Source: Chloroflexota bacterium
GTDB lineage: Bacteria; Chloroflexota; UBA11872; VXOZ01
DNA: 64,000 nucleotides
Assembly: GCA_028874195.1 (NCBI GenBank)
Contig: JAPPLM010000041.1
Span: 1-64,000, forward strand
Direction of reading: 5' to 3'
Each line of letters starts with the position of its first letter. Within the stretch, counting starts at the first letter, position 1. Shown one piece after another: positions 1-64,000 of this stretch. The notes below the pieces were generated by a model. That model ran no database searches, had not been told where the DNA came from, and saw only the letters and a list, made by a program, of their open reading frames with translations. Position numbers and translations under genes: made by a program.

Positions 1-77
1 ACTGCGTCCCTCACCCAACCAGTCGTGTGCCATGCATAATTAATGAGACAGCCTCGTGTGGTCAGGGCACGCTCCGG

Positions 78-106
78 TTGACAGTGTTTCGCGCCATTTC
101 TACACT
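78..106 (+). promoter_or_regulatory. Sigma70-type promoter upstream of the Trm112-like gene
   Basis: A perfect -35 hexamer TTGACA (78-83) is separated by 17 nt from TACACT (101-106). It lies about 150 nt upstream of the start at 259 on the same strand. The match is read directly from the sequence; its use is inferred. Nothing else was recognised in bases 1-258. Confidence 0.55.
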
Positions 107-258
107 ATTGGAGACGAGAGTTTGCGGTGAACTCCCGCAATACCTAACAATGGCTTTGCCGAAAGACGCTCCTTGTCGTTACACGAATTGCGAAAGTGCT
201 CGCCCGCATCACAGCGAACGTGTTGCGGACCATTATAAGAACCCGGAGATCTGATTCT

Positions 259-510
259 ATGCCAATAAGCGAACAACTCCTTGAAATCCTACGCTGCCCC
301 GCTACCAAAGCGCCGTTGCGGCCGCTTTCAGATGATGAAGTCAGCGCGCTCAATGCCCGTATCGGGGAGGAAGAGGTCAACTATCAAGACGGCAACCTCG
401 TTGACACGCCGTTGGAAGAAGGACTGATCACGGAAGACGGCGCTACGATCTACCGGATCGACGAGAACATCCCCGTGATGCTGATTGAGATGGGCATTCC
501 TACGGCGTAG
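259..510 (+). CDS. Trm112/UPF0434-like small protein
   Basis: An 83-residue protein beginning MPISEQLLEILRCPATK, with a late EDGATIYRIDENIPVML segment. This N-terminal 'LLEILRCP' plus C-terminal 'R.DENIPVML' layout is that of the Trm112/UPF0434 (YcaR-like) family, whose members are small activators of methyltransferases or of unknown role in bacteria. Only one of the family's usual paired zinc-binding cysteines is visible, so a zinc ribbon is not supported. The start at 259 was chosen over an upstream in-frame ATG at 196 because family homology begins there. It is preceded by a consensus promoter at 78-106. No neighbour suggests a specific partner. Confidence 0.75.
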   Translation: MPISEQLLEILRCPATKAPLRPLSDDEVSALNARIGEEEVNYQDGNLVDTPLEEGLITEDGATIYRIDENIPVMLIEMGIPTA

Positions 511-632
511 GTCTTGCAGGACTGCCCGCACGTTTAGTGCACTGCCAGGAGAATGCGCGGCGTAAGCGTGCGGCGGGCACTGAGAAGCGCTGACTTGCAT
601 ATCCCCTTCGGCAAGGCGGCGCTTTGATGCGT

Positions 633-1730
633 CTACTGCAGTTTCCCTCGTCCGAGGATCGGCCAAACTACTTCCACTCGACCGTCGCGTATGCCGTAGA
701 AGTTGTCGTGCAGGAAGACCGTCGTATCCCCATAGCCCACAATGAACGAAATCTTGTCTCCGACACGGGGAGTGTCGGAAGCCTCCACCAACTGGATTGT
801 CCCGTGCTCTGCCGAGCAACCTACGGAGGCAACTTCGGGCAGACCAATGGGCTTTGGGACGCTTGCGTCCGTACTCATCGTCTTCTTGCCAGCATCGCAA
901 ATGATGCGCTCGGGAGCAGGCCGGCTTGTGACCGTAGAGAGAATCGTAAGCGCGAATTCGTGGGGAACTCCAAAGCTTTCCCTGTAGGTAATGTCGCAGA
1001 AAATGCCGCCGCCGCCTTGAATCTCAGTTACTCCCGGCTGGAAGGCCGTATGCCAGTACGTGCCGCTGCCGCCGCAACTCACGATTTCAACCGGTAGACC
1101 CACGTCCCGGCAGAGGTCCGCGCTGCCCGTAAGCAGACCGATTACTTCCTTTGCCATTCGCGCTTTTTCGGCGTCATCCTTGGCCCTGAGCACTTGGGCT
1201 TCCCAGGCCATGACTCCGGCAAACTCCAGACTAGGGTAAGCGGCAATTTGCTTTGCGAGTGCTAAGACCGGCTCACCCGGAAGCACGCCGGCCCGGTCGA
1301 TGCCGACATTGATCTCTACCACGACGCGTTGCCGCACGCCTATGCGTGCCGCCGCCTCGGCGATCTCGCGGATATTCTCCTCGTTGTCCACAGCAGGAAT
1401 CACGTCGGCATGCCTGCGGAGATTGACGAGCCGGTCTATCTTCTGCGGCCCGACGATCTGGTTGGCAATGAGTATGCTGCGGATGCCGCCCGCAACCATG
1501 ACCTCTGCTTCGCCAAGTTTCGCGCAAGTGACGCCAATCGCACCGGCATCCAAAAGCAGATGGGCAATCGCCGGTGATTTGATCCCCTTGGTGTGCGGGC
1601 GCCAGTTGATACCGGCCTCATCGATGATCACGCGCGCCATGTGTGCAACGTTGCGATCCAAGATATCGAGATCCACTAGCAATGCTGGCGTGTCGATGTC
1701 TTCCGCCGGACGGCCAATGATGTTCATCAT
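633..1730 (-). CDS. D-threonine aldolase / D-serine dehydratase-like PLP enzyme
   Basis: A protein of 365 residues with the alanine-racemase N-terminal fold of the fold-type III PLP enzymes (DSD1/D-threonine aldolase family). It opens with 'DTPALLVDLDILDRNV' and carries RPHTKGIKSP, where the first lysine is the expected Schiff-base residue. A C-terminal CGAEHGTI-like segment ('CSAEHGTI') and HDN.Y motif correspond to the metal and substrate region of D-threonine aldolases. It probably cleaves a beta-hydroxy-D-amino acid; the substrate cannot be read from sequence. The ATG at 1730 overlaps the upstream oxidoreductase stop by 4 nt (ATGA), so the two are translationally coupled. An in-frame GTG at 1745 is an alternative start. 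Confidence 0.85.
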   Translation of the reverse strand: MMNIIGRPAEDIDTPALLVDLDILDRNVAHMARVIIDEAGINWRPHTKGIKSPAIAHLLLDAGAIGVTCAKLGEAEVMVAGGIRSILIANQIVGPQKIDRLVNLRRHADVIPAVDNEENIREIAEAAARIGVRQRVVVEINVGIDRAGVLPGEPVLALAKQIAAYPSLEFAGVMAWEAQVLRAKDDAEKARMAKEVIGLLTGSADLCRDVGLPVEIVSCGGSGTYWHTAFQPGVTEIQGGGGIFCDITYRESFGVPHEFALTILSTVTSRPAPERIICDAGKKTMSTDASVPKPIGLPEVASVGCSAEHGTIQLVEASDTPRVGDKISFIVGYGDTTVFLHDNFYGIRDGRVEVVWPILGRGKLQ

Positions 1731-2722
1731 GCGATTGCTACCCACCTCTCCGCGCGACTAGCGTTGAAAGAAGATTCGATGATACGCGTCGTTTTGGCGC
1801 CGTCTTCCCCGGTATAAAGAGGTGGTTCGCCTGACAGGACGCGCGCGCTAAAGTCCTCGACCAGCGGTGAGTGCCTATTCTCGGCGTGCGGGAGGTTGAA
1901 CTCCTCGCTGCCCGCGGCGGTCTTCAGTGTCAGGTGCGATCCGTCGGTCGGCGAACTAAAAAGCGCGCCCTCAGTCCCATACATCTCAATCGTGTCGTGT
2001 CCCATACCGATGCTCCAATGGAAGGAGGCGGTCACTTGAACTCCGCTTGCCATCTTTATGAGCAGAATGTCCGAGTCATCGGCGGGATAGGAGTGAATGA
2101 GCGTTTCGTTGCAGGCGGCTACGGCAACCGGTTCGCCAAACCAATGGCAGAGGAGATCGAGGCGATGGGAACCGACGTCGGCGATAGGCCCGCCGGCGCT
2201 CTTGGCGGGATCGATGCGCCAGTACTTGGGGTCATCAGGCGTGGGATCATAATTGCCGGTGAGAACCATGCGCACCAGGACCGGGGTGCCAATTGCCCCG
2301 CTATCGAGTAACTCCTTGATCTTGATGTTCTTGGGGTAGTACCGGCGATAGTAGGCGATTGCGAGATTCACGCCAGCCTCATCACAGGCTCCGATCATTT
2401 CCGCGCACTCAGCCCCGGTAAGCGCCATAGGTTTTTCACAAAGCACGTGCTTGCCGGCCGCCGCGGCGGCGCTTGTTTGCGGCAGGTGCTCGTACACGCG
2501 GCTCGCGGCGTAGACGACGTCAATATCAGGGTCGGCAAGAAAGGCATCGATGTCACTGTAGGCACGTTGTGCGCCGTGCCGCGCCATAAAGTCCTCCGCC
2601 CGTTCCTGGCTGCTGCTTGCGAAAGCAACGAGGGTGCTGTTCGGATCATCGTTTACCGCCGGCGCAACGGCTTTGTTGGCAATGTCGCCGCAACCAATTA
2701 TGCCCCACCCAACACGTGCCAT
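1727..2722 (-). CDS. Gfo/Idh/MocA family NAD(P)-dependent oxidoreductase
   Basis: A 331-residue protein with an N-terminal Rossmann fold (GWGIIGCGDIANKAV) and the family's catalytic motif CEKPMAL (E96-K97-P98). A C-terminal alpha/beta domain with 'GGPIADVGSHRLDLLCHWFG' supplies the usual D/H substrate-site residues. The family oxidises or reduces cyclic sugars and inositols with NAD(P); the substrate is unknown. The start follows the CsoR-like gene by 3 nt, and its ribosome-binding site (AGAGGAG) lies inside the 3' end of that gene. Its stop overlaps the PLP-enzyme start. The three genes are therefore one operon, headed by the repressor. Confidence 0.9.
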   Translation of the reverse strand: MARVGWGIIGCGDIANKAVAPAVNDDPNSTLVAFASSSQERAEDFMARHGAQRAYSDIDAFLADPDIDVVYAASRVYEHLPQTSAAAAAGKHVLCEKPMALTGAECAEMIGACDEAGVNLAIAYYRRYYPKNIKIKELLDSGAIGTPVLVRMVLTGNYDPTPDDPKYWRIDPAKSAGGPIADVGSHRLDLLCHWFGEPVAVAACNETLIHSYPADDSDILLIKMASGVQVTASFHWSIGMGHDTIEMYGTEGALFSSPTDGSHLTLKTAAGSEEFNLPHAENRHSPLVEDFSARVLSGEPPLYTGEDGAKTTRIIESSFNASRAERWVAIA

Positions 2723-2725
2723 AGT

Positions 2726-3139
2726 CTACTCCTCTGGTCGAACTATTTTTGATACCGGCTCTGTCGTACTTGCCGTGTGCGGGGGAACCACCCAACGGCC
2801 GACACCGTTCCGAATCGCGTTCATCAATTCCTCGATGAGTTCTTCCTCTTCACCGGAGCGAATCGCCTCCGATACGCACCCCTCGATGTGGCTCTGCAGC
2901 ACAATCAAAGACACTTCCTGCAGTCCGGCCGTTATTGCCGCCATCTGCTGAAGAATGTCCACACAGTAGCGGTCTTCAGCGACCATACGCTGTATGCCGC
3001 GCACCTGGCCCTCGATGCGCCGCAGGCGATTGAGCAGGGCCTGCTGCTCAGCCTGATACCGGTATCCGTTCGGCGTTTGAGACAACTCGGCCTCTTCGCT
3101 CTGACCCTGTGTTGCCAATGAATCTTCAGATGGCCCCAT
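2726..3139 (-). CDS. CsoR-family metal-sensing transcriptional repressor
   Basis: A 137-residue all-helical DUF156/CsoR protein. The core 'RRIEGQVRGIQRMV' is followed by C59, H84 and C88, with the same 25- and 4-residue spacing as the Cu(I) ligands Cys-His-Cys of copper sensor CsoR. Formaldehyde sensors (FrmR) lack the third Cys and persulfide sensors (CstR) lack the His, so a copper-type sensor fits best. It has longer N- and C-terminal tails than typical 90-100 residue members. Unusually, it is followed within 3 nt by a sugar-type oxidoreductase rather than by a copper ATPase or chaperone. An autoregulatory operator upstream is likely but was not identified with confidence. Confidence 0.85.
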   Translation of the reverse strand: MGPSEDSLATQGQSEEAELSQTPNGYRYQAEQQALLNRLRRIEGQVRGIQRMVAEDRYCVDILQQMAAITAGLQEVSLIVLQSHIEGCVSEAIRSGEEEELIEELMNAIRNGVGRWVVPPHTASTTEPVSKIVRPEE

Positions 3140-3258
3140 TGCGCGTACCTATTTGTGATCCGAGCCAGATTGCGGGTGTTTCGCTGGTAATTGTACACCA
3201 ACTTCACGCATGGAGGTGGCTGCACATGTGTATCTGGATTGTGTACATGCATTGCGGC

Positions 3259-3264
3259 TATAAT
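3259..3264 (+). promoter_or_regulatory. Consensus -10 element upstream of the HadAB-like pair
   Basis: A perfect TATAAT at 3259-3264 lies 46 nt before the ATG at 3310. No good -35 is seen at 16-18 nt. GTACAC (3193-3198) and GTGTAC (3241-3246) form a widely spaced inverted repeat in the divergent intergenic region shared with the CsoR-like gene, a possible operator. The sequence match is direct; the function is inferred. Confidence 0.4.
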
Positions 3265-3309
3265 GAGCCGAAATGGAGTACGCCTTCACGCGTGAACGAG
3301 CAAAGAGAC

Positions 3310-3708
3310 ATGCCTCGGTATTCTGTCGGCCATCGCTTTCCCGACCAGACGGTACACGTTGCCCTCGATAGGGTGCAGCGGTATCTTGCCGCGGTGGACA
3401 GTGAGAGTCCTTTCTACCACCAGGACAACGACGTCGCACCGCCACTGGCCATTGCCGCTTGGGTCTTAGCGGGCCTCATCGAGGCCATCGGGCTGCCACC
3501 CGGTTCAGTGCACGCTACCCAGGAATTCACTTTCATGGATGCTGCTCCGCTGGGCAGCACTCTCGACGCTGAGGCTGAAGTCGTACAGGCCACGTCACGG
3601 GCCGGCATGGACGTGATCGTCGTTGAGATCAAGGCCGTTCACGAGGGCCGGCCCGTGTTGTCCGGCCGCTCCATGCTGCTGATGCCGGCTGATGAGGAAG
3701 AAGAATGA
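3310..3708 (+). CDS. MaoC-like dehydratase, N-terminal (HadA-like) subunit
   Basis: A 132-residue hot-dog-fold protein resembling the 'FAS1-like dehydratase / MaoC N-terminal' family. It begins PRYSVGHRFPDQTVHVALDR and contains 'GSVHATQEFTFMDAAPLGS', typical of the non-catalytic half of two-component (R)-hydroxyacyl dehydratases. It lacks the D/H catalytic signature found in the next gene, with which it overlaps by 4 nt (ATGA, 3705-3708). The pair therefore looks like a heterodimeric HadA-HadB type hydratase acting on acyl-CoA or acyl-ACP thioesters. The start at 3310 was chosen because homology begins there; upstream in-frame codons to 3109 run through the promoter region and are not believed. 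Confidence 0.75.
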   Translation: MPRYSVGHRFPDQTVHVALDRVQRYLAAVDSESPFYHQDNDVAPPLAIAAWVLAGLIEAIGLPPGSVHATQEFTFMDAAPLGSTLDAEAEVVQATSRAGMDVIVVEIKAVHEGRPVLSGRSMLLMPADEEEE

Positions 3709-4118
3709 ACGTGACAACGCGCTGGCCCGCGGGCGCTGAACTGCCCTCCAGAACACGCACTGTGACACTGGAGACGCTGCGCAGATACGCGGCAGCCAGC
3801 GGCGACCATAACCCCATTCATACCGATCCGGCTTTTGCCGCTACCACACCCTTTGAGCGTCCGATCGCCCACGGCATGCTGCTGCTCGCGTACATCATGG
3901 AGATGCTGACGACAACGTTTGGTGAGGCATGGATCACTTCAGGATCGCTAAAGGTCCGCTTCCGCAAGCCTGCGTACGTTGACGGCGCAGTTGCAACGTG
4001 GGGCACAGTGAAGAAAGCAGATGACGAGACCGGGCGCCTGCAGATTACGGTCGGTTGCCGTGATGAAAACGGCGACGATCTTGTCACGGGAAGCGCGGAA
4101 GTTACGCTCGGTGACTAG
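3705..4118 (+). CDS. MaoC family dehydratase, catalytic (HadB-like) subunit
   Basis: A 137-residue hot-dog-fold protein with the R-specific hydratase signature SGDHNPIHTD. The catalytic Asp34 and His39 are both present, followed by the conserved 'RPIAHGML' stretch. It would hydrate or dehydrate an enoyl/(R)-3-hydroxyacyl thioester. Its start overlaps the stop of the HadA-like gene by 4 nt, so stoichiometric coexpression is expected. No fatty-acid synthase or beta-oxidation gene lies nearby, so the acyl substrate is open. The downstream 31 nt before the convergent rfbB stop hold no obvious terminator. Confidence 0.85.
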   Translation: MNVTTRWPAGAELPSRTRTVTLETLRRYAAASGDHNPIHTDPAFAATTPFERPIAHGMLLLAYIMEMLTTTFGEAWITSGSLKVRFRKPAYVDGAVATWGTVKKADDETGRLQITVGCRDENGDDLVTGSAEVTLGD

Positions 4119-4149
4119 CCGGCTGTAAGTGGCAGTTTCCCAACTCCGG

Positions 4150-5178
4150 TCATCCCGCCGCCACAGGACGCGAACGCGCTAACCGCTCGGCGTAGTTGCG
4201 TGCGTAGTATTCGCCAAAGCTGCCCGACTTGATTGCACGCCACCAGTCCTCATTCTCGACATACCAGTTCACCGTCTCCGCCAGCGCTTGCGGAAACGTG
4301 TACTTTGGCTGCCAGCCGAGGGCTTCCAAGCGCGCTGAATCGAGGCTGTAGCGGTAGTCATGACCGGGCCGGTCTTCAATGAGGCGCATCAGTGAACGGG
4401 GCTTCTCGAGAAGCTCGAGAATGCTTGTGGCAAGTGTTACCGTGTCGACCTCATATTCGACCCCGACGTTATACACTGCGCCGGGCTCTCCTCTGTGCAG
4501 AACAAGATCAATACCCGTGCAGTGGTCGGTAACGTACATATACTCGCGTACCGCCTTGCCTTCTCCGTAGATGGGCAATTGTTCGTCATCTATAGCGTTG
4601 GTTACGAAGACGGGCACCACTTTCTCCGGGTACTGGGAAGGGCCTATGGTGTTCACGCCGCGCGTGACCATTACAGGCAGCCCAAAGCTGGTGAAGTAGG
4701 AGAGGGCCAGCAACTCACCTCCTGCCTTACTGGCAGAATACGGGTTGCGCGGCGCCAAGAGCGTTTGTTCGTTTACGGAGCCATCCGGCACGTGGCCGTA
4801 GACTTCGTCAGTACTCACTTGGACTATCCGCTGCACACTGTGTGTACGCGCCGCCTCCATGAGCACGCGGATTCCCTCCACATTCGTCTTCACGAACGCC
4901 ATCGGATCAATTACTGAGCGGTCTACGTGGCTTTCCGCGGCAAAGTTGACGAGCGCGTCACAGCCGGCCAGCGCTTCTCCAACCGCGTCGGGATCACATA
5001 TATCTGCCTGAACGAACTGAAAGCGGGGATTGCCCTCAAATGCAGCAAGATTAGCGAGGTTGCCTGCATACGTCAGCTTATCCAACGCCACCACGTGGGC
5101 ATCCGGTTGTTTCGAGAGCATGTAGCGTACATAGTTACTTCCAATAAATCCGGCCGCACCAGTTACCAAGATTCGCAT
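4150..5178 (-). CDS. rfbB: dTDP-glucose 4,6-dehydratase
   Basis: A 342-residue extended SDR enzyme converting dTDP-glucose to dTDP-4-keto-6-deoxyglucose, the first committed step to dTDP-rhamnose and related deoxysugars. Visible marks are the NAD-binding GAAGFIG at the N-terminus, the catalytic STDEVYG and the YSASK (YxxxK) motif, plus 'EKVVPVFVTNA' and 'YGEGKAVREYMYVTDH' typical of RmlB. The start at 5178 is set by AAGGAG 8 nt upstream; the in-frame ATG at 5196 lacks proper spacing. It stands alone: no rfbA, rfbC or rfbD is seen in the window. Confidence 0.92.
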   Translation of the reverse strand: MRILVTGAAGFIGSNYVRYMLSKQPDAHVVALDKLTYAGNLANLAAFEGNPRFQFVQADICDPDAVGEALAGCDALVNFAAESHVDRSVIDPMAFVKTNVEGIRVLMEAARTHSVQRIVQVSTDEVYGHVPDGSVNEQTLLAPRNPYSASKAGGELLALSYFTSFGLPVMVTRGVNTIGPSQYPEKVVPVFVTNAIDDEQLPIYGEGKAVREYMYVTDHCTGIDLVLHRGEPGAVYNVGVEYEVDTVTLATSILELLEKPRSLMRLIEDRPGHDYRYSLDSARLEALGWQPKYTFPQALAETVNWYVENEDWWRAIKSGSFGEYYARNYAERLARSRPVAAG

Positions 5179-5221
5179 TTCGCTTAGCTCCTTCATTTCC
5201 TTGATCCATAGCTATCCAAGC

Positions 5222-5599
5222 TCATTCCTTTTCCTCGTCCTCTTTCACAACCCGATTGACGGCAAAACTAACCACACTGATTATGAGGGCAACGAGCATG
5301 GCAGTCAGTAGGGTCGGTCGATCCGATTCTGCCAACTCGACTCCCGGCAAAAGCGCTGTACCCAGCCAAAAGAGCAGGCCGTTCAAGACGAGAATCCAGA
5401 TGCCGAGAGTCAGTATTGTCACAGGAAACGAAATGACTTTGAGCACCGAGCCGATTACGGCATTGATCAACGCAACTCCAACTGCGAAGACTATCAGCGA
5501 AAGCCAGTCGCCACTATCTGCTATATCGACCAGCGCAAAACGACTCGCGATGAGCACGGCGACCAGCACAGCCAAGCTGCGGAGAAACAAGACACGCAC
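5222..5599 (-). CDS. Small four-helix membrane protein (phage holin family 4-like)
   Basis: About 125 residues, with four hydrophobic segments and a charged C-terminus (VVKEDEEKE). The arrangement 'ALINAVIGSVLKVISFPVTILTLGI' followed by a further pair of helices matches the widespread 'phage holin family' (DUF-type, YvlD/PF04020-like). These are chromosomal membrane proteins that are not proven holins. The GTG at 5599 was chosen because AGGAG lies 8 nt upstream; an in-frame ATG at 5671 is far from homology. It sits between rfbB and another membrane protein on the same strand. The function is not known. Confidence 0.65.
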   Translation of the reverse strand: MRVLFLRSLAVLVAVLIASRFALVDIADSGDWLSLIVFAVGVALINAVIGSVLKVISFPVTILTLGIWILVLNGLLFWLGTALLPGVELAESDRPTLLTAMLVALIISVVSFAVNRVVKEDEEKE

Positions 5600-5689
5600 G
5601 AGAATCGCTCCTGACAAAGGTCTTGCGAGGCACCCGAATTCCATTATACGGTTGCAGGCCGGTTTGGGCACAATTCAGGCTGAATGTGC

Positions 5690-6385
5690 TCAGTTTCCGG
5701 TCGTGGCGGGCGGCGGTTCCTTGCGCCGGAGCAAACCTACGCCGAGAGAAACGGTCCAAATTGCCCAGACAAAATAACAGAGCCGGGAAACCTGGATCAT
5801 ATCGCTCAATCGAGATGGGTCGCTGATTCCAATGATGAGGCTTAGCAATGCAATTAGAGAAACGGCGGCAACGATCCAGGCTCCAACCCGGTTGCAAGCG
5901 CCGCAACCTGCGAGACCCAGACTAAAAAGGAGGAAACCAAAGGCGATCGCCAGACTCGCCAAGAGTGCTATGCTCGTTTCTGCCGTATAGACTGCGACGG
6001 CAGACTGCACTGATGCAGCAACCTCCAATTGCGTATCGGCCATGCCGAAGTTTAGTGCCTGAACGACAAACCAGCCGAAGCCGCCGAATGCCAGGAAGAT
6101 GAACCCAAACCAAGCGAGCGCCGCTCCTCCGGCACGAGCCTGCATCCCGCTCAAGAGGACAAACTGGCCGTACAGTGAGACGATGAGGCCCAGAGAAATC
6201 GCGATGACTGTGAGGTTGGCCAGCGTGCGATACCTGGATAAGGCATAGATTGTGGCATAGGCTTCATCCATTTCTGCGCTATTGATGAGAACGCCGCCGG
6301 GTTGGAGTATAAAGAAGACAATCGCCAGAAGCGGGCCTACTATGAGCGTCAGCCCGCCAAGGGTACTTTCTGAAATTGCTCGCAT
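5690..6385 (-). CDS. Polytopic membrane protein, DUF4386-like, unknown function
   Basis: A 231-residue hydrophobic protein with six or seven predicted transmembrane segments. It begins with a helix 'LIVGPLLAIVFFIL', has an extramembrane stretch around residues 30-50, and ends in a short basic/proline tail (RRKEPPP). The general layout recalls DUF4386-type proteins, but this is not certain. No catalytic motif is visible. It may be cotranscribed with the holin-like gene 90 nt downstream. Confidence 0.55.
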   Translation of the reverse strand: MRAISESTLGGLTLIVGPLLAIVFFILQPGGVLINSAEMDEAYATIYALSRYRTLANLTVIAISLGLIVSLYGQFVLLSGMQARAGGAALAWFGFIFLAFGGFGWFVVQALNFGMADTQLEVAASVQSAVAVYTAETSIALLASLAIAFGFLLFSLGLAGCGACNRVGAWIVAAVSLIALLSLIIGISDPSRLSDMIQVSRLCYFVWAIWTVSLGVGLLRRKEPPPATTGN

Positions 6386-6640
6386 CTCACTCGCTCTCTG
6401 CTACGTTGCGCACTGCTTGTGGTTGGATCACCTAGACCGAAGCTCTCGCACTTGAGCAATGGCCACGGGAGCAACACCCTTCAAGCAAAACTCAGCAAGG
6501 CACCTTCGCAGTCAATCTCATCCTTGGTGTTCGGCCTGAATACTATAGTTCTTCCTCCCTGTCAGAACCATTCGAGTTCTGCTATACTTAAGCTTAAAGC
6601 CGCAGGTCCAGCAATTGCTCAATTCTGCAGGTAAAAAACA

Positions 6641-7126
6641 ATGATTAAGGGAATAGACCGATTTCTTGCCTCAATTCTTGCGGTCATCTTCTTGATTGTA
6701 GTGGTGGCAGTCGTTCTTGTTTGGCGGTCGCCGATTGCGAAAGAGCTGGAGTATAGTGCCGACAGCAATCCTGAGGATGTTGTGCACAACTTCATCGTTG
6801 CGGTAAAGAAGGGCAACGAAGAGCGCGCGAAGTCGTACCTCTCGCCGGAGGTCCTTGCAGATATTGAGGAAAGAGGTTCCGTGCTGGTCCGGACGAACTC
6901 TCGCATCTCAAGTTCCGGCATACGCGTTGTTGAATTGGAGGGTGTCGAGGAAGGATTGGCTACCGTCAACGTCGATATCACGTACTTTGCCTCGGATGCG
7001 CCGCCTCTAGGGCTGTTCGCGATCTTCGGCGACAATCAGTATTCACTTGCTTCCGTAGTGCGGCTGCGACAGTTCGACGGAGAGTGGAAGATCGTCAAAC
7101 CGTTCGACCCATATATGCTCGGGTAA
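6641..7126 (+). CDS. Membrane-anchored NTF2-like (DUF4878-type) protein
   Basis: A 161-residue protein with one N-terminal hydrophobic anchor (residues about 9-30). A soluble domain begins 'NPEDVVHNFIVAVKKGNEER' and ends 'RLRQFDGEWKIVKPFDPYM'. The pattern of a helix carrying 'V.NF..A...GN...A..YLSP', then beta strands and a terminal 'W.I', is that of NTF2-like DUF4878/lumazine-binding-type extracytoplasmic domains. The role is unknown. A TATACT (6583-6588) lies 58 nt upstream and could be its -10. It is followed 58 nt later by the repeat membrane protein, probably in one transcript. Confidence 0.55.
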   Translation: MIKGIDRFLASILAVIFLIVVVAVVLVWRSPIAKELEYSADSNPEDVVHNFIVAVKKGNEERAKSYLSPEVLADIEERGSVLVRTNSRISSSGIRVVELEGVEEGLATVNVDITYFASDAPPLGLFAIFGDNQYSLASVVRLRQFDGEWKIVKPFDPYMLG

Positions 7127-7184
7127 CGTTAGGCTCAATTAGGCGGCAAAGTTCAAGAACTCTCTTCGAAACGAGGATCAACCA

Positions 7185-8882
7185 ATGCTCAACGTACGGC
7201 GCCTCTATCTTTTCGTCGCTGCCTTCGTTGGTCTGCTCCTCTTCATGCAGGGCGGCAGCGAGTTGCTGCGGCTGGTATTCCTGATAATCTCTCCGGACAC
7301 CGATCTTGGTGTGGGCAGCGATTGGTGGCGGGAACGCCTGAGCCTAAACCTCGCTCTCGTCGCAGTAGGCGCGCCGCTCTGGGTGGGACATTGGATTTGG
7401 GCGCAACGCCTCGCGCGTGACCGCGCGGAAGAGGGGAGCGCGCTCCGCGCCCTCTATTTTCTCGGCGTGCTCGGCGTAACGATCGTCCAGACTGCCGGCG
7501 CGGCCGGCGAGATTCTCGTCGACCTCCTGGAGCGCCTCGCTGACGAATCCATTGAAACACTCGCCTCTCCGGACTATCTCGCCAATCTGATTATCTACGG
7601 ACTTGTTTGGTTCTACCACATCCGCCAGCGACCGCCCACACATCTCCAAACAGGAGCGGCAGCAACCATTGCGCGTTGGTATTGGTACGTCGTCTCCTTT
7701 GGCAGTTTGGGGATAGTAGTCTCCTCGTTGGTTTTCGTCATCGCAACGCTGCTCAAACGGTTGGTTGGCGCTGATCCCGTTAGCGTCGGCTGGTGGCAAC
7801 TCCCGGTCGTGGAGGGTGTCGCGTATATCATCGTGAGCAGTATCGTCTGGTCGTATCACTGGGCCGCCGTCCAGCGCCAGATCGTGGATGCTCAGAGCCC
7901 TGAGTTACGCTCGACGTTACGCAAGGTCTACCTCTACGCCATGGTGGGCTCCGGCGCGGCGGGCGCTCTCTTGGCAAGTGGACGCATTCTCTATCTGGTC
8001 CTCTTAAGCGTATTGGGCGTGGTTCAGGATCGGCTTGAATTCATCGATAACGCGGCTTGGGTAGTGCCGACGGCGCTTGTAACCGCTACGGGGTGGTACT
8101 ACCATCGCTATCACCTGCAGCGGGATGCGGCCCTGGTAGCGGAATTGCCGCGGCAAGCGTCGATCCGTCGTATATACGCCTATATCCTTACGACCATAGG
8201 CATCTCCCTGCTGGCATTCGGCGCGTACGGTATCCTGCGACTGGTAATAGGAATTCTTACCGGCCAGGCGGACACGGTGGACTTGCCTGAGCATTATTTG
8301 CAGCGGCAACTAAGCCTCTACGTGACGTTGTTGCTGGTGGGTCTTGCCGCCTGGGTGTGGTACTGGCGCCAGATACAGCACCAAGTGGCGTCTGACAGCA
8401 GCGGTGAAGAGCGTCGATCGCTTGTGCGCCGCATCTATCTCTACCTGGTGTCGTCAGCCAGCGTGATTGCCATCGTGGTTGCGATTGGAACGCTGCTCTA
8501 TGAAGCATTGCGCTCCATCCTTGACGTTAGCTCCGTCAACGATTTTAGAGATGCAATGAGCGTTCACGTCAGCGTGGCGCTCATTGCCGTGACGTTTTTG
8601 GTGTATCACGTCCCATTCTTGCGTCGAGAGCATCGGCCTCTCTTAGGACGAAAGGAAAAGCCTGCCCCGGAAGAAGCCTCCTCCACAGTTGGCGGAGCGG
8701 CAGCCGCCGCGGAAGGAGGCAGCCTGGTGGTCACGATAACGGGCGGAGACTTGGAGCAAGCGCGGCAGCTAATCCAACACAGCACCCTGCCCGAGGGCAC
8801 AAGACTTACCTTCACGGAGAGCGCACTGTCGCCTGATGAGGTTCACCAACGGCTGCAAGCGCAAACGGATGACAAGGGATAG
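7185..8882 (+). CDS. Membrane protein with six tandem DUF5671-like two-helix repeats
   Basis: A 565-residue protein built of six units of about 75-85 residues. Each unit starts with a basic-aromatic motif (RRLYLF, RALYFL, ARWYWY, RKVYLY, RRIYAY, RRIYLY), followed by a hydrophobic helix, a polar loop and a second helix ending in a W/Y-H-W/Y motif (for example 'VGHWIW', 'VWFYHI', 'VWSYHW', 'GWYYHR', 'VWYWRQ', 'LVYHVP'). This predicts about 12 transmembrane helices. A cytosolic or periplasmic tail (about residues 485-565) contains an Ala/Glu linker and a small soluble domain. The repeats resemble the DUF5671 family common in Chloroflexota. No function is known; its conserved aromatic/His residues could bind a cofactor (inference). 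Confidence 0.75.
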   Translation: MLNVRRLYLFVAAFVGLLLFMQGGSELLRLVFLIISPDTDLGVGSDWWRERLSLNLALVAVGAPLWVGHWIWAQRLARDRAEEGSALRALYFLGVLGVTIVQTAGAAGEILVDLLERLADESIETLASPDYLANLIIYGLVWFYHIRQRPPTHLQTGAAATIARWYWYVVSFGSLGIVVSSLVFVIATLLKRLVGADPVSVGWWQLPVVEGVAYIIVSSIVWSYHWAAVQRQIVDAQSPELRSTLRKVYLYAMVGSGAAGALLASGRILYLVLLSVLGVVQDRLEFIDNAAWVVPTALVTATGWYYHRYHLQRDAALVAELPRQASIRRIYAYILTTIGISLLAFGAYGILRLVIGILTGQADTVDLPEHYLQRQLSLYVTLLLVGLAAWVWYWRQIQHQVASDSSGEERRSLVRRIYLYLVSSASVIAIVVAIGTLLYEALRSILDVSSVNDFRDAMSVHVSVALIAVTFLVYHVPFLRREHRPLLGRKEKPAPEEASSTVGGAAAAAEGGSLVVTITGGDLEQARQLIQHSTLPEGTRLTFTESALSPDEVHQRLQAQTDDKG

Positions 8883-8978
8883 AACTCCTCTGTTCCTAGA
8901 TCAGCGCCTTCATTCAAGTGTGGCCGCATCGTGCCAATCCCGAAAGGCCGCATCGCCTCGCCGCGAATGAGTGCCCAA

Positions 8979-10043
8979 TTAGGCCCGTACGGGTGCTCGC
9001 AAGTCAGCCAGCGCCGCCACGGCTTCCTGCGCGACGGCTATCGCCGTTTCTACATCTTCCGATGTGATCTGGTGGTACGTCACGAAACGGATGCGATCAT
9101 CGGAGACCGCTCCGCACTTTACGTCGCGCGCTGCCAGTTCTTCGGCAAGCTGTGCCGCGGTGCCAATGGATGGGTCGATGTCGATATAGACCATATTGGT
9201 CGTCGGCTCAGGGTCGGTCGTGATACCCGGAATGCTTCCCAGTCCTTCGCCGAGCCGGCGGGCATTGGCGTGATCCTGGGGAAGTTTCTGCGGGATCGTC
9301 TCCAGGGCGACGATCCCTGCCGCCGCCAATACACCCGATTGCCGCAGTCCGCCACCCAGCATCCGTCGGAACCGTCGTGCCGTCTCGATAAACTCCCTGG
9401 TGCCGCAGACGATTGACCCAACCGGCGCGCTCAGGGCTTTGGACAGGCAGAATGTGACCGAATCGACGTATTGCACGACTTCAGAAACCGGCACTTGCAA
9501 AGCCGCGGCGGCATTGAAGACACGCGCGCCGTCCATGTGGACATTTATGTCTAGTTCATCTGCCAACTCACGTATGCCGGCCAGGGTTTCCAGCGGATAC
9601 ACGGCCCCGCCGCCCCGGTTGTTGGTGTTTTCCAAACAGATCAACCGCGTTGGCGAGAACGCGTCATAGGACCGGCGCAGCACGCTGCGGATGCTGTCAG
9701 CCGTCAGAATGCCTTGATCGGAAGGCGCGATGCGCGGCGACGCGCCCGCCACGCAGGCAAAGTCACCGGCCTCCGTAGTTACGATATGGGATTCGTCTGC
9801 CACGATGAACTCATCCCCATTGCGGCATTGGGCCACGAGACAGACGAGATTGCCCTGTGTCCCACTCGTAACAAAGAGCGCCGCCTCTTTGCCCGTGATC
9901 TCAGCGGCCATCGCTTCCAACCGATTAATTGACGGGTCTTCCCGATAGCAGTCATCACCGACTTCCGCATTCGCCATCGCCTCGCGCATTTCCGCCGTCG
10001 GCATGCTCACGGTATCGCTGCGCAGATCAATTGTTCGAGACAT
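8979..10043 (-). CDS. ltaE: Low-specificity L-threonine aldolase
   Basis: A 354-residue fold-type I PLP enzyme that cleaves L-threonine or L-allo-threonine to glycine and acetaldehyde. The N-terminus IDLRSDTVSMPTAEMREAM is characteristic. D171 in HMDGARV pairs with the pyridine nitrogen, and K202 in CLSKALSAPVGS is the Schiff-base lysine. The length is normal. The start has AAGGGAG 7 nt upstream. It is on its own, divergent from neighbouring transcription units, although the same window also has a D-threonine-aldolase-like gene at 633-1730. Confidence 0.92.
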   Translation of the reverse strand: MSRTIDLRSDTVSMPTAEMREAMANAEVGDDCYREDPSINRLEAMAAEITGKEAALFVTSGTQGNLVCLVAQCRNGDEFIVADESHIVTTEAGDFACVAGASPRIAPSDQGILTADSIRSVLRRSYDAFSPTRLICLENTNNRGGGAVYPLETLAGIRELADELDINVHMDGARVFNAAAALQVPVSEVVQYVDSVTFCLSKALSAPVGSIVCGTREFIETARRFRRMLGGGLRQSGVLAAAGIVALETIPQKLPQDHANARRLGEGLGSIPGITTDPEPTTNMVYIDIDPSIGTAAQLAEELAARDVKCGAVSDDRIRFVTYHQITSEDVETAIAVAQEAVAALADLRAPVRA

Positions 10044-10277
10044 CCGATCACTCCCTTGCTGTAGTGTTTTCTCTTAGGAATTCGATATTGCGCGGACGCA
10101 AGACTCCCTTTACACAAACTCGCGATCCAGGTCTGGTTGGGGCTCGCTCAAGTCCGCATGCTGGTCAATTTCGGGTCTCCTTCAAGTATAGAATCCTTGA
10201 CCTGACAACGCACACTTACAAGGTTCGTTTGAAGGGATGCTTGTATGCCCCTGGCCCTATCACGTGAGGCGCACGCG

Positions 10278-11300
10278 TTAGGGGCCTGCTTCTACGCCCT
10301 CGTCAAAAAACCGTGCCAGTTCGTCGCGAGGAAACGAAGGAATGTCGTGCCAGTCACCGTCCGCAAGCATGCGCAGGCCTTGTTCCGGTTCCGTCAGCCT
10401 GCCAATGGCGGCGGCCATGGCGCCTGCCTTCTCAAAGGCTTTCAGGGCGGGCAATACATCTTTGGGAGCCACTACGGCAAGCAGCGACCCCGACGCCAGC
10501 AAGCCGAGCGGGTCAAGTCCCAGTGCATCACAGATCTCGGCAGTCTCCGGCAGCAGTGGCACGGTATCAAGATCTATCGTCATGCCGCAGGCTGCCCCTG
10601 CCGCCAGTTCGGTTAGTGCCGTGGCCAGACCGCCTTCCGTAGGATCGTGCATTGCGCGCGGGCGCACGGCGCGGCACAATGCTTCGGCGGCAGGCACCAC
10701 GCTGATGCCCGGATCATCGAGATAGGCTTGCGCGCGCTTAATAGTCGCATCCGAAAGACCCTGCTCCGCCAGTTGCGCGCTTGCATCCTGCGCGAGAATT
10801 GCGGTGCCCTCAATGGCGATGCCCTGCGTAAGAAGGACGATGTCGCCGGGCCGCGCGTTCGCATTCACCACAAGCCGCTCTTTGGCGACCTCACCTAACA
10901 GTGTGCCGGCAAGAATTGGCCGCTCAACACCATCCGTCACCTCGGTATGCCCGCCGACCAGCGTGACTCCCAATGACCGGCACGCTTCCCGAATGTCAAC
11001 GAAGATTTGCTGCACCTCTTGTTCCGCACTGCTAGGCGGCAGCAAGAGTGTACCCAAAAACCAGCGCGGGCGCGCTCCCATCGTCGCCACGTCATTGGCG
11101 TTGATCTGCAGCGCGTACCAGCCAATGCGGTGGGCCGTGAACGTAATGGGATCGCTCTTCGCGATCAGATACCGATCGCCGATGTCCAGCACGGCGGCAT
11201 CCTCGCCAAAACGCGGCCCTACGATGACGTCGGGGTCGTCTACCGGAATGGCAGCCAGCAGGTCTTTCAGTAGGCGTGCGGGAAGCTTTCCTTGTAGCAT
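10278..11300 (-). CDS. AIR synthase-related protein (HypE/ThiL fold)
   Basis: A 340-residue member of the PurM/HypE/SelD/ThiL ATP-binding superfamily. The N-terminal half has 'GPRFGEDAAVLDIG' and 'QINANDVATMGARPRWFL', a glycine-rich nucleotide-binding pattern, and 'LVGGHTEVTD'; the C-terminal half has 'MHDPTEGGLATALTELA'. HypE's C-terminal cysteine for cyano transfer is not present, and no hydrogenase genes are nearby, so HypE itself is unlikely. The ATG follows the rtcB stop by only 4 nt. Its AAGGG ribosome-binding site is inside the end of rtcB, so it is coupled to RNA ligase expression. The substrate is unknown. Confidence 0.8.
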   Translation of the reverse strand: MLQGKLPARLLKDLLAAIPVDDPDVIVGPRFGEDAAVLDIGDRYLIAKSDPITFTAHRIGWYALQINANDVATMGARPRWFLGTLLLPPSSAEQEVQQIFVDIREACRSLGVTLVGGHTEVTDGVERPILAGTLLGEVAKERLVVNANARPGDIVLLTQGIAIEGTAILAQDASAQLAEQGLSDATIKRAQAYLDDPGISVVPAAEALCRAVRPRAMHDPTEGGLATALTELAAGAACGMTIDLDTVPLLPETAEICDALGLDPLGLLASGSLLAVVAPKDVLPALKAFEKAGAMAAAIGRLTEPEQGLRMLADGDWHDIPSFPRDELARFFDEGVEAGP

Positions 11301-11304
11301 CGAG

Positions 11305-12777
11305 TCAGCCCTTGATCACACCAATTGGCCGCACCCGCGCCACTACGCGGGCGATGCCGGACTGCTCCACGACGTTCACCACCTCGCGCACGTCCTTATA
11401 GGCGTCGCTCGCCTCCTCGGCCAGACCTGCTTTGCTCTGCGCGCGAACGACAATGCCTCTGCTACCCAGCGCTTGAACCAAGTCCACTCCCGCCAGTTTC
11501 TTCTTGGCCGCGCCTCGACTCAGCACACGTCCCGCGCCATGACACGTCGAGGCAAACGTCTCCCGTTGCGCGCGCTCTTCACCTACGAGAATGTAGGAGT
11601 AGCGTCCCATGTCACCGGGGATGAGCACCGGCTGGCCCACGGCACGATATTTCGCTGGCACTTCGGGGTGCCCGGCGGGCAGGGCGCGGGTAGCGCCCTT
11701 GCGATGGACGCAGAGGTCCATTTCCTTGCCATTCACGCGGTGGCGTTCCATCTTGGCGATGTTGTGGGCAACGTCGTAGACGACACCGATTTCCGTCGCT
11801 GTTCCCGACCGCCCGAGGACATGCTGAAACGCACGGCGTGTGCGCTCCGTTATTGCCTGGCGATTGGCAAAGGCAAAGTTCGCCGCGGCCGCCATTGCGC
11901 CGAGATACGCCTGCCCCTCAGGTGACTTGATCGGAGCACACGCCAACTGCTTGTCGGGAAGCGTAATGCGGTATTGCTCCATCGCGCGCTGCATGGTGCC
12001 AAGGTACTCTTGGCACACTTGGTGACCGAGCCCGCGAGAGCCGGTATGGATGGAGAGCATGACTTGACCGGGCTCCGTAATGCCGAACGCGCGCGCGGCG
12101 TTCTCGTCCGCAATCGTCTCAACCACCTGCATTTCCAAGAAGTGGTTGCCGGAGCCAAGCGAGCCAAGCTGCGGCGCACCTCGTTGCCGCGCGCGCTGGC
12201 TCACTTGCGTAGGATCGGCGCCGGGTAGACAACCGCCGGCTTCAATGGCGGTGAGGTCTTCACGACTACCGTGTCCATTGTCCACCGCCCACGCCGCGCC
12301 GCCAGCCAAGGCGCCCTCGACGTTTATGGTTTTCCCACGTTTCTTACGACCTCGCCCAAGGCCGGTTGGCACGTCGCGAAACAACTGATTCACAAGCTCA
12401 GGCAACCTGCTCTTGACCGCACGCTCCTGCAAATTCGTCCTTAGCAAGCGCACGCCGCAGTTTATGTCAAATCCCACGCCGCCCGGTGAGACTACCCCAT
12501 CTTCTACCTCCATCGCCGCGACACCGCCGATGGGAAAGCCGTACCCCCAGTGGATGTCGGGCATAGCCAAGGCGTGTCCTACGATCCCTGGCAGTGTGGC
12601 CATGTTGGCTACTTGCTGGATCGCCATGTCGCCGGCCATCGAGTCGATCATGGCCGCATCAGCAAAGATCAGTCCGGGTACACGCATGCCGGGCATGTAG
12701 TCAACCGGCAGTTCCCAGCGAACGGCATCCTGCTGTCGCAGCACTGAGCGCCAGTTTTGCGGCGCGTTCTTGCTCAT
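11305..12777 (-). CDS. rtcB: RtcB-type RNA-splicing ligase
   Basis: A 490-residue protein joining 2',3'-cyclic phosphate or 3'-phosphate RNA ends to 5'-OH ends with GTP and Mn(II). The metal-site motif GFDINCGVR (D104, C107), 'GSLGSGNHFLEMQ', 'HTGSRGLGHQV' and the GMP-accepting histidine motif ASTCHGAGR are all intact. Length is typical. It lies 13 nt after archease and 4 nt before an AIR-synthase-like gene, a compact operon. The archease neighbour supports a multiple-turnover, GTP-activated ligase for RNA repair or tRNA healing. No sigma54-type rtcR regulator is seen. Confidence 0.96.
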   Translation of the reverse strand: MSKNAPQNWRSVLRQQDAVRWELPVDYMPGMRVPGLIFADAAMIDSMAGDMAIQQVANMATLPGIVGHALAMPDIHWGYGFPIGGVAAMEVEDGVVSPGGVGFDINCGVRLLRTNLQERAVKSRLPELVNQLFRDVPTGLGRGRKKRGKTINVEGALAGGAAWAVDNGHGSREDLTAIEAGGCLPGADPTQVSQRARQRGAPQLGSLGSGNHFLEMQVVETIADENAARAFGITEPGQVMLSIHTGSRGLGHQVCQEYLGTMQRAMEQYRITLPDKQLACAPIKSPEGQAYLGAMAAAANFAFANRQAITERTRRAFQHVLGRSGTATEIGVVYDVAHNIAKMERHRVNGKEMDLCVHRKGATRALPAGHPEVPAKYRAVGQPVLIPGDMGRYSYILVGEERAQRETFASTCHGAGRVLSRGAAKKKLAGVDLVQALGSRGIVVRAQSKAGLAEEASDAYKDVREVVNVVEQSGIARVVARVRPIGVIKG

Positions 12778-12790
12778 CTACCTGCACCAT

Positions 12791-13249
12791 CTAAACGTCG
12801 AATATCACCTGGATAGCTGTGCGGTCTGGGTGAACCTCAACCTCAAGATGATGGTAGGTCACCGCTTTGATCTCTCCACCCTCGACTTGCTCTTCCTCAT
12901 CAAGGATACGTCCAGCGACTTGGGCGGAGCAGCGCGGCGGGTCACACTCCGAAAACGCGAAACCTTGACCTACCAGACCCTCTACGCTGAATTGAAAGAG
13001 CAGCTCCGCAAGCCAGTTTACCAGCAGGTCGCCCCATGTTGCGCCGCTGACAGAAATCGCGTACGCGGCACGAGGCCCAGTGGCTCCAGCAGGCTCCCTG
13101 CCAAGCGCAATTGCATACATTCCCTGGGCGGCAGCGGCAAAAGCAGCGGCGGGAGTAAGCCCCCAGGCTCTGAGGCCAACATCTGCCGTGTGCTCTAAGA
13201 ACACATATCCAGAGTCACTCGCCTCTGGGAAACTGCCTTTAGTGTTCAT
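12791..13249 (-). CDS. Archease, RtcB-activating chaperone
   Basis: A 152-residue archease. The N-terminus GYVFLEHTADVGLRAWG contains the conserved HTAD metal-binding aspartate, and the C-terminus 'AVTYHHLEVEVHPD..IQVIFDV' ends in the conserved 'VIFDV'. Archease accelerates RtcB guanylylation and allows turnover. The ATG at 13249 overlaps the stop of the upstream CehA-like gene by 11 nt; the longer in-frame extension to 13372 lies entirely inside that gene and is rejected. Gene order archease-rtcB is the classical pairing. Confidence 0.93.
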   Translation of the reverse strand: MNTKGSFPEASDSGYVFLEHTADVGLRAWGLTPAAAFAAAAQGMYAIALGREPAGATGPRAAYAISVSGATWGDLLVNWLAELLFQFSVEGLVGQGFAFSECDPPRCSAQVAGRILDEEEQVEGGEIKAVTYHHLEVEVHPDRTAIQVIFDV

Positions 13250-15734
13250 TCCCGTGCGAGTGTAAACGCCCCTGCAGGTGAGCCTTGGCATGTTCGAAAA
13301 CCTGGCGTGCTCCGGCGTGGCGTTCCGCGTCTCCACGCGTTGCCAACGTATCCAGCCAGGTGAGACCGCCATCCAAGATGGTCATCATGTACGTCGCGTC
13401 GCTGGGGTTGAAGAGCTCTTGGTTGTCGGCCACGATGTACACGGGTGAGGTGTGCGCGGCCACATTCACGACCCAATAATGCTGCACCTCCAGCGAGCTC
13501 ACACAGCGGGCGGCAATCCAGCCACTGCCTTCAAGCTTGACCGCTTGGCTGAGCCGGCACGACTTGCCCCCACCCGGCACGGTCTGCGTGGCAACCACGG
13601 CGCCGTTGCAGACGAGTTGCAGTTCGTGGAACGGCAGCACCGATTCCGCCCAAGCCTCGACCGTAAGCGTGCCACCGCCAGATGGCAGTTTCAATTCATC
13701 GCCGGGATGCTTACCCTCGACGCGCACGTCAATGAGCGGGCCGCTTGTCGTGAACGTACGCCCACCGCGTACGGCATCCGCCCACGTGCCAAAGGAAAAC
13801 TCATCCTGCAATAGCGCATAGGTGCGGACTCCGCCCACGGGGATTCCCGCGCTCATCTTATCGGTTCCACCCACCGCCGCTACCCGGTAGCCGTTGTTGA
13901 GGAAGCGGTACCACTCGTGCAGGCCAAATCCATCAATGGAGGGTGTGAAGTACTTGAGTTCGACCGCGTCGACTTTGCCGAGAACTATCTCCGCCACCGC
14001 TTCCGTATAGGGGTTTGGAAAGTGCGGAATAACCACGAGCCCATCGCGCTCACGGGCCCGGTCGGCCCATTCGCTCATGCTGCTGAGTACCGGGTCCCCA
14101 ATGTAGCTCTCACCCGGCCCGGCCGTTGTCATCGGATAGATGGGCTCCCCCTGCACTCCCAGCAAGCTTATGTGACCAAGCAGGTGCTGGCGGTTCTCCG
14201 TGCCAACATACACGACCGTGTCGTCCGTGCTCACGCCGGAAACTTCCCCGGTGATATCCGCGACATTCGTGTAGAGATCGCCCCACTGGGAAGCGAGAAG
14301 GTTGATCAGATTAACCCCCTCGGCCTGGCCCTCCAACCACGCGGTTTGCGGAGAGATGAAGTGCACGTGCGTATCGGCCGTAACCCAGCCGTGCGCGCGC
14401 CAATTCAGCGGACGAGCGAGTTTGAGCGTGAGTTCCCGCTGGCCTGGGGCAATTGTGAGTCGTTTCCGCAATGGTTGGTACTCGAAGCCCTTGAAGATCT
14501 CGACGTAAACATCACCCACCGGTAACTCGATCTGAAATGTTCCGTCTACGTATGCGTATTGCGTATTGCCGAGCTTAAGATCGCCCGCGTAGTCTTCGAA
14601 CCAGTTGTCATTGACTTCGTGGCGATGTCCGTACGGAGGAAAGTAGCGGCCGTCCGGCGCGCGGAAGTGCACGCGCGCAGCGGTTGGCTTGCTGCTCTCC
14701 GCATCTTCCAGCCGCACGTGCACCCACGTGCGCTCCGGCGTAAGCACTTCCACATGCACTCTGCCGTCGCTGCTCTTGCTCTTGCCCGTGTTGTACAACG
14801 ATTCCATAGGCACCGCATGACCAGCCACATCCAAAGTGGCGTCCGGGCTTGCGGTCACGTCAACGATGAGTGACTTCGCTGCGTCACCATCGACTTCACC
14901 TAACCCCGGCGCTTCGTCAGCGAGCCACGTTTCCGGGTCGAATGCGGGCACGGCGTACTTGCGCGCCAAAGTACCGAGGTCCACGCTAACGGGGGTTGCT
15001 TCAGGTGATGAGTCGCCCGGCTCCGACGACAATACGATGCGAAAACTCTCCAACTGTTTGTGGCGCAGCGGGTGGTGTTTGCCGGAAAACAGCGTTATGC
15101 CCGCTACCACGACGTTCACACTGTTTGCGGCCGCCAAGCGCAATGACTCCACGGTGCGGCCCGGATGCGGATTCGGCAGGGCGTAGATCCAGTAGTTCGA
15201 CGCCGTTCTTGCCCGTGCCATTTGGAGGCCCGTCTGCCAGTGGCCCCAGGAACCGCGAGGATACGGCCCGTTGATGTCCACCGGGTCCGTACCGCCCTGC
15301 GGCCGCGCGGCAAAAGCCAATTGTCCCCATGCCACTGTAGAGTTGATTTCAAACCGTCGACGAATTGATTGCAAATCTTCCTCACCGTTGGCATAGCGGA
15401 GCGTGTACGAGGCAAGCACTTCGCCGGGATTGGTGACCATGCCGCTCATGCCGGGCTGTCTTGTCACACCGGGTTCCGCGTCACAAAAGTGCGCAAAAAC
15501 AAAGTACGTAATGTCACTGCGGCCGACGGGAACGGTGACATCATCTTCACTTAGTAGGATCCAACTCTCGGGCGTGTGGGCGGCGCCAAGAGTAAAAGGA
15601 ATCCCCCAGAAATCTTGTTCTCCCTCCGGCAGCATTTCCAAGTGCTGCGCCACGGGGCCATCCCAGGAAGACACGTCTTCAAGGCGTGAGGCGTTCCGCA
15701 CGTTCGTTAAGTCAAGCGGCGTAGAAAGTGCCAT
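13239..15734 (-). CDS. CehA/McbA-family PHP-type metallohydrolase
   Basis: An 831-residue protein. Residues 1-400 are beta-rich with no recognised motif. A C-terminal PHP-fold domain opens with 'VTADTHVHFISPQTAW' (metal-binding HxH), then has 'VIPHFPNPYTEAV', 'DAVELKYFTP' and 'AVGGTDKMSAGIPVGGVRTY', the metal and active-site layout of CehA/McbA-like carbaryl-esterase relatives. It should hydrolyse an ester, amide or phosphoester, with the substrate unknown. The start at 15734 has GAGGAG 7 nt upstream, better than the in-frame alternative at 15770. It is the first gene of the operon with archease, rtcB and the AIR-synthase-like gene, an unusual association. No signal peptide is obvious. Confidence 0.8.
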   Translation of the reverse strand: MALSTPLDLTNVRNASRLEDVSSWDGPVAQHLEMLPEGEQDFWGIPFTLGAAHTPESWILLSEDDVTVPVGRSDITYFVFAHFCDAEPGVTRQPGMSGMVTNPGEVLASYTLRYANGEEDLQSIRRRFEINSTVAWGQLAFAARPQGGTDPVDINGPYPRGSWGHWQTGLQMARARTASNYWIYALPNPHPGRTVESLRLAAANSVNVVVAGITLFSGKHHPLRHKQLESFRIVLSSEPGDSSPEATPVSVDLGTLARKYAVPAFDPETWLADEAPGLGEVDGDAAKSLIVDVTASPDATLDVAGHAVPMESLYNTGKSKSSDGRVHVEVLTPERTWVHVRLEDAESSKPTAARVHFRAPDGRYFPPYGHRHEVNDNWFEDYAGDLKLGNTQYAYVDGTFQIELPVGDVYVEIFKGFEYQPLRKRLTIAPGQRELTLKLARPLNWRAHGWVTADTHVHFISPQTAWLEGQAEGVNLINLLASQWGDLYTNVADITGEVSGVSTDDTVVYVGTENRQHLLGHISLLGVQGEPIYPMTTAGPGESYIGDPVLSSMSEWADRARERDGLVVIPHFPNPYTEAVAEIVLGKVDAVELKYFTPSIDGFGLHEWYRFLNNGYRVAAVGGTDKMSAGIPVGGVRTYALLQDEFSFGTWADAVRGGRTFTTSGPLIDVRVEGKHPGDELKLPSGGGTLTVEAWAESVLPFHELQLVCNGAVVATQTVPGGGKSCRLSQAVKLEGSGWIAARCVSSLEVQHYWVVNVAAHTSPVYIVADNQELFNPSDATYMMTILDGGLTWLDTLATRGDAERHAGARQVFEHAKAHLQGRLHSHGNEH

Positions 15735-15862
15735 AGGTGTTCTCCTCTGCAAGACATGCCAATAGAGCAAGCGGAGAATGCGTCATCGAGAATGTGCCGT
15801 GGGTGCACGATACCACGAACTCCCTGAGGGCAACAACGGGGAATTCTGTACTCGTAGCGTGC

Positions 15863-16819
15863 TTACTGTTGGAAGGGGTTCTGGGGATTCATGTCTTGCA
15901 CTGCTTGCAGCGCGCGCATGGTTGGCAAAACCGCTTGGCCGGAAACGGAGGGTTCGCGCTCCTGGCGGAGCGCGGTGATAAACTCGATGTCCTGCAAGTA
16001 CACCGCGCTTGCTTCCTCGTTTTCACCACCGGCTGCGATGATCTGGTCGTTCGGATCAACCAGTCTGCCATCCCGCACCGCCAAGGTCGACTCTTCGCCA
16101 ATTACGAGGACTTCCAACAGGGGACGCATGGTGTTGTAGGAAAGCGCGCACGAGACGACTTGCTCGCGCGGCGTGCGTAGCGAGACCGCGAGGTCGAGCG
16201 GGATGCCAAGCTCTTTGTGCGGCGGCCCCATATAGCCCGTAACCTCTTCGGCGGGCTCACCCAGCAACCAGAGGGCCGTATCCACCGCATGGCAGCCGTG
16301 GTGCCAGAGCAGATTATCCGTCCATGACCGCCGCCGTCCCTGCCAGTTCACATTCTCTCGCCGCAAGAAACCATAGTGGATGAATACACTGTGGGCACGC
16401 AATTCACCCTCGGCGATGCGTTGTCGCGCTGCCGCCAACGTGGGCCAGAAGCGCATCGTGTGGGCCACCATCAGGAAACGGCCTTGCTGCTCCGCGAGTG
16501 CCGTCAACGACTCGCACTCTTCCAGTGATAGCGCAAGCGGGATTTCAACCAGCACGTGTTTGCCGGCTTCAAGCGCGGCCCGCGCTTGCGTTGCATGCTT
16601 CGCGCTCGGAGACGTGACGACGACGGCGTCAATGTCGTCCCGCGCAAGTGCCTCCGCCAGATCGACTGTCGCCAATGGAGCACCGCACTTCTCGGCAAAC
16701 GCCTGTGTCGGCTCCTGGAGCCGGCCGACGACAGCCCTGATCGCTACACCCGGAATGCGCGCAAACGACCGGTGGTGCACTTCAGCGATGCTGCCATAGC
16801 CTACGATGCAAAGGTTCAT
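15863..16819 (-). CDS. Gfo/Idh/MocA oxidoreductase with degenerate EKP motif
   Basis: A 318-residue protein with an N-terminal Rossmann fold (NLCIVGYGSIAEVHH) and the C-terminal Gfo/Idh/MocA domain ('WHHGCHAVDTALWLLGEP', where the conserved G/D-H pair is kept). At the usual EKP position the sequence is VEIPLALS (E92-I93-P94), so the catalytic lysine of the family is replaced by isoleucine. It may be a reductase subfamily with a different proton donor, or a non-catalytic NAD-binding homologue. It lies 128 nt upstream of the CehA-like gene on the same strand, so cotranscription is possible. Confidence 0.82.
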   Translation of the reverse strand: MNLCIVGYGSIAEVHHRSFARIPGVAIRAVVGRLQEPTQAFAEKCGAPLATVDLAEALARDDIDAVVVTSPSAKHATQARAALEAGKHVLVEIPLALSLEECESLTALAEQQGRFLMVAHTMRFWPTLAAARQRIAEGELRAHSVFIHYGFLRRENVNWQGRRRSWTDNLLWHHGCHAVDTALWLLGEPAEEVTGYMGPPHKELGIPLDLAVSLRTPREQVVSCALSYNTMRPLLEVLVIGEESTLAVRDGRLVDPNDQIIAAGGENEEASAVYLQDIEFITALRQEREPSVSGQAVLPTMRALQAVQDMNPQNPFQQ

Positions 16820-16974
16820 TTCAAATCTCGCTCAATTCCTGCCACTCTGGCTCGTTTGCGATACACTACTGCCTCTCAGGCCGCGTCGTCTCACGAGACG
16901 CAGTCTTCCGCGGTCGTTGCTGCGGTCGGATGTTGACCCTTGCTCTCAAGGAGCACCCAGCTATGGCATTGGTC

Positions 16975-17427
16975 TCAGCGCGAATGGCCGACAAGGCTCG
17001 TGGCGGTAACCACCCGTTCTGCAACTTCCTCGGTTACCTCGCCATCAGGCTTTCTGGGGATGACAAACGCGCGGCTGTTTATATCTGTATCCACTACCTG
17101 CAACGACTCTTCCGGTCCCAAATCCGTGCCCATTTGCCGCAGCCAAGCGGCGGGATCGCGCAGAATCGCGGCTTTGTATTCGGAGTCTTTCCAATAGTGG
17201 GGAGCCGCGCCTAAGAAAGACGGATAACAGCTACATGGCGTGCAAATCACCATGTGGTGCGTGGCGTCGGTGTTGTCATAGACCGCCAGAGACAAGTGTG
17301 CCGGCACGTCGATGTCAAGTTCCTTTAGGGCGCCACGGGGATCGCGCAGCAACTGACTTCTAAAGTCATCGTTCTGCCAAGCACGCAAGATGACCCTACG
17401 CGCCTCAATGTTGTCAGCCTCTTGCAT
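16975..17427 (-). CDS. Orphan nitrile hydratase alpha-subunit-like protein
   Basis: A 150-residue protein closely following the nitrile hydratase/thiocyanate hydrolase alpha(gamma)-type fold: 'ARRVILRAWQNDDFRSQLL', then HHMVICTPCSCYP, then 'YWKDSEYKAAILRDPAAWL', 'RAFVIPRKPDG' and a C-terminal 'ATSLVG'. The Cys62-x-x-Cys65-Ser66-Cys67 claw that binds low-spin Co(III) or Fe(III) is complete. True alpha subunits are about 200 residues and have a beta-subunit gene next door; here the protein is shorter and no beta gene is in the window. It might act alone, be a metal-binding homologue, or relate to NHase-like RiPP leader (NHLP) proteins, although these normally lack the full claw and end in a leader cleavage site. 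A strong AAGGAGG site precedes the ATG. Confidence 0.8.
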   Translation of the reverse strand: MQEADNIEARRVILRAWQNDDFRSQLLRDPRGALKELDIDVPAHLSLAVYDNTDATHHMVICTPCSCYPSFLGAAPHYWKDSEYKAAILRDPAAWLRQMGTDLGPEESLQVVDTDINSRAFVIPRKPDGEVTEEVAERVVTATSLVGHSR

Positions 17428-17919
17428 GTGCCGCCTCCTTCAGCATTCCAAATTAGCATATCACATCCTTACGGTATGACCCCGGCAGCGCACCTGTTGC
17501 CGTCGGTTAGGTCAACGGACGCCAGAAGGCGTGGCACCGCACGGCTCTGCCCTCAACAGGACTCTTGCGCCCAGGGCCCCAGACAACCATAATCGAAGTG
17601 GACGATCCCAAACATCCCAATGCATTTGGGCCGGCAGGCAAGCGCGGAAGAAACGTGTTCTTGGGCCGTTTGCCATGGTTTGAGCAATCAGCCTGAGAGG
17701 CACTGACCGCGTAAGGGCTGCCCTCGAACTCACTCCGCGCATTGCATGCGAACAGCTAGGCACAGTAGCGTTCACCCATAGGAGTGTCAGGCTGTGGACA
17801 CGTTTGCTGTCTGGGACAAGTGATTCTAGTAGGGTCCGTGCTATGTCCCCAACCAATGCAAGTGATGACTTTCTCGAATCGGTCATAGGCCTCTGATGTC
17901 CGAGGGCAGCGCATCTGCT
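17428..17919 (-). other. 492-bp interval without a confident gene
   Basis: Between the HTH/TPR gene and the nitrile-hydratase-like gene. A TGnTATGCT extended -10 for the downstream gene is visible on the minus strand at 17455-17463. A plus-strand open stretch ending near 17697 (with 'IIEVDDPKHPNAFGPAGK') and a minus-strand 124-codon frame at 17512-17886 both lack a good start, ribosome-binding site or recognised family. This may be decayed sequence. Confidence 0.4.
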
Positions 17920-19560
17920 TTAGTTGCACTTAACCAGTTCCAGCAGACGATTACACTTATTGGAGGCTCCCACGTGGCGGGCTATCTTGCGATACCGGTT
18001 GAACTTGACACTATCGCCCGTCTGCCACGCGGCGACCGCAGCTGCCACCACGATATGCGGGTTATCCGCGTTCAGTTCCAGTGACGACTCAAGGGCCGGG
18101 AGACATTCGGTAAACTCTCCCAATTCCCAGAGCGCCATGCCCAACGCATTGTAGTAGTTGGAATCGAGAGGTCCACACTCCGGTCTGACACTCCGAAGGT
18201 GCCGAACCGCTTCCCTTTCTCTGCCGCTCTCGAGCAGTAGCCATCCGATTTCAGTCCAGGGCACAATCCATTTCGGGTCCAAAGTTGCCGCGAGCCAGCA
18301 CGCCTCCAGACCCTCAGCAACAAGGGCCTCGTCCCCGTTTCTCGCGCCTACGGTTCCCTTGACCGACCCCAAGGTGAAGTGGTTGGCAGGGTCCAGGGGA
18401 TCCAGTTCGGCCGCTTTAGCCACCTCAGCCAGGGCTTCGTCTATTCTCCCCTGTATCTGCAACTCCATGGAACGCCGGTAGTGAGCGTGAGCTTTGGGGT
18501 TGCTGATATCCCAATCCTTGAGAACGCGTCCATCGGTCTCCCGGATCAGAGCGTCCACCTCGGCCTGATCAATTTGGAGGTTGACGCCCAGCACCCGGTG
18601 GACCCAATCCGAGCCGGCCGCCAAGAGGTCTTCTTTCCATACGTCGTTTGGTTCGCTATTAATCAGAGCAGTCAGCAACAGCCCTGCGAAACGAGAGTGG
18701 GCGCCAAGTTTCACGAGGTTAGCGAAGACGGTAGGGCGAGGTTCGGTAAAGGTTTCTTCGTCGATGAAACGGTACACCAGTGATGCATACCGGCGTAGCT
18801 GTCCGACTATCTCACCTACGGCTTCAGTCCCGATGAACTGTTCCAGAATTTCGGCGACGTCACTGATCCAATAGAGTGCCCTGAGGTCTCGGACTAAGCG
18901 ATTCCGCTCGGACGGCTCACTCTTCGAAGCCAAAGCCGTCGCTATTCTCGCGAGATTCTCGTCGGATGGCCGGGCGCCATGGTACAGCCACGCTTCTACC
19001 GTCTTGTCATTCACTTCTACTGCCTCGACAAAGCTGTTCAAAGAGATCCCCACTTTGCTGCGTTTGGAGTTGAGATATGCCCCTCGGCGGTTGACGTTAA
19101 TCCAATTGAGGAGATCCAGCACGGTCAGGGACGCTCCTACAAGGTGAATATGGGCAGCGACTCTCAGGGCCAGGTCAATGACAGCAAGTCTGACGTACGC
19201 TTGCCAGACGGCAGGGAGATGGTGTGGCAGGACCCGCATCATTCTGGGTCGCAGGAAAGCTCTCAACCGATCCCAGTTGACCGCATGTTGGTCGATTATG
19301 GTAGCCAGCGCGGGAGAAGCGGATAAACCCTCATCCCCGACTGGAGGTGTCGCAGCCAGTCCAACGTTGACCAATGCGTCGGCAATAGCCCCAATGATCT
19401 CCGCGCGGCTGGATTCCTTCACTTGGTTTTTTAAGTGTCCCGAGAAGTAGCGGCGAGCCGTCCTGGACTGTATCCTGGGGTCGCTGATGCCTAAACTCTT
19501 GGCAAAGAATCCCAATATCTGCCCGCTGGTAGGTAATTGTGGCGTAACTTCCGGTTCCAC
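17920..19560 (-). CDS. HTH-like and TPR protein downstream of viperin
   Basis: A 546-residue protein I do not recognise as a named family. Residues 13-45 ('GFFAKSLGISDPRIQSRTAR') and 173-211 ('SLNSFVEAVEVNDKTVEAW', then 'GARPSDENLARIATAL') look like helix-turn-helix segments; the second has the classic XRE pattern. The middle (215-345) is helical. Residues 357-515 form about four tetratricopeptide-like repeats ('AHAHYRRSMELQIQGRIDEA', 'NYYNALGMALWELGEFTECL'). No enzyme motif is seen. It starts with GTG 59 bp after the viperin stop, same strand, with no terminator between, so it is likely cotranscribed. It could be a regulator or sensor of the viperin module (inference). Confidence 0.65.
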   Translation of the reverse strand: MEPEVTPQLPTSGQILGFFAKSLGISDPRIQSRTARRYFSGHLKNQVKESSRAEIIGAIADALVNVGLAATPPVGDEGLSASPALATIIDQHAVNWDRLRAFLRPRMMRVLPHHLPAVWQAYVRLAVIDLALRVAAHIHLVGASLTVLDLLNWINVNRRGAYLNSKRSKVGISLNSFVEAVEVNDKTVEAWLYHGARPSDENLARIATALASKSEPSERNRLVRDLRALYWISDVAEILEQFIGTEAVGEIVGQLRRYASLVYRFIDEETFTEPRPTVFANLVKLGAHSRFAGLLLTALINSEPNDVWKEDLLAAGSDWVHRVLGVNLQIDQAEVDALIRETDGRVLKDWDISNPKAHAHYRRSMELQIQGRIDEALAEVAKAAELDPLDPANHFTLGSVKGTVGARNGDEALVAEGLEACWLAATLDPKWIVPWTEIGWLLLESGREREAVRHLRSVRPECGPLDSNYYNALGMALWELGEFTECLPALESSLELNADNPHIVVAAAVAAWQTGDSVKFNRYRKIARHVGASNKCNRLLELVKCN

Positions 19561-19619
19561 TGCTCCCTCTTTATCTTCTAAATTGCTGCTTCCGAATCCA
19601 CTTCTTTCACCAGTTCATT

Positions 19620-20489
19620 CTACCAATCATATCGGCCGTTCCTCGACAGGAATTTCTCGGGGTCCACCGACACGTCCCGCAATGCTTCTTCCACACCCCC
19701 CTTGATGATGGAGCGGCTGTAGGTATGGTCCCCCGCCACGTTATCGAAGAACCTACCCGCAGGGTCCACCATCACGTAGCTCCCGGTCATCAGGTCGTTA
19801 TTCTCTGGCACCACCGTGATTCCGTATGCCTCAACCCACCGATTTGACCGGACGTAATCATCGAATTCATAGGTAGAAACTACGAACTTGCCCACGGTAT
19901 GATCGTTTTGTCCCTTGACGGGGAGCACCTGGAGCAGTTTCCACCGTTCGGGGCGAGCCTTTAGTATGAAGTCCGCGAGATTCTCTTGCAGATTGCCCTG
20001 CGTCACCACCGTGTTGATTTTCACACGGACTAGATGTTGCTTAAGGATATCAATTGCGCGCAAGTAATCATGCTCACTCATGGGACCGGACCGTGTTTCC
20101 CGGCCCGTCCGCGACAGCGTACTTGGATTCACCGAGTCTATGCTTAACGCAACCCAATCGAGACTCCCGTTGACACTCTTGAGCCATTCCGCCGTAATGC
20201 GGCTCCCGTTGGTTACCACCGAAGTGGTGAGTCCCAGTATCTTGGCCCACCTGATCAGGTCGGGCAACCAGGGACAGAGTGTGGGTTCGCCACCGGCAAA
20301 GTTGATCTTTCTAAAACCGGCTTGGGCGAGGGACTCCACCACTGAAAGGCAATCCTCACGTCCAAGATGTCCCTTGGGCAGGATATTTGAGTGAATGTCC
20401 TGGAAGGTTGCAAAGCAAAAACCGCATTTCATGTTGCAGGGCTTCCAGAGGTGGTAGTTGACAGACGGCACCTGATTCGCAATTCTCAT
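19620..20489 (-). CDS. Prokaryotic viperin, radical SAM ddhNTP synthase
   Basis: A 289-residue radical SAM enzyme. 'SVNYHLWKPCNMKCGFCF' carries the Cys18-x3-Cys22-x2-Cys25 cluster motif in the exact viperin context, followed by KINFAGGEPTL (SAM-binding GGEP), 'SVVTNGSRI', 'ALSIDS', 'VKINTVVT', 'ERWKLLQVLPVKGQND', then 'DPAGRFFDN' and a C-terminal 'FLSRNGRYDW'. Each of these has a direct counterpart in animal viperin (for example SVNYHF..CNYKCGFCF, KINFSGGEP, RWKVFQCL..GEN, FL.RGGKYxW). Known prokaryotic viperins convert CTP, UTP or GTP to 3'-deoxy-3',4'-didehydro nucleotides that terminate phage transcription. The eukaryotic amphipathic N-terminal helix is absent, as expected. GAGGAG precedes the ATG. 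No nucleotide kinase lies beside it; its partner is the HTH/TPR gene. Confidence 0.93.
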   Translation of the reverse strand: MRIANQVPSVNYHLWKPCNMKCGFCFATFQDIHSNILPKGHLGREDCLSVVESLAQAGFRKINFAGGEPTLCPWLPDLIRWAKILGLTTSVVTNGSRITAEWLKSVNGSLDWVALSIDSVNPSTLSRTGRETRSGPMSEHDYLRAIDILKQHLVRVKINTVVTQGNLQENLADFILKARPERWKLLQVLPVKGQNDHTVGKFVVSTYEFDDYVRSNRWVEAYGITVVPENNDLMTGSYVMVDPAGRFFDNVAGDHTYSRSIIKGGVEEALRDVSVDPEKFLSRNGRYDW

Positions 20490-20832
20490 ATTGCTGCTCC
20501 TCGAATAGCTACGGATCCATGCGCTAGACTAATTTAATTGTAAGGAGCAATCTTCCCTGACCGATACCCCAGTCGAACGGACAATTTCTGGATCGGACAT
20601 GTGGATGCGAAGGAACAATTGCCAATCAGGGCTGGGATTTACTGACAGTGTTGAAACCAGTCAAGCATTGTGGGATCGGACTCGGCGCGCTGCTGCCCAA
20701 GTCTTATGCTAAGCATGAGAGAGTTATTTCTTTGCATCAGTAGTATGTTGCTCCAATGCCGAGGCCCCCTTTTTGCTTCACCTCTAGCAACCCCAAACGC
20801 TCTCTGCAACAGTCCCCACACGCACTCCCATC
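20490..20832. other. Intergenic region between viperin and the tRNA-Gly promoter
   Basis: About 340 bp containing the viperin leader (AT-rich near 20530-20545) and no convincing ORF. No clear sigma70 hexamer pair for viperin was found. A tRNA-Gly promoter begins at 20833. Confidence 0.5.
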
Positions 20833-20861
20833 TTGCCAAGAACTTGCCAACCCGCTATAAT
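20833..20861 (+). promoter_or_regulatory. Promoter of tRNA-Gly
   Basis: TTGCCA (20833-20838), a 17-nt spacer, then a perfect TATAAT (20856-20861), 18 nt before the tRNA 5' end. Confidence 0.75.
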
Positions 20862-20879
20862 GGAGCCGAACTATAGTAT

Positions 20880-20951
20880 GCGGAAGTGGCTCAGTGGTAG
20901 AGCATCACCTTGCCAAGGTGAGGGTCACGGGTTCGAATCCCGTCTTCCGCT
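20880..20951 (+). tRNA. tRNA-Gly (GCC)
   Basis: A cloverleaf is readable: acceptor arms GCGGAAG and CTTCCGC pair perfectly, the anticodon stem CACCT/AGGTG encloses the loop TTGCCAA with anticodon GCC, and the T-arm holds GGTTCGAATCC. The discriminator is T; CCA is not encoded. It is followed by a terminator-like hairpin and then the trigger factor gene. Confidence 0.97.
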
Positions 20952-20982
20952 CCCGGCGGCTCACATAACGCCGACGTTGGTG

Positions 20983-21017
20983 AAAAAGAGCGCTGCTCAG
21001 GCTGCGCCTCTTTTTTT
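20983..21017 (+). terminator. Rho-independent terminator after tRNA-Gly
   Basis: AAAAAGAGCGC and GCGCCTCTTTTTTT form a stem with one bulge around a 10-nt loop, ending in seven T. The symmetrical A and T runs could allow termination on both strands. Confidence 0.65.
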
Positions 21018-21104
21018 GCCATGCTTGGGGCCAGTTTGAAACAGGGAACGGGACGACGACCTGCACTCGCATCGATGCTGCGGTAAGGGAGCGTACAGAC
21101 GGCA

Positions 21105-22544
21105 ATGATGATCACGGTTGAGTCGGAAAAACTCGAAAAGAGCCGGGTGAAACTTACGGTGGAGGTGCCGCTCGAAGAGGTTGAGACGGCTTACAAACGC
21201 GCTGTGCGCCGTGTCAGCGACAAGGTCAACATCCCAGGTTTTCGTCGAGGTCGGGCACCGCAGGCTCTCGTCGAGCGGCATGCTGGCGTAGAGTCCGTCT
21301 TTCGCGAAGCCCTCGACCGCCTCGTGCCCGAGGCGTATGCCGAAGCACTCAAACAGACGGAAATCCTGCCGGTTGGCAATCCCGAACTCGAACTCTTGCA
21401 GGCCGAGATGGACCAGCCGGTATCTTTCGCGGCCACTGTGCCGGTGAAGCCGGAGGTCGATGCGGGCGACTACCGCGCCATCCAGATTACCAAGGAAAAG
21501 CGGCTTATAGCCGATGAAGACATCGAAGTGGTGCTGCAGAGCTTGGAACAGCAAATGGTGCAATGGGATGAGGTCGAACGCCCCGTTGAGAGCGGTGATC
21601 GGGTCAAATTGGATCTGCGCATCAGCGTTGAAGGACGAATAATCACCAATACGCCTGGCGGTAACTTGATTATCGGCGAAAACACGATGCCGGAAGGGTT
21701 CGACGAAGTCGCCACCGGTATGGTCGCAGGGCAGGAGCGCTCCTTTATCTTGCTGCTACCGGAGGACTACGCCGTCGAGGCGGTGCGCGGCAAGTCGGCG
21801 GACTTTGAGATAAAGGTGCTCGGCACGACGCAAAAGCGCCTACTTGGCCTGACCGATGACCTGGCGAAAGCCACTGGCGACTTTGCAACCATCGATGAAC
21901 TGCGGGCGGACGTGCGCAAGCGCTTGGAACAGCGGGCGGAACAGGACGCCGAGCAGCAAGCAGAGAATACCCTCGTCCATGAGTTGGTTTCGGGTTCCAC
22001 GTTTGAAGTCCCGGACGTGCTCATCGAGGAACAGGCGCAGCGCTTGGAGCAACGGGAGGCGTTTGAAGCCGCGCAGCGCGGCATTCCCAAGGAATACTAC
22101 CTCCAGATGATCAATCTCTCGGAGGAGGAGTGGAAACAGCGCCTGCAAGAGCGGGCGGAAGGCATGGTCCGCAACTTCATCGCGCTCGATGCCGTTGCCA
22201 GCCAAGAAGAGATTGTTGTCCCCGCTGAAGAGATAGCCGGGGAAATCGAGCAGAGCATGGCAAACTATCGGATGCAGGTGGCGCAGCAAGAGCAACCAAC
22301 AGGGATGATCGTCACTGAGAAACAGCCCTCAAAGGATCAGGTGCAGGCACAATTGCAGCAGATGGAGCAGTATCTGAACAGCGATGCGTCGCGCACCAAT
22401 ATCGCCATGAACTTGCGCATGCGGAAGACGATCGACTTCCTCAAAGAGACGGTGACCATCGAGGAAGTCACGGTTGAAGCCAAAGCGGAAGAACCGCCGG
22501 CGGAAGAGGCCTCCGCGGAGGCGCCCGCCTCCCAGACCACTTAA
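21105..22544 (+). CDS. tig: Trigger factor, ribosome-associated chaperone and PPIase
   Basis: A 479-residue protein with the three trigger factor domains in order. The ribosome-binding domain includes the signature 'VNIPGFRRGRAP' (GFRxGxxP loop), followed by an FKBP-type PPIase domain (about residues 150-240, with 'GDRVKLDLRI' and 'MPEGFDEVATGMVAGQERSF') and a long helical C-terminal arm. It catches nascent chains at the exit tunnel. The extreme C-terminus is Glu/Ala/Pro-rich (about 25 residues), an accessory tail. In many bacteria tig is followed by clpP-clpX; here it is followed by rsgA. Confidence 0.95.
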   Translation: MMITVESEKLEKSRVKLTVEVPLEEVETAYKRAVRRVSDKVNIPGFRRGRAPQALVERHAGVESVFREALDRLVPEAYAEALKQTEILPVGNPELELLQAEMDQPVSFAATVPVKPEVDAGDYRAIQITKEKRLIADEDIEVVLQSLEQQMVQWDEVERPVESGDRVKLDLRISVEGRIITNTPGGNLIIGENTMPEGFDEVATGMVAGQERSFILLLPEDYAVEAVRGKSADFEIKVLGTTQKRLLGLTDDLAKATGDFATIDELRADVRKRLEQRAEQDAEQQAENTLVHELVSGSTFEVPDVLIEEQAQRLEQREAFEAAQRGIPKEYYLQMINLSEEEWKQRLQERAEGMVRNFIALDAVASQEEIVVPAEEIAGEIEQSMANYRMQVAQQEQPTGMIVTEKQPSKDQVQAQLQQMEQYLNSDASRTNIAMNLRMRKTIDFLKETVTIEEVTVEAKAEEPPAEEASAEAPASQTT

Positions 22545-22606
22545 TTGGGGTGTTTGCTCTCGTGAGACCCAGCCAAGTGCGAAAGTTTCCTCCCATCCCC
22601 ACTACG

Positions 22607-22640
22607 AGACCGACATTTCTACGAGAATGTCGGTCTTTTT
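22607..22640 (+). terminator. Rho-independent terminator after trigger factor
   Basis: An 11-bp perfect stem (AGACCGACATT with AATGTCGGTCT), an 8-nt loop and a TTTTT run, 63 nt after the tig stop. Confidence 0.88.
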
Positions 22641-22695
22641 GCATTCCTTTGGCGGAGGACACGAGCGCAAGCACGAGCAAGCTTGGTAGAACGCA

Positions 22696-23703
22696 ATGAC
22701 TGCTCCACCGCGTAACCGCATTCTTGATGGCACCGTTTTGCGGGTTTCGCGTGGAGAGTACGTAGTAGAGACAGATCACGGGACGTTTCGTTGCAAGCTC
22801 CGGGGAAAACTGCGCAAAGAACTCGTTTACTCCACCAGCAAGAGTAGAGCGCGACGCGTCCAGCGTGTGCAGCCAACCCAGACGCGCTCGCCGGTGAGTG
22901 TTGGCGATCGCGTCCACATTCGGCTGCTGGGCCCGGGTACCGCAGTCATTGAGGAGATTCTGCGGGATGATGATGAGACCTGGGGCATTATTCGCCAAGC
23001 TCCCGAAAGCAAGCGCGCCCACGTGCTGGCAGCCAATGTCGATCAGGTTGTCATTGTGCTGGCAGCAACGCAACCTGTACCTGACTTCACCCTGCTGGAC
23101 CGCTACCTCGTCATCGCTGAGTACCACACACTCCCCACATGTTTGGTGCTCAACAAGACCGACCTCAGCATGTCTAGCGACGTTGAAGATGAGTTGACTG
23201 GGTATGAGCGTGTTGGTTACACGCTCTTGCGCACGAGTGCCGAGACCGGCAGCGGAATAGCATCGTTACGAGAGCGTCTCCAAGGCAGCCGGTCGGTTTT
23301 CAGCGGTGTTTCGGGAGTTGGCAAGTCCTCACTTATCAATCGGCTCGCCGCGAGCGCTGCGCTGCCGACAGGCGCCGTGGGCGCCAAGGGTGAGGGCCGC
23401 CACATCACCACGCGCTCCGAGACGATTGTTCTGGACGACGAAACACATGTCATGGATACGCCCGGGCTGCGCAAACTGTCGTCGTGGAGCATTGAACCCG
23501 CGGACCTGCCGCATCTCTTTCCTGAGGTCCGCGCGCTCATGGGCCAATGCCGTTTTCGCGATTGTGCCCACATGGACGAGCCCGCTTGCGCCGTGCGCTC
23601 GGCCCAGCAAGCGGGGACGATTGCGGAGCGTCGGTATAAGAGCTACGTGTTGTTCCATTACGAACTGACGGCACAAAACCTGACCCCCTGGGAGCAGGCG
23701 TAA
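22696..23703 (+). CDS. rsgA: Ribosome small-subunit-dependent GTPase A
   Basis: A 335-residue circularly permuted GTPase acting in late 30S maturation. An N-terminal OB fold precedes the G domain with order G4 (LNKTDL), G5 ('TSAETGSG'), G1 (GVSGVGKSSLIN) and G3 (DTPGLR). A C-terminal zinc finger has the pattern CRFRDCAHMDEPAC (C-x4-C-H-x5-C). Length and domain order are normal. The gene sits between two terminator/repeat-containing gaps and is probably transcribed on its own. Confidence 0.95.
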   Translation: MTAPPRNRILDGTVLRVSRGEYVVETDHGTFRCKLRGKLRKELVYSTSKSRARRVQRVQPTQTRSPVSVGDRVHIRLLGPGTAVIEEILRDDDETWGIIRQAPESKRAHVLAANVDQVVIVLAATQPVPDFTLLDRYLVIAEYHTLPTCLVLNKTDLSMSSDVEDELTGYERVGYTLLRTSAETGSGIASLRERLQGSRSVFSGVSGVGKSSLINRLAASAALPTGAVGAKGEGRHITTRSETIVLDDETHVMDTPGLRKLSSWSIEPADLPHLFPEVRALMGQCRFRDCAHMDEPACAVRSAQQAGTIAERRYKSYVLFHYELTAQNLTPWEQA

Positions 23704-24088
23704 TTCAAGTGCAATTCTGCGTATGGCGCCCCAGCATAGATATGCTATGCGGTTAGTGCGCTTGGAGAATTTCAATTGACCGGCAGCGAACCGGTGGCGT
23801 AGTCTAGGCTGTGTGGACATTTTGCCGTCATTCCCGCGCAAGCTCGCCCCCGTGCGGGGGCGCAGAATCCATCTTCATGCGGCCCAGACCGCGTTGCTAC
23901 ACCAGGTAGTAAGAAACCAAATAAGCAAGTATTATCATTGTCAATCGATCATACTGTCACCTTGCGGAGCAAAGCGCGAGAGAATCTCGAACAAACGCTT
24001 GAGATTCCTCGCTTGCGCTCGGAATGACATTGAATGTCCACAGAACCTAATCACCAAAGAGTGTGCTTACAAGGTAGAGTTTACTACG
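23704..24088. repeat. Intergenic region with two REP-like palindromes
   Basis: Two extragenic palindromic elements are visible. (a) From 23826, GTCATTCCCGCG is followed by a perfect 8-bp hairpin (CGCCCCCG/CGGGGGCG, 23845-23862) and AGAATCCA. (b) 23955-24029 is an imperfect inverted repeat with arms TGTCACCTTGCGGAGC... and ...GCTTGCGCTCGGAATGACA, meeting at AATCTC/GAGATT. The 'TGTCATTCC...GAATC' pattern is typical of dispersed bacterial REP/MITE-like repeats. The region is open in the guanylate kinase frame but is not regarded as coding. Confidence 0.7.
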
Positions 24089-24730
24089 GTGGATGCGCTC
24101 AAGCGGCACGGCCCTGAAACTCCGGCCTCCTTCACAGTGAGTTCACGCTCTCTTCTCTTCGTCATTTCCGGCCCATCGGGAGCGGGCAAAGACTCGGTTA
24201 TCGAAGAGCTTGGCAAGAGGGGATTGGAATTTTATCGCGCGATCACTGCGGTCACGCGTCAGCCGCGTCCGAATGAAGTACACGGCACACACCACTACTT
24301 TCTTACTCCGGATGAGTTTGCGCAGTGGGAAGCAGAAGGAAAGTTTCTCGAGACTGCCACTGTTTTCGGACATCGGTACGGTACGCCACTTGAAGAAGTC
24401 ACGACCGCACTGGATTGCGGCAAGGACGTGGTCTTGCGTGTCGATGTGCAGGGAGCGGCAACGGTGCGCCGGCGCAGGCCCGACAGCATCCAGATCTTCA
24501 TCAGTGTACCGGGCTTGCCCATGGTGACTCTCAAGGAGCGTAGGAAACAACGGGGTAGTGAGTCACCGGCAGAGCAAGAAGCGCGCGACTCTCTGCTGCG
24601 GTACGAACTTGCTGCTATGCCCCAATTCGATTATCTCGTAATTAACGAAACCGGAGAACTAGACCGGGCTGTAGACCAAGTAATCGCCATCATTACGGCG
24701 GAAAAGTGTCGGATATCCCCGCGCCGGTGA
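24089..24730 (+). CDS. gmk: Guanylate kinase
   Basis: About 213 residues, converting GMP and ATP to GDP and ADP. It has the P-loop SGPSGAGKDS, the GMP-binding 'AVTRQPRPNEVHGTHHYFLT', 'EGKFLETATVFGHRYGTP' and 'DVVLRVDVQGA', and the lid 'ERRKQRGSESP'. The frame is open back to an ATG at 23813, but that extension translates REP-like repeats and has no homology. The GTG at 24089, preceded by AAGGTAGAG, is preferred; a GTG at 24137 is also possible. The 3' end overlaps priA by up to 25 nt. In many bacteria gmk is followed by rpoZ; here priA follows directly. Confidence 0.92.
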   Translation: MDALKRHGPETPASFTVSSRSLLFVISGPSGAGKDSVIEELGKRGLEFYRAITAVTRQPRPNEVHGTHHYFLTPDEFAQWEAEGKFLETATVFGHRYGTPLEEVTTALDCGKDVVLRVDVQGAATVRRRRPDSIQIFISVPGLPMVTLKERRKQRGSESPAEQEARDSLLRYELAAMPQFDYLVINETGELDRAVDQVIAIITAEKCRISPRR

Positions 24731-27129
24731 ACTCCACTCTCCTTGAGACTCCCTACGCTGAGGTCGCAGTTGACGTCCTCAACGTTCCTGCCGATAAGAC
24801 CTATCACTACGCTATTCCCGATCATCTGCGGGATCGAGTCGCGCCCGGCGTTATGGTACTCATCGGCTTCGGTGAACGCATCATCGAGGGCTTAGTCGTA
24901 GCCGGCGCCGAAACCTCACCGGTTGAAGAAGTCCGCGAAATCATGGACGTCGTCGCGGACAGCGCGCTTCTTACTCCGACGCAAATTACGCTTGCGCGCA
25001 AGATCGCCCGCTATTACCTGGCATCCCCGATGAAGGTCATCGCCCCCATGCTGCCGCCGGGCTTGCGTGAACGCGTGAAGCACTGGTCGAGACTGGACCC
25101 ACTTGTCGAACTGCCGGAAGACGCTGCAACCACACGCAACGAGCGCCTCTTCCTCGAGGCCTTACAAAACGAGGGTGAAGTCTCGCATGAGCGGCTGCAG
25201 CACCTCGCCGGGCCGACCGTCTTTACGCGCATGCAGCGTAAACTAGAACGACTCGGCGCGGTGCATCTCCGCGCGGCAGTGCAACCCCTTAAACTGCCGC
25301 CCTTGCGTGACCAATGGGTGGAGAGCCTGTCCTCTACCAAGGAAGCCGAGCCCCTGCTGCAACGGTCGCGCTCACAGAAGAAACTGCTGCGTGCACTGGA
25401 ATCGCACGGCAAGGGCGTATTAGTGCGAGATTTGCTGGAAGAGATCGGGACCACTGCCCTGCCGCTTAAAACGTTGGAAGAAAAGGGCCTGGTCCGGTTC
25501 AGCGAGGCACGTCAAGTGCGATCTGCGGCGATACAACCGCGCGACCTCCCACCGCTGGACTCACCTGAACAAGAACGGGCCTGGCAGACAATACTAGAAC
25601 AAATGTCTAGACCCGAATCTGCTCCGCGTGGCCGCTCGCTGGTCGTAATGGACAGCCTCTCAACGGGTCCGAATACGAGTCCCTGGGCACTTCACGCGCA
25701 CGCCGCCGCGCAGACGCTTGCGACCGGCTCCCAAGTCCTGCTGCTTGCTCCCAACAATTATGTAATGCAACGGATTGCGCGGGCGCTTGAAGCAGTCTTT
25801 CCTGAGCGAGTCCTCTCCTGGCATGGAACGTTGCGCGCATCCCGCCGCCGCGGCACGTGGGAACGTATTGAGCGTGGCGAGCCGATCGTAGTCGTTGGGA
25901 CACGCTCGGCAGTCCTGCTTCCTTTTCAGAAACTGGGGCTGATTCTGGTTGATAGCGAGCACGATGATGCGTACAAGAACCAGGAAAGTCCGCGTTTCCA
26001 TGCGGTTACCGTTGCCGGTTGGCTTGCCGAGAGTTTCGTCGCGCCTGTACTGCTTTTCTCACATACGCCGCGTGTAACCACGTATGCCGAGGTAGAGAGC
26101 GGTCGCGCGCAGTTCGCGCGCGCTACTGGCGTCACACCCACTGCCACGATTATAGACATGCGCACCGCTCGTCACGTCGGGCCGCGCCAGATCATCAGCC
26201 GCGACCTGCGGGACGCTGTTGCCCGCGCACGTGAAGCACACCGCCCCGTGGTGCTGCTGCAAAATCGGCGCGGCGCTGCGACCCATGCGCTCTGCCCCAA
26301 GTGCGGTCACGTTGTCGAATGCCTGAATTGCAGCGTGCCGCTGGTGCAACACCGCGCCAGCGGCGTCATGCGCTGCCACCGCTGCGGCGCGGAAGCGCCC
26401 ATTCCGACCCACTGTCCGCAATGTGAAACGCAACTGCGTTTTCGCGGCATCGGCTCACAAACCGTTGAAATCGAGATACAACGTCTTTTCCCCGCCGCGC
26501 GTATCGCGCGTTGGGACCGTGACGTGATTGAAGCTCAAGAAGAGGAAAGCCCCTATGCCGCGCTCCGTGAGGGTAAGATAGACATCCTCATTGGCACGGC
26601 AGCCGTGCTTGCCGAGCCTCTGCCGGTGGGTCTCTACGCCGTGGTGTCCGCGGATACCGCGCTCCACTTGCCGGACTTCCGCGCAGCCGAACGCACGTAC
26701 CAACTCCTCCGGCGCATCGGCTTCCTGGCCGCGGCGGCGCAAGCAGAGATGCTCGTCCAGACCTACACACCGGATAGTCTGCCTTTGCGGGCCCTGAGGC
26801 TGGGGCGTTATTTGTGGTTCTACCGGAAGAGCATGGCAGAACGGGCAGGGGCCTTTCCGCCGAGTGTCGAAATGGCGGTTCTCCTCTACCAGGACCGCAA
26901 GCCGGAACGCGCCGCAGAATCGGCGGTCGCTTTGGTACAATGTCTACAGAAAATCATTGCACGCGACCGGTTAGTGGTTGAACTGCTGGGTCCCGCACCG
27001 GCATTCCCCGAACGCGTGCGCGGGCTCTACCGCTGGCACGTGCTGGTGCGCGGACAGGGTATTCACGACCTATTGGTCCATGTACCGCCAGGGTGGATCA
27101 TTGACGTAGACCCGGTAAGCGTGCTGTAG
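24706..27129 (+). CDS. priA: PriA-like primosomal protein N' with degenerate ATPase motifs
   Basis: An 807-residue protein (800 if the GTG at 24727, which overlaps the gmk stop as GTGA, is used). N-terminal 3'-DNA-binding domain ('AEVAVDVLNVPADKTYHYAI'), winged helix, helicase region and C-terminal domain follow the PriA order. The zinc-binding block is intact (CPKCGHVVECLNCS ... CHRCG ... CPQCE). However, the Walker A site reads MDSLSTGPNTSPW instead of GxTGSGKT, and the DEEH box is DSEH ('LVDSEHDDAYKNQESPRFHA'). ATP-driven unwinding is therefore doubtful; actinobacterial PriA homologues show similar loss. It may still remodel forks as a DNA-binding scaffold. Confidence 0.88.
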   Translation: MSDIPAPVNSTLLETPYAEVAVDVLNVPADKTYHYAIPDHLRDRVAPGVMVLIGFGERIIEGLVVAGAETSPVEEVREIMDVVADSALLTPTQITLARKIARYYLASPMKVIAPMLPPGLRERVKHWSRLDPLVELPEDAATTRNERLFLEALQNEGEVSHERLQHLAGPTVFTRMQRKLERLGAVHLRAAVQPLKLPPLRDQWVESLSSTKEAEPLLQRSRSQKKLLRALESHGKGVLVRDLLEEIGTTALPLKTLEEKGLVRFSEARQVRSAAIQPRDLPPLDSPEQERAWQTILEQMSRPESAPRGRSLVVMDSLSTGPNTSPWALHAHAAAQTLATGSQVLLLAPNNYVMQRIARALEAVFPERVLSWHGTLRASRRRGTWERIERGEPIVVVGTRSAVLLPFQKLGLILVDSEHDDAYKNQESPRFHAVTVAGWLAESFVAPVLLFSHTPRVTTYAEVESGRAQFARATGVTPTATIIDMRTARHVGPRQIISRDLRDAVARAREAHRPVVLLQNRRGAATHALCPKCGHVVECLNCSVPLVQHRASGVMRCHRCGAEAPIPTHCPQCETQLRFRGIGSQTVEIEIQRLFPAARIARWDRDVIEAQEEESPYAALREGKIDILIGTAAVLAEPLPVGLYAVVSADTALHLPDFRAAERTYQLLRRIGFLAAAAQAEMLVQTYTPDSLPLRALRLGRYLWFYRKSMAERAGAFPPSVEMAVLLYQDRKPERAAESAVALVQCLQKIIARDRLVVELLGPAPAFPERVRGLYRWHVLVRGQGIHDLLVHVPPGWIIDVDPVSVL

Positions 27130-27157
27130 GCTCATCTTCAAGGCGAGAGGCACAACC

Positions 27158-27661
27158 GTGGCCGCTCAAGAAATCCTGCAACTTGGCAGCGAGATCCTAC
27201 GCCAGAAGGCGAAACGCGTCCCTAAGGGCATGCGGGGGCTGCGGAAGCTCACTGACAAGATGTTCGTCACGATGGACGCTGCCTCGGGCATAGGCTTGGC
27301 TGCGCCGCAAATCGGCGTATCGCTGCGTGTGATCGTGGTTGACGCCGATGAAGTGCGCATGGCATTGGTCAATCCGGAGATCGTCAAAACCTCGGAAGAG
27401 AGCATTCTCGACGAAGAGGGGTGCCTTTCGTACTCCTCCTATTATGGCCTGGTGAACCGGTACCAAAGTGTCGTCGTCAAGGGGCGTTCGCTAGAAGGCA
27501 AGGAGATACGCATTCGCGCCACAGACCTTTTGGCGCGGGTGTTCCAACACGAAATCGATCACTTGGACGGTACACTCTTCTTGGACCGCTTGGAAGACCC
27601 CGACCAACTCCGCCGCGTTGAACCGGAAACTGAGCCGGACTCGCCAGCAGAAGATTCCTAG
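27158..27661 (+). CDS. def: Peptide deformylase
   Basis: A 167-residue metalloenzyme removing the N-formyl group from nascent proteins. All three motifs are present: GIGLAAPQIG, EEGCLS (metal-binding Cys) and QHEIDHLDG (two His ligands and catalytic Glu). It starts with GTG 28 nt after priA; GGCGAGAGG lies upstream. It is followed 9 nt later by fmt, the enzyme that adds the formyl group, in the classical def-fmt order. Confidence 0.96.
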   Translation: MAAQEILQLGSEILRQKAKRVPKGMRGLRKLTDKMFVTMDAASGIGLAAPQIGVSLRVIVVDADEVRMALVNPEIVKTSEESILDEEGCLSYSSYYGLVNRYQSVVVKGRSLEGKEIRIRATDLLARVFQHEIDHLDGTLFLDRLEDPDQLRRVEPETEPDSPAEDS

Positions 27662-27670
27662 GAAAACTCG

Positions 27671-28612
27671 ATGCGTGTCATCTTCTGCGGTACCGCTGCC
27701 TTTGCCGTGCCCAGCTTGCATGCCCTCACCCAGCGTCACGACGTCGTCCTGGTAGTTACGCAGCAAGACCGTCCCGCCGGGCGGGGTCGGAGGCCGCAGA
27801 TGCCTCCGGTGAAGCTCGCGGCTGCGGAACACAATCTCGCGGTCACACAGCCGCGCTCGCTGCGCAAGGAAGCTGTGGTGGCGGAACTCGCGGCTGCCGC
27901 TGCCGACGTGATCGTGGTGGCGGCCTACGGCAAGATTCTTCCCAAAGCTATTCTGGATTTGCCGCCTCACGGGTGCCTGAACGTCCATGCCTCTCTCTTG
28001 CCGCGGCATCGCGGGGCCGCACCGGTGACGGCCGCCATTCTTGCCGGTGACGCGGAGTCTGGCAGCACAATCATGCACATGGACGAGGGCCTTGACACCG
28101 GTCCGATTCTGCGGCAGCAGTCAATTCCACTTTCTGGCAGCGAGACGACGGCGTCGTTGACAACGGCGTTGTCTCAGCTTGGCGCCGATCTGTTGCTACC
28201 AACAGTGGAGGATTGGGTCGCCGGGCGCATCGAACCTCAGGATCAAGATGAATCCAGTGCGACGTATGCTCCACTGCTAAAGAAGGAAGACGGCATTGTG
28301 CGGTGGGATCACGATGCGGAAAGCGTCTGTCGTCATCTACGGGCCATGCAGCCCTGGCCTGGCGCTGTGACCTTTTGGAACGGTCGGCAAGTGAAGATTC
28401 TTGGCGCACGGCCCATCGCAGATAGTGTCAGCGAAGTGCCCGGCAGAGTAATCCGCCACGAGGGAGAGCTTGCCGTGGTCGCGGGAACAGGGATCGTCGT
28501 TCTGGATGAAGTGCAACTTGCGGGAAAACGCGCGCTACCCGCGGCTGACTTCCTCCGTGGCTACGGCGCTATTGTCGGCGCGGTACTCGGGGAAGCGAGC
28601 ATGGTATCATGA
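27671..28612 (+). CDS. fmt: Methionyl-tRNA formyltransferase
   Basis: A 313-residue enzyme transferring formyl from 10-formyl-THF to initiator Met-tRNA. The N-terminal Rossmann domain shows MRVIFCGTAAFAVPSL, 'VTQQDRPAGRGR', and the active-site 'NVHASLLPRHRGAAPV' with the conserved N/H residues. A C-terminal OB-like domain follows. Length is typical. It is cotranscribed with def. Confidence 0.96.
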   Translation: MRVIFCGTAAFAVPSLHALTQRHDVVLVVTQQDRPAGRGRRPQMPPVKLAAAEHNLAVTQPRSLRKEAVVAELAAAAADVIVVAAYGKILPKAILDLPPHGCLNVHASLLPRHRGAAPVTAAILAGDAESGSTIMHMDEGLDTGPILRQQSIPLSGSETTASLTTALSQLGADLLLPTVEDWVAGRIEPQDQDESSATYAPLLKKEDGIVRWDHDAESVCRHLRAMQPWPGAVTFWNGRQVKILGARPIADSVSEVPGRVIRHEGELAVVAGTGIVVLDEVQLAGKRALPAADFLRGYGAIVGAVLGEASMVS

Positions 28613-28707
28613 CAGAGGTTAGTAAACAGGCATCAGCGGATGGCAGGGTTCCACCGCTAGACTTGAGCGAGGGTACGATAGCGCCGCATTAGCGGCCCGC
28701 GAGGCGT

Positions 28708-30387
28708 ATGCGCATGGACGATCCGGTAGCGTTGGGGCTTCCGCTGTCACAGACTGAGGTACAGGTAACGGATGACATTGGCGCCCTGGTAAGTGTAATG
28801 CCGCCACGCATCCGAGGTTCGCTTGAAGCCATTGAAGACGTGTCCGACCTGCTTGAGATCGTACTCGACCTTGGGCGCAAACCGGAAGCGCGCTTCCTCC
28901 AGCGTGAAGCCATACTTGACGACCGAGAATTGACCGCCGACGACATTGACCAGGTCATATCGCGGCTGGGCGCGTTCACCAGCGATAATCGCGCCGGCAT
29001 TCCTCGGACGCTCCACCGCATTTCCGCCATCCGCAACCGCACGGGGGACATCGTCGGCCTGACCTGCCGCATTGGCCGCGCCGTCATCGGGACCATAGAG
29101 ATCATCCGCGACCTCGTTGAGTCAGGCAAGAGCCCGCTCTTGCTCGGTAGTCCGGGCGTGGGGAAGACGACACTCCTGCGCGACGTGGCCCGCGTGCTGG
29201 CTGATGAGTCCCACAAGCGCGTCATCGTCGTTGACACCTCCAACGAGATCGCCGGCGACGGCGACATTCCCCATGCCGGCATTGGTCGGGCACGGCGCAT
29301 GCAGGTGCCGAGCTCAACCGACCAACACAAAGTCATGATCGAAGCGGTCGAGAATCACATGCCCGAAGTCATCGTCATCGATGAAATCGGCACCGAGTTG
29401 GAAGCCGCCGCCGCCCGCACCATCGCCGAACGCGGGGTTCAACTCGTGGGCACGGCGCATGGCAACACGTTGACGAATTTGATGCAGAACCCGACCCTAT
29501 CGGACCTCATCGGCGGTATCCAGTCCGTCACACTCAGCGATGAAGAGGCGCGGCGGCGGCGTTCGCAGAAGTCCGTCCTCGAGCGCAAAGCCCCGCCGAC
29601 GTTTCAAGTCCTGGTGGAGATCAAGGGTTGGCACCACATGATGGTGCACCATGACGTTGCCGAGACCATCGACAACCTCTTGCGCGGACGGCCGATAGCC
29701 GTTGAGGAGCGTGTGCGCGGAGACGACAACGGCATTGAGACGACGAAACACGTGATTGCGCCCCCGAAAGGCATTCGCGCGCAAGAACTTTGGGACCCGC
29801 AGGAAGGCGAAGCCAGAGAGTGGCGTGAACGGTCTGCAACTTCCAGCAACGGCCGGTCGCGCACTTCTGATTCTCGGTTCCTGCCCGATCATTGGTCGGA
29901 CGAAGCCTACGAGGAGGAGCCGCCCCGTGATCCAGTCGCTATCTTTCCTTTTGGCGTAAGTCGCAAGCGCTTGGAAGACGCGGCAAAGCAATTGGCAGTG
30001 CCAGCATGGGTTACCGAAGATCTGAGCACAGCCGACGTCGTCCTCACGCTCAAGAGCTACTACCGCCAGCGGACGGGCCCCTTGCAACTGGCTGAGCAGA
30101 AGCAAATCCCTATCTTCGTTCTGCGGAGCAATGCCCAGTCTCAGATCAACCAGAGCCTTGCCAGCATCTTCGATCTCAATACCCGCCATACGACCAGTGA
30201 GGTTGAAGACCTCCGACTAGCCGAGGCAGCGGTACAGGAAACCCTGCACACCTCCCAACCTGTCGATCTGCCGCCAGCCAACTCCTACATACGCCGTCTC
30301 CAACATGAGCTTGCCCAGAAGTTCAGGCTTGGCTCCCGCAGCTATGGCAAAGAACCGAACCGCTGGGTACGCATCCATAAGCCGTAA
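28708..30387 (+). CDS. AAA ATPase with C-terminal R3H domain (Ycf45/SpoIIIAA-like)
   Basis: A 559-residue cytosolic protein. Residues about 20-330 are a Ycf45/SpoIIIAA-type ATPase with Walker [10 protein letters not shown] (147-155), '[15 protein letters not shown]', Walker B '[14 protein letters not shown]' and '[13 protein letters not shown]'. After a variable linker, the C-terminal 60 residues form an R3H nucleic-acid-binding domain ('[20 protein letters not shown]' with R-x3-H-like spacing). The architecture is known from cyanobacteria, plastids and Chloroflexota, with no firm function. It lies 95 nt after fmt and 12 nt before PGI/PMI. Confidence 0.85.
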
Positions 30388-30399
30388 CTGCGAAACTGC

Positions 30400-31500
30400 A
30401 TGACCAACCTCGACGACGAGCGTTCGTTTGCTCTCCTTGACTCCGGCGGTATGGGGGCTCAGATTGCGGGATTCCCCCACGCTTGCGCTGCCGCTTGGGC
30501 GGAAGCGCAAAAGGTGTCGCTCCCCTTGGCCTATCGCGCGGTGCGTTCGGTGGTCATCCTCGGCATGGGTGGCTCAGCCATAAGTGGCGACCTGGCGCGT
30601 GCACTAGGAACGAATTCGGCTTCCGTGCCGATAGAGGTAGTCCGTGGCTACCACATTCCAGGGTATGTTGACAGCAATACGTTGGTGATCGCCATCAGCT
30701 ATTCAGGTGGCACTGAGGAAACCCTGGCGGCTTTCAGTGCGGCGAAGGAAAGAACTGCGTCGCTCATCGTCGTCGCAAGCGGCGGAAAGCTCCAAGCGCG
30801 CGCGCTGGCTGCCGGTATCCCTCACTACGCTATTCGGACTAAGAGCCAGCCGCGCGCCGCGTTGCCGCATCTCTACATGCCCGTGCTCCACGCACTGACC
30901 ACGCTCTATCTTATTCGTTGTTCTGCGCGCGAAATCGAGCAAGCCGCCAGCTTCATTGCGGATCAGGCGCCTGCCTTCGCTAGCGATGTTCCCACTAATG
31001 AAAATCCAGCCAAGAACCTGGCGCGTGCGCTTTTTGGAAAGATTGTGAGCATCCATGCGTCCGAGTTCCTTGGGGAAGTGGCGCGCCGTTGGAAGACCCA
31101 AATCAACGAGAACAGCAAACAGTGGGCCGAATTCGAAACGCTCCCCGAAGCGAATCACAATGCTGTCGTTGGGTACGCTCATCCCCTTGGCAACACCGAC
31201 TCAATTTGCGTCATCCAGTTGCACTCGCCGCTCTACCACGAACGGACACGAATCGGAATGGAGGCAGCGCGAGAGTTGCTGAACGCCGCGTCTATAGCAA
31301 ACAGACTGGTGACCGTGCTAGGCCCAACCCCCTTGGCACAGCAGCTCTTTGCTATTCTGCTCGGCGACTACGTCAGCTACTACCTCGCAATGCTCAACGG
31401 CGTAGACCCCACGCCGGTTGCGAACATCGATCACGTCAAAGCACGGCTGGCCGAAGCGCCAACGCAAGTAGTGCCGCAGAGGGGTGATACTAAGGTTTGA
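30400..31500 (+). CDS. Bifunctional phosphoglucose/phosphomannose isomerase
   Basis: A 366-residue SIS-domain enzyme of the archaeal/Chloroflexota-type PGI/PMI family, interconverting glucose-6-P or mannose-6-P with fructose-6-P. The SIS pattern VVILGMGGSAISGDL and 'VIAISYSGGTEETLA' bind the sugar phosphate. The second SIS domain carries 'NENSKQWAEFETLPEANHN', with the catalytic Glu/His region. It is 12 nt downstream of the R3H gene, same strand. It is the last gene of the housekeeping run before the restriction-modification insertion. Confidence 0.9.
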   Translation: MTNLDDERSFALLDSGGMGAQIAGFPHACAAAWAEAQKVSLPLAYRAVRSVVILGMGGSAISGDLARALGTNSASVPIEVVRGYHIPGYVDSNTLVIAISYSGGTEETLAAFSAAKERTASLIVVASGGKLQARALAAGIPHYAIRTKSQPRAALPHLYMPVLHALTTLYLIRCSAREIEQAASFIADQAPAFASDVPTNENPAKNLARALFGKIVSIHASEFLGEVARRWKTQINENSKQWAEFETLPEANHNAVVGYAHPLGNTDSICVIQLHSPLYHERTRIGMEAARELLNAASIANRLVTVLGPTPLAQQLFAILLGDYVSYYLAMLNGVDPTPVANIDHVKARLAEAPTQVVPQRGDTKV

Positions 31501-31582
31501 AAGCCTTCGTAGGCAACAGACCCTGTATGACCAGTTATAGTAAACTCAAGTTGCACAGAGATTCTGCTACCGGACGATACCA

Positions 31583-32929
31583 ATGGCGACCGGGATTCCG
31601 CGCTTCTATGAGAAGCGAACAAACAGCACCGCTGTTCCCAAGGACATTAATAAGCTGCGTCCCGAAGACAGCGCAATTCACCATTGGTACCGCTTCGTTC
31701 TATCTTTCCCTCCCCACCTAGTTCAGAATTACGTGGATCGGTTCAGCATGCACGGCTCGGACACTATCCTGGACCCATTCTGCGGCGCTGGCACAACTTT
31801 GGTCGAGTGCAAGAAGCTAGGAATCGCGAGCATTGGGATTGAACCAAACCCCATGGCGCATTTCGCGAGTTCCTTGAAGGTGGACTGGTCAGTCGATAGT
31901 TCTGAGCTCTCCGACTACGCCGATGAAGTCGTGGCATCTACGCGAAGTGCTTTGGGGCATGATGGCGTTGACGATTGGAGTGATCTCCCGCTGCTCCAAG
32001 AAAATGGAAGACCGCGCTCTCCACTCCGAGGACTTAGCCCCGAGCAGTCGAAGCTCCTGCTCAAGAATTCAATCAGTCCCATACCTCTGCATAAGACACT
32101 GGTTCTCCTGGATGCAATCGATGGGCATGGCCACAGTCAGCTTCGACGATACGCGCGGCTTGCGCTTGCGAACGCGCTGGTTCATCACATTAGCAACTTG
32201 AAGTTCGGTCCAGAAGTGGGAGTCGGTCGCATTAAGGATGATGCTCCGGTCTTAGATGCCTGGCGAGAATGTATGCAAGCAATCATCCGCGACATTCGCC
32301 TCGTTCAAGATACTGCCCATGTTCTTGCCCAAGTAATCAAGGCCGACTCGCGAGAAGTAGATCAGGTCTTGGAGCCAAATTCCATTGACGCAGTGATTAC
32401 TTCACCACCCTATCCGAACGAGAAGGACTACACACGAACTACACGGCTGGAGTCGGTAATCCTTGGATTGATACGGAATAGGAGTGAGTTGCGAGCTTTA
32501 AAGATGGGCCTTGTCAGATCCAACACTAGAGGGGTGTACAAGACCGACACCGATGACCGCGAGGTTCATCAACACAAGGAAATCCAGGGCCTTGCGGAGT
32601 CCATTGAGAATCGTCGTGTCCAACTTGGCAAGACATCTGGTTTTGAGCGCTTGTATCCCCGAGTAACCCAACTCTACTTTGGCGGAATGAGGCGACATCT
32701 CGCTTCTCTCAGGCCTGTATTGAAACCAAAGGCGAAACTCGCCTACGTCGTAGGCGACCAAGCATCATACCTAAGAATTATGATTCGTACAGGGCGCATC
32801 TTAGCCGATCTGGCCCGGTCATTGGGTTATGAAGTCACTGACATCGAGCTGTTTCGCACGAGGCCTTCTACCGCCACAGGTGCTCAGCTTCGTGAAGAGG
32901 TCGTGTTGCTAGAATGGCCGGGCAATTGA
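31583..32929 (+). CDS. DNA amino-methyltransferase of a restriction-modification pair
   Basis: A 448-residue SAM-dependent DNA methyltransferase. Motif I is DPFCGAGTT (64-72), followed by 'GIASIGIEPNPMAHFAS' (motif II region); motif IV is TSPPY (273-277) in 'VITSPPYPNEKDYTR'. Ser at the first motif-IV position favours N4-cytosine over N6-adenine methylation, although this is not decisive. The motif I before motif IV order is alpha/gamma-like, with the 200 residues between probably holding target recognition. It overlaps the nuclease gene by 16 nt. Codons are visibly more AT-rich than in the flanking housekeeping genes, which suggests acquisition. The recognition site cannot be read. Confidence 0.82.
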   Translation: MATGIPRFYEKRTNSTAVPKDINKLRPEDSAIHHWYRFVLSFPPHLVQNYVDRFSMHGSDTILDPFCGAGTTLVECKKLGIASIGIEPNPMAHFASSLKVDWSVDSSELSDYADEVVASTRSALGHDGVDDWSDLPLLQENGRPRSPLRGLSPEQSKLLLKNSISPIPLHKTLVLLDAIDGHGHSQLRRYARLALANALVHHISNLKFGPEVGVGRIKDDAPVLDAWRECMQAIIRDIRLVQDTAHVLAQVIKADSREVDQVLEPNSIDAVITSPPYPNEKDYTRTTRLESVILGLIRNRSELRALKMGLVRSNTRGVYKTDTDDREVHQHKEIQGLAESIENRRVQLGKTSGFERLYPRVTQLYFGGMRRHLASLRPVLKPKAKLAYVVGDQASYLRIMIRTGRILADLARSLGYEVTDIELFRTRPSTATGAQLREEVVLLEWPGN

Positions 32930-33738
32930 GCGCAGAGGAGCGGCCCATTACTTCCCAAAATCGGTATTCGGCAATTATTGAGGCTATATTTAGCGCGAAG
33001 TATACGGTCGGACAAAGAGCCATAGACTTCGAGCGTGAGGACATCGTCACATTCGCAGCAAAGCTAAACATTGCTCTACCTAAAAATCTCGGCGATTTGA
33101 TCTACACGTTTCGCTATAGGACAGAACTCCCCGCTAGTATTCGAACTACTGCGCCTGAAGGCGAAACCTGGATCATTCGACCCACCGGTCGGAGTAAGTA
33201 TCGTTTCGTTCTAGTCACTGATGTGCCGCTCATACCCAACGCGAACCTTGCGGTAACCAAGGTGCCGGATGCAACACCAGGAATCATCGCCAAATATGCG
33301 TTCAATGACGAACAATCCGTTTTGGCTCGCGTCCGCTACAATCGGCTCATCGACATATTCTTGGGCATTGCCTGTTACTCTCTCCAAAACCATCTACGCA
33401 CAACTGTCACTGGTATGGGTCAGGTAGAAACAGATGAGCTATACGTAGGCGTGGACAAGAGCGGTTCGCACCACGTTATACCTGTTCAGGCCAAGGGTGG
33501 GAACGATAGGCTCAGTAGAGTTCAGATCGAGCAGGACATTGCCGTGTGTAGCGAGAAGATGCCGTCACTGATTTGTCGGCCGGTTGGAGCGCAGTTCATG
33601 AAAGATGATCTGATCGCACTCTTCGAGTTTGAGCAACAAGGTGATGACATTAGAGTAGCTTCGGAGAAACACTACCTCCTAGTCTCTCCGGATGCAGTGA
33701 CCGACGATGACTTAGCCAGATACCGACGGAGGCTATAG
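32914..33738 (+). CDS. Putative type II restriction endonuclease (PD-(D/E)xK)
   Basis: A 274-residue protein whose C-terminal half contains a PD-(D/E)xK-like core: VETDELYVGVDKSG (acidic residues 172-175 and D181) followed by HHVIPVQAKGG (Q192-A-K194), the spacing of many type II nucleases. The N-terminal half ('AIIEAIFSAKYTVGQRAIDF') is likely recognition or dimerisation. I do not recognise a named family. The 16-nt overlap with the methyltransferase stop is the strongest support for a cognate restriction enzyme. AT-rich codon use matches its partner. Confidence 0.72.
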   Translation: MAGQLSAEERPITSQNRYSAIIEAIFSAKYTVGQRAIDFEREDIVTFAAKLNIALPKNLGDLIYTFRYRTELPASIRTTAPEGETWIIRPTGRSKYRFVLVTDVPLIPNANLAVTKVPDATPGIIAKYAFNDEQSVLARVRYNRLIDIFLGIACYSLQNHLRTTVTGMGQVETDELYVGVDKSGSHHVIPVQAKGGNDRLSRVQIEQDIAVCSEKMPSLICRPVGAQFMKDDLIALFEFEQQGDDIRVASEKHYLLVSPDAVTDDDLARYRRRL

Positions 33739-33854
33739 CAGAGCATAAGAGAGCCAAGGCTGAAGTCAAGTTCCAGATAGCTAACCTCGTCTGGGACGAC
33801 AACGCCTGCGACTATCTTGCTGGCTAACCACCCATCTATCCCTCCCCGCATGCT

Positions 33855-33883
33855 TTGACAGGCAGATAGCCCATTGATAGACT
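33855..33883 (+). promoter_or_regulatory. Sigma70-type promoter for the TIM-barrel isomerase operon
   Basis: A perfect TTGACA (33855-33860), a 17-nt spacer and TAGACT (33878-33883), 50 nt before the ATG at 33933. It restarts transcription after the restriction-modification pair. Confidence 0.65.
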
Positions 33884-33932
33884 TGCAACGAGCCAAATCA
33901 GCAGATTAGCCGGACGGAGGCATCGAGCCAGC

Positions 33933-34868
33933 ATGGAGAAACACTGGAGCCACTACATGCACCTTGGGTTTGTGCATTTCATGCTCTTCCCAGAGGTGAT
34001 GGGTGGCGATGGGCCAGTTATCGAATCACTGCGTCACCTCACGGTTGACGACTTCTTCCAAGTTGCCGAGATCACGCACATCGCTGATCCCGATGTTGCT
34101 AAGCAAGCCAAAGCCTTGAGCGAGACGACCAAGCTCCATCTTGGTTTCGGCGTGCAGCCCATCCTCTTGCGCAATCAACTGAACTTGGCCAGCATCGATG
34201 AGTCGCACCGCCAGGCCGTAGTGACGCGGGTCAAGCAAGCCGTGGACGAAGCGTATGCCATGGGTACCCGCGTGCTCGGGCTCTTCGACGGTCCCTCGTC
34301 GTATCCTGGCGCAGAGTACAAAGAGCAAGCGCTCAACGCGTTCGCCGAATCATTGAAGGAAATCTGCGCATACGCGGAGCAGCAGCGGACGGACTACACG
34401 CTCTGGATCTCGCTCGAGCAATTTGACCGCGACGTGGACAAGAAGAGCCTCGTCGGCCCCATCGAGGATACGCTGCCGCTGTGCCAAGCAGTGCGCGCAC
34501 AGTGCGGGAACTTCGGCCTTCTAGTGGACCAAGGGCATCTCCCTCTGCTTGGCGAAACACCGGAGGGCACGCTGTCTGTGGCACGAGAATACCTGGGACA
34601 CATCCACCTCGGCAGTTGCATCAAGAAGCCGGGGCATGCCCTCTACGGCGATCAGCACCCGCGCTTCGGCCATGAGGACGGTGAGAACGATACGGCGGAA
34701 CTTACTGAATTCCTCCGCACCCTGTTTGAAATAGGCTACTTCGACAAAGACGTTCCTACAGAGAAACCGCTGTGCACTTTTGAGCTAAAGCCCGCGCCGG
34801 GCGAGGATTCGCTCGCCTTAATGGCAAATGCCAAGCGAACGTTCCAGGCGGCCTGGGCAGCGCTCTAG
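33933..34868 (+). CDS. Sugar phosphate isomerase/epimerase-like TIM barrel protein
   Basis: A 311-residue protein of the AP endonuclease 2/xylose-isomerase-like fold. Evidence includes 'LWISLEQFDRDVD' (metal-binding Glu on a strand), 'FGLLVDQGHLPLL' (Asp/His), 'LGHIHLGSCIKKPGHALYGD' (His) and a terminal 'CTFELKPAPGED' (Glu), a complete set of likely metal ligands. The substrate is unknown. The following gene, 34 nt downstream, is a 2-hydroxyacid dehydrogenase, so a small catabolic operon acting on a sugar acid is plausible. Confidence 0.78.
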   Translation: MEKHWSHYMHLGFVHFMLFPEVMGGDGPVIESLRHLTVDDFFQVAEITHIADPDVAKQAKALSETTKLHLGFGVQPILLRNQLNLASIDESHRQAVVTRVKQAVDEAYAMGTRVLGLFDGPSSYPGAEYKEQALNAFAESLKEICAYAEQQRTDYTLWISLEQFDRDVDKKSLVGPIEDTLPLCQAVRAQCGNFGLLVDQGHLPLLGETPEGTLSVAREYLGHIHLGSCIKKPGHALYGDQHPRFGHEDGENDTAELTEFLRTLFEIGYFDKDVPTEKPLCTFELKPAPGEDSLALMANAKRTFQAAWAAL

Positions 34869-34902
34869 AGAGAATTGAGCAACGAGAAAGAGTAGGGAAA
34901 CA

Positions 34903-35883
34903 ATGCAGCCGAAAGTCTATGTCACGCGTCGGATACCGGAGTCAGGGATAAACCTTCTCCAACAGTCCTGCGACGTTGAGATTTGGGATAGCGATGACGT
35001 TGTTCCGCGCGATGTCTTCCTGGAGGCAGTTGCCGATAAAGACGGTGTGCTCTGCCTCCTGACCGATAAAGTCGATGCTGAAACCCTGGACGTGGCAAAG
35101 AACGCGAAGATCTTTGCCAACATGGCCGTGGGTTTCGACAATATTGATGTCGATGAGTGCACAAAGCGGGGAGTCATGGCGAGCAATACCCCCGGCGTGC
35201 TTACCGACACAACTGCCGACTTTGCCTTCACATTGCTCATGGCCGCCGCGCGCCGCATCCGCGAGGGTCATGAATTCGTCCATGCGGGAAAATGGGAGAC
35301 ATGGGGACCTCTCCTGCTTATGGGACAGGACATCCATCACGCCACTCTCGGCCTCATTGGATTGGGACGTATTGGGACGGAAATGGCGCGGCGCGGGCAA
35401 GGTTTCTCGATGCGTGTCATTTACAACGACGTGGTTCGCCGGGAAGACCTGGAGCAGGAACTCGGCCTTGAGTACGCCGACTTCGACACCGTTTTGAAGG
35501 AATCCGACTTCGTGAGCCTGCACGTGCCGTACATGCCGGCGACGCATCATCTCATCAGCACAGAGCAGCTTGCTTTGATGAAGGAATCAGCAATCCTCAT
35601 CAACACGGCGCGGGGCGCTATTGTAGACCCGCAGGCTCTTTACACGGCACTGAAGTCCGGTGAGATTTGGGCGGCAGGCCTCGACGTTACTGAACCCGAG
35701 CCAATCCCCATGGATGATCCACTGCTCACCTTGGACAACTGCCTGATCGCTCCACACATTGCCAGCGCAAGCTTCAATACCCGCAACGACATGTCCGAGC
35801 TTGCTGCGAACAATATTCTGGCTGCGCTTTCCGGCAAACGTCCTCCCACGATCCTCAACCCCGAGGTGCTGGAGGACTCTTAA
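34903..35883 (+). CDS. D-isomer-specific 2-hydroxyacid dehydrogenase (glyoxylate reductase-like)
   Basis: A 326-residue NAD(P)H enzyme. The N-terminus KVYVTRRIPESGINLL is typical of glyoxylate/hydroxypyruvate reductases. The nucleotide motif is 'LGLIGLGRIGTEMARRGQGF', and the catalytic triad is visible as Arg in NTARGAIVD, Glu in DVTEPEP and His in APHIASAS. It would reduce glyoxylate or hydroxypyruvate or oxidise the matching D-hydroxyacid. It is downstream of the TIM-barrel protein in the same transcript. Confidence 0.9.
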   Translation: MQPKVYVTRRIPESGINLLQQSCDVEIWDSDDVVPRDVFLEAVADKDGVLCLLTDKVDAETLDVAKNAKIFANMAVGFDNIDVDECTKRGVMASNTPGVLTDTTADFAFTLLMAAARRIREGHEFVHAGKWETWGPLLLMGQDIHHATLGLIGLGRIGTEMARRGQGFSMRVIYNDVVRREDLEQELGLEYADFDTVLKESDFVSLHVPYMPATHHLISTEQLALMKESAILINTARGAIVDPQALYTALKSGEIWAAGLDVTEPEPIPMDDPLLTLDNCLIAPHIASASFNTRNDMSELAANNILAALSGKRPPTILNPEVLEDS

Positions 35884-36005
35884 AGCCTCGGCTAGCTCTA
35901 ATTGCCGATTGAGAGTCTGCAACCGGAATAGCGGGCCAAAGCCAGAACGGCACGGCCGCAAAGCGATGATGGGCGCCTTTCCCAAACGCAGGGCTTGAAA
36001 CCTGG

Positions 36006-37193
36006 CTAGGAGCGGTTGCTCTCCTCCGCAGATTGGGTCTTCCAAGGCAGCAGCCGCAACCGAGCCCGCGCGGGAACGTGGAAGACGGGGGGCATGGCGT
36101 AGGTCTTCACCCGGCTGTGCACGGCAATACTCTGCAGCAGGCCTATGCCGATGAAGGTAGTTATCAAGGCGCTGCCGCCGTAGGAGAGGAAAGGCAAAGG
36201 TATACCGGTTACGGGCAGCAAGCCAATGATCATGCCCACATTTACGAATGTTTGCAGGAAGATAAACGTCGTGACGCCAACGGCGATGTTTTGGCCGAAA
36301 TGGTCGCGCGCGCTGGTAGCAATCAACGTAGCGCGCATGAGCAAGACCGCAAACAGAACAAGCACCAGCATGCTGCCGACGAAGCCGAGTTCTTCCGCCA
36401 GTACGGCGAACACAAAGTCCTTGTGCTGTACACGCAGATACTCCAACTGGGTTTGCGACCCCTGGAAGAGACCGCGGCCCCAGAGTTCCCCCGCGCCAAC
36501 GCTAATCTGTGCTTGGAGGGCATTGTAGCCAGCGCCTAGTGGGTCCGCCGTTGGATCAAGAAATGTGGTGATTCGCTCCCACATGTATTCCTTGATCCGA
36601 ATGAGCTGCAAGAAAACGGCGCACAGCAAGCCTACCGTCACGCCAATAATGTACTTGAACGGCACCCCCGCCATAAAGACCATCGCCCCCCAAATCCCGA
36701 GGAACATCAAGGTAGTGCCAAGGTCGGGCTCCCGAAAGACCAGGAACGCCGGCACGGCTGTGATGACGATGGAACCAAAGAAGTAACGAATGTCCTCGAC
36801 ACGATGCGGTCCCGCGCTGAAGTAATGCGCGAGCACCACGATCAAGGCGATCTTCGCAAATTCTGAGGGTTGCAAGGAAAACGGGCCAATGAGGAACCAC
36901 CGCTGCGAACCGCCGATGGAGACACCGGCAATCAGCACTGCCAGAAGCATCACCACAGAGGCGCCGTAGCCAATCCAGGCCAGGCTGCCGAGCCAGCGGT
37001 AGTTCAGCTTGGGGGCGATGGCGAGGATCACAACCCCCATGCCTAAGAATGCTGTCTGCTTCATGACGTCCACAGACACTTCGGACTCGATGAGAGTCGC
37101 GCTGCGAATGAGCACTATGCCAACAGCGCCAAGGACAATGGCAGCGGCAGTCAGCCAGTAGTCATACAGTTTCCATTTCCGTACGACAATCAT
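36006..37193 (-). CDS. rodA: Rod-shape SEDS peptidoglycan polymerase RodA
   Basis: A 395-residue polytopic SEDS glycosyltransferase with about ten transmembrane helices. The family signatures 'SLQPSEFAKIALIVVLAHYF', 'FREPDLGTTLMFLGIW' and 'GIPLPFLSYGGSALITTFIG' are present, including the catalytic Asp in the 'W.D'-type loop region. It polymerises lipid II glycan with PBP2 as its transpeptidase. The ATG at 37193 lies 1 nt after the mrdA stop, with AGG upstream. The in-frame GTG at 37208 would overlap mrdA. It is the last gene of the mre operon. Confidence 0.95.
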   Translation of the reverse strand: MIVVRKWKLYDYWLTAAAIVLGAVGIVLIRSATLIESEVSVDVMKQTAFLGMGVVILAIAPKLNYRWLGSLAWIGYGASVVMLLAVLIAGVSIGGSQRWFLIGPFSLQPSEFAKIALIVVLAHYFSAGPHRVEDIRYFFGSIVITAVPAFLVFREPDLGTTLMFLGIWGAMVFMAGVPFKYIIGVTVGLLCAVFLQLIRIKEYMWERITTFLDPTADPLGAGYNALQAQISVGAGELWGRGLFQGSQTQLEYLRVQHKDFVFAVLAEELGFVGSMLVLVLFAVLLMRATLIATSARDHFGQNIAVGVTTFIFLQTFVNVGMIIGLLPVTGIPLPFLSYGGSALITTFIGIGLLQSIAVHSRVKTYAMPPVFHVPARARLRLLPWKTQSAEESNRS

Positions 37194-37194
37194 G

Positions 37195-39048
37195 CTATTG
37201 CCTAGCACTTCTAACGGACTCGAAGTAGAAACGGGTCAGCTTATCCGCAATAGGAGCTGCATATTGAGAACCCTCGCCCGCGCCGTAAAGCACCACAGCA
37301 AAAGCGATCTCCGGTTCGTCAAATGGGGCAAATCCCGTGAAGAGAGCGTGGGTCGGCAGGTGTCCGTCCTCATCACGGGGGCCGGGGTACTCTGCCGTGC
37401 CGGTCTTGCCGGCAATTCCAAACGGGTTTGACGCTATGCGAATGGCGGTGCCACGCGCCACCACGTCACGCATCGCATTTCGGATTACGGAAAGCACTTC
37501 TGCGGAATAAGGCAAGCGTCGAGCCACCCGTGGTTCAATCGACTTCACCTGCTTGCCGTCGGTGCCCCGTATCTCAGCGGCGACTCTAGGATACATCAGT
37601 TCACCGCCATTTGCAATAGCCGCCGAAAGATTCGCAAGTTGCAACGGGGTGCTCAAGACATCGCCTTGCCCAATCGCCGTATTGTACGAGTCGCCTTGGA
37701 ACCAAGGCTCATTCTTGACTCGCTGCTTGCGCTCCGGTGTGGGCATGAGACCGTCCTGTTCGCCGGGTAGATCGATGCCTGTCGCTTGTCCAAAGCCACA
37801 GGACGTCGCAGCTTGCGCGAGCGCTTCAGGCCCAATGCCTTCAAATTTTGTATAGGGGCTCCCACCGACCAATGAGTAGAAGAAGACGTCACAAGAGCGG
37901 ACGAGGCCTTCATACGCATTGAGGGAGCCATGCCCACTGCGCTTCCAACACCCAAATGACCATCCGCCGGGAAGTGTAAGCTGGCCGTGACACGTGAATT
38001 CCATGTCCAGGTCCATGTTGTAGTTCTCCAACCAATGCGCAAGACTAACGAGCTTGAAAGTGGAGGCTGGCGGATAGAGTCCTGCGATAGTTTGATTGAC
38101 TAGGGGCCGCGAAGGATCATTGGCCAGCCGCGCATAGTCTTCCTGGGATATAGACCGGGCAAAGAGATTGTTGTCGAACCCCGGCAAGCTCACCAACGCC
38201 CGCACTGCGCCACTAGCAACGTCCATGGCTACTACGGCACCGGACGGCGCTCCCGACTCTACAAGTCCTTCATGGAGCATTGTAGTGACGGCCTCTTGCA
38301 GTTCCAGGTCCAATCCCAACACGAGATTCTTCCCTGGTCGGGAAGGCGTTTCACGCAGCACGCGCACGGTGCGGCCATACGCATTCACTTCGACGTTTCT
38401 TTGGCCTTTATCACCATGGAGTTCCGTCTCGTAGATTGACTCAATCCCCGCAATTCCGACCTGGTCATCCCGTTCGTACCCGCGATTCAGATAGAATTCC
38501 GTGCGCTCATGGGGAATAGGGCCGACGTACCCCAGAACATGACCAACACTATCACCACCCGCATACTCGCGGACCGGCCGGCTCTCGGCGGAAATCCCCG
38601 GAAGATACGGATTCTCCTCCTCGATGATGAGAGCAACGTGATGCGGCACGTCTCGTTTCAGGATGGTAGGCAGATACGGACTCTGCAATCCTTCATTCAT
38701 TCGCTCCATGATGGTGAGCGATGGCATCTCGAGAAGCGCGGCCAGGCGTCGTGCGACACTTTCAACCTCGTCGCGAGGCAAGTCGATCATGCGTGCCACG
38801 ACGCTAAAGCTCGGCGCATTTATGGCTACCCGCTGGTTATTCCAGTCATAGATCACTCCGCGCAAAGGCTTGACTGAGAGCACGCGCAGGCTGTTATTCT
38901 CGGCTTGGTCGCGATACTCCGGACCGCGAACGATCTGGATGTACCACAACCGCGCGACGAGCGCGAGGAACGACCCGAGGAGGACGATGCGGAGGAGATA
39001 GAAGCGGATAGCCTCACGCCGGGTCAGTCTGCGTTTCTCTTCTGACAC
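37195..39048 (-). CDS. mrdA: Penicillin-binding protein 2 (elongation transpeptidase)
   Basis: A 617-residue class B PBP. An N-terminal membrane anchor ('FYLLRIVLLGSFLALVARLW') leads to a dimerisation domain and then the transpeptidase domain with YPPASTFKLVS (catalytic Ser in SxxK), 'LVRSCDVFFYSL' (SxD second motif as in other PBP2s) and 'IAGKTGTAEYPG' (KTG). It crosslinks peptidoglycan during rod elongation with RodA. It starts with GTG overlapping the mreD stop by 1 nt and ends 1 nt before rodA. Confidence 0.96.
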   Translation of the reverse strand: MSEEKRRLTRREAIRFYLLRIVLLGSFLALVARLWYIQIVRGPEYRDQAENNSLRVLSVKPLRGVIYDWNNQRVAINAPSFSVVARMIDLPRDEVESVARRLAALLEMPSLTIMERMNEGLQSPYLPTILKRDVPHHVALIIEEENPYLPGISAESRPVREYAGGDSVGHVLGYVGPIPHERTEFYLNRGYERDDQVGIAGIESIYETELHGDKGQRNVEVNAYGRTVRVLRETPSRPGKNLVLGLDLELQEAVTTMLHEGLVESGAPSGAVVAMDVASGAVRALVSLPGFDNNLFARSISQEDYARLANDPSRPLVNQTIAGLYPPASTFKLVSLAHWLENYNMDLDMEFTCHGQLTLPGGWSFGCWKRSGHGSLNAYEGLVRSCDVFFYSLVGGSPYTKFEGIGPEALAQAATSCGFGQATGIDLPGEQDGLMPTPERKQRVKNEPWFQGDSYNTAIGQGDVLSTPLQLANLSAAIANGGELMYPRVAAEIRGTDGKQVKSIEPRVARRLPYSAEVLSVIRNAMRDVVARGTAIRIASNPFGIAGKTGTAEYPGPRDEDGHLPTHALFTGFAPFDEPEIAFAVVLYGAGEGSQYAAPIADKLTRFYFESVRSARQ

Positions 39049-39563
39049 TATCTCCTCCTGGCGCTTGGATTTCCAGTGGCCATTTCGAGAAAGCGAAATC
39101 CTACGAAGACCACCAAAGGAGCAAAGAGCGCGTTGACGAGCGCCGTAGGCAACGCCATCTGCAATAGCATGTCGCGATAGGAAAACCTATAGTCAAACGT
39201 TATCAGCAGGGCGCCCAGAAGAATGAAGTACACTATCGCTATCCAAATCGTCGTAACTGCCGCCAAGACCGCCCGGTTTGGTTGCACGACACTTACCGCA
39301 AAACCTCCCACAAAGCCCGCCACGGTCAGTGCGAGAGCACTCAATCCCCAATGTGCGCCGGAGAATGCGTCGAGCAGCAGCCCGCCGACAAATCCCCATC
39401 CGGCGCCGCCTGCCGGCCCATACCAAAGTGCCAAGAGGGTCACGACCTGCAGCATGGGCAACCACACGATGCCAAATAGTGGAAAGTGCCACACCACGCT
39501 CGTTTGCACTAGCGCGGCCGCCAGCATCAGGATTATGATGGCAGGGCGTGAAACGTCGTTCAT
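39048..39563 (-). CDS. mreD: Rod shape-determining membrane protein MreD
   Basis: A 171-residue polytopic protein with five or six transmembrane segments. 'WGFVGGLLLDAFSGAHWGLSA' is the conserved MreD core (GLLxDx...GxxxL). It overlaps mreC by 4 nt (ATGA) and mrdA by 1 nt. It links the MreB cytoskeleton to the cell wall machinery. Confidence 0.92.
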   Translation of the reverse strand: MNDVSRPAIIILMLAAALVQTSVVWHFPLFGIVWLPMLQVVTLLALWYGPAGGAGWGFVGGLLLDAFSGAHWGLSALALTVAGFVGGFAVSVVQPNRAVLAAVTTIWIAIVYFILLGALLITFDYRFSYRDMLLQMALPTALVNALFAPLVVFVGFRFLEMATGNPSARRR

Positions 39564-40423
39564 GAGGTTGGCGCTGTGAACTCTCTTTCTTCCAGCGGCA
39601 GCGGCACGAAATTGGCAACCACCATCACGTGTTCCAATTGCGAAAAGTCCACAAGTGGTTCGATAACCGCGGTCTGGAATACTTCGTGGTCTTCTTGCTG
39701 CACCACGGTGACTTTGCCCAGCACGAAGTCCTTGGGAAACCCGCCGCCCATGCCACTTGTAACGATTAAGTCCTGCTCGTTGATCTCTTCCGTCTGCAAG
39801 ATGTAGCGCATTTGCAACCCGTCGGGTGTGCCGTACACAATGCCGAAAGTCCGGCGCGGACCGCCCTGAACGACAGCGTTTACCGCCATCGAGGGACTTG
39901 TGATGAGTTGTACCTTCGACGAACGAGATGCCACTCTGATGACTTTGCCCACAACGCCGAGAGGGGTCACGACGACCATCCCCTTCTCAAGCCCGCCACT
40001 GCTGCCGCGATCGATGATGATGGTGTCCAACAGGTTTGTCGGATCCCTCCCAATGACTTGCGCCGGGAGCAAATTCCACTCTGAGGTTGTTTGAGCGTAC
40101 CCCAATTGTTCGCGGAGCGTGCGGTTTTCGATTCTCGCGCCGCGGAGACTTACGACTTCCTGGTGCAGTCTCTCCACATCGCGTCGGAGCGCAGCATTCT
40201 CCTCCCGGAGGTTTCGTGTCTCCTGGAAGGAACCCAACACGTAGGAGGTCGCCCCAGTGGTGGAATCGAGGGCGCGTTGGATTGGCGCCGCAACGAAAGC
40301 CACGGCATCTTCCACGGGACGCAGCCAGCCCTGGCGCGAAAGGAAAACGAGCAGCACCGCTGCAACAGCGAGGAGCGCAAGCCGCAGAGCCAACGCTTGC
40401 GGCTGGACGTTGAAGTCACGCAT
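39560..40423 (-). CDS. mreC: Rod shape-determining protein MreC
   Basis: A 287-residue bitopic protein: one transmembrane helix (about residues 10-28), a coiled coil ('ENAALRRDVERLHQEVVSLR') and periplasmic double beta-barrel domain with 'AQVIGRDPTNLLDTIIIDRG', 'VVTPLGVVGKVIRV' and 'VTSGMGGGFPKDFVLGKV'. It activates PBP2-RodA and bridges to MreB. It sits 22 nt after mreB. Confidence 0.95.
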   Translation of the reverse strand: MRDFNVQPQALALRLALLAVAAVLLVFLSRQGWLRPVEDAVAFVAAPIQRALDSTTGATSYVLGSFQETRNLREENAALRRDVERLHQEVVSLRGARIENRTLREQLGYAQTTSEWNLLPAQVIGRDPTNLLDTIIIDRGSSGGLEKGMVVVTPLGVVGKVIRVASRSSKVQLITSPSMAVNAVVQGGPRRTFGIVYGTPDGLQMRYILQTEEINEQDLIVTSGMGGGFPKDFVLGKVTVVQQEDHEVFQTAVIEPLVDFSQLEHVMVVANFVPLPLEEREFTAPTS

Positions 40424-40445
40424 TTTGTCTCAGCAACACCTAAAT

Positions 40446-41543
40446 CTAGGTGGTTATATGCGCGTACTCACGTGAGTCGGAGACGAAGAGCTTTTGGTAG
40501 GATTCAATGTCGTTAAGGCACTCTCCGGTTCCCAAAGCAACACAGGTAAGGGCATTTTCCGCTATGACCACCGGAACGAGCGTTTCCTCAGAAATGCGAC
40601 TGTCTATGCCGCCCAACAGCGCGCCGCCACCGGTAAGCACGATGCCGCGATCCACGACATCGCCCAACAGTTCAGGCGGCGTCTCTTCAACCGAGGTCTT
40701 CACCGCCTCGATGATGTCGCTTACCGGCCCCGCAATTGCTTCACGCATTTCCGCTTGGGTAATTGTGACGGTCTTGGGCAGACCCGAGAGCATGTCCCTG
40801 CCCCGCATCTCGAAGGTTTTGTCCTGCTCATCCGGCATCGGGTACGCTGACCCGATTGCCATCTTGGTTTCTTCGGCGGTGCGTTCTCCAACTAGGAGAT
40901 CGTACGCTTGACGCGCGTAGTCGATGATTGTCTGATCCACTTCGTCACCGGCAACGCGAACCGAGCGGCTTACCACAATGCCTCCAAGGGATACGACCGC
41001 GACCTCCGTGGTTCCGCCACCAATATCCACGATCATGTTGCCAGCGGGCTCATCGACGGGAAGCCCGGCGCCGATGGCCGCAGCCATGGGTTCCTCGATC
41101 AGATAGGCTTCGCGCGCGCCGGCATTGATCGCGGCATCTTGCACGGCACGCTTTTCCACCTCAGTAACACCGCTGGGAATGCCGACGATGACACGAGGAC
41201 GCGGCACCAATTGAAAGCTGGTGTGCACGTGATCGATGAAGTAACGGAGCATCGTTTCGACGGTCTCGAAGTCTGCAATAACCCCATCCTTGAGGGGCCG
41301 CACCGCTACGATGCTTGCCGGCGTACGACCGACCATACGCTTTGCTTCCGCACCGACGGCAAGCACTTTCTCCGTACGCATATCCATTGCGACCACGGAG
41401 GGCTCGGATACGATGACACCCTTATCCCGGGCATACACCAGCATATTTGCTGTGCCCAGATCAATACCCAGGTCCTGTGAGAAGAGACCGAGGAAGGAGC
41501 TAAACGGACCGAGAATACTTGAGCGCCATGAAGAAAGCGGCAT
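40446..41543 (-). CDS. mreB: Actin-like cell-shape protein MreB
   Basis: A 365-residue bacterial actin. Phosphate 1 motif LGIDLGTANMLVYA, phosphate 2 'MIVDIGGGTTEVAVVSLGG', the adenosine motif 'IVLTGGGALLGGID' and the membrane/filament core are all intact. It forms membrane-associated filaments directing lateral wall growth. The ATG at 41543 (AGGG 6 nt upstream) is preferred to a GTG at 41561. The N-terminal 25 residues before the core are longer than usual. It heads the mreBCD-mrdA-rodA operon, which predicts a rod-shaped cell with peptidoglycan. Confidence 0.96.
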   Translation of the reverse strand: MPLSSWRSSILGPFSSFLGLFSQDLGIDLGTANMLVYARDKGVIVSEPSVVAMDMRTEKVLAVGAEAKRMVGRTPASIVAVRPLKDGVIADFETVETMLRYFIDHVHTSFQLVPRPRVIVGIPSGVTEVEKRAVQDAAINAGAREAYLIEEPMAAAIGAGLPVDEPAGNMIVDIGGGTTEVAVVSLGGIVVSRSVRVAGDEVDQTIIDYARQAYDLLVGERTAEETKMAIGSAYPMPDEQDKTFEMRGRDMLSGLPKTVTITQAEMREAIAGPVSDIIEAVKTSVEETPPELLGDVVDRGIVLTGGGALLGGIDSRISEETLVPVVIAENALTCVALGTGECLNDIESYQKLFVSDSREYAHITT

Positions 41544-41642
41544 TGCCAACCCTACACCCAAAGAGGCTCTTGGGGGAGCCTCAGAATCAAAAGGGGGAAT
41601 CGTACCATCCGACCGAAGGCTCTCAGCCTAACCTGCTCAACC

Positions 41643-41651
41643 ATTCTATCA
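41643..41651 (-). promoter_or_regulatory. Possible extended -10 for the mre operon
   Basis: On the minus strand TG-A-TAGAAT lies about 100 nt upstream of the mreB start, without a clear -35. The 308-bp divergent gap to ridA (41544-41851) holds no gene. Confidence 0.35.
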
Positions 41652-41777
41652 CATTGGCAGCTTGCCAGCATACCAGAAGGTCAAGACGGATCCAAAGTTT
41701 CGTGAGGCTATTCCCTGGGCCCTATTTCACCCGGCCGCATGGCAGTGAATAGCGCTTTTCGGCCACTCCCTACCCTG

Positions 41778-41786
41778 TGGTACACT
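41778..41786 (+). promoter_or_regulatory. Possible extended -10 for ridA
   Basis: TGGTACACT (TGn plus TACACT) lies 65 nt before the ATG at 41852; the -35 is weak. Confidence 0.35.
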
Positions 41787-41851
41787 GATCCTCACGTGAA
41801 TGCATGCAAGTAGGAATACGCCTTCTACCAAAGCTAAAGGGGAGCCAGCCA

Positions 41852-42232
41852 ATGCGCGTCGATCGTCTGTACAGTCCCAAAGGGCCCCGGCCCGCAGGAA
41901 CCTATTCGCAAGCCGTGCGCGCGGGCAACTTGCTGTTCATCGCGGGCCAGGGACCGCTTGACCCTCAGACCGGCGAGATACGAGGCGAGACACTTGCAGA
42001 GCAGTGTCAACTCACTTTGCAAAACATCAAGAACATCGTAGAAGGTCATGGCGGCGATATTCGCAATGTGGTGAAGGTGAACGTCTACCTCGCCGATATG
42101 GACGGCTTCTCGGAGATGGACAGCGTCTATAAGACGTTCTTTGGCGAGTACCCGCCGGCCCGCACGACGGTGGGCGTACAGATGAACGATATCCTGATCG
42201 AGGTGGAAGCCACGGCGGTCCTCGACGACTAG
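41852..42232 (+). CDS. ridA: RidA family reactive-intermediate deaminase
   Basis: A 126-residue YjgF/YER057c/UK114 protein that hydrolyses 2-aminoacrylate and related enamines/imines made by PLP enzymes. It has 'GTYSQAVRAGNLLFIAGQGP', 'NVVKVNVYLADMDGF' and 'YPPARTTVGVQM' with the substrate-binding arginine. The ATG at 41852 is set by GGGGAG 7 nt upstream; the in-frame ATG at 41804 is not supported. It may serve the several PLP enzymes encoded in this genome. Confidence 0.93.
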   Translation: MRVDRLYSPKGPRPAGTYSQAVRAGNLLFIAGQGPLDPQTGEIRGETLAEQCQLTLQNIKNIVEGHGGDIRNVVKVNVYLADMDGFSEMDSVYKTFFGEYPPARTTVGVQMNDILIEVEATAVLDD

Positions 42233-42247
42233 CGGGTATCTGCCGGG

Positions 42248-43087
42248 CTATTCCGCTTTGGATGCATCCAGTTTCGCCATTGTCTCGCGGTACCGCCGTT
42301 CCATCTCGGGGCCTTGGCGCGTGAGGTACTCCCGCTCGAGGGATCGCGCCGAGGCAGCCGAAGGCGGAGTCGGAATGTCTACCGTCGCTACGGTGATCTT
42401 GTCGAATCCGCGTTGGTAGGCGATCATCTCTCCCTTGGAAACGACGAGGTTTTGCCCCACGTTGGCCTGGACGATGGGAACGCCATTCTCGCGCGCTCTG
42501 GCCAGGACCGCCTGATTCTGCGCCTTACTCGTATTGCCAAAGGTGGGGATATACAGAATTTGCGCGCCGTCGAGGACTATCGCACGAGGTATGAGGGGAT
42601 TCCAGCGGTCGTTGCAAATGAGCATGCCGGCCCGGCCAAAAGGCGTATCAAACGCGCGTAGCTTTTTGCCGATGCGGTTGAAGTGCCAAGAGGGATGCGT
42701 GCCCTCCGCAAACTGGCTCTTCTGATAGGTACCGCAAAGCTCTCCCGCGTGATCGGTGAAGACCACCGTATTGTAGATCTCATTGCCTACGCGCTCCGCA
42801 AAGCCAAAGCAGAGACAGACGCGCAGTTCTCGGGCCAGTTGTCTAAAGCGCGCGACATACGGACCGTCCAGCGGTTCGGCGATTTCCAGCATCTCGGCGG
42901 CCGACCGCCTGCCTTCGATGACGTCATACACGACGTAGCCCTCAAGGGCGCCCTCGATAGTCACGATAACGTCAGGGTTCTCGGTGGCCGCATCCCGTAT
43001 CAACCGCTCCATCTTGGCGGCGTTGGCGAGCTTGTCCCACTTCTTGGGTCGCAGTGAGATTGCTGCTACCTTGATTGACGTGAACAT
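42248..43087 (-). CDS. Carbon-nitrogen hydrolase (nitrilase superfamily)
   Basis: A 279-residue enzyme with the Glu-Lys-Cys triad: E45 in VTIEGALEG, K123 in TYQKSQF, C158 in LICNDRW, plus a second Glu near 'CLCFGFAER'. It cleaves a nonpeptide C-N bond (amide or carbamoyl) of unknown substrate. Its stop faces ridA in a convergent arrangement with only 15 nt between. The start ATG at 43087 is 71 nt from the gltX stop. Confidence 0.88.
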   Translation of the reverse strand: MFTSIKVAAISLRPKKWDKLANAAKMERLIRDAATENPDVIVTIEGALEGYVVYDVIEGRRSAAEMLEIAEPLDGPYVARFRQLARELRVCLCFGFAERVGNEIYNTVVFTDHAGELCGTYQKSQFAEGTHPSWHFNRIGKKLRAFDTPFGRAGMLICNDRWNPLIPRAIVLDGAQILYIPTFGNTSKAQNQAVLARARENGVPIVQANVGQNLVVSKGEMIAYQRGFDKITVATVDIPTPPSAASARSLEREYLTRQGPEMERRYRETMAKLDASKAE

Positions 43088-43158
43088 CCTACACCTGTCG
43101 CGCGGCTCTCATGTTAGACACGGAACATGCGTTTCCAAGTCCGTTCAAGCGTTCGTAC

Positions 43159-44634
43159 TCACTCTGCAATGTCCGCGGCCAAAGCGTCAATTGCCGCTGC
43201 AAGCCGGGTAAGCGTGCGCTCGCTGCCAAGGACGACCATCGTTTCGAACAATGGCGGCGTAGCGGTCTTGCCCGTAATTGCCACGCGGATTGGCATGAAG
43301 AGTTGACCCGCCTTCCAGCCCAATTCCGCAGCCAGACCGCGCAAACACGCTTCAATTGGTTCATGGTCCCAGCTAGCGAGCAACGCAAGCTGTTCGTGCA
43401 CGCGCTGCAATGCGCTGAGAGAATCCGCCGGTGTTTGCTTCTTGGCGACAAGCAGCTTCGGCTCAGGCGTCACGTCATCCGCAAAGAAGAAGTCGAGGAC
43501 AGATGGGGCTTCGGCGAGGTTCTTCAAGCGCTCCTGCTCAAGTCCGATAGCATCCTGCAGATACGTGCGATCGACGTTTTCCGCTGCGATGACGCCCGCT
43601 TCCGCCAGGAACGGTACGCTGCGTTCGGTCAGGTCCGGCACCGTTAGACTGCGAATGTAGACGCCATTGAGCCACACGAGCTTTTGCAGTTCAAATACCG
43701 CGTTGGCCCGATTCACTCGTTCTAAACTGAAGGCGGCAACAAGCTCTTCAAGACTGAATACTTCCTGCGTATCGCCGGGATTCCAGCCGAGTAATGCCAG
43801 AAAATTGACGACAGCTTCCGGCAGGTATCCCTGTTTCGCATAGTCACCAACGAGCACCGCGCCGGAGCGTTTACCGAGTTTTGTGCGGTCTGGATTTGTC
43901 AGCAGCGGCAGGTGCGCGTAGGCCGGCAGGTCGAAGCCGAGCGCAAAGGCAATGGGGATCTGCCGGTGCGTATTGTAGAGGTGGTCGGCGCCGCGAATAA
44001 CGTGGGATATCCGCATCTGACTATCGTCAATAACCGACGCAAAATTGTACGTGGGCATGCCGTCGGCGCGTACGATCACCAAGTCATCGAGCTCCGCTGC
44101 ATCCACCCGCATATTGCCCCGCACGAGGTCCAAGAAGTCCACCGTACCCTCGCGCGGAGAGAGGAACCTGATTACGTAAGGAGCGCCCGACCGTTCGCGG
44201 GCCGCTCGCTCGGCAGCCGCAAGCAGAAGACACGTCTGCGGGTAGCGAAACGGACGGCGTTCTTGTTGCGCCCGCTTGCGCAGCACATCAAGCTCTGCCG
44301 GTGTGCACCAGCACCGGTACGCATGACCGTTAGCTAACAGCTCTTCGACATGCGCTTGATAGAGCGAAAGTCGCTCGCTTTGGCGATACGGCCCGCAATC
44401 GCCACCCGCCTCGTAGCCCTCGTCCCAATCGAGGCCCATCCAACGAAAACTGTAGAGCACGCCCTCGATATCCTCGTCCGATGAGCGTTTCGCGTCGGTG
44501 TCGTCGATGCGGAGAATGTAAGTACCGCCGGTTTGGCGTGCAAACAGGTAGTTGTACAGTGCCGTACGGGCATTGCCAACATGTAGATTGCCGGTGGGAC
44601 TGGGCGCAATGCGCACGCGAACAGAATTACCCAT
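43159..44634 (-). CDS. gltX: Glutamyl-tRNA synthetase
   Basis: A 491-residue class I aaRS. The N-terminus RIAPSPTGNLHVGNARTALY contains the HIGH-equivalent HVGN, followed by 'LRIDDTD' and a KMSKS-equivalent 'KLGKRSGAV'. 'VRADGMPTYNFASVIDD' is the family glutamate/ATP pocket. Length and order are normal; whether it is discriminating or non-discriminating cannot be told here. Confidence 0.96.
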   Translation of the reverse strand: MGNSVRVRIAPSPTGNLHVGNARTALYNYLFARQTGGTYILRIDDTDAKRSSDEDIEGVLYSFRWMGLDWDEGYEAGGDCGPYRQSERLSLYQAHVEELLANGHAYRCWCTPAELDVLRKRAQQERRPFRYPQTCLLLAAAERAARERSGAPYVIRFLSPREGTVDFLDLVRGNMRVDAAELDDLVIVRADGMPTYNFASVIDDSQMRISHVIRGADHLYNTHRQIPIAFALGFDLPAYAHLPLLTNPDRTKLGKRSGAVLVGDYAKQGYLPEAVVNFLALLGWNPGDTQEVFSLEELVAAFSLERVNRANAVFELQKLVWLNGVYIRSLTVPDLTERSVPFLAEAGVIAAENVDRTYLQDAIGLEQERLKNLAEAPSVLDFFFADDVTPEPKLLVAKKQTPADSLSALQRVHEQLALLASWDHEPIEACLRGLAAELGWKAGQLFMPIRVAITGKTATPPLFETMVVLGSERTLTRLAAAIDALAADIAE

Positions 44635-44854
44635 GTACTACGGTTGTCTCCTCACTGCATTTTCGACAAGCACTCGATACTCACCTGCCAGGTACAGTGC
44701 AACTTGGAGGCATGCCTCTGGCAGGATGCGGAATTTACGAAGAATTGACGGCTCTTGGTACGAGATAGGGCAAAGAGACACGGCTTTCTGCCAAGGCACT
44801 ATCCGCCCGGCAGAGTGCATCCATACATTGCCTGGTGCTCACAATCAAGATCCG

Positions 44855-44945
44855 TGGCGGAGAGGGTGGGATTCGAACCCACGAGGCGCTTGTGGCGCCT
44901 ACTCGCTCTCCAGGCGAGCGCCTTCGTCCACTTGGCTACCTCTCC
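44855..44945 (-). tRNA. tRNA-Ser (GGA)
   Basis: On the minus strand, acceptor GGAGAGG pairs with CCTCTCC. The anticodon loop CTGGAGA gives anticodon GGA, a long variable arm (TAGGCGCC...GGCGCCT-type stem) is present as in class II tRNAs, and the T-arm has GGTTCGAATCC. The 3' CCA is encoded (44855-44857), unlike the tRNA-Gly. A weak TTGGAT-N17-TATGAG lies upstream. Confidence 0.96.
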
Positions 44946-45245
44946 ACTCTGCCCCGCGCAGAGAGAAGCTCACGAACTCCTCCCTCTGCGATAGGCCGTA
45001 GCGGGTCCACTCATAGGGTGACCGCAGCAATAATCCAACACGCGCGGACCAGCTTTGTTCCTTGAGTCTAGCAGCGCCCTGATGCTAGCGTCAAAGCCCG
45101 ATTAGCACTCGCCAGAGACCGGACTGCAGACAATGCCGTGCCTGCGCTTGCGCGTTTTGGTCAGTTGACAGACGACTCCAAGCAAATCTACCATGACAGA
45201 TACAGCAACACCGCAAGCAACCCTTCACGTTACGAAACCAATTGC

Positions 45246-46982
45246 ATGGCTGAGATTGCGGATTCCTCTTCTACGCTCGTAGTGGACGTGGGGACGTTTA
45301 GTACACGCGCCTCACTGTTGGAGCGCGTTGAAGGCGAGTATCGCTTGGCTGGCGCGGCACGTGTGCCCAGCACAATCGATCCCCCTGTGTCCGACGTCAT
45401 GCTCGGTGTTTCTCGCGCTCTCACGGAACTCGAGCGCACCACCGGTTGGCACGCCAGGCACGATGTGGTGAACAGGCTCGCGGTAACCAGCGTGGGCCTT
45501 ACCGCGGTGACGAGTGTCCTGAGCTTCGGCAACAGCCGCACGTTGAATGCGTTGCTTGAGTCGTTGCAGTCGTTGCCGATTACGCCCATCGACATCTTCG
45601 ACCTCAACAACCGGCCAGCAGATGCGTATCAGTTTGTCTTCCAGCGACTTATCGAGTCGCCTTTGGATGCTTTGATCGTCCTTGGCAGCGAAACGGACCG
45701 GGACTGGGAGACCGAGATTGCCCGAATCGGCGAAATCATCCGCAGCGTGCTCACCAGTCACCGTAGTGCCTGGAACCTAAACGTGGTCTTCATTGGCGCA
45801 GCAGCGCATGCGCAGTCTTTGCGCACGTTCCTTGGAGAGAGGGCGTCAATCCACCACATGAATCTGGAACCGGACCAAGCGATTGGCGACGCGCTTTCGT
45901 CGCTTGAATCTCTCATACAGTCAATTGCAAACGAAAGACGTCAATACCTCCTACCGAATCACTCCGGGCTAAGCGAGTGGGCAGGATCCAGCCCAATTGA
46001 CTATCAGGAAGCCCTGGGGCACGTCACACAGCAGTTAGCACAGCGCTACAGCATACACGTGCTCTCCTTGGATCTTGGGGCGAGCCACGCAGCTGCGATC
46101 GCCAGCCTGCCCAATGGGGATTTGCGCAAGGCCTCTCTCGATGGCTTTGGCACCTTGCGCAGCCCACAGAATGTCCTGATGGAGGCCGGACGAGAAGCCG
46201 TGGAACGGTGGCTGCCGTACGACTTGGACGAAACGCGGCTGGATGACTATCTCCTCCACGGCCTGGCACATCCCGGCGCGCTGCCCACGACCATCGAGAA
46301 CCTCGTGCTGGAACACGCTTTTGCACGGGAAGCTCTGCGCAGTGTCGTCGAGCTCATCGATGATCAAACCGTAGACGGGCAGACACTTGCGCCCTGCGCC
46401 GCTGCCGATGTCATCATTGGCTGCGGGGCCACGCTAGGCGCAGCGCCGCGGCTGATACAGGCCGTGATGATGATGCTCGATTCGGTTCTGCCCACGGGCT
46501 TTACACAACTCGCTTTGGATCGCGCTAGTGCGCTCCCGGTACTGCTTCTCGACAAAGCTATCGAAGAAGGCAATCCGTTCATCGAGCAGGATGTCCTGCT
46601 TAGCTTGGGGGTTAGTATTGCTCCCACCGGTCGCATGGCCGAGAATCGACCCGCCTTGCGCCTGCGCACGGGAATGCCTGCGCGTTCTCCCGAAGAGACT
46701 ATCGTGAATTTCGGGGCGATGGAAGTCATACCTTGGGAAGGTGGCGCCGGTTCGACGCTGGAGGTTTGGCCCGCAACGAGACTGAACCTCGGCGTGGGCC
46801 GCGGCCGCGGCGCCGAGCCGCGCGCAAATCTCTTCGGCGGCTCGCTGGGACTTATCGTTGACGCGCGCGGACGTCCCATCGACCTGGATTTGAACAAGGA
46901 CAAGCGGCAAGCTAGAATCCTCGAGTGGATGCAGACAACCGGGGCGTATCCCACGTTGTCTTTCTCCGGGAGATCAAGCTAG
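45246..46982 (+). CDS. Glutamate mutase MutL-like actin-fold protein
   Basis: A 578-residue protein with ASKHA (actin/Hsp70) features. A phosphate-1-like 'STLVVDVGTFSTRASLLERV' is at the N-terminus, and a second 'IHVLSLDLGASHAAAIASLP' appears mid-protein. It ends 'LFGGSLGLIVDARGRPIDLD'. This matches 'glutamate mutase L' annotations, proteins found beside B12-dependent mutases but also widely in Chloroflexota without them; no mutase is in this window. The ATG at 45246 was chosen because the domain starts there. It is followed 2 nt later by its conserved-looking partner gene, so the two are coupled. Confidence 0.72.
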   Translation: MAEIADSSSTLVVDVGTFSTRASLLERVEGEYRLAGAARVPSTIDPPVSDVMLGVSRALTELERTTGWHARHDVVNRLAVTSVGLTAVTSVLSFGNSRTLNALLESLQSLPITPIDIFDLNNRPADAYQFVFQRLIESPLDALIVLGSETDRDWETEIARIGEIIRSVLTSHRSAWNLNVVFIGAAAHAQSLRTFLGERASIHHMNLEPDQAIGDALSSLESLIQSIANERRQYLLPNHSGLSEWAGSSPIDYQEALGHVTQQLAQRYSIHVLSLDLGASHAAAIASLPNGDLRKASLDGFGTLRSPQNVLMEAGREAVERWLPYDLDETRLDDYLLHGLAHPGALPTTIENLVLEHAFAREALRSVVELIDDQTVDGQTLAPCAAADVIIGCGATLGAAPRLIQAVMMMLDSVLPTGFTQLALDRASALPVLLLDKAIEEGNPFIEQDVLLSLGVSIAPTGRMAENRPALRLRTGMPARSPEETIVNFGAMEVIPWEGGAGSTLEVWPATRLNLGVGRGRGAEPRANLFGGSLGLIVDARGRPIDLDLNKDKRQARILEWMQTTGAYPTLSFSGRSS

Positions 46983-46984
46983 AC

Positions 46985-48073
46985 ATGGCGACTATGCTTG
47001 CCCTGCGGGGCACGGCAAATCCCCCCACGCCGACACCGCAAATCGGCCGCTATCTCTTGCGTTTGCGCCGGGTCTTGCCCGCTGATGGCGAGCTTGCGGT
47101 GCAGCCCGGTGACAAGGTAGAACCGCACACGGTTGTCGGCACGTGCGCATTGACGCCTCAGAGGACCGCAATCGACTTGGCGAGCACCCTTGGTGTCTCA
47201 CCGGAACGCGTAGCGGATGCGCTTGTCGTCGCTCCAGGTGACGGTTGCGCGGAGGGTGCGCTCATTGCCGCCCATCGCCGTCTCTTTGGGCTGCGTACGC
47301 GCACGGCGGTTGCTCCGTTCACGGGCCAAATCGGCGAAATCTCTTCACGGAGCGGTCTGGTGTGGTTCGAGGGCGCGAGCCACGAAGTCATGCTGCCCGC
47401 GGGACTCTACGGCACCGTGATAGACGTCCTTCCGCCCCGAGAAGCAGTGATAGAGGCGGAGGCTGTGGTGGTGCGCGGCGCATTCGCTGTCGGCGGCGAG
47501 GCGTCCGGGAACTTGAGCACGGTGCTTTCCCAGAATGACGAGAGTGAAGAGCGCCTCATTCTGGTTACGAAAGAGCCCGCAACCGTGGATACCATGCGGC
47601 GCGCGTCCCAACTGCAAGCGGCCGCCGTGGTGGCGCCATCCGCCGCGCGCAAGGACATGGCGGTGCTCGGCATGGACCCACTGGCGCGTCCGACGTCGCA
47701 TACCTGGAAGGGTCCGCCGCTCTTGCTCACAGAAGGATTCGGTACGCAGCCCATGACCGACACCCTCTGGGAACTCCTTACCGCGCAGCCGGTGCCGTGG
47801 GCTACCGTCGTAGCCCGGCCGGACCTTCACGTCTTCTTATTGATCTTGCCCATTCGCTCCCTGGCGCCCAAGGATGCCTGGGCGCGCTTCGGGCCCGGCT
47901 CGCGGCTCAAGCGCGCCGGTATGTCTGTGGAACCGGGCGAGGTGCGCTTGGATGCCTTCCTGCCGTTCCCTCTGGCGGTGTCCTCCGGCCTGCGGCTCCC
48001 CGCCGTGGAAACCGTCGATGCGGAGGAAAACCGCAGTCGCGTCCCCATTCCCGAGTTGGAGTGGCTGATGTAG
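46985..48073 (+). CDS. Conserved protein paired with the MutL-like gene, unknown function
   Basis: A 362-residue protein I cannot name. It begins with a Thr/Pro-rich segment, then 'LRLRRVLPADGELAVQPGDKVEPHTVVGTC', a lipoyl/barrel-like 'GD.V' turn, and later a 'GLVWFEGASHEVMLPAGLYGTVIDVLPPREAV' barrel-hybrid-like segment. The last 150 residues contain 'LLLTEGFGTQPMTDTLWELL' and a basic 'RFGPGSRLKRAGMSV'. No signal peptide or membrane helix is present. The start is 2 nt after the MutL-like stop, so a functional pair is likely. Confidence 0.55.
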   Translation: MATMLALRGTANPPTPTPQIGRYLLRLRRVLPADGELAVQPGDKVEPHTVVGTCALTPQRTAIDLASTLGVSPERVADALVVAPGDGCAEGALIAAHRRLFGLRTRTAVAPFTGQIGEISSRSGLVWFEGASHEVMLPAGLYGTVIDVLPPREAVIEAEAVVVRGAFAVGGEASGNLSTVLSQNDESEERLILVTKEPATVDTMRRASQLQAAAVVAPSAARKDMAVLGMDPLARPTSHTWKGPPLLLTEGFGTQPMTDTLWELLTAQPVPWATVVARPDLHVFLLILPIRSLAPKDAWARFGPGSRLKRAGMSVEPGEVRLDAFLPFPLAVSSGLRLPAVETVDAEENRSRVPIPELEWLM

Positions 48074-48510
48074 CGTCGGCTTCGACCAATTGGCTACAGC
48101 GAGAATGACCGACCTGCACTAGTCGTCCCGTTTCCTGGCAGAACCCATTTGCGCCACCACACCTGGCAGCCTCCGCCAGGGCACATATTCCTCTCTTCGC
48201 GGATACCTGTATCCGCTTGACGGTATCGATAGTACAGATAGTTCATGTTGATACTAATATATTGCTATTATGTGTAACACATATGTGCTACTAACCTTTG
48301 CGCGCTGCGCATGGGACATAGGCAAGCAGATTTGCCAGCGGCAGCGGGGCAACGGGAGTTCCCCTTCGCTTGCGGCGCAGCGGCGACGGCTGCGTCGTGG
48401 CCTGTGTGCGAAGAGGTGGAACAATCCGTGCCGCTTGATTGCACCAGAGTTCGGGTGCCGGAAGAGAGTGTCAAACTACGGTGGCGTCTCGATACGGACC
48501 GTGTCTTTGG
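48074..48510. promoter_or_regulatory. 437-bp intergenic region with AT-rich palindromes
   Basis: Upstream of the lamin-tail gene, bases about 48236-48300 are strikingly AT-rich. They hold two nested palindromes on one face: TGTGTAACACA and CACATATGTG, preceded by TTGATA and TATTAT boxes. A hairpin-like CCTGGCAG..CGCCAGG lies near 48160-48180. These look like a promoter with operator(s) (inference). Frames at 48270-48665 lack a start site or homology and are not called. Confidence 0.45.
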
Positions 48511-51500
48511 ATGCGCGTTTGCCTTGCAATAGTGCTGCTTGGCTCAAGTTCGCACCGCATGGCACTCGCCGACGGCACTGTGGTTATCAACGAGATCTTT
48601 CCGGACTACGCCGGGGGAGAGACGAGCTGGATAGAGCTTTACAATTCAAGCTCGAGCGAGGTTAGCCTCGACTTTTGGCAAATCGATACGGGAAGTGATG
48701 AAACTGCTGAATCTTACTTCATTCCTTTTGGAGATCCCATTCCCTCTGGGGGATTTCTTGTATTGGAGCTAGGTACGACAACGCTTGTCATCACAGAAAC
48801 TGGCACTCTCCGGCTCATCGGAATTGACCTTGAGACTTACGAACCGATCGTGGCGGACCAGGTTGACTACGCGATCAGCGAGGATGGCCATGCCTATGCG
48901 CGAGTGCCGGACGGCTCATCTACTTGGCTGATGGTCTCCAAACCGAGTAAAGGTGCAGCGAATCCGACCCCAACACCCACACCATCGCCCACGCCGACTC
49001 CTACTCCTACGCCGACGCTACCTGAGTGCCCTTCCAACCCCAGTCCCTCCGTCGTCATCAATGAGGTCTTTCCCGGCAACTCTAACGAGCAGTCAGGCTG
49101 GGCCGAACTCTATAATCGAGGCTCCGCTCTCGTGGAACTGACCTGCTGGTCCGTAGATACCGGCAGTGGTGCGAGTTTCGACGCTTATCTCCTTCCGGCC
49201 GGCACGCAAATCGAGCCTGGCGGATTCTTGGTCATTGGAGAGGCGGCGACGGTCTTCCCGTTCCCGATGAGCGGTACCGTTCGCCTCTTCGATCCTGATA
49301 GTGATGTAGTGGATGAGATCGACTATACGATTGCTGAAGCCGGCGCGGCGATTGCGCGGGCGCCGGACGGCTCGTCTACCTGGGCAATCATCTCCACACC
49401 GACCAAGGGCGCAGCGAATCCGACCCCAACACCCACACCATCGCCCACGCCTACACTTACTCCCACGGCTACCCCTTTACCTGCGCCAACAGCTACACCT
49501 ACACCTACACTAATTCCAACTCCCACGCCTATACCTACTCCGATGCCATCGCCAATACCCTCTCCCACCCCTGTACCAACTCCAACACCCACACCTTCAC
49601 CAACGCCAACGCCCACGATTCCCGAGTGTCCGACCAACGCGAGCCGCAATATCGTGTTCAACGAAGTTTTTCACAGCCTTAGTCGTGAAGAGACAGGTTA
49701 CATAGAGCTATACAATCTTGCCTCCGTCGCCGCGAATCTGACCTGCTGGTCACTTGATAGGGGAATTGGCGCGGGCGAAGCTGCTTACGTGCTTCCGGTA
49801 GACACCCAGGTTGATCCTGAGGGCTTCCTGGTAATCGAAAAGGTCGTCCCTATCTTCCCACTTGCAAAGAGCGGCAAACTCCGCCTGCTCGACGGCTATG
49901 GTGAGGTAGTTAACGAGGTTGACTATGCTATCGCTGAAGACGCCGTCGGCAGGGCGCGGATTCCAGACGGCACAGGGGATTGGGTGGACGTGTCTACACG
50001 CACTATGGGCGCGTCGAATGAAACACCAACCCCAACGCCTTCACCGCGGCCGATCCCAAGACCGCCGCCGGAGCCCGCTCCGCCAACACCCACACCGGCG
50101 CCGAAAACGCCGCTGCCCCGGTTCCTCCGCATCACGGAGATCTACTACGATGGGCAAATTCCACGGACGGAGGGCGACGAGTTCATCGAGATTCAGAATC
50201 AAGGAACCACACCGGCCTACCTCGGGCGCGTGCGCATCTTGATCCAGAGCGCGACGGCCCGCAGTCCGGTAGCCTACGGCTTTCCCTCCAGAACTAAACT
50301 CGCTCCAGGAGAAATCATCGTTACTGCGAAGAACGCTCGGCAATTCGCCGCCCACTTTGGCACGCAGCCGGACTTTGAAGCCCGCGCGTCAGGGACCGGG
50401 TACAGGAATACGTCAGACGTGCCGAACGTGGTCCGTGACCGCAGAATCTCTCGCCGCACGTGGGCATTGGCCAACACGGGTGCCACTGTGGCCTTGATCG
50501 GCGACCGTGACGAGTTCATCGATGCCGTTGCCTACGGCTATGATCCCGCCGGCTACTTGGGTCTGCGTGGGCGCTACCCTACCGCTTCAGGCGGTCGGTC
50601 GCTCCGGCGCGTTTTTGGCAAGGAGATCTCCTCGATTTCACCGGCGGCCTTCCATGAAGACGCGCCGTCACCGGGCACCGTTCCACTGCCTCCCACTCCG
50701 ACACCGATGCCTACTCCCACGCCTTTGCCGACACCTTCACCTACACCCACGCCGATACCGACACCTTCGCCAACGCCTACGCCCACACCGACACCGACAC
50801 CAACCCCTTTGCCCACGCCGACGCCTACTGCCACACCTGCGCCGACACCTGACCCTACTCCCATACCAGCGCCTACCGCCACCCCAGCGCCGCGCCCAAC
50901 GGCAGCGCTGCCTACGCCTCCACCACCCACCCCGACGGCAACGGTGCTGCAGTGCCTCACGGACATTCAACCCCAGGAGCCACCGCGACTCGTGCGCGTA
51001 ACCGGCAGTGTGACGGAAGTCCGTGAGATGCCAAAGGAGATACGTATCTTCCTTGCCGACAATTGCGGCGGCGCAATGCTCCACTTGGCGGTAGACGAAT
51101 TGGCTCCGCCAACCCGGAGTCACATCCACCTCACTGCGGTTGGTGCGCGAAGGGATACGCAAATCGATCTCTATCTCGCTCCCGGCGCCAGCATTGAGTA
51201 CCTGTCCGGGAAGGAATCACCGCGGGCGATTCCCTTCACACAAGCGGTGATTCAGCGCGCGCCGACCGGGACATGGGTACGGACGGGAGGCAGCGTCACA
51301 TACGCTCGTGATGAAACCGGGCATACGTTTTACGAAACTTCCGCCAGCTACATCCGGCTGGACCCGCAGGCGCGGGCGATTCCAACCGGGCCTGCTACCT
51401 TCTACGGCATCATCGAATGGCGTGATGCGATCCCGCTCCTCCGCGTCCACTACATCGCTCCGGCCAAACCACGTGAGACATCCCTCAGGGATACCATTCG

Positions 51501-51606
51501 AGATTGGAAGGTAATTCGTCACACCTTGCAGTATGCGCAGGATGTCTTCTACTACCTTGCCGTTCGCTCTCTTACACGCGGTCACGGGAGGTATCTGCCG
51601 TGGTAG
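48511..51606 (+). CDS. Secreted multi-lamin-tail-domain protein with Thr-Pro linkers
   Basis: A 1031-residue protein. A signal peptide ([20 protein letters not shown]) precedes four lamin-tail (LTD) beta domains that each open with a strand like [24 protein letters not shown] or LRITEIYY, followed by 'WIELYN', 'WAELYN', 'YIELYN' or 'FIEIQN'. They are separated by (Thr/Ser-Pro)n linkers at about 48961-49020, 49425-49620, 50022-50110 and 50695-50945. A C-terminal domain (about 50950-51606) with '[20 protein letters not shown]' resembles an OB fold. No anchor or sortase site is seen at the end. LTDs in bacteria occur on secreted nucleases and surface proteins; no nuclease domain is visible. A scaffold or adhesin role is inferred. 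Start chosen because the signal peptide begins there. Confidence 0.78.
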
Positions 51607-51647
51607 GCATGCAGAGAAGAATCGAGCGCGGCTAGGAGAATCAGCGG

Positions 51648-52412
51648 TTATGTCGAGTAAGCCAGCAGGCGTTGCGCATTGCGGTGGGCAATCGCCTCTG
51701 TGTCCGCCGCGGAGATTTCTGCCTTCTCCAGCTTCGCAATGCCGCAGGCGGGGTATTGCAGCGGGACGCCGGTACCGAGAAGTATGCGGTCACCATCAGC
51801 GTGAGCAACCCAGCGCGCGATCCCGCCAAGGCCCTGTAGGCATGAAGTTTCCAACCAGACGTTGGGGTACGTATTGAGCAAGCGAATGCCGTTCCACGCC
51901 TCTTGCCCGTAGTTCAGGCCGTGAATGACAAACTGGACGTCAGGGAACTGCGCAACGAGACCCTCGAAAGGCTCTACGGCAGCGACAGGGAACGACCAAT
52001 CCATGATGGCGCGCATCACGAGCGTAACGATCAAGCCATGGTCTTGAGCCGCAGCGCAGAGCGGCTCAAGCTGCGACGGCAGCGTGTTGTGGTGGTGGCT
52101 GGGATAGCAGCGAATTCCTTTAGCGCCAGCATCCACATATTCGGCTACGAGTTCAGCCGTTCCCGGCAGCGTGGTGTCAATCGTGACAAAGGGAATAAGC
52201 CTACTGCTTGATTCCGCTGCCGCGGTAAGGATGTCAGCGTTTCCTAATCGCCAGTCACTTTCCAGCGCCCGCGTAGAGCCCACAACCGCCCGCGCTATGC
52301 CATGCGCATCCATCAGCGCGATAACGTCAGCGCCGGTACGCTCCTTGAGGGGCCAGTATCCCCAAGCGCCGACAAATCCGGAGAAGTCCCAAACTGTCAT
52401 ATTTCTCGCCAT
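51648..52412 (-). CDS. Amidohydrolase-fold protein lacking metal ligands
   Basis: A 254-residue homologue of the amidohydrolase-2 TIM barrel, paralogous to the gene directly upstream. The N-terminal metal motif D-x-H-x-H is replaced by DFSGF (residues 9-13). The mid-barrel His strand reads LIVTLVMRA instead of a His-containing strand. The C-terminal GTD is GTG (D to G at 215, in RILLGTGVPL). No hydrolytic metal centre can form, so it is probably a pseudoenzyme, regulator or partner of the intact paralogue. It ends convergent to the lamin-tail gene and follows the paralogue by 12 nt. Confidence 0.78.
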   Translation of the reverse strand: MARNMTVWDFSGFVGAWGYWPLKERTGADVIALMDAHGIARAVVGSTRALESDWRLGNADILTAAAESSSRLIPFVTIDTTLPGTAELVAEYVDAGAKGIRCYPSHHHNTLPSQLEPLCAAAQDHGLIVTLVMRAIMDWSFPVAAVEPFEGLVAQFPDVQFVIHGLNYGQEAWNGIRLLNTYPNVWLETSCLQGLGGIARWVAHADGDRILLGTGVPLQYPACGIAKLEKAEISAADTEAIAHRNAQRLLAYST

Positions 52413-52424
52413 CCCATTACGCCG

Positions 52425-53162
52425 CTAGGCATCGAGCGCCAACATGCGGGCCATATTGCCGCCAAATATCAAGTCCTTGTCAGCCTGACTAATCGCGGCG
52501 CCGCTGACCCGCGCCATTTGCACACTCACTTCCAGCAGCGGCATGTCCGTGCCAAAGATAATCCGATCCGGGCCGATGCGACTGATCGTATACTCCAGCG
52601 ATCCATTGTTAACGGCACTGCTGGCGGTTTCCAGTAGGATGGATGGATACCTCTCGGCCGCCTGCACCGCGCGCAACCAGTCGCCCCGCGCCAAAGCCGT
52701 ATTGCCCGAGTGCGCCATCATAAGAAAAGCCTCCGGCACGCGCGAAGCCATCTCCTCGCATTCTTCCGCGGTGGAATGCGCCAGTATCGGCATGCGGTGT
52801 GAGGCCGCCCGCTCCAGCACCGGGAATACGGACGGGCGCACGAGGGGAATCTTGGGATACGAATAGATCTTGATGCCCCGCATGCCGTATTCGTGCACGC
52901 AACGATCGATTTCTTCGAGTGCCCCATTTTCGAAGTTCATCGTGGGGATGCTCACGTATCCCAGAATGCGGTCCGGGTGCTGGCGTATCGACCTGCCCAA
53001 GGTATCGTTCCCCTCGCGCATGTCATGGATCAGCGCCGTAAAATCGGTCACGAAGAGCTTATCGATGCCATTGTCATCCGCAAGCCGCAGGAGATCGTCG
53101 ATACTTGCGTAGAAATTGTAGGCAGTAGAGTTACCCACGTGGACGTGCGCATCGATAATCAT
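52425..53162 (-). CDS. Amidohydrolase-2 family metal-dependent hydrolase
   Basis: A 245-residue TIM-barrel hydrolase with an intact metal site: MIIDAHVHVG (His6, His8), 'MPILAHSTAEECEE' and 'FLMMAHSGNT' (His) and 'RIIFGTDMPLLEV' (Asp). Such enzymes act as hydrolases or decarboxylases on small carboxylates and lactones; the substrate is unknown. The ATG at 53162 has AAGGAG 9 nt upstream; an ATG at 53171 lies inside that site. It is cotranscribed with the ligand-less paralogue downstream. Confidence 0.85.
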   Translation of the reverse strand: MIIDAHVHVGNSTAYNFYASIDDLLRLADDNGIDKLFVTDFTALIHDMREGNDTLGRSIRQHPDRILGYVSIPTMNFENGALEEIDRCVHEYGMRGIKIYSYPKIPLVRPSVFPVLERAASHRMPILAHSTAEECEEMASRVPEAFLMMAHSGNTALARGDWLRAVQAAERYPSILLETASSAVNNGSLEYTISRIGPDRIIFGTDMPLLEVSVQMARVSGAAISQADKDLIFGGNMARMLALDA

Positions 53163-53238
53163 TGCTGTCATCTCCTTGTGCTCACAGGCTAGCAGAGCCG
53201 GGAACTGCGCGCAATTACGGCTGTACAGAGAGTTCCGG

Positions 53239-53244
53239 TATACT
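53239..53244 (+). promoter_or_regulatory. -10 element upstream of the sugar isomerase
   Basis: TATACT at 53239-53244 with TTACGG 18 nt upstream, about 105 nt before the ATG at 53349. Confidence 0.35.
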
Positions 53245-53348
53245 AAAGTGCAGTTCTGGCAACCGGTTTGTGATGGACATACCTCCAGAGAACCGATCGC
53301 AAGTCAACCCAAGTTAGCCCAAGACATAAGGAAAGGCGAGCACGAAAC

Positions 53349-54167
53349 ATGAAGAAAGCGGTTTGCGGAAATTGTTTCGGTGGAGATATTCCCCTCGTGG
53401 ATGCCATGAGCATGGCCAAGGCGGCGGGTTTCGATGGCATTGAACCGGGTCTTACCTTCGACGGTCCCATTGCTATAGACGCATCGGAGGATGACCTCAA
53501 GCGGCTGCGTGACCATGCGGAGAAGACCGTCGAGATTCACGGCCTCATGGGCGGCCAGCCCATTCGGAGCGCGCCCCTGACAACCATCGACCCCGATGAG
53601 CTGAGCAAGGGCATCGAAAATGTCGCGAAAGCTCTGCGCATCGTGAAGACTCTTGGCGGCACCAGCTTGCTGGTCGTGCCTGGCACCGTGAGTGTAGACG
53701 TGCGCTACGACATCGCGTATGAAGGCACGCTCGCGGGCCTAAAGCAACTTGCCCCTATTGCTGAAGATCTAGAGATATACCTGGCGGTTGAGAACGTGTG
53801 GAATAAGTTCCTGCTCTCGCCGCTGGAGATGCGGAATCTGCTCGATGAGGTGAATAGCCCGTATGTCGGTTGCTATTTCGATGTCGGAAACTTCCTGGGC
53901 TGGGCCATCCCACAGCACTGGATCGAAATCCTCGCGCAGCGCATCAAGAAGGTGCATGTGAAGGACTTCAAAGTACAAGTCGGGAATATGGACGGCTTCG
54001 TGACGCTCCTGCAAGGCGACGTGGACTGGAAGGCGGTATGCGCATCGTTGCGCGCGGTTGGCTATGACAGTTATCTGTCTGCCGAAATCCCGCTCCACAA
54101 GGAGTTTCCCGAGAAAAGTCTCCTGGACATTAGCACCAGCTTGGACACGATCATTGCCAGTGCATAA
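53349..54167 (+). CDS. Sugar phosphate isomerase/epimerase
   Basis: A 272-residue xylose-isomerase-like TIM barrel. Likely metal ligands are Glu in 'IYLAVENVWNKFL', Asp/His-like in 'GCYFDVGNFLGWA', His in 'KKVHVKDFK' and Glu in 'YLSAEIPLHKEFPE'. It resembles D-tagatose/allulose-3-epimerase or hydroxypyruvate-isomerase-type proteins; the substrate cannot be assigned. It stands alone between divergent and convergent units and ends before a strong hairpin. Confidence 0.85.
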   Translation: MKKAVCGNCFGGDIPLVDAMSMAKAAGFDGIEPGLTFDGPIAIDASEDDLKRLRDHAEKTVEIHGLMGGQPIRSAPLTTIDPDELSKGIENVAKALRIVKTLGGTSLLVVPGTVSVDVRYDIAYEGTLAGLKQLAPIAEDLEIYLAVENVWNKFLLSPLEMRNLLDEVNSPYVGCYFDVGNFLGWAIPQHWIEILAQRIKKVHVKDFKVQVGNMDGFVTLLQGDVDWKAVCASLRAVGYDSYLSAEIPLHKEFPEKSLLDISTSLDTIIASA

Positions 54168-54279
54168 GGGCACACGGTGCAATTAATCGGCGTTCGACTT
54201 GGCGATAAGACTCCAATAGAGTAGAATACTCTAGCGGTTAAGAACCGGATTCTGTTCTATAAAGTGCTCTTTACATCGG

Positions 54280-54334
54280 AATGCCGCCACCAAGGTACGT
54301 TTAGGGGCGCGGACGTATCCTGGTAGGCGGCATT
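54280..54334. terminator. Long hairpin between convergent genes, probable bidirectional terminator
   Basis: AATGCCGCC-ACCAAGGTACG (from 54280) pairs with CGTATCCTGGTAGGCGGCATT (ending 54334) with a few mismatches around a 14-nt loop, then AGTTTT. It lies between the convergent stops at 54167 (+) and 54370 (-). Confidence 0.6.
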
Positions 54335-54369
54335 AGTTTTGTATCTGCCAAACTGCCTGGGCGTATATA

Positions 54370-54732
54370 TTACTGTGCACGTATGACGTTCCCGTCCGGG
54401 TCGAGCTCCACCAGCCGAAATGCTCTGCCGGAACGGTAGTTCTGGCACTGATTTTCAGGCAGGTCGTCCAGCGCCTGACGCGGCGAGTGCGCGATGTCGG
54501 CCACCCACCCATCCATCAGATTCTCGGACAAACACGGCCCTTTAGAAAAGTCCACGCCCTCTTCTTTCCTCTGTGCATAGATCTCTTGAGCGAGGGCAAT
54601 GGCGCGTTGCCGTTCTTCCTCGATGTCCGTACCGGAGCTTGCCAGGCGCACGAGCACGAAGATAAAGAGAAAGACTAACGCGAACGCAATGAGAAGCGGT
54701 AGCACGCGATACCGAAGAATGTCACCGAGCAT
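54370..54732 (-). CDS. Small membrane-anchored protein downstream of the sulfatase
   Basis: About 120 residues. One N-terminal transmembrane helix ('VLPLLIAFALVFLFIFVLVR') is followed by a charged helix ('IEEERQRAIALAQEIYAQRK') and a small domain with two cysteines ('GPCLSENLMDGWVADIAHSP', 'NQCQNY') that could form a disulfide outside the membrane. The family was not recognised. The ATG at 54732 overlaps the sulfatase stop by 11 nt, so it is coupled to it. Confidence 0.6.
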   Translation of the reverse strand: MLGDILRYRVLPLLIAFALVFLFIFVLVRLASSGTDIEEERQRAIALAQEIYAQRKEEGVDFSKGPCLSENLMDGWVADIAHSPRQALDDLPENQCQNYRSGRAFRLVELDPDGNVIRAQ

Positions 54733-56278
54733 CAGTACTTCCATCTACGAATTGGTAGTTCTCGTGCTGGGCGCGTTGCCTGCCATCCACAGGGTACTCT
54801 TTTGTCCACCGCGCGAATTGCCAACCGCGCCCGACTTCCTCTTTGTTTTCCATCTCGTCGAGGCGCAGCCAGGCGTGAGTCGGCTGCGGATAGAGCGCCC
54901 AATCATCCCCGTCCAGTGGATCGGCGTACTTCACGGCACGAAAGTGCGCAAAGAGCGCTTCCCTAAGCTCTTGCTTCACCTCGGATAAACCCGGCTCGTG
55001 CGCGTGATTGATCAACTCATTGCTATCGTCGCGGTAGTTGAGCAGGATTTCCATGCGGTCCGGCGCGCAGTAGATGTACTTCCATTCGTCGTTCATTGCG
55101 CAGTACATGCCGTGGTTCTTCTCCTTGATCTGTCCAAAGAGATAGGGTCTGCTCGCATAGCTTCCGTCTTGGGCAACGCTGAGCAGCGACATGCCGTCGA
55201 ACTCCGGCTGATCGAGTGGCAGCCCCGCGGCGGAGAGAAGAGTCGGCGTGACGTCCTGCAAACCCACCAGGTGCTCGCGTACAGCGCCTTCGGGCAGCGT
55301 GCCCGGCCACGAGAGTATATATGGAATATGACACGCCGGCTCATGGTAGTTGCGCTTGCCAAACGCAAAGTGATCGCCCAGGAACTCGCCGTGGTCTGCA
55401 ACGAACATGATCAACGTATTCTCACGCTGCTTTGTGGTCTCCAACGCTTCAAGAATTTCACCGACCCAGCTATCCACGAATGAAACACACGCAAAGTAGT
55501 ACGCCTTCATCGTGCGCAGCAGGTTATCGTCCGGGAAGAGGTCCATCCACTTGCTGCGGTTCTGGCTGCGTTGAAACCACGTATGCCACGCTATTTCATT
55601 CTCACTGCGGTTCGGGAGGGGCATGTCCGTGCTGCGATAGAGACGATGCCAGGGCGACGGCGGATCGAACGGCGGATGGGGCTTTATGAACGACGTCCAG
55701 CAGAAGAACGGCGCGTTTTCGCTGGCACGCTCTTCGATGAAGTCTATAGTTCGTTGTGCCGTCCACGCCGTGGTATGGAGGCGCTCCGGCAGTTGCGAGA
55801 TCTGGGGGATGTAATACAGTTCGTGCCTGATGCCGTGGGGTTCTTCCACGTGGCCGTACCCAGCCGAAAGCACGTCTTGCAGAAACTCATCGTTCTCCAC
55901 GCGGCGTGGGACTTCCTCGCTCAACCACATGCGGTCAAATCCGTGATGCTCGCGTACTGGCGAGAAGTGCATCTTGCCGATCGCTTGGGTGAAATAGCCT
56001 TCCGCACGCAACCGAGTCATCACTGTTGGATGATCTGCGGGTAGTGGATACCCATTGTCGAAGATGCCCGTCCGGTGCGGCAGTTGCCCGGTCATGCAGA
56101 TCGCGCGCGCCGAAACGCAGACCGGTGATTCCGTATATCCATAGGCAAAACGCACGCCTTCCGCGCACAGGCGGTCAAGATTGGGGGTCTGAATTATGTC
56201 ATTGCCGGCGGCGCGGAGCGCATCGAAGCGCAATTGGTCGCACATTATCAATAAGAGATTTGGTCGAGAAAAAGGCAT
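54722..56278 (-). CDS. Sulfatase (alkaline phosphatase superfamily)
   Basis: A 518-residue type I sulfatase. Metal-site residues in 'LLIMCDQLRFDAL' (Asp14) and 'IMFVADHGEFLGDH' (Asp-His), and the formylglycine region SPVCVSARAICMTG with Cys54 and Arg58. The consensus is C-x-P/A-x-R; here the third residue is Ser, so maturation by FGE is likely but not certain. No signal peptide is seen, which suggests a cytoplasmic enzyme acting on an imported sulfated or phosphonate substrate. The start has no strong ribosome-binding site. Confidence 0.85.
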   Translation of the reverse strand: MPFSRPNLLLIMCDQLRFDALRAAGNDIIQTPNLDRLCAEGVRFAYGYTESPVCVSARAICMTGQLPHRTGIFDNGYPLPADHPTVMTRLRAEGYFTQAIGKMHFSPVREHHGFDRMWLSEEVPRRVENDEFLQDVLSAGYGHVEEPHGIRHELYYIPQISQLPERLHTTAWTAQRTIDFIEERASENAPFFCWTSFIKPHPPFDPPSPWHRLYRSTDMPLPNRSENEIAWHTWFQRSQNRSKWMDLFPDDNLLRTMKAYYFACVSFVDSWVGEILEALETTKQRENTLIMFVADHGEFLGDHFAFGKRNYHEPACHIPYILSWPGTLPEGAVREHLVGLQDVTPTLLSAAGLPLDQPEFDGMSLLSVAQDGSYASRPYLFGQIKEKNHGMYCAMNDEWKYIYCAPDRMEILLNYRDDSNELINHAHEPGLSEVKQELREALFAHFRAVKYADPLDGDDWALYPQPTHAWLRLDEMENKEEVGRGWQFARWTKEYPVDGRQRAQHENYQFVDGSTDAR

Positions 56279-56892
56279 ACTTCATCTTCCCATGTGAAGA
56301 GGCGCTTTCGGCAAGGCGCAATGGCCGCCGCCGACACCACTGCGCATGCACAAGGACATCTAAACCGCCAACCTATCGACTGACCACACGTACCGTCCCT
56401 TTGCGGCCTCCTTCGCCCGAACTAGCTTCAGGGGCCGAGATTTGTCAGGCTGCGCCGAGCTATGCTACCTTACTCCTCGTTGCCGCACGGCGATTGGCTT
56501 AGACCGGATAGGCCGCTCTGGGAGATTCCCATACGTGTTATTGTAGCGGCTTCGCGCGCTAACGATGGTTCCAAAGAAAGCCCATCCCAGTCATTTGCAT
56601 CTTGTGTGGGCATCAGTATAATAGACCGAAGTGCACACTAAGACGATCTGATATGTTTTGGGCTGCAGTCAGCCGTTAATTCAGCGCAAGACGTTCTCTC
56701 GAGAAGGCACCGCTTCGTGGCAGACCGGACATTTCTGAGACGGCAATACATTGGTTACCCTGGCGCGGCGCCAGGGAGTTTAATGTCCAGAATGACCCCT
56801 AACGCAAGTTTTTCTGTGGCTTTCAGCTTTGCCTCCGACGGGAGCCCGCACATGCCTTCAGTTTGCTTAGGACGTAATTGGGGAGCGGGTGC
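56279..56892. other. 614-bp leader region of the ACIII operon
   Basis: Contains the divergent sulfatase upstream region, a promoter at 56595-56622, a perfect GC palindrome at 56758-56776 (CCCTGGCGC-G-GCGCCAGGG), and a possible 59-codon leader ORF at 56717-56896. On the minus strand at about 56715-56745 a short open stretch reads KCPVCHE but is closed by a stop just upstream, and is not called. Confidence 0.5.
56595..56622 (+). promoter_or_regulatory. Sigma70-type promoter of the ACIII operon
   Basis: TTGCAT (56595-56600), a 16-nt spacer and a perfect TATAAT (56617-56622). It predicts an untranslated leader of about 260 nt before actA. Confidence 0.55.
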
Positions 56893-56896
56893 ATGA
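56717..56896 (+). CDS. Possible 59-residue leader ORF overlapping actA
   Basis: A GTG-started frame (V-A-D-R-T-F-L-R-R-Q...) with AGAAGG about 10 nt upstream. It runs through the GC palindrome and ends in a TGA that overlaps the actA ATG (ATGA). No family or signal peptide was recognised. It could be chance; the coupling-type overlap and location are the only support. Confidence 0.25.
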   Translation: MADRTFLRRQYIGYPGAAPGSLMSRMTPNASFSVAFSFASDGSPHMPSVCLGRNWGAGA

Positions 56897-57435
56897 CCCC
56901 GCGTACACTGCGCATTACCATTGGTGCGCTTGTTATCGTCGTTGGCCTGCTCATTATTGGAGCTGTCACCTGGGTGACTCAAGCCGCCGACGGCCCGAAG
57001 CAGCCGATTGAGTTCATGCACACCGTGCATGTTCAGGAGAACGACATAGATTGTGTGTTCTGCCATCGCAACGTAGAGACCGGCGCGGAGGCTACGATTC
57101 CGGCGGTTGAACAGTGCATGATGTGTCATCAGGTCATCAATAATGAACACCCGAAGGTGAGAGAGAATCCCATACATGAAGCCGAAATCGCCAAATTGCG
57201 TGCACATTGGGAAAACAGGGAGCCTATCGATTGGGTGCGTGTGCACGTGATGCCCGACCACGTGCGTTTCGTGCATGCCGCGCACATCAAGGCTGGTTTC
57301 GATTGCGCTACCTGTCATGGTGACGTGGGCTCGATGGAGCGGGTCAAGCAAGTCCGCTCCCTGAACATGGGCGACTGCGTCGCTTGCCACCGGGAAAACA
57401 ACGCGCCCACTGACTGCACGATCTGTCACCGCTAG
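56893..57435 (+). CDS. actA: ACIII subunit ActA, membrane-anchored pentaheme cytochrome c
   Basis: A 180-residue protein with an N-terminal transmembrane anchor (about residues 7-30) and five CxxCH haem motifs at C54, C75, C138, C162 and C175 (CVFCH, CMMCH, CATCH, CVACH, CTICH). Extra histidines (for example HTVH at 43-46, 'FVHAAHIK') are likely distal ligands. It is the pentaheme subunit of alternative complex III, moving electrons from the iron-sulfur/quinol module to a periplasmic acceptor. The ATG at 56893 starts just before the anchor. actB1 follows after 8 nt. Confidence 0.88.
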   Translation: MTPRTLRITIGALVIVVGLLIIGAVTWVTQAADGPKQPIEFMHTVHVQENDIDCVFCHRNVETGAEATIPAVEQCMMCHQVINNEHPKVRENPIHEAEIAKLRAHWENREPIDWVRVHVMPDHVRFVHAAHIKAGFDCATCHGDVGSMERVKQVRSLNMGDCVACHRENNAPTDCTICHR

Positions 57436-57443
57436 AGGAAAAT

Positions 57444-59708
57444 ATGCGACGACGCGATGTCCTAAAATTAGCCGGTACATCGGGCCTGGGAATGGGCGCT
57501 GCCGTTGCCTTTGCGGGCTGCGGCACCCCGGATCGTGAATTCCACATTCAGAGTCCGGTGGAAATACCGGAAGATACGGTGACAGGGCTGGATACCTGGT
57601 ATGCAACCATTTGCCAGGACTCCGGTGACGGTTGCGGCGTGATCGTGCGGGTCAAGAGCGGTCGCGCACGTAAGATTGAAGGCAATCCCGACTACCCTCT
57701 GAACCGCGGCAAGTCTTCCGCACGAGTACAAGCTGCCCTGCAAACCCTCTACAACCCGGACCGCATTCCAAATCCGATGATTCCAAGACGAAACCGCGGC
57801 TCCGGCCGGTATCGGTTCATGCGCTGGGATGACGTTTTGCCGGAGTTTCAGAGTAAGCTCGACGCCGCCCGTGAGAGCGGTGGCATCGTTATGATTACGG
57901 AGCCCGTGAACGGGCATCTTGGCATGATCCTCGAACGGTTTACGCAGAGCATTGGCGCGCGCTGGTTGACCTTTGAGCCGCTGGAGCAGGCCGCTGTGCG
58001 ACAGGCCAGCGCCCAGGTCTTTGGGACCTCCCGCGTGCCGCAATTCGATATCGCGAACACCGATTACGTGCTTTCCATAGACGGCAATTTTCTCGAAGGC
58101 GGCGACTCCCCCGTACATTACGGCCAAGCCTACGGGCATTTCCGGCAGGGAGAGGGCCGCTCGCGGGGCACGTTTGCGCACTTCGACACGCACTTGACGA
58201 TGACGGCGGCTAACGCCGACGAATGGCATCCCGTCACCCCCGGCACGGAGGGTATCTTGGCGCTGAGCATCGCTCACGCAGTCCTGGCCGGTAGGCCGGT
58301 ACCCGCCGCCTTGCAGCCCTTGACCGGCGGCGAGGGAACGCTGGAAGCCTACGCTGCTGAGAAAGTCGCTGACGCTACCGGTGTGCCGGCCGAGGTTATT
58401 CAGAGGGTTGCCCATGACTTTGCCGCGGCGCCGACCGCAGTCGCTATGGGCGGCGGCAGCGCGGCCGGCCATACCAACGGGCTGTTCAATATGTCCGCAA
58501 TCTTCGCTTTGAATCTGCTGAAGGACAACGTGGGCCAGACGGGTGGTGTGCTGCTCAATGCCCCGTCGCCCCTGCCGGACATTCCCGCTGAAGCGCCGGT
58601 GACCTCTTTTGAGGAGTGGCAGACGTTTCTTGGCGAGATAGAGAGCGGCCAGATACCGCAAGTTCTCCTTATCCATGGGGCTAACCCTGTGTATGGCCTC
58701 CCCGGAGTCTTGAATGCGGGCAGCGCTTTGGGAGCGATTCCTTATATCGTTAGCTTCTCGAACGTGTTAGATGAGACCACGGCCTTGTCCGACTTGATCC
58801 TTCCCGATCACCACTACCTGGAGAGTTGGGGCACAAGTATACCCCCGTTGGGCGCTGAGTATTCCACGCTTGGCGTTCAGCAACCTGTCGTGCGTCCGTA
58901 CCACCAGGAATTCGAGGGCGCAGCCGGTACGCGCGCCTTTGCTGACGTCCTGCTGAGTTTGGCGCAATCGCTTGGTGGCTCACTTGCCGAAGCGCTGCCG
59001 TGGGCCACGATGAGAGACGCCATCCGCGCTAGCGTTGACGAGCTGCAGGCCCGCGGTGACGGCTCGGTGACGAGCGATGATCCGGAAGTCTTCTGGTTGT
59101 CCGTCTTGCAGCGCGGCGGCTGGTGGGTGCCGGCTGAGCGTGTGACGGCAGATGCGCCGGATCTGGCGGGATTGACCGCGGTCGAGGCAAACTTTAGTAG
59201 TGGCACCGGTGAATTTCCTTACCATCTCATCGTAACGCCATCCGTCTTGCTTGGGGATGGGAGCGGGAGTCTGGCGGTGTCACCGTGGCTGCAATCCACC
59301 GCTGACCCCATGACAACGGGGGTCTGGGCAACGTGGGTTGCCTTGAGCCCAAAGACGATGGCAGCCTTGGGCATACAGGAAAACGACATCGTGCGCATTA
59401 CGTCCGTTGCCGGATCGCTTCTGGCTCCCGCCTACCCCTACCCGGGCATAGGCGAAGGTGTCGTAAGTGTGCCGCTGGGCCAAGGACATCAGGAACTTGG
59501 TCGGTATGCCGAGAATCGCGGGGAAAACGCATTGCGTATTCTGGCGCCGGTTGTCCAAGAGGAAACCGGCGCTCTGGCTTGGTCGGCGACGCGGGTACGG
59601 ATTGCGCCAACCGGACGGCGGACCCGCCTGCCGCGCATCGAGGGCATTACCGCGCCGGTGCAGATGCCCGATGAGAAGACATTCCAAATTACAAACGAAA
59701 CCCAGTAG
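57444..59708 (+). CDS. actB: ACIII subunit ActB1, molybdopterin-oxidoreductase-like, no cofactor
   Basis: A 754-residue DMSO-reductase-fold protein. The N-terminus MRRRDVLKLAGTSGLG is a twin-arginine signal, with a lipobox at AFAGC (C26), so it is likely a Tat-exported lipoprotein. The N-terminal cluster region keeps only two cysteines (C57, C64), and the 'LCARG'-type Cys is replaced (GKSSARVQ), so that cluster is absent. This is as expected for ActB, which lost Mo. The C-terminal barrel ('TMAALGIQENDIVRITS') is present. In many ACIII the Fe-S part is fused; here it is a separate gene 18 nt downstream. Confidence 0.88.
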   Translation: MRRRDVLKLAGTSGLGMGAAVAFAGCGTPDREFHIQSPVEIPEDTVTGLDTWYATICQDSGDGCGVIVRVKSGRARKIEGNPDYPLNRGKSSARVQAALQTLYNPDRIPNPMIPRRNRGSGRYRFMRWDDVLPEFQSKLDAARESGGIVMITEPVNGHLGMILERFTQSIGARWLTFEPLEQAAVRQASAQVFGTSRVPQFDIANTDYVLSIDGNFLEGGDSPVHYGQAYGHFRQGEGRSRGTFAHFDTHLTMTAANADEWHPVTPGTEGILALSIAHAVLAGRPVPAALQPLTGGEGTLEAYAAEKVADATGVPAEVIQRVAHDFAAAPTAVAMGGGSAAGHTNGLFNMSAIFALNLLKDNVGQTGGVLLNAPSPLPDIPAEAPVTSFEEWQTFLGEIESGQIPQVLLIHGANPVYGLPGVLNAGSALGAIPYIVSFSNVLDETTALSDLILPDHHYLESWGTSIPPLGAEYSTLGVQQPVVRPYHQEFEGAAGTRAFADVLLSLAQSLGGSLAEALPWATMRDAIRASVDELQARGDGSVTSDDPEVFWLSVLQRGGWWVPAERVTADAPDLAGLTAVEANFSSGTGEFPYHLIVTPSVLLGDGSGSLAVSPWLQSTADPMTTGVWATWVALSPKTMAALGIQENDIVRITSVAGSLLAPAYPYPGIGEGVVSVPLGQGHQELGRYAENRGENALRILAPVVQEETGALAWSATRVRIAPTGRRTRLPRIEGITAPVQMPDEKTFQITNETQ

Positions 59709-59726
59709 TAGCGGGGAGAGACAGCG

Positions 59727-60533
59727 GTGAAACAGGCCGCGGAAGGCAAAGAACAAGATACCAGCAAGCCGGTGACAAGCATTGGCCGGCGTTGGGGTAT
59801 GGTGGTTGACCTTGACCGCTGTACCGGCTGCCAAGCCTGTGTCGTTGCTTGTCACGCCGAGAACAACATTGCGCTCAACCTTGAGGATGTTGTGCTCCAG
59901 CAACGGGCCATAAACTGGATTCGCATCGAGCGCTATTGGGAAGGCGAGTATCCCAACGTCAAGGCGCGTTTCCTGCCCATGTTCTGCCAGCACTGCAATA
60001 ACGCCCCCTGCGAGCCCGTGTGCCCGGTCTACGCGACCTACCACAACCAAGAGGGCTTGAATGTGCAGGTCTACAACCGCTGCATCGGGACGCGCTATTG
60101 CGCCAACAACTGCCCATACCATGCGCGCTTCTTCAACTTCTGGGAACGCGATCTCGACGACACGCACCGGGAGTATCTCAACCCCAACGTCACCGTGCGC
60201 ACCAAGGGCATCATGGAAAAGTGCACGTTTTGCGTGCAGCGCATTCGCAAGAGCGAGTGGGAGCGCCGACAGGCAGACGAAGAGTTGCAAGATGGCGACG
60301 TGCAACCGGCATGCGTGCAGGCGTGCCCGACCGATACACTTGTATTCGGCAATCTGGAAGACGAGAATTCGCGGGCCGCACAGTTAGCACAGAACAAGCG
60401 GCACTACCGCGTAATGGAAAACCTTGGCACTGATACCAATGTGATCTACTTGAAGAAGGTTGATCCACATGCAAGCGAAACATCACCAGCACATGCTGGA
60501 ACCGCTGCCGACGCCGGCGGAAATAGCGCGTGA
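59727..60533 (+). CDS. ACIII subunit ActB2, four-cluster ferredoxin-like protein
   Basis: A 268-residue 4Fe-4S protein with four cysteine groups: CTGCQACVVAC (C32-C42), 'CQHCNNAPCEPVC', 'CIGTRYCANNC' and 'CTFCVQRI' with 'ACVQACP'. This is the NrfC/PsrB-type arrangement of the ActB C-terminal half. It wires quinol oxidation in the NrfD subunit to ActA haems. It starts with GTG after GGGGAG and has no signal, so it is presumably co-exported with ActB1. Its 3' end overlaps the next gene by about 65 nt. Confidence 0.9.
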   Translation: MKQAAEGKEQDTSKPVTSIGRRWGMVVDLDRCTGCQACVVACHAENNIALNLEDVVLQQRAINWIRIERYWEGEYPNVKARFLPMFCQHCNNAPCEPVCPVYATYHNQEGLNVQVYNRCIGTRYCANNCPYHARFFNFWERDLDDTHREYLNPNVTVRTKGIMEKCTFCVQRIRKSEWERRQADEELQDGDVQPACVQACPTDTLVFGNLEDENSRAAQLAQNKRHYRVMENLGTDTNVIYLKKVDPHASETSPAHAGTAADAGGNSA

Positions 60534-61842
60534 CACCTTTAGCCGGGCGTTAGGGAGCAGCAACGCGTATCGACTTACGCTGCTGGTCTTATTCGTGCTG
60601 TTCGTCGGTGGAGTGGTTGGATTTGCCATCCGACTCGGTTCCGGCCTCGAAGATCGGGGGCCGTGGGCCTACTACGCCGCGGTGTTCGGCTTCCTCTTCA
60701 CGGTCGGCCAAGCGGCACCTATGGTTTCGTTTGTGCCGCGCCTGGCGCGGGCCCGTTGGCACGGGTCGTTAGTTCGCGCGTCTCAGGTAGTGGCTGTCGC
60801 CGGTCTTCTCAACGTGTTGCTTTTTCTTCCTCTTATTTGGTTGGTGCCATCAAGTGCGGTACGCACGACGATTTGGTTTGACTGGCCGTGGGGCGCGCCG
60901 CATTTCTACGACACGATCTTTGTTCTCATGCTTGTGGTTAACGGTTTCGCATTCCTCTGGGTTCAGGCACTGCCGGACCTGGCTTCCTTGCGGGTGCAGA
61001 GCGGCGGAACGCACCGCGTAGCACGGCTGCTTTCAGGCTCATTTATTGGAACGCCGAAGCAGTGGAAAGTGCAACGCATAGGCTTGGCGGTGCTCGGCGG
61101 CTGTTACGTGATGAACTTCATCTTCGTGCAGTCAATAATTAGCCTCGATTACGTTATGACGCTCATTCCTGGCTGGAAGAGTTCGATGTTCCCGGCATTC
61201 TATAGCATCAACGGTTTGCTCGCGGCAACGGCTATGACCATCGTCGTCATGGCCGTGATTCGGCGCTTCTATGGGCTGCAGGCCTATATCACCGTCGACC
61301 AATTCTGGAACGTGGCTAAGATAATGCTCGCGCTCAATCTTGCGTGGGCGTATCACTGGTGGTCAGACTTCCTTACTTCGTGGTACGGCCGTGTGCCTCG
61401 GGAGACGGTTGTCATAATCGGAACGCGGAGCTTTGGCGAGAATACTTGGTTGTTTGTTGCCGCGTTTGTTTGTTGTTTCGTACTGCCCTTGCTGATCTTA
61501 ATGTGGAACCCCTGGCGAAAGAGTGTTGCCGGCCCGACGGTGGTAGCGGTGCTTTCGCTCATCGGGATATTCATTCAGCGCATAATCGACTATGTGCCGG
61601 CGTTTCTCAATACACAAGACCCGTTGGATCATGAGTTGCATGAAGCTATTGCAATCCCCTGGCCCGGTTTACCGGACGTGCTCATCATTGTTGGAGGGCT
61701 GGCGGGAGCCGTATTCCTGGTGACATGGGCGGTCAAGTGTTTGGGGCCGCTCTCGAACTGGGAAATGCAAGAGTGCGTCATCCTACGCCGCAATGAGAAA
61801 TTCCTGAACGCTGAGGTACCCTATGTTATCAAGCCTCAATAA
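60469..61842 (+). CDS. NrfD-type quinol-binding membrane subunit 1 (ActF/ActC-like)
   Basis: A 457-residue integral membrane protein with about ten helices. It contains 'FLFTVGQAAPMVSFVPRLAR' and, later, 'DYVMTLIPGWKSSMFPAFYS' and 'ITVDQFWNVAKIMLALNLAW', patterns of the NrfD/PsrC fold. It is less like typical ActC than the next gene and may be the ActF-type second quinol/proton subunit in a shifted position. The ATG at 60469 has AAGAAGG 9 nt upstream and overlaps actB2 by 65 nt, an unusually long overlap. Confidence 0.8.
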   Translation: MQAKHHQHMLEPLPTPAEIARDTFSRALGSSNAYRLTLLVLFVLFVGGVVGFAIRLGSGLEDRGPWAYYAAVFGFLFTVGQAAPMVSFVPRLARARWHGSLVRASQVVAVAGLLNVLLFLPLIWLVPSSAVRTTIWFDWPWGAPHFYDTIFVLMLVVNGFAFLWVQALPDLASLRVQSGGTHRVARLLSGSFIGTPKQWKVQRIGLAVLGGCYVMNFIFVQSIISLDYVMTLIPGWKSSMFPAFYSINGLLAATAMTIVVMAVIRRFYGLQAYITVDQFWNVAKIMLALNLAWAYHWWSDFLTSWYGRVPRETVVIIGTRSFGENTWLFVAAFVCCFVLPLLILMWNPWRKSVAGPTVVAVLSLIGIFIQRIIDYVPAFLNTQDPLDHELHEAIAIPWPGLPDVLIIVGGLAGAVFLVTWAVKCLGPLSNWEMQECVILRRNEKFLNAEVPYVIKPQ

Positions 61843-61901
61843 GAGATCCCGCTCGCTGCCACCATATTCAGGCGCGCAGCTTATGAAGGAGTTTGGACCC
61901 A

Positions 61902-63269
61902 ATGCATGAGCGCCCCCGGCTCACGCCCATTCAGATTAATCGCGATCTCCTCCGGTCGGTGTTGGAGACACCATTGCGGTTCTACGTGCTGTTACTCTTC
62001 TTAATGGGGTTGGTAGGCCTCGGGGTGTTTGCCGCCACGCTATTGGTGACGTACGGCCTGGGCGTAACCGGTCTCAATCACCCGGTGTTCTGGGGCTTCT
62101 TCATCATCAACTTTGTGTTTTGGGTGGGTATCAGCCACGCGGGTACCATGATTTCGGCAATCTTGCGGCTCACGTCGGCGGAGTGGCGCCGGCCCGTGGT
62201 GCGGGCTGCCGAGGTCATGACGGTATTCTCGCTCCTCACTGCGGCGCTCTTCGTGGTGCTCCATACCGGTCGTCCCTGGCGCACGCTCTACTGGGCTTTC
62301 CCCTATGATTTTGTGCGGGGAATATGGCCTGACGTTCGTTCTCCGCTCGTGTGGGATCCGAGCGCGATCTTTACGTACCTCACGGGAAGTATTCTCTTTG
62401 TCTATGCCGCATTGATTCCCGATCTCGCCTTGGCGCGAGACAAAACGACCGGTTGGCGACGCATTGTCTACGGCACGCTGTGCCTGGGTTGGCGCGGCAA
62501 TGCACGGCAGTGGAAACTGCTGAATGCTACCGGCCTGCTGCTGTCGGCGCTGATTCTGCCGGTATTTGTTTCCGTCCATAGCATTGTGTCTTGGGACTTC
62601 GGAATGTCGCTGGTGCCGGGTTGGCACGTGCACATCTTTGCGCCGTACTTCGTCGTGGGCGCAGTGCTTTCCGGTGTGGCAGCCGTGATTGCCTTGATGG
62701 CGGTAATGCGGTCCCTCTTCCAGCTCCACGACTACATTCGCCCCGAGCACTTTGATATGATCGGGCGCCTGCTGGCCGTAGTCGCATTGGCGTGGGGGTA
62801 CTTCTATTTCCTGGATGTGGTCTTCGCGCTCATAAGCAAGGAAGAGGCGGAGTACGAGGTGATGAAGCTACGGCTATCGCCGCCGTACCTCTACTTGTTC
62901 CTATTGATGATCATATGTAACGTCTTCCTGCCGGTGCCCATCTGGCTGTTCAGGAAGTTTCGTAGAAATATCCCCATCATGCTTCTGACGGCCCTCGTCG
63001 TCAACATCGGCATGTGGTTGGAACGGTTCCTGATCATCATCCCGACCCTACAGCGGCGGCATCCCGACGCATTCGCTTGGGGTGACTATTCTGCGAGCCT
63101 AGTTGAAATATCTCTGGTCATCTTCTCTTTCGGCAACGTAGGGCTATTGCTCTTGTTGTTTTCGAAGATATTCCCGGTTATCCCCATCTGGGAGGAAAAA
63201 GAAGGACACATCTGGAAACGCGAATTCCGCATCGGCAAGCTACGCTTGCCCGCGATAGTGCGAGAATAG
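61902..63269 (+). CDS. actC: ACIII subunit ActC, NrfD-type quinol oxidase membrane protein
   Basis: A 455-residue protein with about ten helices. 'FWVGISHAGTMISAILRLTS' is the conserved ActC/NrfD quinol-site helix, with 'SVHSIVSWDFGMSLVPGWHV' and 'YIRPEHFDMIGRLLAVVALA' following. It oxidises menaquinol or quinol and may contribute to proton translocation. GAAGGAG lies upstream of the ATG at 61902. It is 59 nt after the first NrfD gene and 10 nt before actD. Confidence 0.87.
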   Translation: MHERPRLTPIQINRDLLRSVLETPLRFYVLLLFLMGLVGLGVFAATLLVTYGLGVTGLNHPVFWGFFIINFVFWVGISHAGTMISAILRLTSAEWRRPVVRAAEVMTVFSLLTAALFVVLHTGRPWRTLYWAFPYDFVRGIWPDVRSPLVWDPSAIFTYLTGSILFVYAALIPDLALARDKTTGWRRIVYGTLCLGWRGNARQWKLLNATGLLLSALILPVFVSVHSIVSWDFGMSLVPGWHVHIFAPYFVVGAVLSGVAAVIALMAVMRSLFQLHDYIRPEHFDMIGRLLAVVALAWGYFYFLDVVFALISKEEAEYEVMKLRLSPPYLYLFLLMIICNVFLPVPIWLFRKFRRNIPIMLLTALVVNIGMWLERFLIIIPTLQRRHPDAFAWGDYSASLVEISLVIFSFGNVGLLLLLFSKIFPVIPIWEEKEGHIWKREFRIGKLRLPAIVRE

Positions 63270-63279
63270 GGAGGAAACC

Positions 63280-63786
63280 ATGCCCAGTGTAATGGGACTA
63301 TTTCAGTCGGCGGACACCGCGGCTGCGGCCGCGGACCGCCTGCAGGCTTCGGGGTTCGGCCCGACCGACTATGAGGTGTTGACCGGCGCGCCCTACCCGG
63401 AAGGCGCTTTCGGCGAGGATTCGGGAGACCATCGTCTATTCATCTTCCCCCTCGGTGGGGCGATGATTGGCTTCGCGGTCGGCCTGATGGTGACGGCCGG
63501 CACACAACTGTCGTACCCGCTCGTTACGGCGGGAAAGCCAATTCTCGGCATACCGCCGATGTTCATCATCATGTATGAAGGCACCATGCTCGGAGCGCTC
63601 ATCTTTACCATCATGGGCGTAATCTTCGAGTCGCGGCTGCCAAATCTCACCAATGACCTCTACGATGCGCGCATTACCGAAGGCTACATAGGGTTAGTGG
63701 TCCGTTGCGAGGACAATACGCAAGCGGAAACGGCGCAGACGACCCTTGCGGAAGCCGGCGCTGAAGAAGTGAAGCAGCAGGACTAG
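63280..63786 (+). CDS. actD: ACIII subunit ActD (DUF3341)
   Basis: A 168-residue protein. 'VMGLFQSADTAAAAADRLQA' opens a ferredoxin-like domain, then come two transmembrane helices ('GGAMIGFAVGLMVTAG' and 'MYEGTMLGALIFTIMG', with the conserved 'P.MFIIMYEGT') and a C-terminal 'GLVVRCEDNTQAETAQTTL'. This is the standard ActD/DUF3341 layout. AGGGAGG precedes the ATG. Confidence 0.9.
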   Translation: MPSVMGLFQSADTAAAAADRLQASGFGPTDYEVLTGAPYPEGAFGEDSGDHRLFIFPLGGAMIGFAVGLMVTAGTQLSYPLVTAGKPILGIPPMFIIMYEGTMLGALIFTIMGVIFESRLPNLTNDLYDARITEGYIGLVVRCEDNTQAETAQTTLAEAGAEEVKQQD

Positions 63787-63796
63787 GACCATCCGG

Positions 63797-64000
63797 ATGC
63801 GAGACCGGCAGTATCTACAAGTGGTATTTTGCTCTATACGCGATGCTTTGCGCCCGCGTTGGGTGGTATTCAGTCTTGTCTTGGGTGCGTTGTGTGCCGG
63901 TCTTTTGACGTCGTGCTATGGGTATCTTTGGGATGTCTTTCCGGAGATGCACTACCAGCAGTCTTACCGGCAGCAGGAACCTCCGCGGCGCATGCCTCCC
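63797..64000 (+). CDS. ActE-like lipoprotein, partial at window end
   Basis: An open frame of 68 codons running off the right edge. A basic N-terminus (MRDRQYLQ...RPRW) is followed by a hydrophobic segment and a lipobox LLTSC, then 'FPEMHYQQSY' and 'PPRRMPP'. ActE (monohaem cytochrome c lipoprotein) begins similarly after actD, with a 'MHDQP...PP' segment before the haem. No CxxCH is reached within the window, so the assignment rests on position and the N-terminus. Confidence 0.65.
   Translation, partial: MRDRQYLQVVFCSIRDALRPRWVVFSLVLGALCAGLLTSCYGYLWDVFPEMHYQQSYRQQEPPRRMPP

Follow-up and report, generated by a model that had tools for sequence, protein, structure and literature searches.

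A prokaryotic viperin followed by an HTH/TPR protein in Chloroflexota: a putative mobile defence operon with a conserved operator-like motif

The stretch of DNA analysed here, called the window below, comprises 64,000 nucleotides from a Chloroflexota bacterium. On its reverse strand, close to a tRNA-Gly gene, a viperin gene is followed by a gene encoding a protein with HTH and TPR regions; the coordinates and strand of both reading frames, the 59-bp gap between them and the 546-residue length of the second product agree with those given by an initial sequence-only reading of this DNA. The features that the argument needs are the following:

17469-20828, no strand: insert of about 3.36 kb with both genes of the pair; four sister genomes lack it at this site
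17920-19560, minus strand: gene of the HTH/TPR partner (546 aa, beginning with GTG), second in the operon, 59 bp downstream of viperin
18013-18498, minus strand: C-terminal TPR array of the partner, residues 355-516 (about 357-516), from Pfam TPR families
18928-19095, minus strand: XRE/HTH_3-type DNA-binding domain of the partner, residues 156-211, predicted from a Pfam match in an orthologue, fold matches and alignment
19620-20489, minus strand: prokaryotic viperin (radical SAM), 289 aa, ATG start
20537-20542, minus strand: predicted -10 box, TACAAT; the motif starts 42 bp before it
20561-20566, minus strand: position of the -35 box, TATCGG, a poor match that shares 3 bp with the end of the motif
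20564-20584, minus strand: TTGTCC-GTTCGAC-TGGGG-TAT, an operator-like motif whose start lies 95 bp before the ATG of viperin; no binding data
20880-20953, plus strand: tRNA-Gly(gcc) bordering the insert, in the same place in sister genomes

Prokaryotic viperins (pVips) were reportedly described by Bernheim and colleagues in 2021. By every test available to sequence comparison, the first gene of the pair encodes a true member of this group: (i), the NCBIfam model NF038283 matches the protein over its whole length with 298.5 bits (cut-off 180), the MoaA model reaching only 70 bits; (ii), the PADLOC pVip models match it at 3e-87 and 3e-106; (iii), viperins in the PDB match at 1e-39 to 1e-42 and MoaA at about 1e-5; and (iv), the CX3CX2C cluster motif lies at residues 18, 22 and 25, and the protein has the same residues as mouse viperin for the cluster cysteines and for N77, K120, K220, N222, R245, K247, E293 and Y302 (mouse numbering), which we take to be the residues of the nucleotide site. 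Like other pVips, it differs from the mouse protein where the alignment places S124 and K319. In a phylogenetic tree, the viperins of the pair form one clade (96/94) nested among plasmid pVips, with the Thiodictyon viperin as its sister (88/91); the root split between viperins and other radical SAM proteins is weak (71/43), because the outgroup branches are long. The sequence-only reading had identified the protein as a viperin and would have been refuted by a position outside the viperin clade; the profile and structure matches, the conserved core residues and the tree all uphold it. Production of ddhNTPs by this protein is inferred. The best-scoring PADLOC profile, PDLC02905, is that of a kinase-fusion viperin, and it scores over its viperin part only; we rejected this assignment since no kinase adjoins the gene, the downstream neighbour being the HTH/TPR gene. 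Upstream of viperin, as far as the tRNA-Gly, no gene with a family match was found.

The GTG start of the second gene is supported by its relatives, which begin MxEREV at the same aligned residue. Its product is modelled as an all-helical protein with a C-terminal TPR array, and the Pfam TPR families found at residues ~357-516 bear out the C-terminal TPRs noticed at the outset. Two HTH-like segments had also been proposed: one stands, as an XRE HTH at residues ~156-211, and the other, which probably corresponds to N-terminal helices at residues ~12-65, has no family match. The XRE-type fold of residues 156-211 is supported by prediction. HTH_3 (PF01381) was not found in the window protein itself and scored 23.5, against a gathering score of 23, in its closest relative, the orthologue of a second Chloroflexota genome, G245; the DicA model matched the window domain weakly (E=0.086). 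A Foldseek search with helices 156-211 of the model returned ClgR, C.AhdI, C.BclI, P22 c2, the lambda repressor (CI) and CapH, at a probability of about 1 and E values of 0.3-1, which are expected because the domain has only 55 residues. In the alignment, T187, W191, R197 and P198 are invariant across the viperin-linked proteins and the remote members of the family described below, T187 and W191 being kept in the predicted recognition helix of both groups. A fold search with the full model retrieved generic TPR superhelices only, IFIT1 included, and was deemed uninformative. PADLOC gave no match for the window partner; one of its relatives matched the generic TPR model PDLC01171, through its TPRs only. 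The relatives are longer (852-856 aa) and carry a C-terminal TPR extension of ~310 residues; the window partner ends just before the point where this extension starts, and no remnant of it was found downstream.

Among 400 Chloroflexota genomes, a viperin at viperin-like score (~280-290 bits, the next score being 98) occurs in only two, the window's own and G245, which belongs to a different family of the same class. Close relatives of the partner are confined to the same two genomes of this set, and the genes adjoin in both, the G245 viperin and partner being 69% and 54% identical to those of the window. A scan of 84,980 species with the partner alignment, using two short peptide patterns, brought three close relatives beyond G245. 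One comes from a Dehalococcoidia MAG (L083), where viperin lies directly upstream of the partner (67% and 51% identity to the window, respectively). The other two are copies in SAR202 bin22, in which only a few bases of each contig precede the partner (L084:42-2612 and L085:42-2612); the viperin C-terminus, RDGLYDW, stands in another frame just before the partner in both copies, and the N-terminal 213 residues of viperin are found at the ends of two other contigs (L089 and L091), a split that would be expected of an assembly broken inside a stretch common to both copies. All close partner relatives found (about 49-54% identity to the window) follow viperin on the same strand, at five loci in four genomes, and the two genes diverge in parallel between genomes (65-79% identity for viperin, 49-69% for the partner). 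Other members of the pair may have been missed because the sampling was MAG-based and the scan relied on two short patterns. No partner was found in viral contigs or plasmid records and no viperin in phage records; the plasmid viperins inspected adjoin kinases (nucleotide kinases among them), restriction systems or unknown genes.

Gene order and sequence divergence indicate that the partnership, which had been inferred from spacing, is real: the pair recurs in other Chloroflexota in the same order and on the same strand. Since unrelated genes are mixed in defence islands, the two might have come to lie side by side by chance, but the identical order, strand and tight spacing at five loci in four genomes, with partners 49-54% identical to that of the window, together with the single viperin clade and the matching divergence of the two genes, effectively refute such an accident, to which we give almost no credence.

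The alignment of the window with the sister genome G077 (L100) stops at 17468 and starts again at 20829, next to the tRNA-Gly. Neither viperin nor partner separates the flanking genes in four sister genomes of the genus, with the same order in L102, L103 and L104; as gene order is kept on both flanks, the contig is not chimeric. No shared 9-mer or longer, as direct repeats would leave, was found in the insert ends searched. At 16975-17427 (minus strand) the window encodes an NHLP-leader/nitrile-hydratase-alpha-like RiPP precursor that is kept in the sister genomes, and in the sister genome G117 the spot between the NHLP gene and the tRNA-Gly holds an unidentified ORF of 281 aa (L103, reverse complement, 8680-9525). 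This spot is possibly an insertion hotspot. In other genomes the pair sits in defence islands wherever its flanks were readable: in G245 it adjoins a CBASS cyclase, a 2TM effector and a type IIG R-M system, and in L083 it has a type IIG/Snf2 pair on one side and a Druantia DruA-helicase block on the other. The G245 CBASS pair (a CD-NTase cyclase and the 2TM effector) is found at L061 6399-7913, ~1.9 kb upstream of the viperin pair, and the Druantia-like block of L083 (12652-21628) consists of DruA, a DEAD/MZB helicase of 1809 aa and another large ORF. A partner never seen beside viperin or other defence genes elsewhere would have spoken against the sequence-only reading; these two islands meet that objection. 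As judged from these comparisons, viperin and its partner are a putative mobile defence module, inserted as a block.

Upstream of viperin, the five pair loci have little in common save a TTGTCC-N5-ACTGGGG block. It belongs to a 21-bp motif, TTGTCC-N7-TKGGRCTG, which is conserved 92-95 bp before the ATG at all five loci (degenerate in G245, where the left half reads CTGGCC) and contains an imperfect dyad, about GTCC-N9-GGRC. When four independent upstream regions were shuffled, an in-register 7-mer common to all arose in 0 of 20,000 trials, and the 18-bp form of the motif occurs a single time in the 3.5-Mb genome of the window. The same motif lies upstream of operons of remote HTH/TPR homologues (G249, L086, G033 and G077; 25-32% identity) that have no viperin. 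Dinucleotide shuffles of 450-bp stretches equalled the observed match at the four remote loci in 2, 114, 0 and 0 cases of 4000; these counts allow an N8 spacing that was admitted after G033 had been seen, and N7 alone gives 1, 55, 16 and 28. The initial definition, N7 or N8 before TGGG, was replaced by N7 before TKGGR, which is constant in all loci. Exact genome-wide matches to the 21-mer are limited to these operons and one site inside a SAR202 gene. Matches in L119, L120, L121 and L123 were considered as further operons and rejected, most of them lying inside ORFs and none being seen with the promoter arrangement.

That arrangement is fixed. A -10 hexamer (TACGAT, TAAGAT, TATACT or TACCAT) begins precisely 41 bp after the start of the motif at six of the seven independent loci, and at a distance of 42 bp in the window; at other offsets TANNNT never occurs in three or more loci. 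The spacer between -35 and -10 is 17 bp, and the -35 boxes have 1-5 mismatches to TTGACA, that of most relatives being CTGACN, the first three bases of which are the last three of the motif. At the remote loci, a small acidic ORF with the consensus MSxxSDxDNHAxQxNxNxDAYWESRGxDERPDDW precedes each HTH/TPR gene, in the slot that viperin takes in the pair, and the motif lies upstream of that ORF. These ORFs (46-55 aa, NPNNDAYWESRGxDERPDDW) are:

L062 ~9512-9680: small acidic ORF
L086 ~4684-4850: small acidic ORF
L063 ~1863-2002, minus strand: small acidic ORF
L064 ~9573-9713: small acidic ORF

The small ORF has no Pfam, PHROG or NCBIfam match. It has relatives on plasmids of Pseudomonas, Thioclava, Vibrio and Cereibacter, the Vibrio copy adjoining a TIR protein, and no HTH/TPR gene is evident near it in the annotation of these proteobacterial plasmids. 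The remote HTH/TPR gene of G077 (L064 9831-11578) is split by a frameshift or an assembly error.

Because the same arrangement precedes remote homologues without viperin, the motif goes with the HTH/TPR family and not with viperin. Most simply, the HTH/TPR protein would bind the motif and control its own operon, since the motif accompanies the family with either first gene; DNA binding is strongly inferred, without binding data. The suggestion that the partner controls viperin thus draws strong support, short of binding data, from an operator and promoter shared with HTH/TPR operons that lack viperin. The other role once proposed for it, a second effector, gained none. A second effector, or a viperin cofactor such as a TPR scaffold or an adaptor for the nucleotide product, with some other host factor binding the motif, would have precedents in viperins that adjoin HicA/RelE toxins as second effectors (PMC10865869) or nucleotide kinases. 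However, the motif is also present at operons of the HTH/TPR family that have no viperin, and profile and fold searches found no enzyme or toxin domain in the partner; we regard this role as improbable.

We consider it probable, in the absence of binding or expression data, that the partner is a transcription factor of the XRE type controlling the operon that encodes both viperin and itself, most likely by activating it, with its TPRs as the signal receptor. The locus would then be a two-gene mobile antiviral operon encoding a viperin that makes chain-terminating ddh-nucleotides, followed by its HTH/TPR transcription factor. This protein would bind the imperfect dyad in TTGTCC-N7-TKGGRCTG, directly upstream of a weak -35, and so occupy a class II activator position resembling that of lambda CI at PRM, a class II site beside a weak -35. 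Upon meeting a phage or stress cue, the TPR region would raise the expression of both viperin and regulator; by analogy with TPR-bearing XRE regulators, the TPRs may be the natural place for signal input. Activation rather than repression is inferred, as is signal sensing by the TPRs, and sensing of infection has not been shown. The main rival is a repressor that silences viperin as long as the cell is uninfected and lets go when its TPRs receive a phage signal, in the manner of CapH or a phage repressor. The XRE/CI-like fold, with CapH and the lambda repressor among its matches, is compatible with this, a site that borders and touches the -35 could equally serve repression, and autoregulated repressors of toxic effectors are common. 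But activation is favoured by the poor -35 boxes and by a site that precedes the -35/-10 core instead of covering it. We prefer an activator because a site next to a weak -35 is a class II position, and hold repression to be unlikely without dismissing it.

The window promoter, with its poor -35, may be weak or altered. Because of this -35 and the short form of its partner, the window copy may be partly impaired or less active than its relatives. The two SAR202 copies are near-identical (dS ~0.1) between a point ~346 bp upstream of viperin and about codon 565 of the partner, while their C-terminal TPR extensions have diverged (68% amino acid identity, dS 0.83). Because it has diverged in this way while the remainder has not, the extension behaves as a separate, exchangeable module; either the cassette was swapped or the rest underwent gene conversion. 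The association with two kinds of first gene suggests that one HTH/TPR family controls different effectors, and the operator could therefore be used to find further cargos. A bolder reading, which we hold to be somewhat less likely than not, is that the HTH/TPR proteins are a portable family of sensor-regulators whose own operator serves interchangeable cargos in the first position (viperin in one lineage, the small acidic protein in others), that the TPR extension is an exchangeable recognition cassette and that viperin is inducible by infection through a one-component bacterial sensor. If true, this would be a bacterial functional parallel to the interferon induction of animal viperin.

The products of viperin poison RNA synthesis, and how prokaryotic viperins are switched on is, to our knowledge, an open question. 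The window viperin is probably switched on and off by its own dedicated regulator, a control that is not described in the literature we searched. With a candidate regulator named, a 21-bp site defined and the promoter geometry fixed, the switching of a viperin becomes testable at this locus.

Each part of this system has likenesses among known ones. With RRNPP-type TPR-bearing XRE regulators (AimR, PlcR) the partner shares the one-component layout of HTH and TPRs, but its HTH is internal (156-211), after an unknown domain of ~150 residues, no signal peptide gene was seen and there is no sequence match. The C proteins of R-M systems (C.AhdI, C.Esp1396I) have an XRE HTH of similar predicted fold and are likewise regulators in the operon of the defence effector that they would control, with a site next to the -35; whereas they have ~80 aa, lack TPRs and lie upstream of the endonuclease, the partner has 546-856 aa and lies downstream of viperin. 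HTH control of an antiphage operon is common to CBASS CapH/CapP, CapH being a fold match and control by the partner being inferred; no CapP-like peptidase was seen at the pair, where TPRs would replace the peptidase as sensor. A 2026 survey lists a viperin type with a TPR protein as exclusive to Archaea, citing Bernheim et al. 2021 (PMC12988326). A TPR gene beside viperin is what that type has in common with the window locus; the window pair is bacterial (Chloroflexota) and its partner has an XRE HTH, and homology between the TPR proteins is undetermined. The general idea of a viperin with a TPR protein is thus already known and not new. The bacterial pair, the HTH, the operator and the small-ORF cargo appear undescribed in the literature searched, key pVip papers lying outside that search. 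On an archaeal plasmid, of Methanomethylovorans (L095 4290-7825), a viperin has a 473-aa protein with an ArsR-type HTH upstream and a SEC-C protein downstream, a possible further HTH-viperin pairing. With the pVips (NF038283) as a whole, the window type shares a full-length viperin, the core residues, a rare and patchy distribution, mobile insertion and a place in defence islands; it differs in that viperin is always followed by the HTH/TPR gene, under a conserved operator, with no adjoining kinase.
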